Source: Longicatena sp.
Lineage (GTDB): Bacteria > Bacillota_I > Bacilli_A > Erysipelotrichales > Erysipelotrichaceae
NCBI GenBank assembly: GCA_029258245.1
Contig: JARHZK010000165.1
Location: 1-32,976 of the forward strand
Length of the DNA: 32,976 nt
Reading direction: 5' to 3'
In this document: positions 1 to 32,976 of the stretch, one piece after another
Numbering within the stretch: the first letter of the stretch is position 1
Layout of the letters: every line of letters begins with the position of its first letter
Made by a program: the position numbers and the translations under genes
The notes under the pieces: generated by a model
Databases searched by the model: none
Seen by the model: the letters and a program-made list of their open reading frames with translations, nothing else
Told to the model about the DNA's origin: nothing

Positions 1-125
1 AATTCTTCTTTTGTGATGTCATGAGGATAAATTTCGCTATATACTCCTAATTCGCGAATTTCTCTTGCTAATCTTGTGTTGTTTGTGCTTCCTAAATCCA
101 AAATTACAATCATATCTTGTTTCAT
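1..125 (-). CDS. guaA: GMP synthase (glutamine-hydrolysing), N-terminal fragment running off the left edge
   Basis: Reverse-strand translation MKQDMIVILDLGSTNNTRLAREIRELGVYSEIYPHDITKEE resembles the GuaA glutamine amidotransferase N-terminus. It lies directly downstream of xpt. Confidence 0.75.
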   Translation of the reverse strand, partial: MKQDMIVILDLGSTNNTRLAREIRELGVYSEIYPHDITKEE

Positions 126-147
126 AACCTATTCTCCTTTCATTTTT

Positions 148-723
148 TTATTCTTCAACAAATGTAATCGTACCCTGTTTTAATGATTTAATACGAGCTT
201 GTGAATAAATATCAAATCCTTTTTCTTCAACTAATTTACGTCCATTTTGGAATGATTTTTCAATCACAATTCCAATACCACTTACATTTGCTTTTGCCTC
301 TTCAATAATTCGAAGTGCTCCTAAACAAGCTTCTCCATTTGCCATAAAGTCATCAATAAAAATAACATGATCATCTTCATTAATATATTTTTTACTTAAA
401 ATTAAATCATAATCAATATTTTTAGTAAATGAATGAACCGTTGTATGATAGAAATTTTCATCTAAAATCGCACTACTATTTTTTTTCATAAAAACAACTG
501 GAACATCCAATAAATATCCCAAAAATACACATGGAGCAATTCCACTTGTTTCTATTGTCATAATTTTTGTAATTTTTTTATCTTTAAAATGTTCTTTGAA
601 ATCTTTTGCTAATTCCATCATCAATTTTGCATCAATTTGATGATTTAAGAATGCATCTACTTTCAACACATTATCATTTGGCACATTCCCATATTTTCTA
701 ATATAATCTTTTAATAATTCCAT
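148..723 (-). CDS. xpt: Xanthine phosphoribosyltransferase
   Basis: 191 aa. PRTase-type motif VIFIDDFMANGEA and overall Xpt-like sequence; followed by guaA. Confidence 0.9.
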   Translation of the reverse strand: MELLKDYIRKYGNVPNDNVLKVDAFLNHQIDAKLMMELAKDFKEHFKDKKITKIMTIETSGIAPCVFLGYLLDVPVVFMKKNSSAILDENFYHTTVHSFTKNIDYDLILSKKYINEDDHVIFIDDFMANGEACLGALRIIEEAKANVSGIGIVIEKSFQNGRKLVEEKGFDIYSQARIKSLKQGTITFVEE

Positions 724-755
724 AATATAATTTTCCTCTCAACTTCTTTTTATTC

Positions 756-792
756 TAATCTATTGTAAAAACCCAGTATTAGATTAACACAA
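756..792 (-). promoter_or_regulatory. Putative xpt-guaA promoter overlapped by an inverted repeat
   Basis: On the minus strand: TTGTGT, 18 nt, TACAAT (-10 at 763-768). Arms taatcta (756-762) and tagatta (780-786) flank the -10. Confidence 0.4.
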
Positions 793-839
793 TTCATCTT
801 TTTTTTCAATTTCCTATCCACTTTCAACAACAAGAAATA

Positions 840-2849
840 TTACCTCAAATAGTTATCAATTACATTGAAACTTTCTATATAATTTACAATACAAATTGCT
901 GCTTGTTCTATTCCTATGGATGTATCCAAACATAACTCATAATTATGTATATTTTTCCAAGGTTTCCCTGCTATATTTTCATAATAACAAGCTCTTGTTT
1001 CATCGGAATGTTGCATATGTTCTCTTGCTTCTTCATACGTATCTTGATACATATTCATGATATTTTTTATTCGAACTTCTTTTGGAGCATACATAAAAAT
1101 GGAAATGACTTGATCGTAGTCTTTTAATACATAATCCGCCGCTCTTCCTACAATAACACAAGATCCTTCATCTGCTATTTTTCTTATAATTTGTTCTTGT
1201 GCAATAATAGCCTGTTTTGAAGCATCACTACTTAAATATAAACGATGAAACAACTTACTAGAATTTTCATTTAAATCCGAAACAAATTCTTTTGCGAGTC
1301 CACTTTCTTGAGCAGCTAATGCCGTCATTTCTTTATAATAGAATGGAATTTGTAATTTTTCTGCCACAAGTCTTCCAATCTCTTTTCCACAAGAACCATG
1401 TTCTCTTGCAATTGTAAGAATAACTCCTGGTTTTGATGGTTTCATAACTATTGTATCTTGATTCTCTGTTTTCTCAACATCTAAGGATTTAAAAAAACGA
1501 ATTGTTAATACTAATACAACACATCCAGCAACAAGATCCGAAAGTGGAGCTGCAACCAAAATCCCATAAATTCCTTGTCCCGCTTGTTGAGATTCAAAAT
1601 AATAGGATAAACCAATTGTAAAAATCACAAAACAGACCATATCTCTAATAATTGAAGATATCATCGCTTGTCCTGATTTTCCAATCGATTGGAAAAATAC
1701 TGCACTCATTTTAATAATGCATGTAATACAACTTAATGATAAATACATACGAAATGTTTTTAATGCAAATTCATAATACAATTCATTTCCAGAACCAAAT
1801 ATACGAATAATGAAATCTGGTTTAAATTCAAATAATAAGGTCGCTAAAATACCAACAACCAAAGAAGAATATAAAACTAACTGATACGTTTGTTTTACAC
1901 GCTTCATTTTATTTGCTCCATAATTAAATCCTAGAATAGGCTGACTACCTAAAGCAATCCCTACAACTATATTACATACAATCGTATATACCTTTGTTTG
2001 AATACTAAAAATAGAAATTGGAATATCACTTCCAAATTTCGATAAGCTACCAAAGTGGAATAATATTACATTGCTTAATAACGTCATAACTACAACTCCA
2101 ATTTGTGTAATAAAAGTAGCTCCACCTAATCCAATTAAATTTTTCAAAATAGAAAGATCGATTTTAAAACTCTCTTTCGTTAACACAAAACTTTTCGGTT
2201 TTTTAAAATAAATAATACTCGCAATAAAAGAGAGTACCTGTCCAATAACAGTCGCAATTGCTGCACCCTTAATTCCCCAATCCAAAACAAAAATAAAGAT
2301 AGGATCCAAAATAATATTTACAATTGCTCCTAAGCTCATCGCAATCATTGCATATGTTGGACTCCCATCTGCACGAATCATACTATTCATTACATTTACT
2401 AATAAATAAAATGGGAAAAATATTGCTATAATTTTAAAATAATCCATTGCCAATACCAATGTTTGATCCGAAGCCCCAAACAGAATCATTAATGGCTCAT
2501 GAAATACAAAACACAAAATTGTTAATACAACACTAATCACAAACGATGCACTAAGTCCTGTTCCAACACATTTATGAGCGCTATCCTTGTCCTTTCTTCC
2601 TGCACAAATACTTAAAAAAGCAGCAGCTCCATCTCCAATACACCATGCAAATGCATTCGCAATACATAGAATCGGAAATGAAATTCCTGTAGCAGCATTT
2701 CCTAAATATCCCAAACTACTATTTCCAATAAAAATCTGATCCACAATATTGTAAAATGCACTAATTAGTAATCCCATAATACAAGGAATTGAGAATTTAA
2801 TTAATAATTTTGATATTTTTTCTTCACCTAATAACATTGAATGTTCCAT
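840..2849 (-). CDS. MATE-family efflux transporter fused to a C-terminal cytidylate-kinase-like domain
   Basis: About 450 aa MATE-type multi-TM region, then TIAREHGSCGKEIGRLVAEKLQIPFYYKEM...SCVIVGRAADYVLKD, typical of the cytidylate-kinase-like family (P-loop-like GSCGKEIG). Confidence 0.88.
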   Translation of the reverse strand: MEHSMLLGEEKISKLLIKFSIPCIMGLLISAFYNIVDQIFIGNSSLGYLGNAATGISFPILCIANAFAWCIGDGAAAFLSICAGRKDKDSAHKCVGTGLSASFVISVVLTILCFVFHEPLMILFGASDQTLVLAMDYFKIIAIFFPFYLLVNVMNSMIRADGSPTYAMIAMSLGAIVNIILDPIFIFVLDWGIKGAAIATVIGQVLSFIASIIYFKKPKSFVLTKESFKIDLSILKNLIGLGGATFITQIGVVVMTLLSNVILFHFGSLSKFGSDIPISIFSIQTKVYTIVCNIVVGIALGSQPILGFNYGANKMKRVKQTYQLVLYSSLVVGILATLLFEFKPDFIIRIFGSGNELYYEFALKTFRMYLSLSCITCIIKMSAVFFQSIGKSGQAMISSIIRDMVCFVIFTIGLSYYFESQQAGQGIYGILVAAPLSDLVAGCVVLVLTIRFFKSLDVEKTENQDTIVMKPSKPGVILTIAREHGSCGKEIGRLVAEKLQIPFYYKEMTALAAQESGLAKEFVSDLNENSSKLFHRLYLSSDASKQAIIAQEQIIRKIADEGSCVIVGRAADYVLKDYDQVISIFMYAPKEVRIKNIMNMYQDTYEEAREHMQHSDETRACYYENIAGKPWKNIHNYELCLDTSIGIEQAAICIVNYIESFNVIDNYLR

Positions 2850-2864
2850 GTTTTCCTCCTAACG

Positions 2865-2921
2865 AAAAAAAACCGTAACATTTTACTATAAATACAAAAC
2901 TTATAGCAAAACTATTACGGT
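2865..2921 (-). terminator. Long hairpin followed by a U-run in the apparent 5' leader of the MATE-kinase gene (terminator or attenuator)
   Basis: Minus strand ACCGTAATAGTTTTGCTATAA-GTTTTGTAT-TTATAGTAAAATGTTACGGT then TTTTTTT. About 20 bp paired with one bulged G and two G-U pairs; SD and ATG lie about 20 nt downstream. Confidence 0.7.
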
Positions 2922-2926
2922 AGTTT

Positions 2927-2971
2927 GTAGAAACGTTTACCCAATTATAAACTTATATAAGTGCTTTTCAT
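2927..2971 (-). promoter_or_regulatory. Putative promoter of the MATE-kinase gene with a cre/LacI-type operator-like sequence
   Basis: -10 TATAAT (plus attata 2944-2949), weak -35 ATGAAA (2966-2971). Near-palindrome GTAGAAACGTTTAC (2927-2940) at the expected start of transcription. Confidence 0.4.
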
Positions 2972-2992
2972 TTTATCATTTTTTCTATCTAT

Positions 2993-3442
2993 TTACAACA
3001 ATTGATATCTAGTTTCTTCATTCTCATCACAATATATAAATTCTTGTACTGTTTCATCTAAAAAAACATCCAATAATTCTAGCATATCTTGTGCAAGATC
3101 CATATGCTGAAACTCTTTTAAAGTTATCCAAAAAACTTCCCCTTCTCTAGAAGATTTAAGTTCTCCAGAATAGTTACTAGTTTTATATAATAAAACAATA
3201 CATCTTGTGTCATCTTTATACCAACTCTTAATTCCACATAATATTGGAGATGTAATTGTTAACCCTGTTTCTTCATATACTTCACGAATTAATGCACCTG
3301 TAAACGATTCTTTCTTTTCTACATGTCCTCCAGGGAACGCAACTCCTGGCCAACCTTTTGATATACGACGTTGTACTAACACTTTATCCCCATCATAAAT
3401 CATACACATATTCATTAATTCTACATCTTCACTTCGCTTCAT
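2993..3442 (-). CDS. Nudix hydrolase (MutT-like)
   Basis: Nudix box GGHVEKKESFTGALIREVYEETGL. Confidence 0.9.
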   Translation of the reverse strand: MKRSEDVELMNMCMIYDGDKVLVQRRISKGWPGVAFPGGHVEKKESFTGALIREVYEETGLTITSPILCGIKSWYKDDTRCIVLLYKTSNYSGELKSSREGEVFWITLKEFQHMDLAQDMLELLDVFLDETVQEFIYCDENEETRYQLL

Positions 3443-3454
3443 AATTCCCTCTCA

Positions 3455-4861
3455 TTAAAAATGCAATACTCGAATCAACAATATCCATGCCAATCCATAA
3501 TATACCACAACTGCCGTTAAGTCATTCATGGTAGTAATTAATGGTCCTGATGCCACTGCAGGATCGACTTTCAATTGTTTAAAGATAATTGGTACAAATG
3601 TTCCTACAATACTTGAAATAAACATAGAAGCAAGCAATGCTATTCCAGTACAAAAAGAAATTGAAAACGATAAAAGAGGCGTATTTTGTTTTATTAACCA
3701 TAAATATATCCCAATGATTAGAAATGAGCAAATTCCTAAAATAAGACCATTTGATATACCAACCAAACCTTCTTTTAATATTAAACGTTTTTTTTCTTTA
3801 AAACTTACTTGATCATCTGTTAACACGCGAATCGTAACAGCCAAGGACTGTGTACCTACATTTCCAGCCATATCAAGTACCAAGGATTGAAAAGATACCA
3901 ATATAGCAAGTTTTGCAACCACGGGTTCAAACATTCCTACAACACTTGATACAAACAACCCTAATCCTAATAAAATAATCAACCATGGTAAACGTTTTGA
4001 GACACTTTTTAACAAGGGTTCTTGTAAATCTTCTTCCGCACTTAAACCACCTAATTTCGCATAGTCATCCCCTAAGATATCCTGTACCAATTCCACAATA
4101 TCTTGTGCAATAACAATCCCCAATAAATGATTTTGTCGATCTAATACTGGAATTGAATCCTCTGAATAATCTTGAATCCTTTCAATACAATCATCGATTA
4201 CTTCTGTACCATAAACATATGGATAAGAAGTCATAATAATGGATTCTAATGGTACATTTTCCCTTGCAGTAATTAAATCTCTTAATTCGATTGCACCATA
4301 GAACATTTTATCTTCATCAATTACATAAATCGTAGATATATTATCATTTTCTGCAGCTTGTCCAATCATTGCTTTCATTGCTTGTTTAATTGTTAACGTA
4401 TTCGGAATGACAATATAATCGGTTGTCATCTTACTTCCAATTTCATCTTCATCAAAAGAAATGGACAAAGCAATTTCTTTTTTTGATCCTTCTTGCATCA
4501 ATTCAATTAAAATAGAACGTTCTTTTTTATCTAATCCTCGTAAATACTCTACTGCTGAAGTAACTTCCATTCTCTCTAATACACGAATTTGCTTACGCAC
4601 ATTTAATTCATTCATATAAATATCTCGATTATCCGCATATTCTAAAATATCCGTTAACATATCTATATCTAATACACTATATAACTTAATACGTTCTTCT
4701 TTTTTTAATAATTCTAAAGCAGAAGCAATATCATTTTCATGATAATCTTTTAATTTCTCTTTCAACAACTTTGGTGCTAAATTTCCTCTTACAATATCAA
4801 CAATTTCACTATTATAATCACGATATTGTTTTACTTCTTTTTCTTCTAATATTTCTTCCAT
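3455..4861 (-). CDS. mgtE: Magnesium transporter MgtE
   Basis: 468 aa; N domain, tandem CBS region and C-terminal TM domain with QSLVLDMAGNVGTQSLAVTIR and DPAVASGPLITTMNDLTAVVVYYG. Confidence 0.93.
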   Translation of the reverse strand: MEEILEEKEVKQYRDYNSEIVDIVRGNLAPKLLKEKLKDYHENDIASALELLKKEERIKLYSVLDIDMLTDILEYADNRDIYMNELNVRKQIRVLERMEVTSAVEYLRGLDKKERSILIELMQEGSKKEIALSISFDEDEIGSKMTTDYIVIPNTLTIKQAMKAMIGQAAENDNISTIYVIDEDKMFYGAIELRDLITARENVPLESIIMTSYPYVYGTEVIDDCIERIQDYSEDSIPVLDRQNHLLGIVIAQDIVELVQDILGDDYAKLGGLSAEEDLQEPLLKSVSKRLPWLIILLGLGLFVSSVVGMFEPVVAKLAILVSFQSLVLDMAGNVGTQSLAVTIRVLTDDQVSFKEKKRLILKEGLVGISNGLILGICSFLIIGIYLWLIKQNTPLLSFSISFCTGIALLASMFISSIVGTFVPIIFKQLKVDPAVASGPLITTMNDLTAVVVYYGLAWILLIRVLHF

Positions 4862-4934
4862 TGTCCTGTTACCTGCCTTTCATTCTATCAATCACATTAG
4901 CACTTAATAACAGACATTGGTAAATTAGTCATCC

Positions 4935-5030
4935 TTAAAAAAACGTGAAAACATCGACGGTATACGCCATCATTTTACTCGGGGGAACTAATTCACTTTG
5001 TCCACTATACTGACTATCACTACCGTCCAT
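4935..5030 (-). CDS. Unannotated 31-aa leader ORF upstream of mgtE: MDGSDSQYSGQSELVPPSKMMAYTVDVFTFF
   Basis: ATG at 5030 preceded by a strong SD (TTGGAGGTGAGAAT); TAA at 4937-4935; sits between the mgtE promoter and the mgtE start. Confidence 0.6.
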   Translation of the reverse strand: MDGSDSQYSGQSELVPPSKMMAYTVDVFTFF

Positions 5031-5038
5031 ATTCTCAC
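4937..5038 (-). promoter_or_regulatory. mgtE leader RNA structure: long closing stem plus U7 (attenuator-like)
   Basis: Minus strand GTGAGAATATGGACGGTA (5038-5021) pairs with TACCGTCGATGTTTTCAC (4962-4945) with one G-G mismatch, then G and TTTTTTT (4943-4937). The start codon of the 31-aa ORF is inside the 5' arm. Confidence 0.6.
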
Positions 5039-5072
5039 CTCCAATAATTAAATAATGATTACATACTATTAT

Positions 5073-5102
5073 ATTATATCTATTTATATTTATGAAAGTC
5101 AA
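5073..5102 (-). promoter_or_regulatory. Sigma-A-type promoter of the mgtE transcript
   Basis: TTGACT (5102-5097), 18 nt, TATAAT (5078-5073) on the minus strand, giving a leader of about 200 nt before mgtE. Confidence 0.7.
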
Positions 5103-5192
5103 TTCGTTTTTTTGGTAAATTTTCTTTTTTTTTGATATTTATTGGATTATATTTTTGATCTTTTATTCATTATCTAAACTAAAATAAAATCT

Positions 5193-5240
5193 AAAAAATC
5201 CAATCAAAATCTAGAAATACGTTCTTGATTTTAATTGGAT
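5193..5240 (-). terminator. Rho-independent terminator of the large glycosidase gene
   Basis: Minus strand ATCCAATTAAAATC-loop-GATTTTGATTGGAT (14 bp including one G-U pair) followed by TTTTT. Confidence 0.85.
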
Positions 5241-5285
5241 CTTTATGTTTATAAAATATTCTATTTACTTATCAAAAAAACTATT

Positions 5286-8200
5286 TTATTTATGTAATTT
5301 TTTTCGTTTTGCCGTAAATAGAGCCATTCCTGCCCCTAGCAATACACCCCATAATACTGCAGTATTTGTTTCTACTCCTGTATTTGGTGTTTGTGGTTGT
5401 TCTACTTTATTAGATGAATTTGGTTTTTCTACTTTTGTTGCTGGTTTTAATTCTGTCATTGGCACTTCTTTATGAGCTGGCTCTAAGTCTGTCCATGGTA
5501 TCTTATGACTACTTGGACCAATTGGTGTCAACTCTGGATTTTCTTTTAATCCTTTATATGCTTCTTGTAATTCTTTTCTTAATTTATTAACAGTTTCTTT
5601 ACTAGCAAATACATCCATATTCATAATATCATCAACTTTATTCACAAATATTTCATAAGAGGATGCTTCATAATCTTCTTTTTGAATACTTGATAATAAT
5701 TCTTGTGCTTCTTTTTGTATTTTTAATACTTCACTTGTATCAGTATTAATTTTTTCATATGCATTAATTTCTGCAGCACTTGCAAATCCACCTTTTCCTT
5801 GAATTTCAAATCGAATTTTATTAAATGTCTGCATTTTATCAAATTGAAATAGATAACCATTATTTGTTAAATTAATAATTTGATCTGTCATTAATTTTGT
5901 TTCTTTTCCATTTGCATCAATTCCAATTACATTTACTTTTTCCCAAGTTCCATTTGAAGCACTTCCACCAGGTCTTGCAACATATTCTAATGCATCAAAG
6001 CTTGTTTCTTTTTGAAAATCAATCGTTAATGTGTGAATATTTTTACACGTATCGTTTCCTCTATAATCTGAATGCCAGTAAGTTGATGGATTATTATCTA
6101 ATACACTAGCTGCAGCTCCATCTGTATTTGGTTTTACTTCATTAGAAGCTTGTGAACATGCACTTGCTTTCCATCCTGCTTTATCTAATTGTTTTGTTGT
6201 TTTTCCAATATTATACTGTTGTGCAAATTTAGCCGCATCGTCATAATAACTAGCACTATTTTTTACTGTTACATTTGCTACATATCCATTAAATTTTTTA
6301 TCACCTAAGATAATTTTATTTCCAGTTAAATTATCTTTTTCTCCTTTCTTATAGAAAGAACTTGATAATCTTCCATCAATATATAATTTAATTGTACCAT
6401 TTAATTCACGTACTGCATTGACTGTATGCATTTGTCCATCATTAATCTTACCTACAATATTTTTATTTGTTGTTGTTTCAACATAAGATTCTGTATTAAA
6501 TCTTCCGTGAGCTTTTTCCTTTACAGTTACAATTTCTTCTTTACTACTGATTTTATTACCTTTTATATCAAATACAATATATCCATCTTGATCAATTGAT
6601 AATTTATAATCATCTGCTTGTTGTAATAATGTTACATTAGAATCTAATGTATCCACTAACAATGAAACACTAAAATCTACATTTCCTTTGATTCCCTCAT
6701 TCGCAACCTTATGTTCTTTATTGTCCAAGTGGAATAAATCCTTTGAAACACTATTTGATTTTATTCCTAAATCAGCTTTTTTATTAATATCCACAATTTT
6801 ATTTGCAGTTCTAATCTTTTCATTTACATCAGCTGCCTTATTACCATAAATATCACGAATTTCAGTAATTTTTAAATTTGCATAATCTTTTAAACCACTA
6901 GCTTTTATTTCAAATGTACGATAATCATCTAATAATTTTGCTTCTTGTTTTGCACCATTCACTACAAATTGAGCCTTATCACTCACACGTTCATTAAAAC
7001 GAACTTCGATTTTATCATTTGATTTAATTTTTGCAGATACTAGTTGTGGTGCTGCATGATCAGTAGAACCAAATTCATAAATTTGAGATGAGAATGGTTC
7101 CAATGTAACCGTTAAATTATCTCCATAATTCACTTTTTCACTCATAGATGTAGATGCATAAGGGTATATACGAGTTTGTGTTAAATCTTTCATACCGGTA
7201 GGTACACCTACAATATTATTTAATGTTAATGTATATGTTTGTTTTTTATTTGTTGGATTAACAAAAGAAACAAATCCTTTCGTATTATCCCATGCTGAAT
7301 ATCCATAAACACCGTTTGATGGTTTCTTTCCTTCTTGAACAAACAATTTTGCATTTTTTAATACATCATGATTTTTTTCTGCAAAATCTAATGCATCAAC
7401 TGTGACTTTCCATTTTGCATCATCGAAGATACTTGGTGAATAATATAATTCCCAGAATGCTGTTCCACGCATTGCATTATCAAACAAGAATTCACGGAAT
7501 ACTTCTGTTGTAGCACTACTACTATCAGATACTCCATAAATTGGATCATGATTATAAATATTTTTTAATGGAAATTGAAGTTCATTTACTTTATATAAGT
7601 TATTATATACATCATCGCGATAATAAATTTTTCGTTGATGTCTTGCTGCTGCTTTATCTCCAGCTTCTCCTGTATCTCCTGAATCTTGCACCCAAATTGT
7701 ATTTACCCATTGTAGTAACCAAGGTGATAAATTAATATAACATGTCGCATTGATCCATAAATCTTTTCCTTCTTTTCTTCTAGCTTCGCGAACATTTTCA
7801 AATAAATCCGTCCATGCTTCCCACATATCACTTGTAAAATACATATTATGGTCTCCACCAACCATATGATCATGTTTTGGATTATTACATGGACGTGATG
7901 CAAATCCATCCCATTTCCAATAATCAATATTAAATCGAGTTTGATAATCTGTGAATCGTTTTTCAAAATTATGAATGTATTTTCTAGATCCTGTACATAC
8001 AACTTTTCCTAAGGCACTATTTGTTTGTGCATATCCTGTACCCATTGCTTCTAAATAATCAGCAAAACCACCGAAGAAATTATATCCACCTTGTGGGCCA
8101 ACCCATACTCCAAAGCTAGAATTTAACTTATCTGCTAAATGAGAAGAAGTATATAATTCATTTGGAAATTTATCATTAAATTCCCAGAATCCTGTTTGGT

Positions 8201-10304
8201 TTAAAGTTGTTCCACTTTCTCCTGGTGCATGTACATTTCCTTCATTATTGTTGTAGTTATTCCATCCATCATCAACAACATAACTATCCAATGGTTCAAT
8301 CCCATTTTCAGCCAATCCTTTTTCTGATCCTAAAAATGATTTTTCAATACTATTATCGTTGATATTCATCATATTATCATACCATGAATTATATTGTTTA
8401 CGGAATTTCGATGGAGTTGCAATATCTTCAATATATTTAAAGAAATCAGTTTGTACGACATCCATTTGTGTTCCAGTTGCTGCACCAATGACATTATTCC
8501 AAGTTCGGAATGTAGTTCCATCCTTCACATTTTGACCATCTTTTGCCATTCTAGCAATTGATTTTCCTGAATAATAACGAATTTGCATCGCATCATTTAC
8601 AATATCTGTATCTTGTGCAGGAAATTCAGATCCAAAGAATAATCCATCGGCATAAATTGGTTGCCCTAACATCAATTCGTGTTTTCCAATCCACATAGAT
8701 GAGATTTTATTTTCATCAGGAATGCTCCAAACCCCTTTTGTATTCTTATCCACTATAAAACGATCAAAATCAATATAATCAATACGTGCTGCATCTGGTT
8801 TATCCGCTGTAATTTCCAAATATGAATTCATGTAATGTTTTCCATTTTCCATAACTGTCACCATATCAATTGACCACATTACTCCTTGCTTTTGATATGG
8901 TGCAAAAGATACTCGTACATCATTGGTACCTTTTGTAATCTTCTCAATTACTAAGTCATTTGATGATATTGATTGATCTACCTTTTTCTTTTCAAACTTT
9001 TGATCTTCAAATAATTTGATTTCTGTAACGCTAAATTCATTTAAGTTGCCTAAGCAATCAGACTTAGGAACAATTTTTACATATCTTGTAGGATATACTT
9101 GATTTAAATTTCCATATGCAAAATCACCTACATTATACAATGTATCACCTTTTTTATAAGTTCCATCAGAAGTTTTTAAATCTTCATCTAATACCACTGT
9201 ATGTAAATGATGATCCTTTTCTGTAAATTCCCCTTTTCCTGCTGGGATCCAATCAGATCCATTTTCACTCACAAACAATTCATATTTCCCCATTGTACCA
9301 TTTTTGCCATACTGTTTATCTTGGTACCCTGGACGTTTATGATAAGCAAATGATCCTACATTCATTTTTGAACCTAAATCAATAACAATCGGTTCATTTA
9401 ATGTTGATGATAAAGAAAATTGAACATTTCCATCACTTAATTGTGATGCATCTGCATGTTTGAAAGTAATTTTTTTATCTTTTAAGTTAATTTCTTTTAC
9501 TGGTAAACCTGTATTTACTTTATCACTATATAAATTAAATTCTGCACCAGTAAATTCTTGTGAACCTCCTAGTACATCGCTTAATACTTCTACTTTTACA
9601 TATTGTGTTACATAGGTTTGATTAAAGTTCGCATAAACAACATCTCCTACATTAAACAACTGATCTTCTTTACGTAAGTGATAATCTTCTTTTGTGAATT
9701 CTCCATTTCCTGCTAAATTCCATTTTTTTCCATCTTCACTCACATAAAGTTTATATTTACCGATAGACCCATTTACTCCATATGCTTCCTCTTTAAATCC
9801 TGGTCTTTTTAAATAACCAAAGGAAGAAACATTCTGTTTAGAACCTAAATTAATCTCTAAAGAAAATGGATGCTCTGTTTTTGTATATTCATCGATTGAT
9901 GTATTCTTATCCCCATCAAATAATTTTGTGACATGGGACTGATCAAATTCTTTACCTGATTTATTCGTAATTTTAGCTTTCCAATCCTTACGATTCAACA
10001 CCTGTTTCGGTGCAACGACAGTTGGATTTTCTTCTTTTGATTCATCTACTAAATGAATCGAAAAGTCTTGTGATCCTTCACTAGGAGTAAAAGTTTCATT
10101 GATGCGCTTATTTTCAATTGACTTTGTACTCCACTTATTCCCTTTTTTATGAAACGTTCTTTTCATAAATTGATTTCCAATGGTAACTGTGTCACCATCT
10201 TCTGTTACAACTACGTTTCCGCCATTCTCTTTTGCATAAAGTGTTTGTGGTACAATGGTGAATAACATAGATGCAGTTAATAAAACTTTAAATAATTTAT
10301 TCAT
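5286..10304 (-). CDS. Secreted, cell-wall-anchored multi-domain glycoside hydrolase, GH36/clan GH-D-like (putative alpha-galactosidase or alpha-N-acetylgalactosaminidase) with F5/8C and LamG-like modules
   Basis: Likely start is MNKLFKVLLTASMLFTIVPQTLYA (signal peptide), not the 10355 ORF start. Catalytic-type motifs YVVDDGW, NIDYWKWDGF and IWVQDSGDTGEAG; two N-terminal F5/8C-like repeats; LamG-like and C-terminal F5/8C regions; C-terminal PQTPNTG, hydrophobic stretch and KRKKLHK sorting signal. Confidence 0.7.
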   Translation of the reverse strand: MNKLFKVLLTASMLFTIVPQTLYAKENGGNVVVTEDGDTVTIGNQFMKRTFHKKGNKWSTKSIENKRINETFTPSEGSQDFSIHLVDESKEENPTVVAPKQVLNRKDWKAKITNKSGKEFDQSHVTKLFDGDKNTSIDEYTKTEHPFSLEINLGSKQNVSSFGYLKRPGFKEEAYGVNGSIGKYKLYVSEDGKKWNLAGNGEFTKEDYHLRKEDQLFNVGDVVYANFNQTYVTQYVKVEVLSDVLGGSQEFTGAEFNLYSDKVNTGLPVKEINLKDKKITFKHADASQLSDGNVQFSLSSTLNEPIVIDLGSKMNVGSFAYHKRPGYQDKQYGKNGTMGKYELFVSENGSDWIPAGKGEFTEKDHHLHTVVLDEDLKTSDGTYKKGDTLYNVGDFAYGNLNQVYPTRYVKIVPKSDCLGNLNEFSVTEIKLFEDQKFEKKKVDQSISSNDLVIEKITKGTNDVRVSFAPYQKQGVMWSIDMVTVMENGKHYMNSYLEITADKPDAARIDYIDFDRFIVDKNTKGVWSIPDENKISSMWIGKHELMLGQPIYADGLFFGSEFPAQDTDIVNDAMQIRYYSGKSIARMAKDGQNVKDGTTFRTWNNVIGAATGTQMDVVQTDFFKYIEDIATPSKFRKQYNSWYDNMMNINDNSIEKSFLGSEKGLAENGIEPLDSYVVDDGWNNYNNNEGNVHAPGESGTTLNQTGFWEFNDKFPNELYTSSHLADKLNSSFGVWVGPQGGYNFFGGFADYLEAMGTGYAQTNSALGKVVCTGSRKYIHNFEKRFTDYQTRFNIDYWKWDGFASRPCNNPKHDHMVGGDHNMYFTSDMWEAWTDLFENVREARRKEGKDLWINATCYINLSPWLLQWVNTIWVQDSGDTGEAGDKAAARHQRKIYYRDDVYNNLYKVNELQFPLKNIYNHDPIYGVSDSSSATTEVFREFLFDNAMRGTAFWELYYSPSIFDDAKWKVTVDALDFAEKNHDVLKNAKLFVQEGKKPSNGVYGYSAWDNTKGFVSFVNPTNKKQTYTLTLNNIVGVPTGMKDLTQTRIYPYASTSMSEKVNYGDNLTVTLEPFSSQIYEFGSTDHAAPQLVSAKIKSNDKIEVRFNERVSDKAQFVVNGAKQEAKLLDDYRTFEIKASGLKDYANLKITEIRDIYGNKAADVNEKIRTANKIVDINKKADLGIKSNSVSKDLFHLDNKEHKVANEGIKGNVDFSVSLLVDTLDSNVTLLQQADDYKLSIDQDGYIVFDIKGNKISSKEEIVTVKEKAHGRFNTESYVETTTNKNIVGKINDGQMHTVNAVRELNGTIKLYIDGRLSSSFYKKGEKDNLTGNKIILGDKKFNGYVANVTVKNSASYYDDAAKFAQQYNIGKTTKQLDKAGWKASACSQASNEVKPNTDGAAASVLDNNPSTYWHSDYRGNDTCKNIHTLTIDFQKETSFDALEYVARPGGSASNGTWEKVNVIGIDANGKETKLMTDQIINLTNNGYLFQFDKMQTFNKIRFEIQGKGGFASAAEINAYEKINTDTSEVLKIQKEAQELLSSIQKEDYEASSYEIFVNKVDDIMNMDVFASKETVNKLRKELQEAYKGLKENPELTPIGPSSHKIPWTDLEPAHKEVPMTELKPATKVEKPNSSNKVEQPQTPNTGVETNTAVLWGVLLGAGMALFTAKRKKLHK

Positions 10305-10362
10305 AAAATCTCCTTTCCCATAGCAACTGTACGCATACCAATATCGAATATGCATACCACTA

Positions 10363-10400
10363 TGCTAGCGCTTACACAATTATATACATAAACGCTTTCA
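10363..10400 (-). promoter_or_regulatory. Two cre-like (CcpA) sites around the glycosidase promoter
   Basis: TGTAAGCGCTAGCA (10376-10363) and TGAAAGCGTTTATG (10400-10387) on the minus strand; -10 TATAAT at 10384-10379 lies between them. Confidence 0.65.
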
Positions 10401-10434
10401 TATTGATTTATAATAATTGTTATTTATTTTGTAC

Positions 10435-10468
10435 ATTTTAGTAAAAATACAATTATTTTTACTAAAAT
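10435..10468. repeat. Perfect 15-bp inverted repeat in a divergent intergenic region
   Basis: attttagtaaaaata-caat-tatttttactaaaat. Confidence 0.85.
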
Positions 10469-10503
10469 ATATTTTTTTAAATTTTTATGAATTTCAATCC
10501 TAT

Positions 10504-10532
10504 TTGACAAACAAAATAAATCATATGATAAT
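10504..10532 (+). promoter_or_regulatory. Promoter of the aldehyde dehydrogenase gene
   Basis: TTGACA (10504-10509), 17 nt, GATAAT (10527-10532). Confidence 0.65.
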
Positions 10533-10594
10533 AACAGATATTACTATAAAATCGTAAATATTATTCTTTTAAATAACGATTGGAAAGGATCCTT

Positions 10595-11974
10595 ATGAAC
10601 GAACTAGATATTTATCATCTTGTAACAGCACAAAAAACGTATTTTCAAACACACGAAACTCTCTCTCTACAATTTCGAATACAAGCACTTTATCGACTAC
10701 AATCCAGTATTCATTCTTATGAAGATGAACTTTACCGTTCCCTCTACAAAGACTTAGGCAAAAGTCCAAGCGAAAGTTATATGTGTGAAATAGGGCTTGT
10801 ATACAGTGAACTTCAATATATGTTAAAGCATATTAAAAAGTTTTCAAAAAAGAAAAAAGTCTATACTCCTTTTGCACAAATGATTTCAAAAAGTTATATT
10901 CAACCTTCACCAAAAGGTAATGTATTGATAATGAGCCCTTGGAACTATCCTTTTCTATTAACAATGACACCACTTATTGATGCGATTGCTGCAGGGAATA
11001 CTGTACTAATAAAGCCAAGTGCCTATGCCCCTAATACTGCAACTGTTATAGAACGTATTATCGATGAAACATTTCCACCAAACTACATTCATGTTATTAC
11101 AGGTGGAAGAAAAGAAAATCAAGCTTTATTAGATCAAAAATTTAACCATATTTTCTTTACTGGTTCCCAATCAGTAGGAAAAGAAGTATTAAAAAAAGCT
11201 TCTGTCCATTTAACATCTGTAACCTTAGAATTAGGTGGGAAAAGCCCATGTATCGTGGATTCAAGTGCGAACATTAAAGTAGCTGCAAAACGTATTGTAT
11301 TTGGAAAATTTTTAAATTGCGGACAAACTTGTGTAGCTCCTGACTACATCTATTGTGATAAAACCATTGTATCAAAACTCATTGCTGCCATTAAATATGA
11401 AATAGAGAAACAATTTACAAAAAATCCACTTCAAAATGCTTCATATGGAAAAATCATTAATAAAAAACACTATGATCGGCTTTGCTCTATCTTAAAAAAT
11501 AATCCAATTTCATATGGTGGGAATACAGATGATTCTTCTTTAAAAATAGAACCTACTCTTCTATATCCTTGTACATGGAAAAACACTATTATGCAAGATG
11601 AAATCTTTGGACCATTACTTCCAATTCTTACTTTTACATCCATAGAAGAAGTAATTGAAAATATAAATAGTCATCCTACACCACTTGCACTCTACCTATT
11701 TTCAAGCAATAAAGCAAATATCAATTGCATTACTTCTACATGCTCTTTTGGTGGTGGATGTATAAATGATACCATCATACATTTAGCGACGTCTCATATG
11801 GGATTTGGAGGTTTTCAAGAAAGTGGTATGGGAAGTTATCACGGAAAATCTGGATTTGATACATTTTCACATTATAAAAGTATTGTGAATAAAAAAACCT
11901 GGTTTGATCTTCCAATGCGCTATCAACCATATACAAAATTAAATGATTTTTTAATAAAATTTTTCTTACGATAA
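10595..11974 (+). CDS. Aldehyde dehydrogenase, ALDH3/YwdH-like
   Basis: Motifs NVLIMSPWNYPFLLTMTP, TLELGGKSPCIV and FLNCGQTCVAPDY (catalytic Cys). The ATG at 10595 with SD GGAAAGGA is preferred to the TTG start at 10580. Confidence 0.9.
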   Translation: MNELDIYHLVTAQKTYFQTHETLSLQFRIQALYRLQSSIHSYEDELYRSLYKDLGKSPSESYMCEIGLVYSELQYMLKHIKKFSKKKKVYTPFAQMISKSYIQPSPKGNVLIMSPWNYPFLLTMTPLIDAIAAGNTVLIKPSAYAPNTATVIERIIDETFPPNYIHVITGGRKENQALLDQKFNHIFFTGSQSVGKEVLKKASVHLTSVTLELGGKSPCIVDSSANIKVAAKRIVFGKFLNCGQTCVAPDYIYCDKTIVSKLIAAIKYEIEKQFTKNPLQNASYGKIINKKHYDRLCSILKNNPISYGGNTDDSSLKIEPTLLYPCTWKNTIMQDEIFGPLLPILTFTSIEEVIENINSHPTPLALYLFSSNKANINCITSTCSFGGGCINDTIIHLATSHMGFGGFQESGMGSYHGKSGFDTFSHYKSIVNKKTWFDLPMRYQPYTKLNDFLIKFFLR

Positions 11975-12053
11975 ATATATGTGTATTTTACTTAAATTAT
12001 CGTTTAATTTATTATATAATGTACAACATAATAAAAAGAAATGAGGTACTTAT

Positions 12054-12455
12054 ATGGTTAAAAAAAGAACTCTTTTATTATTCGCTTGTATCGTTTGGAT
12101 GATTGCTGGATTCAATGTTATTCGAATAGGAATAATTGCATACAAAAATTATTTATCCACACTTAATTTTCTATTATCCTTAATTGTATTCTGCTTCTTC
12201 TGGTTTCTAATTTTTCATAAACTAGTAACGAAACATAAAATAAGAATTCATAGTTATATATCTAATAAGCAATACTTTTGGAATTTTTTCGATTTAAAAT
12301 CATTTCTTATCATGGCTTTTATGATCACTTTTGGTATTCTTATCCGTAGATATAATTTAGCTCCCGAACTTTTCATTGCTATTTTTTATACTGGTCTTGG
12401 AAGTGCATTAATGCTTGCTGGAATTGAATTTGGTTATCATTTTATTACTTACTAA
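12054..12455 (+). CDS. Small integral membrane protein of unknown function (133 aa)
   Basis: SD atgagg before the ATG; several hydrophobic helices; ends just before a terminator. Confidence 0.7.
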   Translation: MVKKRTLLLFACIVWMIAGFNVIRIGIIAYKNYLSTLNFLLSLIVFCFFWFLIFHKLVTKHKIRIHSYISNKQYFWNFFDLKSFLIMAFMITFGILIRRYNLAPELFIAIFYTGLGSALMLAGIEFGYHFITY

Positions 12456-12467
12456 TTTATAAAAAAA

Positions 12468-12497
12468 CTTCGCACTATGGTAATCCATAATGCGAAG
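12468..12497. terminator. Bidirectional terminator between convergent genes
   Basis: cttcgcactatgg-taat-ccataatgcgaag with an A-run on the left and a T-rich run on the right. Confidence 0.85.
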
Positions 12498-12500
12498 CTT

Positions 12501-13862
12501 TTATTTTTCTACTTCGTATTGTTTATGAAATTTATTCATAAATAATATGAATAATATCACTAAAATTACACCTTTACATACAGAAGATAAACTAATACTC
12601 CACCAAACTCCATTTAACTGTAATACTGTATTACCTAATAAAATTGCCATTGGTATTCGCATTGCTGTAAATATAATACTAACAATCGATGGAGGTAATG
12701 TCTTTCCATATGCTGAAAATGCACCTGATGTCAATATTTCAATACACATAAATAATTGTGAATATCCAAGAATACGCAAATAATCCACTCCTAGTGCAAC
12801 AACATTCGATTCATGAATAAAAATTCGAAATATAGGAGCTGGTAAAAACACCAATAAACAAGTCGTTATTATTCCCCAAGCTCCCATTACTTTTAATGCT
12901 GTCGTATAACCTTCTCTTGAACGATGATATTGTTTTGCACCATAATTTTGTGCAATAAAAGAACTTGTTGCTGCAGCAAAACCATCTGCTGCCATATACG
13001 ATATAGACTCTACCTGAATACCTACTTTTTGTACTGCTATGGCAATTTCTCCCCATGCCGCAATAATTCTACCTATTGTCATAGAAATACCTGTAAACAT
13101 AATTCCTTGAATCGATGCTGGAATTCCTATTTTACATATCGTTATAACTATGTCTTTTTCAAATGGTTTAAAAAATTGCATTCTACTAAATACCTGCTCA
13201 TCATTTTTCATATAATGCATGTATAATAAACAAACAACAAATTGTGCTAACACAGTTGCAATTGCAGCACCTAATACACCTAATTTAGGAATAAACCCTA
13301 ACCCAAAAATAAGTATTGGATCTAATATAACATTAATAACTAGCCCAATCGTACTAATTTTAAATGGCGTTTTACTATTTCCTGTAGCCGTTATGAGAGC
13401 TGTACATATTGGATTAATAAAATTGAAAATAACGAATACACCCATAACCAATAAATAGGTTTGTGCCTCTCGTATAACTTGTGCATTTGTAAATTTAAAA
13501 AAACCTATAAATTCTTTTCTAAACACACAGATGATAACCCCGTAAACAATTGCCAAAAGAATTCCCATTTGCAAAGCACCACATGCAAAACGCGCAGCTT
13601 TTTCCTTTTGTTTTGCCCCATATGCATGTGCTACATTAACTTGTCCACCAACTCTTAGAAAAGCACCTACTCCATTTGCTAAATTCATAAACATACCTGC
13701 AGCTCCAACAGCAGCAACAGAATTACTTCCAATTCTTCCAATCCATATCATATCCGTCATATTATATGCCATCTGTAACAAAGATGTAGCCATAATTGGC
13801 AAAGATAACATAATAAGAGATTGCAATATATTTCCTTTTAATAAATTTGTTCTTGCATTCAT
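12501..13862 (-). CDS. MATE-family efflux transporter (stand-alone)
   Basis: 453 aa, 12-TM-like, MATE motifs (SLPIMATSLLQMAYNMTDMIWIGRIG). Confidence 0.9.
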   Translation of the reverse strand: MNARTNLLKGNILQSLIMLSLPIMATSLLQMAYNMTDMIWIGRIGSNSVAAVGAAGMFMNLANGVGAFLRVGGQVNVAHAYGAKQKEKAARFACGALQMGILLAIVYGVIICVFRKEFIGFFKFTNAQVIREAQTYLLVMGVFVIFNFINPICTALITATGNSKTPFKISTIGLVINVILDPILIFGLGFIPKLGVLGAAIATVLAQFVVCLLYMHYMKNDEQVFSRMQFFKPFEKDIVITICKIGIPASIQGIMFTGISMTIGRIIAAWGEIAIAVQKVGIQVESISYMAADGFAAATSSFIAQNYGAKQYHRSREGYTTALKVMGAWGIITTCLLVFLPAPIFRIFIHESNVVALGVDYLRILGYSQLFMCIEILTSGAFSAYGKTLPPSIVSIIFTAMRIPMAILLGNTVLQLNGVWWSISLSSVCKGVILVILFILFMNKFHKQYEVEK

Positions 13863-14055
13863 ATTTTACCTCAAAACTTCCTTATTAGATTCTTTATTTT
13901 AACATCATTTTTTTGCTTTTTCAAAATAAATCTATTAATTCATACATTATTTTAAAGATTGCGTATTGAAAAACAAATATGAGAAAGTGCATGACTAGAA
14001 CAAATGATTTTAACATATTTTGATATATACTACCAAAAATGTTTTAATTCAATAT

Positions 14056-14089
14056 AAAAACACAACCTCTTTACTATCAAAGTAAAAGG
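14056..14089 (-). terminator. Terminator downstream of the sigI-rsgI-like genes
   Basis: Minus strand CCTTTTACT-TTGAT-AGTAAAGAGG (one bulge) followed by TTGTGTTTTT. Confidence 0.6.
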
Positions 14090-14129
14090 AAGATTCTAAG
14101 AACCTCCCTCTTAAACTTTAATTAATTCT

Positions 14130-14164
14130 CTATTGTAAACGATATGAGATATAGTTTACAATAG
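14130..14164. repeat. Perfect 11-bp inverted repeat with an inner 4-bp stem
   Basis: ctattgtaaac-gatatgagatata-gtttacaatag; no adjacent T-run. Confidence 0.8.
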
Positions 14165-14210
14165 ACATTTTAATAATTGGTATACATTAACCATAAATAA
14201 AAACTATAAA

Positions 14211-15041
14211 TTAATCATCATCTTCTTCAACATCACCTTCTTCAATATCATCTTCTGCTTCTTCCTCACTATCTGTTTGTTCGTATTCATTTTCTTCTTT
14301 TTCATCTTCTATTAATTCTTTAAAATCTTCATTATTTAATAATTCTGGATGTCGTTGTATAAAAGTGTTCAATTCATCATAAGTAATATCATCATCTAAA
14401 TCATCCATTTCTTTTTCTTTCCTTTGTTTTGCAACATATAATCCTAAATTGCATTTTAATGATTTTGCGCTTTCTATATCTTTTGTTTGTCCTTGAATAA
14501 ATAATAGATCTTCTTCATCTATTAACTGATGAACAATATCAATTAATTCTTCTTTATCCTCTACATCATTTTCATTATAAAATGCATATCCAATAAGATA
14601 TGAATCTTGATTCGTATTCAATAATTCTTTTAATTGTTTTTTTATACTCTCTATTTTTTTTCCTTTTAATTGATTTAGTCTTTCCTTATTAATTGTTGTA
14701 TCATAAGTAAATACATCTCGAATTTTATGTTTATCATCTATTTCAAGTTGTAAACTTTTATTTCCATCAAACGACACCATTGCATATGCATCTACTGGCT
14801 TTAATACTTCTGAAAAATGTAATGTTACAAATAACAAAAATATAGTGAGAGTCGTTATCACTATTTTAGTAAGTGGCTTTTGCATAAAGGTCGAAATTTT
14901 AGAATTTTGAACTTTTTCATTATAAATATCTTCATTTAGAAAATATATTTGCTCTCCTACTTGCATATTGCCTTTTTTATAGATACGTACAATCTTCCCT
15001 GTATCTTCCATTACAAGACAATACATTTCTTTGATTTCCAT
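14211..15041 (-). CDS. RsgI-like anti-sigma factor with a short, highly acidic C-terminal tail
   Basis: N-terminal EIKEMYCLVMEDTGKIVRIYKKGNMQVGEQIYF resembles the anti-sigma RsgI N-domain; single TM (ITTLTIFLLFVTLHF); follows a SigI-like gene. Start placed at MEIKEM (SD AAAGGA). Confidence 0.75.
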   Translation of the reverse strand: MEIKEMYCLVMEDTGKIVRIYKKGNMQVGEQIYFLNEDIYNEKVQNSKISTFMQKPLTKIVITTLTIFLLFVTLHFSEVLKPVDAYAMVSFDGNKSLQLEIDDKHKIRDVFTYDTTINKERLNQLKGKKIESIKKQLKELLNTNQDSYLIGYAFYNENDVEDKEELIDIVHQLIDEEDLLFIQGQTKDIESAKSLKCNLGLYVAKQRKEKEMDDLDDDITYDELNTFIQRHPELLNNEDFKELIEDEKEENEYEQTDSEEEAEDDIEEGDVEEDDD

Positions 15042-15051
15042 AATTAATCCT

Positions 15052-15720
15052 TTATGATACATGATGATTACACCTCGATTTCATAATCCATTGTAAAAGT
15101 TGTTTAAATTCTTTAATAAATAAAATCATAGTTCCTAATATAAATACTTTGCTATGTTTAATTATTTTTTCACTCACATTGCTCACCTTTGCTACATGGC
15201 GAACGGGTAATTTTCTTTTCTGGTACATTTGTGTTACAACTTCATGATCATCACTTGCAACTTCTGCTATATCTATCGCTCTTTCTTTTGTATCTTTATG
15301 TTTTGGAGCTTCATCTGCAAGTTTCTCTAATGTTAATCCAAAAATTTTTAATTCTTTACAAAATAATTCAATTTCTTCTTGTAAATCAATTGAAGTTGAC
15401 GAATGATTTTGTGAAAACTCAATACCTTGTTCATACAACTCATCTAATGAAATTGCTTTATTTTGATTACTCTTTAATTGTGTAAAATTTAACAATCTAC
15501 TTTCTATTACCAATTTTGCAAAACTCAAAAAATTACCTTTTTCTTGATCATATTTTTCTACTGCTTCTTTAAATGCAAGCAAAGCAATACTAAATTCATC
15601 ATCATTTTCAATCGCTATATAACGTCCTGTGAAATTACTCGTTGTTCGAATGATAAAAGCCATATGAGATTTGATCAATTCATCGATATGCTCCATATCA
15701 ATTGTTTCACTAAATATCAT
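15052..15720 (-). CDS. sigI: SigI-like RNA polymerase sigma factor
   Basis: HMAFIIRTTSNFTGRYIAIENDDEFSIALLAFKEAVEKYDQEKGNFLSFAKLVIESRLLNF (region 2-like) and LPVRHVAKVSNVSEKIIKHSKVFILGTMILF. ATG at 15720 with SD GGGGGA. Confidence 0.8.
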   Translation of the reverse strand: MIFSETIDMEHIDELIKSHMAFIIRTTSNFTGRYIAIENDDEFSIALLAFKEAVEKYDQEKGNFLSFAKLVIESRLLNFTQLKSNQNKAISLDELYEQGIEFSQNHSSTSIDLQEEIELFCKELKIFGLTLEKLADEAPKHKDTKERAIDIAEVASDDHEVVTQMYQKRKLPVRHVAKVSNVSEKIIKHSKVFILGTMILFIKEFKQLLQWIMKSRCNHHVS

Positions 15721-15741
15721 GACCAATCCCCCTTATAGTAG

Positions 15742-15771
15742 TATAGTATCATACTATATTAACAGAAACAA
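15742..15771 (-). promoter_or_regulatory. Putative sigI promoter overlapped by a perfect palindrome
   Basis: tatagtat-c-atactata (15742-15758). TTGTTT (15771-15766), 17 nt, TACTAT (15748-15743) on the minus strand. Confidence 0.45.
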
Positions 15772-15781
15772 TTTCTTAACT

Positions 15782-16447
15782 TTATGAATTTTGTGCTAAT
15801 AAATTTACACTATCAATTCCTCCCACATCAAAAATATAATGAATAATTCCATTTGTATCTTTTTCCTTAATTTCCACCTCATACACCAATTCAAAAGAAT
15901 CCGATAGTATATTCTTAGCTTTTATTTGATTCTTTCCTTCAATCGTATTCACAATACCTTGAATACTATCTAAATCGGCATGAGTTCCTCGTACAACCAA
16001 TAACATTGGTTTTGTGTGACCATCTTTTTCTTTTGTAGTTACCATAATTCCAAATAATATAATACTTCCTAAAAAAACAATCATATAACTTTGTGTAGCT
16101 GAAGCAATTCCTATTGCCATAGACCAAAAAATAAATCCAATATCTCTATAATCTTTGATATTTGTTCGAAAACGAACGATAGATAACGACCCTAACATAC
16201 CTAATGATAACGCTAAGTTTGATTGAATTAAATCCATTAATACTGTAGAAATTAATGCTAAAATAATTAATGTTATTCCAAATTCAGCATGATAGGAATG
16301 CTGATCATGTGAAATTCTATACGCACCCCACATAATAATTGCAAAAATAAGGGATACTGCTAAACTAATAATAATCGCCATATTTCCTGGCTTATTTGAA
16401 ATAATTGCTAATAATTGATTCATCCCTTCATCGAATTGACTCTCCAT
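15782..16447 (-). CDS. DUF4956 membrane protein (copy 2)
   Basis: LSLGMLGSLSIVRFRTNIKDYRDIGFIFWSMAIGIASA; several TM segments; clear paralogue of 17627-18295. Confidence 0.85.
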   Translation of the reverse strand: MESQFDEGMNQLLAIISNKPGNMAIIISLAVSLIFAIIMWGAYRISHDQHSYHAEFGITLIILALISTVLMDLIQSNLALSLGMLGSLSIVRFRTNIKDYRDIGFIFWSMAIGIASATQSYMIVFLGSIILFGIMVTTKEKDGHTKPMLLVVRGTHADLDSIQGIVNTIEGKNQIKAKNILSDSFELVYEVEIKEKDTNGIIHYIFDVGGIDSVNLLAQNS

Positions 16448-16449
16448 AT

Positions 16450-17616
16450 TTATTCCTCCCCTTTAAATTCATCTAATTTATGAAATTCTTGATCATATAA
16501 TACTGCCTCTTCTTTATCATCATTATCCCACACATGATTTTGTTTCCATATCATACATCCATCCGTTGGTTTAGAATTATTTTGACAACAAATTTCAAGT
16601 TTAGTTTTGGATGGTATAGTGGTATTCAATGGAATTTGAAACCATTCTTCACCCTTTTTAGATCGTATAAGATAATTTGATACATTTATATTTTGATTAC
16701 TTTCATTCGACAAAGTAATCATTTGTTTATTTACATCATATCCATTAATTTTAATATTTGATTCTATCTCTTTATCATATATATATTCTAATGAAATATT
16801 TTTTTTATTCGATATGAAATCAATTGCAATTTGTTCTCCTTCAGAATAAAATGTGCTGACTCCATATGCATCTAATCTACTTTTAATTGTTTTATTAACC
16901 GATTCTGGATTTTCTTTCTTATTCCCTGTTATAATTCCATATCGAGGTTTTACTTTTTCCAATAATGCTATGGATGTTGCATCTTTTTCTCCATGATGCC
17001 CTAATTTTAGCACATCACTTTTGATGTTTTTGTTTTCAAACAGAAAGTTTGCTTCTTCCTCTTTTTCCATATCTCCACACATCAAAAAAGATGTATCTCC
17101 ATAATTTATTTTCATTACCATCGAATTATTGTTTTCATTTACTTTATCTACATGTGATGGTATCCAAATTTGAATAGAAGTATCTCTAAATTTTAAATTT
17201 TCTCCTCCATTTAAATAAATTAAATCAATTCCTTTTTTTGTAACAATATCCTGAACTTTGCTTTTTCGATAGGATACTACATCTTTTTTCGATACATATA
17301 CTTTTTTTGTTGGAATTAAATCAATAATCGTTTCTACATTCCCTGCATGATCCAAATGTCCATGAGATAAGAAAATGCCTTTCAATTCATCTACATGTTT
17401 CATTTTTAAAAATCTTGCTATTTTAGCAAAGTCCTGCCTTTTTCCTGTATCACACAAATAATATCCTTCATTAGGAATATCTATTAAAAATGCATCACCT
17501 TTTCCTATATTTATAAAAGATATTTTTAATTGTTCTTTTGATGTAGTATTTTCAACACTAGTACATCCTGTTAGTAACAGGAATAAACAGACCCATCCTA
17601 CTTTTAGCCATTTCAT
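16450..17616 (-). CDS. Lipoprotein with a ComEC-type metallo-beta-lactamase-fold domain and a C-terminal lamin-tail-like domain
   Basis: Lipobox LLLTGC; MBL motifs LSHGHLDHAGN, LMCGDMEKEEE and LKLGHHGEKDATS; C-terminal INGYDVNKQMITLSNESNQNINVSNYLIRS...VWDNDDKEEAVLYDQ resembles a lamin tail domain. Confidence 0.85.
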   Translation of the reverse strand: MKWLKVGWVCLFLLLTGCTSVENTTSKEQLKISFINIGKGDAFLIDIPNEGYYLCDTGKRQDFAKIARFLKMKHVDELKGIFLSHGHLDHAGNVETIIDLIPTKKVYVSKKDVVSYRKSKVQDIVTKKGIDLIYLNGGENLKFRDTSIQIWIPSHVDKVNENNNSMVMKINYGDTSFLMCGDMEKEEEANFLFENKNIKSDVLKLGHHGEKDATSIALLEKVKPRYGIITGNKKENPESVNKTIKSRLDAYGVSTFYSEGEQIAIDFISNKKNISLEYIYDKEIESNIKINGYDVNKQMITLSNESNQNINVSNYLIRSKKGEEWFQIPLNTTIPSKTKLEICCQNNSKPTDGCMIWKQNHVWDNDDKEEAVLYDQEFHKLDEFKGEE

Positions 17617-17626
17617 TTAAATTCTC

Positions 17627-18295
17627 CTATGCAACTTGTGTTTCAGGAGCTAATACATTCACTCCACGAATACCATCTAATTCATCCAATTTATCTAATA
17701 AATCACATTTTTCTAAATTCTTTTGTTGAACTTCATAAACTAATTCAAATGTTTCACTAAAAATATTCTTACTCTGTACACTACTACCTGCTACTTCATT
17801 GAACATATTTTGTACAGTTTTTAATTGCGTTTTTTCTCCTCTTACAATCATTAATAATTTATGTTTTCTTTTTTTATTGTGATTTAATATAATCATAATT
17901 ACACCAATAAACAAAGAGCTAATAATAATTACACTGAAAGCTCCTATTGCAGATGAAATGCCAATCGATAATGCCCAAAAAATAAATCCTAAATCTCTTG
18001 GATCCTTCGTATTTGTTCGTATTCTACAAATGGAAAGTGATCCTAAAACACCTAATGATAATAATGGATTATTTTGAATTAATGCAAGTAACACAGTTGT
18101 AATCATGGATAACATTAATAATGTTACATTAAACTTTTTATTGTATGTCAATGAATCATGACATAATCGGTAAACACCCATCATAAATAATCCAATACAC
18201 AATGTAACGATTAAACTAATCAATAAATGTGTTCCTGTTAAAACATATGCTTGTTCTACAGGACCATTAAAAAATAATTTTAAAAATTTGCTCAT
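17627..18295 (-). CDS. DUF4956 membrane protein (copy 1)
   Basis: LSLGVLGSLSICRIRTNTKDPRDLGFIFWALSIGISSA; paralogous to 15782-16447. Confidence 0.85.
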   Translation of the reverse strand: MSKFLKLFFNGPVEQAYVLTGTHLLISLIVTLCIGLFMMGVYRLCHDSLTYNKKFNVTLLMLSMITTVLLALIQNNPLLSLGVLGSLSICRIRTNTKDPRDLGFIFWALSIGISSAIGAFSVIIISSLFIGVIMIILNHNKKRKHKLLMIVRGEKTQLKTVQNMFNEVAGSSVQSKNIFSETFELVYEVQQKNLEKCDLLDKLDELDGIRGVNVLAPETQVA

Positions 18296-18310
18296 CTTAT
18301 TTCTCTCCTT

Positions 18311-19036
18311 TTAATAATAGTATTCTTTTAAAATTTGACGCGATGTTCCAAATTTACTTGGTGGTTTTCTAGTTAAATCACATTTTGTTAAAATTTTTTG
18401 AATTTGTTTAAATAAAAAGCGATCATATTTTATTTCTAGAATAGTTTCATCTTTTGGCAGTGCTTCTTTAAAATTTAAATGACGAGAAAATAAATCATAG
18501 TCAAAATCACAATACCTTAAATTATTATCCATTGTAATTCTCGTATTAAAATTTTCATGAGTATAGGCTCTACGGTCATATTCAATTAATGATACTGGTC
18601 GATAACATCGTGTAGTCATTAAATCATATGCATATCTTGCTGTATCACTATCATAGTGTAATAGAACTTTAAAATTACATTTCAATAATTCTTTCGCATC
18701 TGCTCTTGAAATCACAACACTTTCTTTTAATTCTCTACCATAACTTTTTCTTTTCAATTCGAATTTTGCTACATGATCGTCTGGATGATATATACGAACA
18801 CGGATTCGTTTTTTTTCATTCGCATGCATTTTTTTATCAATATAATCTTCATTTGTAATACTATCAAAGTAAACACTTCTTACCGTATACCCATTATATC
18901 CACCATATGCATCTGGTGTTAAAATTTGATCTAATGCATCTAGTAAAAAAAGACGATCTGGCAAAGAAATTAGATATTTTATTTCACTTCTTGAAACAGA
19001 TAGTTTTTTTACTTCATTCCCTAGTAACATTATCAT
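18311..19036 (-). CDS. VTC-domain protein (polyphosphate polymerase-like)
   Basis: RSEIKYLIS, YTVRSVYFDS, KKRIRVRIYHPDD, KFELKRKSYGRELKES and ILEIKYDRF match VTC-domain patterns; next to DUF4956 genes. Confidence 0.85.
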   Translation of the reverse strand: MIMLLGNEVKKLSVSRSEIKYLISLPDRLFLLDALDQILTPDAYGGYNGYTVRSVYFDSITNEDYIDKKMHANEKKRIRVRIYHPDDHVAKFELKRKSYGRELKESVVISRADAKELLKCNFKVLLHYDSDTARYAYDLMTTRCYRPVSLIEYDRRAYTHENFNTRITMDNNLRYCDFDYDLFSRHLNFKEALPKDETILEIKYDRFLFKQIQKILTKCDLTRKPPSKFGTSRQILKEYYY

Positions 19037-19127
19037 TTTCCTCCTTTGTATTCTTTTTTTCCTTCATTACATAATACCGATATTCATTCAATTTTAAGGA
19101 CCACTTTTTAAAAAAATATTTTTTTAT

Positions 19128-19191
19128 AAAAAAAAGCAATAAGGATTACTCAAATTGCTCTATGATATCTCTTTTTTTATGTAAAAATCAA
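19128..19191 (-). promoter_or_regulatory. Promoter of the VTC operon followed immediately by a hairpin and U8
   Basis: Minus strand TTGATT (19191-19186), 18 nt, TATCAT (19167-19162), then AGCAAT...ATTGCT (19159-19135) and TTTTTTTT. Confidence 0.5.
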
Positions 19192-19204
19192 CATACTTAT
19201 ATAA

Positions 19205-19253
19205 AATAAAATAGACCGATATCAAGTTTTACTTAATATCGGTCTATTTTATT
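19205..19253 (-). terminator. Terminator of the transketolase genes
   Basis: aataaaatagaccgatat-loop-atatcggtctattttatt, perfect 18-bp inverted repeat abutting the stop codon. Confidence 0.85.
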
Positions 19254-20172
19254 ATTTTTCTAAAGCTGCATTTACAATATCTTTCGCTGTTAAGCCATAT
19301 TTTTCAAGTAATTCATCTGGATTTCCACTTTCTCCAAATACATCTTGTACACCAATCATTTTTACTTTTCTTGGAGCATATTTACTTAATGTTTCCGCTA
19401 CTGCACTTCCTAAACCGCCAATTACACTGTGCTCTTCACATGTGATAAATAAATCATGTGTTTTGGCCAATTCTACTAATAAATCTTTATCTATAGGTTT
19501 AATTGTATGCATATCTACAACCGTTACATCATAACCTTTTTCTTTCAAATCTTCATATGCTTTTAGAGCAGATTCAACCATAATTCCACATGCGATAATT
19601 GCAATATCTTTTCCATTACGGACAACATTCCCTTTTCCAATTTCATATTCCAAACTATCATCATATACGGTTTCTACAGCGCTTCTTCCTAAACGTACAT
19701 AGCATGGTCCATCATATTCAGCTACAGCACGAATTGCTTTTTCAGTTTCTGCTGCATCTGCAGGACAAATTACTGTCATTCCAGGGATTCCACGCATTAA
19801 TGATAAATCTTCTATACACTGATGACTTGCCCCATCTGCTCCTACTGTTAGCCCAGCATGAGATGCGCATATTTTTACATTTAAACCTGTATATCCAATA
19901 GAATTACGGATTTGTTCGTATGCTCTACCTGTTGCAAACATTGCAAAACTTGAAGCAAATACAATATTACCACTTGCTGCAAGTCCAGCAGCAACAGCCA
20001 TCATATTTCCTTCTGCAATTCCCATATTATAATGTTGATTAGGACGTACTTTTTTTACATCCCCTGATTTTGTTGAACCAGAAAGGTCTGCATCTAAAAC
20101 AATAATATTTTCGTTTTCTTCTGCTAATGCAGCTAGCGTTTTTCCATATGCTTGACGAGTAGCAATTTTCAT
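19252..20172 (-). CDS. Transketolase, C-terminal subunit
   Basis: 306 aa; DADLSGSTKSGDVKKVRPNQHYNMGIAEGNMMAVAAGLAASG and TVICPADAAETEKA. Confidence 0.92.
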   Translation of the reverse strand: MKIATRQAYGKTLAALAEENENIIVLDADLSGSTKSGDVKKVRPNQHYNMGIAEGNMMAVAAGLAASGNIVFASSFAMFATGRAYEQIRNSIGYTGLNVKICASHAGLTVGADGASHQCIEDLSLMRGIPGMTVICPADAAETEKAIRAVAEYDGPCYVRLGRSAVETVYDDSLEYEIGKGNVVRNGKDIAIIACGIMVESALKAYEDLKEKGYDVTVVDMHTIKPIDKDLLVELAKTHDLFITCEEHSVIGGLGSAVAETLSKYAPRKVKMIGVQDVFGESGNPDELLEKYGLTAKDIVNAALEK

Positions 20173-20996
20173 TATTCATTTCCCTCCAATTCTTTTAAAG
20201 CTTGTTGACATTCTTCGACACTTGGTGCAACTCCATGCCAACCTGCTTTATCTTCCATGAAGGATACACCTTTCCCTTTTACAGTATTTGCTATGATTGC
20301 AGTCGGTTTTCCTGTCATTGTTTTCGCATCTTCTAGAGCACGAATCATTTGTTCAATATCATTTCCATTTTCCACTGTAATTACATTCCATCCAAATGCT
20401 CTAAATTTATCTTCAAAAGGTGCTGGGTTCATTACATCACTAACTTTACCGTCAATTTGTAAACCATTAAAGTCAACAACAGCAAGCAAGTTATCTAAGT
20501 TATAATGAGCTGCAGACATTGCTGCTTCCCAAACTTCTCCTTCTTGGCATTCTCCATCTCCCAATACTGTATAAACACGATAAGGTAAACCATGGTATTT
20601 ATTAGATAATGCCATACCAACAGCACAAGAAATTCCTTGTCCTAAAGAACCTGTTGACATATCAATACCTGGTAATAACGTCATACTAGGATGTCCTTGT
20701 AAACGTGAACCTAATTTACGTAAAGTCAGTAATTCAGCTTCTTCTAAAAATCCTTTTTCAGCTAACACTGCATATAATAATGGAGCTGCATGTCCTTTTG
20801 AAAGAACAAAACGATCGCGTTGATTGCTCTCTAAGTTATCTTTATTAATATTCATTTGTGTAAAATAAATTGCCGTTACAATTTCAACAGAAGATAAGCT
20901 TCCTCCAGGATGTCCTGAGCCTGCTTCAGTTACCATTTTCACAATATTTTTACGGATATTGCTTGTGTGTCTTTTTAAGACTGCTAATTCTGACAT
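20172..20996 (-). CDS. Transketolase, N-terminal subunit
   Basis: Thiamine-diphosphate motif GDGECQEGEVWEAAMSAAHYNLDNLLAVVDFN. Start at MSELAVLKRHTSN with SD AAGGAGG, not the 21116 ORF start. Confidence 0.92.
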   Translation of the reverse strand: MSELAVLKRHTSNIRKNIVKMVTEAGSGHPGGSLSSVEIVTAIYFTQMNINKDNLESNQRDRFVLSKGHAAPLLYAVLAEKGFLEEAELLTLRKLGSRLQGHPSMTLLPGIDMSTGSLGQGISCAVGMALSNKYHGLPYRVYTVLGDGECQEGEVWEAAMSAAHYNLDNLLAVVDFNGLQIDGKVSDVMNPAPFEDKFRAFGWNVITVENGNDIEQMIRALEDAKTMTGKPTAIIANTVKGKGVSFMEDKAGWHGVAPSVEECQQALKELEGNE

Positions 20997-21143
20997 TCCA
21001 TAGTCCTCCTTAATCTTTATCATGTCTATCATACCATAATTTCCTCTTTTTAAAACATAAGAAATTACAAAGTTCCTCAACTTTCGTAGTATAAAGCATA
21101 TTTGTGAAAAAATCAATATTTTTTCAATATAATTGCTAAAAAA

Positions 21144-23306
21144 TTAATTTTTTTCACAATTTATAGGTAAAAGACTTAATTGCACCTTTTCTTTTTCCAT
21201 ATCAATATTATAAACCCATACTTTCACAACATCTCCTACTGATACTACTTCACTTGGATGTACAACCCTTTGTTTTCTCATTTTAGAAATATGTACCAAA
21301 CCATCCTCATGTAATCCAATATCTACAAATGCACCAAAATCTACAACATTACGTACAACACCTTCTAATTGATCTCCTATATGTAAATCTTGTAATTCTA
21401 AAACATCACTTCTTAAAATCGGTGCATCATATTGATCTCGATAATCTCTCAACGGAGATTCTAAAGCATCAACAATATCTTTAATAGTATAGATATCAGA
21501 GTGCAATTCATTTGCTAATTGATCAATAGAAATTCCTTTTAATACTTCTTTCATATTCTTACTACCCATATCATTTATTGTAAAATGATATTTTTCTAAA
21601 ATTTTGTTAACTAAATCGTAACTTTCAGGATGAATAGAAGTACGATCTAATGGTTCGCTTCCATCTTCAATACGTAAGAATCCTGCAGCTTGTTCAAACG
21701 ACTTTGCACCAACTTTCGGTATTTTCTTTAATTCCGTTCGATTTTTTATTTCTCCATGCTCTTCACGATAAGTAACAATCGATTTTGCTGTTGCACTTGT
21801 TAATCCAGATACGTTTTTTAGCAATTCGCAACTTGCTGTATTTACATTTACACCCACACGATTCACAGCTTTTGCAACTACGAAATCCAATCGCTCTTTC
21901 AACCGTTTTGTAGGTAAATCATGTTGATATTGTCCTACGCCAATAGACTGTGGATCAATTTTAATCAATTCTGCTAAAGGATCTATTACTCTTCGTGCTA
22001 TGGAAATTGCAGAACGTTGTTCTACATGTAAATCTGGAAATTCTTCACGAGCAAGTTTACTTGCAGAATAAACAGATGCTCCTGCTTCACTTACAATTGT
22101 ATACGCAACATCTAAACGGTATTTACGTATTAATCCTGCTACAAATGCTTCACTTTCACGACTTGCTGTTCCATTTCCTATCGCAATAATCTTGATTGGA
22201 TACGTTTTTAATAAATCTAACATCACAGATTCTGCTTCTTTTATTTTTGCATTTGGCTGATGTGGATAAATAACACTAATTTTCAATAATTTTCCTGTCT
22301 CATCAATTACTGCTAATTTACATCCCGTACGAAATGCTGGATCAAAACCTAAAATCATTTTATTTTTCATAGGTGGTTGAAGTAATAATTTTTCTAAATT
22401 CATAGAAAAAACATCAATCGATTGTTCATGCGCTTTTTCACTTAATTCAGAACGAATTTCTCTTTCAATACTAGGAAATGCTAATCGTTTTAATCCATCA
22501 ATAACAGCCTCTTCAATATATGAAGTTGCAATGCTACTGCGTTTTTTCGTAAATTTTGCAATTGCCCAATTCAATTGATATTCTTCATCGAAAGAAATAC
22601 TTACTTGAATTACTTTTTCTTTTTCTGCACGATCCATTGCCATAATACGATGACTTGCTAACGTAGAAATTTTTTCATGATAATCATAATAATTTTTATA
22701 TACTTTCTTTATATCCTCATGTTTCTTTTTTTCCTTCGTAATAATTTGTCCATATTTTTCCATACTATTACGAATGCGTTTGCGAATCTCGACATCATCA
22801 CTTGCTTTTTCAGCAATGATATCTTTTGCACCTTGCAATGCATCATCAACTGTCTTTACATCGTCTGTAAGATATTTCTTTGCTTCTTCTGTAACGTTTC
22901 CATTTTTTGGTAATAAAAGTAACCAATCTGCAAGTGGCGCAAGACCTTTTGCTTGTGCATCTGTTGCTCTAGTTTTTCGTTTTTGTTGATAAGGTCGATA
23001 AATATCTTCTACCGCTGATAATTTATCGCATAATGCAATTTGTTTCTTAATTTCATCAGTTAATTTTCCCTGTTGTTCGATTAGTCTTTCAACATCTTCT
23101 TTACGTTTTTTTAAATTTTGTTGATATGTATAGTTTTCTTGAATTACACGAATCTGTTCCTCGTCTAATCCATTTGTCATTTCTTTACGATATCGTGCAA
23201 TAAAAGGTACCGTATTTCCTTGTTCTAACAATTCTAATGTACTTTTTACTTGTTGTTCTTTGATATCTAGTGCTTTTGCAATTGTTTTTATAATTTCTTG
23301 TTCCAT
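21144..23306 (-). CDS. tex: Tex-family RNA-binding/transcription accessory protein
   Basis: 720 aa; PFIARYRKEMTNGLDEEQIR, YqgF-like GFDPAFRTGCKLAVID, helix-hairpin-helix region and C-terminal S1 domain. Confidence 0.95.
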   Translation of the reverse strand: MEQEIIKTIAKALDIKEQQVKSTLELLEQGNTVPFIARYRKEMTNGLDEEQIRVIQENYTYQQNLKKRKEDVERLIEQQGKLTDEIKKQIALCDKLSAVEDIYRPYQQKRKTRATDAQAKGLAPLADWLLLLPKNGNVTEEAKKYLTDDVKTVDDALQGAKDIIAEKASDDVEIRKRIRNSMEKYGQIITKEKKKHEDIKKVYKNYYDYHEKISTLASHRIMAMDRAEKEKVIQVSISFDEEYQLNWAIAKFTKKRSSIATSYIEEAVIDGLKRLAFPSIEREIRSELSEKAHEQSIDVFSMNLEKLLLQPPMKNKMILGFDPAFRTGCKLAVIDETGKLLKISVIYPHQPNAKIKEAESVMLDLLKTYPIKIIAIGNGTASRESEAFVAGLIRKYRLDVAYTIVSEAGASVYSASKLAREEFPDLHVEQRSAISIARRVIDPLAELIKIDPQSIGVGQYQHDLPTKRLKERLDFVVAKAVNRVGVNVNTASCELLKNVSGLTSATAKSIVTYREEHGEIKNRTELKKIPKVGAKSFEQAAGFLRIEDGSEPLDRTSIHPESYDLVNKILEKYHFTINDMGSKNMKEVLKGISIDQLANELHSDIYTIKDIVDALESPLRDYRDQYDAPILRSDVLELQDLHIGDQLEGVVRNVVDFGAFVDIGLHEDGLVHISKMRKQRVVHPSEVVSVGDVVKVWVYNIDMEKEKVQLSLLPINCEKN

Positions 23307-23986
23307 GATAATCCTTTCTATCGCTCTATAACTTTTGTATAATTTATTATAGAAGAGTCATACCTCAAAAGCAAGCTATACCATTCATGTATTTACTGCA
23401 AAAAAAAGGAATTTTTACTCCTTTTCATTACATTTTACAAACAACTTTTTCCATTATTTTTTCATAAATGTTTCATTATTCATTTTAGCTTCTATATATC
23501 GATTAAACTTCACTTCTTTTCATTGATTTTTTTATCTAATTCTAATAAAGATACTATTTTTCTATTATACTACGACTTATCTAATATAATTTTCCTACAA
23601 ATTAAAAAGTAACATTATCTATATTATCAATTAATAAAATAATAAATACTGATTTATATAGTATAACTTTTATAAACATATAAAGAATCTTTTATATACC
23701 AATCACTTATATTATAATTTATAACCAGCTCATTTTTATATCTTATTTTAAATACATATCCATATTCTATTAAAAATAATGATTGTATTTTAATTTTTTA
23801 CATCTAAAACACAATATTCTTGATATATATTAAACTTTATTCTATATACATTTTAAAAAAATAAAATATTAATATACTAAAGGTAAAAATAACATGAACT
23901 TTCCGTAACGGTTCTCCTATTGTATATTTTTTCTTATATATGCACTGATCCATGTTATACTATCTTAAGTCATAGGAGGAGTCACC

Positions 23987-24622
23987 ATGAAAATTGAACA
24001 ACCACGTATCATTGAGAATTTATTTAAGTCTAATCATTTTCTTCAATCCATTGAAGATGATTCATATCTTGAACATAGGATATTTTCTCATATCAATATC
24101 AATAATATTAACATTCCAAGTTTTCATTTGAATTGCGTTTATTTTAAAAATGTTCATTTTGAAAATTGTACCTTTGAAAACATTGATATGATTGACGTTA
24201 TATTTGAAAACTGTGAGTTCACAAATGTAATTTTTAGTGATGGATCTCTTCATAGAACGCTTTTTAATAACTGTAGAGCTATGGGAATCCAACTCGTAGA
24301 TAATGTTATAAAAAATATACAAATGTTAAATTGCAATGCTCGTTATTCGAATATGAGTGGTAGTAAAATTCAACAAACTATTTTTGAAAACTGTAATTTA
24401 GAAAATTCAAGTCATATACACTGCAATTACAAAAATACAATTTTCTCTAATTGTAATCTTAATGAAAGTGAATTTTATAATACAAATCTTAATACTCTTA
24501 ATTTTTCATCATGTTCCATTGATGGTATAGGAATTACTCAAGATTTATTAAAAGGAGTTACTATGAACTCTTTACAAGCGTTAGAAATGGCGAAATTACT
24601 AGGAATTATAGTGAAAGATTAA
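23987..24622 (+). CDS. Pentapeptide-repeat-like protein
   Basis: SD AGGAGG; repeated VYFKNVHFENCTFENIDMIDVIFENCEFTNVIFSDG...TIFENCNLENS...TIFSNCNLNESEFYNTNLNTLNF. Confidence 0.85.
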   Translation: MKIEQPRIIENLFKSNHFLQSIEDDSYLEHRIFSHININNINIPSFHLNCVYFKNVHFENCTFENIDMIDVIFENCEFTNVIFSDGSLHRTLFNNCRAMGIQLVDNVIKNIQMLNCNARYSNMSGSKIQQTIFENCNLENSSHIHCNYKNTIFSNCNLNESEFYNTNLNTLNFSSCSIDGIGITQDLLKGVTMNSLQALEMAKLLGIIVKD

Positions 24623-24635
24623 ATTAGATATAAAT

Positions 24636-24684
24636 AAAAAGCATCATGTAATTAATTAATACTTCAAATCACATGATGCTTTTT
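24636..24684. terminator. Bidirectional terminator between convergent genes
   Basis: aaaaagcatcatgt...acatgatgcttttt, perfect 14-bp arms. Confidence 0.85.
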
Positions 24685-24692
24685 ATTTATTT

Positions 24693-25280
24693 TTATTTTT
24701 CATCAAAATCTAATATATTCATACATTTTAATTCTCTATATAATCTTGCTACAGGTAATCCAACAACATTAAAATAATCTCCTTGAATTCCTTTTACTAA
24801 TATTTTTCCATGCCCTTGTATTCCATAAGAACCAGCCTTATCCATAGATTCACCAGTTTTTATATATGAATTAATAATTGTTTCATTTAAATCATAAAAT
24901 GTAACATTGGTTACTTCATGAAATACGAACTTCTTATTTTCCGTTAATATTGCTACACCAGTAATCACTTGATGCGTTTTTCCACTTAAATTTCGCAACA
25001 TTTTTTTCGCATCTTCTTCGTCTTTTGGTTTTCCTAAAGCAATCCCATTTAAAACCACCATGGTATCACATCCAATAACAACATCTTGTGAATATTGCAT
25101 AAATACATCCTTCGCTTTATCATAAGCAATTTGTTCTATTGCCAAATCAATCGATAGTGATTGATTTAAATTTTCTTTGGCATTCGATGGAATACATTCA
25201 AAAGGACATCCAATATCTTTCATCAATTCTTGTCTTCTTGGAGACGCACTTGCTAAAATAACTTTTTTATTTGATTTCAT
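24693..25280 (-). CDS. maf: Maf family nucleotide pyrophosphatase
   Basis: VILASASPRRQELMKDIG, VIGCDTMVVLNG, MDKAGSYGIQGHG. Confidence 0.95.
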   Translation of the reverse strand: MKSNKKVILASASPRRQELMKDIGCPFECIPSNAKENLNQSLSIDLAIEQIAYDKAKDVFMQYSQDVVIGCDTMVVLNGIALGKPKDEEDAKKMLRNLSGKTHQVITGVAILTENKKFVFHEVTNVTFYDLNETIINSYIKTGESMDKAGSYGIQGHGKILVKGIQGDYFNVVGLPVARLYRELKCMNILDFDEK

Positions 25281-25998
25281 GCATGTCTTCCTCTTTTTGA
25301 AACATTTTTAATCGATGATGTAAATATGCATAACTAGCAACAAATAAACCAAGTATTCCTACAATAAAAAATATCGCTATGTTCTTAACAAGCTTTGCAA
25401 AAAATGCATCTGGAAATAAGTTCACCATAAAATCTTTTGCTGGATCTAATAACCATAAATCATTACGGAACAAAATCTTATGAAACATTATCCAAAAAGC
25501 ATCAAAGTCAACATACACCCATGTCACCAATAAAGCAAAAAATATCACAAATATAAGTGTTGTCTTCATATAACTAATACTTAATTCTGTCCATGCTGAT
25601 TTTTTCAGGCGTACTGCTAATAAAATAACACTGATTCCAAACATTACAAATGCTATATTTCGGATTACCAATGCAAAATGATATAATCTTTTTACATCTT
25701 CCATATGTGCTTCTTCTTTTACATTAAACGCATCCTGAAGTTGCCCTTGAATTGTAATCTTCACTTTAATATCATGTCTATGATCTTCTAAATAATCTAA
25801 TAATACATCTGTTGCTAAATTCAAATCTTTCTGTGTAACACCCAATTCTTGAGCTGTATTTAATCTTTCATACTCTTGCATATAAAATTCTCTATGAAAA
25901 CAATTATAATCAATACTAGAAATCAAAAGTATGATAATAACTGACATAGATGCTATATACATTGCTACCGTATTTATTTTATTTATAATTTTATTCAT
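25267..25998 (-). CDS. TIGR01906/DUF1461-like integral membrane protein
   Basis: Multi-TM protein with HMEDVKRLYHFALVIRNIAF and VDFDAFWIMFHKILFRNDLWLLDPAKDFMVNLFPDAFF; overlaps maf. Start set at MNKIINK. Confidence 0.75.
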   Translation of the reverse strand: MNKIINKINTVAMYIASMSVIIILLISSIDYNCFHREFYMQEYERLNTAQELGVTQKDLNLATDVLLDYLEDHRHDIKVKITIQGQLQDAFNVKEEAHMEDVKRLYHFALVIRNIAFVMFGISVILLAVRLKKSAWTELSISYMKTTLIFVIFFALLVTWVYVDFDAFWIMFHKILFRNDLWLLDPAKDFMVNLFPDAFFAKLVKNIAIFFIVGILGLFVASYAYLHHRLKMFQKEEDMHEIK

Positions 25999-26062
25999 TA
26001 AGTTTCCTCTATTCTCAAAATTAACCATGATAATAATACCACAAATTAACTGAAATAGAAAT

Positions 26063-26085
26063 AAAAGACCTATTTTTCATAGGCC
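26063..26085 (-). terminator. Terminator of the thrC-thrB-ACT operon
   Basis: Minus strand GGCCTAT-GAAAA-ATAGGTC followed by TTTTATTT. Confidence 0.65.
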
Positions 26086-26088
26086 CTA

Positions 26089-26523
26089 TTATTCGACAGC
26101 TAATAATTGTAAGTTTGTTGCTCCTTTACATTCTTTTAAATTTTGCAACAATTCATCAAGTGATGTATTCATTTCACTCATATCAAAAGATAAAGTAACA
26201 CTTGCCCAATCATGGATTGGTATATTTTGATTAATTGTTAAAATATTGGCATTAGCTCTTGACATTATATTTAATACTTCTGATAAAATTCCTTTATCAT
26301 GATGTAACATTAAAGAAATAACCGCTTTTCTTGAACTCATTCCTTTATCTGGTAAAAAAACATAATCTTTATATTTATAATAAGTTCCTCGACTAATACC
26401 AACTTGTTTTACCGCATCACTCACTTGTTTTACTTTTCCATTTTGTAAAAGTGTTCTAGCTTCAATTACTTTATCTAATACATCTGGTAATATAGAACCA
26501 TCTACAATATAATATTTTTCCAT
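26089..26523 (-). CDS. ACT domain protein, UPF0735/PheB-like, with an N-terminal HTH-like segment
   Basis: KVKQVSDAVKQVGISRGTYYKYKDYVF (HTH-like), then ACT-type AVISLMLHHDKGILSEVLNIMSRANANILTINQNIP. Confidence 0.85.
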   Translation of the reverse strand: MEKYYIVDGSILPDVLDKVIEARTLLQNGKVKQVSDAVKQVGISRGTYYKYKDYVFLPDKGMSSRKAVISLMLHHDKGILSEVLNIMSRANANILTINQNIPIHDWASVTLSFDMSEMNTSLDELLQNLKECKGATNLQLLAVE

Positions 26524-27404
26524 TATTTCACCTCATATGTTGCACCATCATAAGTTGCATGTAATAAACGTATATTCCATTCTGGATATCGTTTTTTTAA
26601 TTCTTTTATAACCGCTTGTGCTGTTTCTTCATCTTGTGTTATAGAAACCATAGTAGAACCACTACCACTAATATATGTTGTAATCATATCATAATCAAGA
26701 CATAATTTCATTATTTCTTCATATTGTGGGATTAATTGTTTACGATACGGTTCTTGCATTTGATCTTTACATGACTTACGAATAATTAACCCATTTCCTA
26801 TTTCTATCGCTTTTGCTAAAGCAGTGCATCTTCCCATTTGATACACAGCTTCTTGATAAGTCATAGAGATAGGTAAAACATCTCTTGCTTTCTTCGTATT
26901 TACTTCATAATTGGGAATTATTGTCACAAATAATAAATCTTTTTTTACTCCAAATCGTATCATATTAGGAGTATTATCTTCCATAAAACTTACACATAAT
27001 CCTCCAAATAATGCTGGAGCTATATTATCTGGATGTCCTTCCATTTCTGTTGCTAATTTAAATATTTCATATTTATTCAAAGATTTTTGAAACATTGCGC
27101 TTGCTCCCATCAATCCTGCGATAATACATATCGCACTGCTTCCTAACCCTCTAGCATATGGAATATTGGAATCTACAATAATTCTTAGACCTGATACTCT
27201 TTCATCAATTGCATTTAATCCTTTTAAAAATGCTTGATAAATTAAATTACTATCATTGCAATATGCTTCTTGACATCCAATAATTTCTAATCCTTCTTCC
27301 ATTTCTTCAAATGAAATAGTAGCAAATGTATCGAATGCTAATCCTAAACAATCATATCCTACACCTAAGTTTGCACTTGTCGCTGGTACTTTCACTTTAA
27401 CCAT
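26523..27404 (-). CDS. thrB: Homoserine kinase
   Basis: GHMP kinase motifs VPATSANLGVGYDCLGLAF and IPYARGLGSSAICIIAGL. Confidence 0.95.
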   Translation of the reverse strand: MVKVKVPATSANLGVGYDCLGLAFDTFATISFEEMEEGLEIIGCQEAYCNDSNLIYQAFLKGLNAIDERVSGLRIIVDSNIPYARGLGSSAICIIAGLMGASAMFQKSLNKYEIFKLATEMEGHPDNIAPALFGGLCVSFMEDNTPNMIRFGVKKDLLFVTIIPNYEVNTKKARDVLPISMTYQEAVYQMGRCTALAKAIEIGNGLIIRKSCKDQMQEPYRKQLIPQYEEIMKLCLDYDMITTYISGSGSTMVSITQDEETAQAVIKELKKRYPEWNIRLLHATYDGATYEVK

Positions 27405-28887
27405 GGAATATCTCCTTTGTCGTATTCTCTACATATTTTATCATATTGTTTTTATCTATTACATCTTTATGCACTATTTTTTCTTTATTTAACAAAACTA
27501 ACGATTGTGGTATTACTGTATTTGTTTTTATTGATAATTGCTTCATACAAGTAAATTCATCTGTATATTTTTCATTAAAAATAGCTTCCATAACTGTTGA
27601 TGCAAATTTATATGGGCTTGCTGTTGACAATAATACACATGGTGTACTATCTTCTTTTTGATATTCTTCCATAACTTTATATCCTGTTGCAGTATGTGGA
27701 TCTAATATATACCCCTTTTCTTCATATACGTTTCTAATAATTGCTTTACAATCTTTATCCGTACAATATCCTCCATAAAAATCTTTTTGAATATCATATT
27801 TCAATTCATCCTTTATTTTATAAGAACCTTTTGTTTCTAAATCATTCATTAATTTACAAATATAATCGGTATCTTTTCCACTCTTATAATATAATAAACG
27901 TTCTAAATTACTTGAAATTAATATATCCATACTTGGTGAAATTGTTTTATAAAAGATCCGATTACGATTGTATTCTCCATTTTTTAAGAAATCATATAAT
28001 ACATTATTTTCATTACTTGCTACAATCAATCGTTTTATTGGTAATCCCATACACTTTGCATAATAGCCTGCTAAGACATTTCCAAAATTTCCTGTTGGTA
28101 CACAAAAATTAATTTCATCTCCAAACGTAATTTGATGCTGTTGAACCATTTCTTTATAAGCGTATATATAATATACGACCTGTGGAATTAAACGTCCAAT
28201 ATTGATGGAATTCGCACTTGATAAAATAATTTTTTTCTTCATTAATTGCTCTTTTAATTTCTTGTTTTGAAAAATCTTTTTTACATTTGTTTGCGCATCA
28301 TCAAAATTTCCATGTATTGCACATACTTTGGTATTGAATCCATCTGTTGTCGTCATTTGTAGGCGTTGGATATTACTTACTCCATTATTCGGATAAAATA
28401 CTGTAATTGCAATATTTTCTACATTCTTAAAACCTTCTAATGCTGCCTTTCCTGTATCTCCACTAGTTGCAGTTAAAATCATGACTTTTTGTTGATAGCT
28501 ATTATCTATTGCCTTTGACATCAATTGCGGTAACATTTGTAAACCAACATCTTTAAATGCACAGGTAGGACCATGAAACAATTCTAAAATGGGTATATCT
28601 TTTACGATATGTAATGGTGTAATGTTCTTTGATTCAAATTTAGTTTCATATGCATTTTTTACACATTGTTCAATTTCATCTTCACAATAATCTGGTAATA
28701 ATAATGATAAAACTATTTCTGCCATCTGTTCATATGTCATATTCATCATGTCATTTAAAGGTAACTCTAATTCATCTAAATGATCATATACATAAAGTCC
28801 TCCATCATCCGCAATTCCTTTTAAAATTGCTTCTTTACAAGAACATTTTATATTTTTATTACGCGTACTAATATATTTTACTTCCAT
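27397..28887 (-). CDS. thrC: Threonine synthase
   Basis: ELFHGPTCAFKDVGLQMLPQLM and ILTATSGDTGKAALEGF; 496 aa. Confidence 0.95.
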   Translation of the reverse strand: MEVKYISTRNKNIKCSCKEAILKGIADDGGLYVYDHLDELELPLNDMMNMTYEQMAEIVLSLLLPDYCEDEIEQCVKNAYETKFESKNITPLHIVKDIPILELFHGPTCAFKDVGLQMLPQLMSKAIDNSYQQKVMILTATSGDTGKAALEGFKNVENIAITVFYPNNGVSNIQRLQMTTTDGFNTKVCAIHGNFDDAQTNVKKIFQNKKLKEQLMKKKIILSSANSINIGRLIPQVVYYIYAYKEMVQQHQITFGDEINFCVPTGNFGNVLAGYYAKCMGLPIKRLIVASNENNVLYDFLKNGEYNRNRIFYKTISPSMDILISSNLERLLYYKSGKDTDYICKLMNDLETKGSYKIKDELKYDIQKDFYGGYCTDKDCKAIIRNVYEEKGYILDPHTATGYKVMEEYQKEDSTPCVLLSTASPYKFASTVMEAIFNEKYTDEFTCMKQLSIKTNTVIPQSLVLLNKEKIVHKDVIDKNNMIKYVENTTKEIFHG

Positions 28888-28909
28888 ATCTTCATCTCCT
28901 TTTCTTTAC

Positions 28910-28957
28910 TTGCATTTCCATATTTATTATGATACGATGTTTACAATACAAAAACAA
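28910..28957. promoter_or_regulatory. Overlapping divergent promoters for thrC (-) and hom (+)
   Basis: Plus: TTGCAT (28910-28915), 17 nt, TACGAT (28933-28938). Minus: TTGTTT (28957-28952), 17 nt, TATCAT (28934-28929). Confidence 0.4.
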
Positions 28958-28997
28958 GTGTTTTTAATAAAAAAACAAATTTTAAAGGAGAAGACTT

Positions 28998-30173
28998 ATG
29001 AATATTGCAATATTAGGTTTTGGAACCATAGGTAGTGGTGTATATGAAATCATTCAACACGCCGCAACAGATGAAGTTAAAAATTTACACGTAACACATA
29101 TTTTAATTCGCAAAGGAAAAGATAAAACATTACCGATTATGTGTGATGACATACAAACTATTTTCGACGATCCTCAAGTAGATCTTATAGTGGAAACGAT
29201 CGGTGGAATAGAACCTGCGCATACCCATATCATGAATGCGATACAGGCAAAAAAACATGTTGTAACTGCTAATAAAGCAGTCGTTGCAAAGTATTTAAAA
29301 GATTTCAATGCTGCAGCTGTAAACAATGATGTTCATTTCTATTATGAAGCAAGTACAGGTGGTGGTATCCCTTGGATTCAAGGTCTTGAAAAAGCTTTAC
29401 GCATAGATGCAGTAGACTGTATTCATGGCATTTTCAATGGGACTAGTAATTATATATTGGATCATATGTATCGATATCAAGCTACTTTTGATGATGTATT
29501 AAAAGATGCACAACACTTAGGATATGCTGAAGCAGATCCTAGCGCAGATATCGATGGCTTTGACATTAGTAATAAAATAAGAATATCTGCTTCCATTGCT
29601 TATAATCATCCAATTACGGATCAATTTCCGATATTCGGTATTCGAAACATTCTCAAAGAAGATGTTCAATTTTTTTCATCCAAAGGATTTGTTGTAAAAT
29701 TGATTGCGAAAACAAAACGAAAAGGAAACACTTATGACTGTATTGTTGAACCGATGTTATTCGGTAAAAATCAAATTGAGGCAAATATACAAGAAAATTA
29801 TAATTTAATATCTTTACATGGAGATACGATTGGGGAATTAAAATTTTATGGACAAGGTGCTGGAAAACTTGCAACAGCAAATGCCGTTATTCAAGATATA
29901 ATCGATATTTCAGAAAACAAATCCCATCGTCAATGTTCATTCAATAATACGATGCAATATGATTCTACACTATGCAATCATGATTATATTCTTCGTTGTA
30001 ATCCATCCCTACAATCATTATTCAAAGAATTGGAATATGAACCGATTGCTCATTCTTATTTCCATATCAAACATGTAGAAGCAACAAAGATGCATGCAAT
30101 CCTGAAAGAAATATTAGAATGTGATCCAACAGCCTTCATGGCAAGTATATATGAGGAGGAACAATCATGTTGA
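28998..30173 (+). CDS. hom: Homoserine dehydrogenase
   Basis: Rossmann motif NIAILGFGTIGSGVYEII; GIFNGTSNYILDHM; YAEADPSADIDGFD. Confidence 0.95.
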   Translation: MNIAILGFGTIGSGVYEIIQHAATDEVKNLHVTHILIRKGKDKTLPIMCDDIQTIFDDPQVDLIVETIGGIEPAHTHIMNAIQAKKHVVTANKAVVAKYLKDFNAAAVNNDVHFYYEASTGGGIPWIQGLEKALRIDAVDCIHGIFNGTSNYILDHMYRYQATFDDVLKDAQHLGYAEADPSADIDGFDISNKIRISASIAYNHPITDQFPIFGIRNILKEDVQFFSSKGFVVKLIAKTKRKGNTYDCIVEPMLFGKNQIEANIQENYNLISLHGDTIGELKFYGQGAGKLATANAVIQDIIDISENKSHRQCSFNNTMQYDSTLCNHDYILRCNPSLQSLFKELEYEPIAHSYFHIKHVEATKMHAILKEILECDPTAFMASIYEEEQSC

Positions 30174-31483
30174 AAATCACTAAATTTGGTGGTTCATCCG
30201 TAGCCAATGCAAAACAATTTCAAAAAGTAAAACATATCATTCAAAGCGATTCTTCGAGACGTTTCGTTATTGTAAGTGCTAGTGGTAGAGAATCGAAAGA
30301 TGATAATAAAATAACGGATCTATTATATTTAATCGAAGCACACTTAAAATATAGCGTAGATTACTTGTCTTTATTTGACTTAATAAAAGAACGCTTTATT
30401 TCCATTAAAACTGACTTACAACTTCAATATCCTATTGAAAATGATTTGAATCAACTCCAATCAGAATTGCATAAATCTATTTCTTTAGATTATTTAGTAA
30501 GCAGAGGAGAATATCTAACAGCTAAATTAATGGCAGAATATTTAGGATTTCCATTCGTGGATGCAAAGGATATCATCTCATTTCGATATGATGGAAAGAT
30601 CAATTACGATTTAACAAAACATCGTTTAGATCATTTCTTAAAAAATCATGATTGTTTCGTTATGCCTGGTTTTTATGGTTCTTTGCCAGATGGAACGATT
30701 AAAACGATGTCTCGAGGAGGAAGCGATATCACAGGTTCTATTTTGTCACGACTTCTCGATGCCGATGTTTATGAAAATTGGACCGATGTTTCGGGTATAT
30801 TGATGGCCGATCCAAGAATTGTTAAGAATCCAAAACGAATTCATACAATTACATATAGTGAATTAAGAGAATTATCTTATATGGGAGCAAGCGTATTACA
30901 TGAAGAAGCAATATTCCCAGTGAAAGAAAAAAATATTCCCATCCATATTTTAAACACAAACCATCCAGAAGAAGGAGGAACGATTATCGTAGATGAAATA
31001 AAAAATGATGATTCTAATCAAATAATTACTGGAATTGCTGGTAAAAAAGATTTCACTGTTGTTGCCATATACAAAAATCATATGTCGGATGAAGTAGGTA
31101 TTATTCGTAGAGCCCTAGAAGTTTTTGAAAATTACCATATATCCATTGAACATATTCCTAGTGGAATTGATTCTTTTAGTATTGTAGTAAATTCAAATGA
31201 TGTAAATGATATTATTTATGACATCGTAAGTGATATAAAAAAAGAATGTAATCCTGATAAAGTAAAGGTCATTGATCATATTTCATTAATTTCAACAGTA
31301 GGTCGCCAAATGATATATCGTCCAGGTATTTCTGGTAAATTATTTGCAGTATTAGGAAAAAACGAAATTAATATACGTATGATTGCACAAGGTAGCGATG
31401 AAATTAATATTATTGTTGGCGTCGAAAATAAAGACTTTGAAAAAACAATCTCTGCCATATATAGCTCTTTTATCATACAATAA
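30167..31483 (+). CDS. Aspartate kinase
   Basis: KITKFGGSSVANAKQF; MSRGGSDITGSILSRLLDADVYENWTDVSGILMADPRIV; C-terminal ACT regions. Confidence 0.95.
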   Translation: MLKITKFGGSSVANAKQFQKVKHIIQSDSSRRFVIVSASGRESKDDNKITDLLYLIEAHLKYSVDYLSLFDLIKERFISIKTDLQLQYPIENDLNQLQSELHKSISLDYLVSRGEYLTAKLMAEYLGFPFVDAKDIISFRYDGKINYDLTKHRLDHFLKNHDCFVMPGFYGSLPDGTIKTMSRGGSDITGSILSRLLDADVYENWTDVSGILMADPRIVKNPKRIHTITYSELRELSYMGASVLHEEAIFPVKEKNIPIHILNTNHPEEGGTIIVDEIKNDDSNQIITGIAGKKDFTVVAIYKNHMSDEVGIIRRALEVFENYHISIEHIPSGIDSFSIVVNSNDVNDIIYDIVSDIKKECNPDKVKVIDHISLISTVGRQMIYRPGISGKLFAVLGKNEINIRMIAQGSDEINIIVGVENKDFEKTISAIYSSFIIQ

Positions 31484-31503
31484 TAAGGAAAGGATGAGGA
31501 ATT

Positions 31504-32514
31504 ATGAAAACATATAATGTTGCTATTTTAGGTGCTACCGGTGCTGTTGGACAAGAAATGATAAAAATTTTAATGGAAAGAAATTTTCCTATTCATGAAT
31601 TACATTTGTTGGCAAGTGCAAGAAGTGCAGGAAAAAAAATAAAGATACAAAATAAGGAATATATGATTGAAGAAACAACGAATTCTAGTTTTCAAAATAT
31701 CGATATTGTATTAGGTGCTACTGAAAACGATGTTGCCATGCGTTTTCTTCCAATAGCTGTAGAAGCTGGTGCAGTCGTAATAGATAACAGTTCTGCTTAT
31801 CGATTAGATCCTAATGTACCTTTAATTATTCCTGAAGTGAATCCAGAAGCTGTTAAAAATCATAAAGGAATTATTGCAAATCCGAATTGTGCTACTATTA
31901 TAGGACTCGTTGCCCTTGCTCCCCTTCATCAATATGCAAAGGCAAAACGTATGATTGTTTCTACCTATCAAGCTGTTTCAGGAGCAGGAATCAATGGAAT
32001 CAAAGAATTGGATCAACAAATCGATGCAATAAAAAATCATAACGATGTGGAAATCAAAACATTCCAACATCAAATTGCATATAATCTAATTCCACAAATT
32101 GGTGATTTCAATGAAGACGGATATTCAAGTGAAGAAATGAAAATGCAAAAGGAAGGAAGAAAAATCATGGATCTTCCTGATTTATGTGTCAATTGCACTT
32201 GTGTACGTGTCCCAATCTATCGTTCCCATTCAGAATCAATATTTGTTGAATTTGAAAATAAAATAACTATCGAAAAAGCAAAAGAACTATTACAAAATGC
32301 AAAAGGTATAAAATTAGTCGATAATCCAAAACATAATCAATATCCGATGCCATTGGATACAACAGATCAAGATCTTGTGTATGTAGGACGTATTCGCAAA
32401 GATATGAGCAAGCATCCAAACGCATTAAGTTTTTGGTGTTGTGGAGATCAGTTAAGAAAAGGAGCTGCTACAAATGCAGTTCAAATTGCTGAATTAGTTA
32501 TTCAAACATTATAA
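31504..32514 (+). CDS. asd: Aspartate-semialdehyde dehydrogenase
   Basis: VAILGATGAVGQEMIKIL and GIIANPNCATIIGLVALAPLH. Confidence 0.95.
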   Translation: MKTYNVAILGATGAVGQEMIKILMERNFPIHELHLLASARSAGKKIKIQNKEYMIEETTNSSFQNIDIVLGATENDVAMRFLPIAVEAGAVVIDNSSAYRLDPNVPLIIPEVNPEAVKNHKGIIANPNCATIIGLVALAPLHQYAKAKRMIVSTYQAVSGAGINGIKELDQQIDAIKNHNDVEIKTFQHQIAYNLIPQIGDFNEDGYSSEEMKMQKEGRKIMDLPDLCVNCTCVRVPIYRSHSESIFVEFENKITIEKAKELLQNAKGIKLVDNPKHNQYPMPLDTTDQDLVYVGRIRKDMSKHPNALSFWCCGDQLRKGAATNAVQIAELVIQTL

Positions 32515-32517
32515 AAG

Positions 32518-32556
32518 AAAAACATCTATATCATTTCAAACGATATAGATGTTTTT
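32518..32556. terminator. Bidirectional terminator downstream of asd
   Basis: aaaaacatctatatc-atttcaaac-gatatagatgttttt, perfect 15-bp arms. Confidence 0.9.
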
Positions 32557-32557
32557 C

Positions 32558-32815
32558 TTATTCTGTTTTTGATATTCCTTCATGTAGCTTATGAATAATA
32601 TCTCCAATTCCATAACATCCTAAAGAATATGCAAAAAATGGTGAACAATTACTTAAATAAGCATTTAATATTTCTTTCGTACTAACTTTTGTTGCATCAG
32701 TTACCATCTTGATTGATTCATGCGTTAAATAAAAATAATATACTGCAATTAATAAGAATAAAACTGCTGCTACATAAAATATAATACTTGTTTTCGTAAT
32801 TTTCTTTTTCTTCAT
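32558..32815 (-). CDS. Small membrane protein of unknown function (85 aa)
   Basis: KKKKITKTSIIFYVAAVLFLLIAVYYFYL TM helix; SD aggag upstream of the ATG. Confidence 0.65.
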   Translation of the reverse strand: MKKKKITKTSIIFYVAAVLFLLIAVYYFYLTHESIKMVTDATKVSTKEILNAYLSNCSPFFAYSLGCYGIGDIIHKLHEGISKTE

Positions 32816-32931
32816 AGTTCTTCTCCTTTTTTATTCTTATAAACTTAAAATACTTGCTAATGTTACCATATTTTTATAAAAAAAGATAGCAAAACAACAT
32901 AAAGTATAGTAATATATACTGTGAAAAATAT

Positions 32932-32976
32932 GCAGTCGTGGTGGAATGGCAGACACGCTATCTTGAGGGGGTAGTG
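32932..32976 (+). tRNA. tRNA-Leu (anticodon GAG), 5' part only, truncated by the window end
   Basis: GCAGTCGTGGTGGAATGGCAGACACGCTATCTTGAGGGGGTAGTG: Leu-type D-arm; anticodon stem CTATC/GGTAG with loop TTGAGGG. Confidence 0.85.

Follow-up and report, generated by a model that had tools for sequence, protein, structure and literature searches.

The locus described here raises the question of what VTC and DUF4956 proteins do together, and whether a sigma factor and anti-sigma factor encoded beside them belong to the same system. Gut Firmicutes commonly carry bacterial VTC proteins, DUF4956 proteins and non-spore CotH kinases, and no paper giving the three one shared function was found. The window, which is the whole 32,976-nucleotide stretch of DNA that was analyzed, comes from a gut bacterium and includes a six-gene cassette transcribed from the minus strand. 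The cassette and its surroundings contain the following features, listed in the direction of transcription:

19206..19252, minus strand: strong terminator-like hairpin upstream of the VTC gene, between the VTC and transketolase genes
18311..19036, minus strand: VTC-domain protein, a predicted cytosolic triphosphate-tunnel polyphosphate polymerase (PF09359, E = 3.5e-29)
17627..18295, minus strand: DUF4956 membrane protein #1, five transmembrane helices and an ACT-like domain (PF16316, 7.5e-12)
16450..17616, minus strand: surface lipoprotein with a ComEC-like metallo-beta-lactamase fold and a lamin-tail domain, MBL-LTD (Lactamase_B, 1.2e-13; LTD, 3.1e-7)
15782..16447, minus strand: DUF4956 membrane protein #2, a paralogue with 38% identity to #1 in the alignment (PF16316, 3.7e-14)
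15742..15758, no strand: perfect 17-nt palindrome TATAGTATcATACTATA in the gap between DUF4956#2 and SigI, with no second perfect copy in the window
15052..15720, minus strand: divergent SigI-type sigma factor (NF006170, 1.1e-59)
14211..15062, minus strand: RsgI-type membrane anti-sigma factor with an acidic C-terminal tail (PF12791, 3.3e-10; PF23750, only 0.015)

Open reading frame positions and profile matches bore out the six gene identities and coordinates given by the first-pass annotation. The gaps among the first four genes, described there as 2-15 nt, measure 15, 10 and 2 nt, and the Shine-Dalgarno sequence of DUF4956#2, GGGGAGGA, does lie inside the final codons of the lipoprotein gene. 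A gap of 55-61 nt follows, and the coding sequences of sigI and rsgI share 11 nt. The start of sigI is likely the ATG at 15720, which has AAGGGGG upstream, rather than the TTG at 15726. No terminator-like hairpins were found within the cassette. The palindrome ahead of sigI is a possible operator, or possibly part of a separate sigI promoter. The exact six-gene architecture was absent from all other genomes searched.

The VTC protein scores 102.4 bits against PF09359, above the curated cut-off of 23, and its closest solved relative is yeast Vtc4. The Vtc4-type tunnel residues, on which its initial reading as a polyphosphate synthase turned, are present (R16, K20, R79, R81, E93, K95, Y153, R155, R166, E201, S227 and K228). 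Eight of them, K20, R79, R81, K95, R155, R166, E201 and K228, are invariant across the VTC alignment, window included, and correspond to what we take to be the Vtc4 tunnel residues K200, R264, R266, K281, R361, R373, E426 and K458; E201 and K228 fall past the Vtc4 alignment shown and were matched by motif. The genome carries one VTC copy and no PPK1. Judging from the sequence, polyphosphate would be the product. As in the yeast VTC complex, where the Vtc4 polymerase comes with a transmembrane channel, a membrane partner is proposed here for an enzyme whose tunnel has conserved basic and acidic residues; in the window that partner would be a protein of its own, the MgtC-like DUF4956. Both DUF4956 proteins exceed the PF16316 cut-off of 30.6 bits (45.7 for #1 and 53.3 for #2). 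The DUF4956 sequence had no match among solved structures; an AlphaFold2 model of #1 (pLDDT 83) matched ACT domains in Foldseek, the MgtC C-terminus among them. These proteins may export the polymer.

The lipoprotein carries the lipobox LLLTGC and an HGHLDH motif. Its Lactamase_B score is above the cut-off (51.9 vs. 22.7 bits) and its LTD score slightly below (31.2 vs. 34.3). Among curated models, ComEC/Rec2 scores best on the MBL part (1.7e-35), a match that would fit a ComEC-like surface nuclease in a cassette handling extracellular DNA, with VTC and DUF4956 in another role. However, the ComEC/Rec2 score is under the curated cut-off, the transmembrane part of ComEC is absent, and we know of no DNA-uptake role for VTC, DUF4956 or SigI, making this explanation highly improbable. 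The lipoprotein is a putative hydrolase. It had been presented as the module's own surface hydrolase, but as a conserved partner it did not hold up: orthologues adjoining VTC were found neither in the order nor among 392 genomes sampled from the phylum, and in the sole other case of MBL-LTD and VTC on one contig (genome G257, locus L142) other genes intervene.

The sigma factor scores below the curated cut-offs of both SigI models (NF006170, 201.9 vs. 271 bits; TIGR02895, 162.5 vs. 185), yet SigI is its best family by far. In its partner, RsgI_N is above the cut-off (40.1 vs. 25 bits) and RsgI_M below it (16.3 vs. 25.3). The Asn-Pro motif of RsgI and SEAL domains is a cleavage site. It is lost in the window RsgI, which has DGNKS in place of xNP, and there are no [ST]xY motifs in the last 90 residues of the protein; Asn-Pro cleavage in SEAL/RsgI-type proteins has been reviewed (PMC12203970). 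The pair resembles SigI/RsgI of Bacillus subtilis and of Clostridium thermocellum, where it regulates the cellulosome, in that a SigI-type sigma factor lies beside a one-pass RsgI_N anti-sigma factor with an outer tail. It differs in that the outputs here are VTC-DUF4956(-CotH) and not cellulosome genes, and in that the window RsgI has neither the Asn-Pro motif nor a recognizable central domain.

Used as a lone query against genome contigs, the window SigI recovered no relatives, and relatives were sought with an alignment query instead of the single protein. A unit composed of SigI, RsgI, a secreted SEAL lipoprotein, VTC, DUF4956 and a CotH kinase recurs in Lachnospiraceae, Oscillospiraceae and Erysipelotrichales, in the last of which it is conserved. 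In a scan covering some 85,000 species it was also conserved at 34 of the 42 loci that were long enough. Pairing of SigI/RsgI with VTC is real and recurs among relatives across Bacillota. The usual partner of VTC-DUF4956 is the extracellular CotH kinase, which the first-pass annotation had missed. Gene order in the window cassette is the reverse of that in the conserved unit.

The relatives' SigI promoter, ACCCC...CGTAT (site form ACCCCGGTTTT-N13-CGTAATCTAT), resembles the published SigI promoters ACCCCC...CGAA and CCCYYAAA...CGWA (PMC4711584). A promoter model trained on sigI upstream regions only placed a second SigI-type site before 63 of 70 SigI-linked output units, and found none in 42 loci that have no SigI or in 2.35 Mb of shuffled DNA. 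At one locus (L141) an ECF sigma factor and a SEAL-domain anti-sigma factor occupy the place of SigI/RsgI ahead of VTC-DUF4956-CotH, and sigma control of these genes therefore recurs with another sigma family. The tails of RsgI and of the SEAL lipoprotein carry [S/T]xY repeats wherever CotH is present (41/41) and nowhere that it is absent (0/8). After correction for phylogeny the association is not significant, since there are too few independent pairs (two starred, five in total); the starred pairs agree. On balance, CotH is probably the enzyme that modifies the [S/T]xY tails, within a SigI regulon. No published description of a SigI-linked unit with CotH-tracking repeat tails was found.

The proposed link between SigI/RsgI and VTC/DUF4956 thus stands in the relatives, with a conserved unit and SigI-type promoters, but for the window copy common descent with that unit is not supported. 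Its VTC groups with eight SigI-free VTC-DUF4956-CotH loci in an exopolysaccharide-type clade (SH-aLRT 99, quick tree), and its SigI is a long branch that the tree does not place inside the VTC-linked SigI clade. The AU test does not reject sisterhood to that clade (p = 0.46), and membership of the window SigI in it is not established. Dependence of the window VTC on SigI was not borne out either, as no SigI-type promoter is detectable upstream and no site for ACCCC-N-CGTAT scored above 3 in the window. A candidate at 19099, CCTTAAAA-N12-CGGT, before VTC was rejected as no better than chance because the window contains four such matches vs. about six expected in shuffled sequence.

These observations bear on whether SigI/RsgI merely adjoins the VTC operon, as an independent, general sigma/anti-sigma unit that has a promoter of its own and exerts no control over VTC. 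The reversed order, the palindrome-containing gap before sigI and the lack of a SigI-type promoter ahead of VTC fit that explanation, as does the fact that the nearest SigIs by identity are not VTC-linked (32%, L082) and that the full tree weakly joins the window SigI to them. The genes nevertheless share a strand and tight spacing with no terminator-like site between them. Moreover, SigI matches are scarce in the order (44 of 316 genomes) and most bona fide SigIs adjoin VTC, and chance adjacency is therefore unlikely a priori. We consider a separate unit unlikely, and the window copy is best read as a rearranged, kinase-less version of the SigI-VTC pairing, in which SigI would control the cassette.

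The clade of the window VTC also suggests that VTC-DUF4956 might serve an exopolysaccharide and not polyphosphate export, the cassette being what remains of a VTC-DUF4956-CotH-HEAT-glycosyltransferase operon minus its polysaccharide genes. The loci with which it clusters have the order VTC-DUF4956-CotH-(~700 aa)-HEAT-GT2, an order also listed in NELoc-2 of C. perfringens (PMC2879425), and Pel clusters of Gram-positive bacteria have CotH-PPP(VTC)-DUF4956 as accessory genes (PMC7112168). The latter share with the window a VTC adjoining DUF4956, while the window has no pel genes, CotH or DUF4832 and does have MBL-LTD and SigI/RsgI. The NELoc-2 gene table (CP4_0458-0468) places SigI, a hypothetical gene, VTC and a DUF4956-sized membrane gene next to one another, followed by a second VTC and CotH, with no function proposed for the SigI-VTC linkage (PMC2879425). 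The window likewise has SigI, VTC and DUF4956 genes in one neighborhood, and differs in having MBL-LTD and no CotH or glycosyltransferase. An exopolysaccharide remnant is nonetheless improbable: the genome, a 97% complete MAG, has no CotH (PF08757); the VTC neighbors are MBL-LTD, DUF4956, SigI and RsgI, with no CotH, HEAT or GT2 and no glycosyltransferase among the neighboring genes examined; MBL-LTD takes the place of CotH; and the duplicated DUF4956 suggests continued use.

We tentatively favor, with a little less than even confidence, a sigma/anti-sigma-controlled surface polyanion module that lacks the kinase and is either derived from or convergent with the widespread Bacillota SigI-RsgI-SEAL-VTC-DUF4956-CotH unit. 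Cytosolic VTC would build polyphosphate from ATP, MgtC-like DUF4956 proteins would pass or anchor it at the membrane, and the MBL-LTD lipoprotein would cleave a phosphoester or phosphoanhydride polymer outside the cell. RsgI, which crosses the membrane once and has an acidic tail on the outside, would hold SigI until the envelope state changes, and released SigI would drive the module. For the polyanion module we counted the Vtc4 match, the kept tunnel residues, the absence of PPK1, the compact same-strand hairpin-bounded cassette and the conserved SigI link in relatives; against it we counted the SigI-free VTC clade, the long-branch SigI, the missing SigI-type promoter, the Asn-Pro loss, the palindromic gap and an architecture absent from the other genomes searched.

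A broader and more doubtful proposal is that SigI/RsgI in Bacillota controls extracytoplasmic phosphorylation. VTC would make polyphosphate, DUF4956 would export it, and membrane-anchored CotH, with little ATP available outside the cell, would draw on it for phosphorylation of D-[S/T]-x-Y repeats in the SEAL lipoprotein and RsgI tails, in a feedback loop, the window being a variant with a hydrolase lipoprotein instead of the kinase and repeats. That polyphosphate is the phosphate donor of CotH is a guess. If true, this would be an extracellular pathway of protein modification with ties both to phosphate polymers and to envelope sensing. The comparison places VTC, DUF4956 and CotH in one sigma-controlled regulon and supplies its promoter sequence and short repeats that track the kinase; the function of the three is therefore directly testable. 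The window copy, which has no SEAL lipoprotein gene within the cassette, is a natural dissection of the unit, with VTC and DUF4956 retained and the kinase and repeats lost.

The six genes of the cassette, which the first-pass annotation had placed on one strand, were all confirmed as gene calls on the minus strand. They are listed here with a palindrome found among them.

19036-18311, minus strand: VTC protein
18295-17627, minus strand: DUF4956 protein, first copy (DUF4956#1)
17616-16450, minus strand: lipoprotein with metallo-beta-lactamase and lamin-tail domains (MBL-LTD)
16447-15782, minus strand: DUF4956 protein, second copy (DUF4956#2)
15742-15758: perfect 17-nt palindrome TATAGTATcATACTATA, in the gap between DUF4956#2 and sigI
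15720-15052, minus strand: SigI
15062-14211, minus strand: RsgI

The first four genes are separated by 15, 10 and 2 nt. The gap before sigI is 55-61 nt long and holds the perfect palindrome, possibly an operator for some regulator; the sigI frame overlaps that of rsgI. Upstream of VTC there is a strong terminator-like hairpin, and no such structure was found within the cassette. The genome (1.95 Mb assembly, 259 contigs) has one VTC gene; PPK1 and CotH were undetected, an absence that is no proof in an assembly about 97% complete. Elsewhere in the window, a MATE-type transporter (MatE) and, C-terminal to it, a cytidylate-kinase-like domain are unusually fused in a single 669-aa frame (840-2849). 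The secreted protein at 5286-10355 (1689 aa) bears F5/8 type C domains plus a sortase-like tail and resembles a large surface glycosidase.

Within the order Erysipelotrichales, VTC was present in 207 of 316 genomes and a SigI match in only 44. At SigI loci, a repeated gene order was found: SigI, RsgI, a secreted lipoprotein with an RsgI_M (SEAL) domain and often a PepSY domain too, VTC, DUF4956 and the CotH kinase. Scanning contigs with an alignment of VTC-linked SigIs returned 80 loci, mainly from Lachnospiraceae, Oscillospiraceae and Erysipelotrichales, a sample skewed by design to the SigI clade that supplied the alignment. VTC was present in 34 and CotH in 37 of the 42 scanned SigI loci having at least 6 kb downstream. 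The gene table of C. perfringens NELoc-2 has SigI, a hypothetical protein, VTC and a membrane gene adjacent, the link being left uncommented (PMC2879425). Two genes were found spread over more than one frame: the VTC gene at 308058-308704 of contig C1 in genome G045 contains an internal TGA and runs over two frames that overlap, and looks broken or mis-assembled, and sigI at locus L174 (10001-10729), which also lacks VTC and CotH, is split over two frames in the assembly.

The sigI upstream regions of the relatives share the element ACCCC-x-x-TTTT-N-CGTATTCTAT, whose two parts are spaced by exactly 24 nt in 79 of 83 cases. This element is similar to published SigI promoters (PMC4711584). A weight matrix trained on the sigI upstreams alone and then applied to all loci placed a second site immediately ahead of the SEAL-VTC-DUF4956-CotH genes of 63 of 70 output units, and found none in 42 loci without SigI or in 2.35 Mb of shuffled sequence. 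This result is strong cis evidence for placing the relatives' VTC genes in the SigI regulon. At the Atopococcus tabaci locus L157 (12463-13325), VTC and CotH are missing beside SigI-RsgI-SEAL, and an additional SigI-type promoter precedes a secreted PepSY protein, which suggests another regulon member. The same scan found no SigI-type site in the window; a weaker candidate at 19099 was rejected because its frequency is at chance level.

The window copy proved to be an outlier. In a quick VTC tree, its VTC clusters with eight SigI-free loci (SH-aLRT 99), most of which carry VTC-DUF4956-CotH-(~700 aa)-HEAT-glycosyltransferase. Its SigI is very long-branched and falls outside the clade of VTC-linked SigIs, although a sister position to that clade is not rejected (AU p 0.46), its RsgI has DGNKS at the position of the xNP of VTC-linked RsgIs, and no second case of its architecture was found in class-wide and phylum-wide samples. 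We conclude that the window lies outside the conserved unit and holds a cassette of broadly similar kind, either derived or convergent. The proposal of an envelope polyphosphate module linked to SigI/RsgI is partly supported: the gene observation holds and the SigI/RsgI tie to VTC/DUF4956 is carried by conserved linkage and promoters in relatives, the window excepted.

Loss of the basic and acidic tunnel residues from VTC had been named as a possible refutation. For a profile built from 20 VTC proteins, with the window's as lead sequence, the best solved relative was yeast Vtc4, and the residues aligned with its tunnel (R16, K20, R79, R81, E93, K95, Y153, R155 and R166) are invariant and kept in the window, so that this objection fails. 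E201, S227 and K228 are also kept and were assigned to the tunnel by motif match. The DUF4956 model, folded confidently, has five TM helices and an ACT-like domain; its nearest folds are ACT domains, the MgtC C-terminal domain among these, and a relative matched the MgtC/SapB model PRK09977 at 4.9e-9. The two window copies share 38% identity vs about 30% or less with most other DUF4956 proteins, and therefore look as if they arose by duplication within the operon. A lipobox and an HxHxDH metal motif are present in the lipoprotein, with ComEC-type MBL as its closest similarity. RsgI has a good RsgI_N domain, a poor central domain, a single TM segment and an outer tail that is acidic; since Asn-Pro has been lost, it would probably be cut by a protease and not by itself.

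In relatives, RsgI and the SEAL lipoprotein each have D-[S/T]-x-Y-[D/G] repeats in their C-terminal tails, e.g., DSGYDD or DDTDYGPNNDGVTDYN. When CotH is present, the last 90 residues hold a mean of 6.3 [ST]xY motifs in RsgI, against 1.4 expected by composition, and of 11.8 in the lipoprotein, against 2.1; when it is absent, both means are about 0. After removal of near-duplicates, the motif occurred in 41/41 CotH loci and 0/8 complete CotH-free loci, an association that amounts to 2 to 5 independent pairs once shared ancestry is considered, a correction that is only partial. The motif tracks CotH, not VTC, because loci L200, L214 and L218, with CotH and no nearby VTC, retain it, while five same-clade SigI loci without VTC, DUF4956 and CotH have poly-Asp tails on RsgI and the lipoprotein and have lost it, and the window, where CotH is absent, has none despite VTC and DUF4956. 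The relatives' CotH has an N-terminal signal anchor that puts the kinase outside, where the tails also lie, and we infer that it modifies their repeats.

Alongside the observed gene composition and residues, the linkage and promoters observed in relatives, and a DUF4956 fold taken from a model, we hypothesized that cytosolic VTC would make polyphosphate, which DUF4956 would conduct or anchor. In relatives, outside-facing CotH would modify the RsgI and lipoprotein tails; in the window, the MBL-LTD lipoprotein may take over as outer hydrolase. An envelope cue would make RsgI free SigI. The main value lies in the newly seen SigI regulon and CotH-[ST]xY association; no published description of either was found in the literature searched.

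Locus L141, from the sister family, has consecutive genes (5535-11054) for a SEAL-PepSY lipoprotein with TNY/SNY repeats in its tail, an ECF-type sigma, a SEAL-domain anti-sigma, VTC, DUF4956 and CotH. The ECF pair stands in the SigI/RsgI place, so SEAL-sensor sigma/anti-sigma control recurs with unrelated sigma factors. An operon of VTC, DUF4956, CotH, a ~700-aa protein with no Pfam match, HEAT and GT2 is conserved within the Erysipelotrichales (L109, L114, L115, L118, L133, L138 and L140), its genes following the order given for C. perfringens NELoc-2. In a third VTC clade (L142, 5164-8362, and L122, 5958-9405), VTC-DUF4956 is accompanied by a lipoprotein of the Cthe_2159 carbohydrate-binding family, not by CotH.
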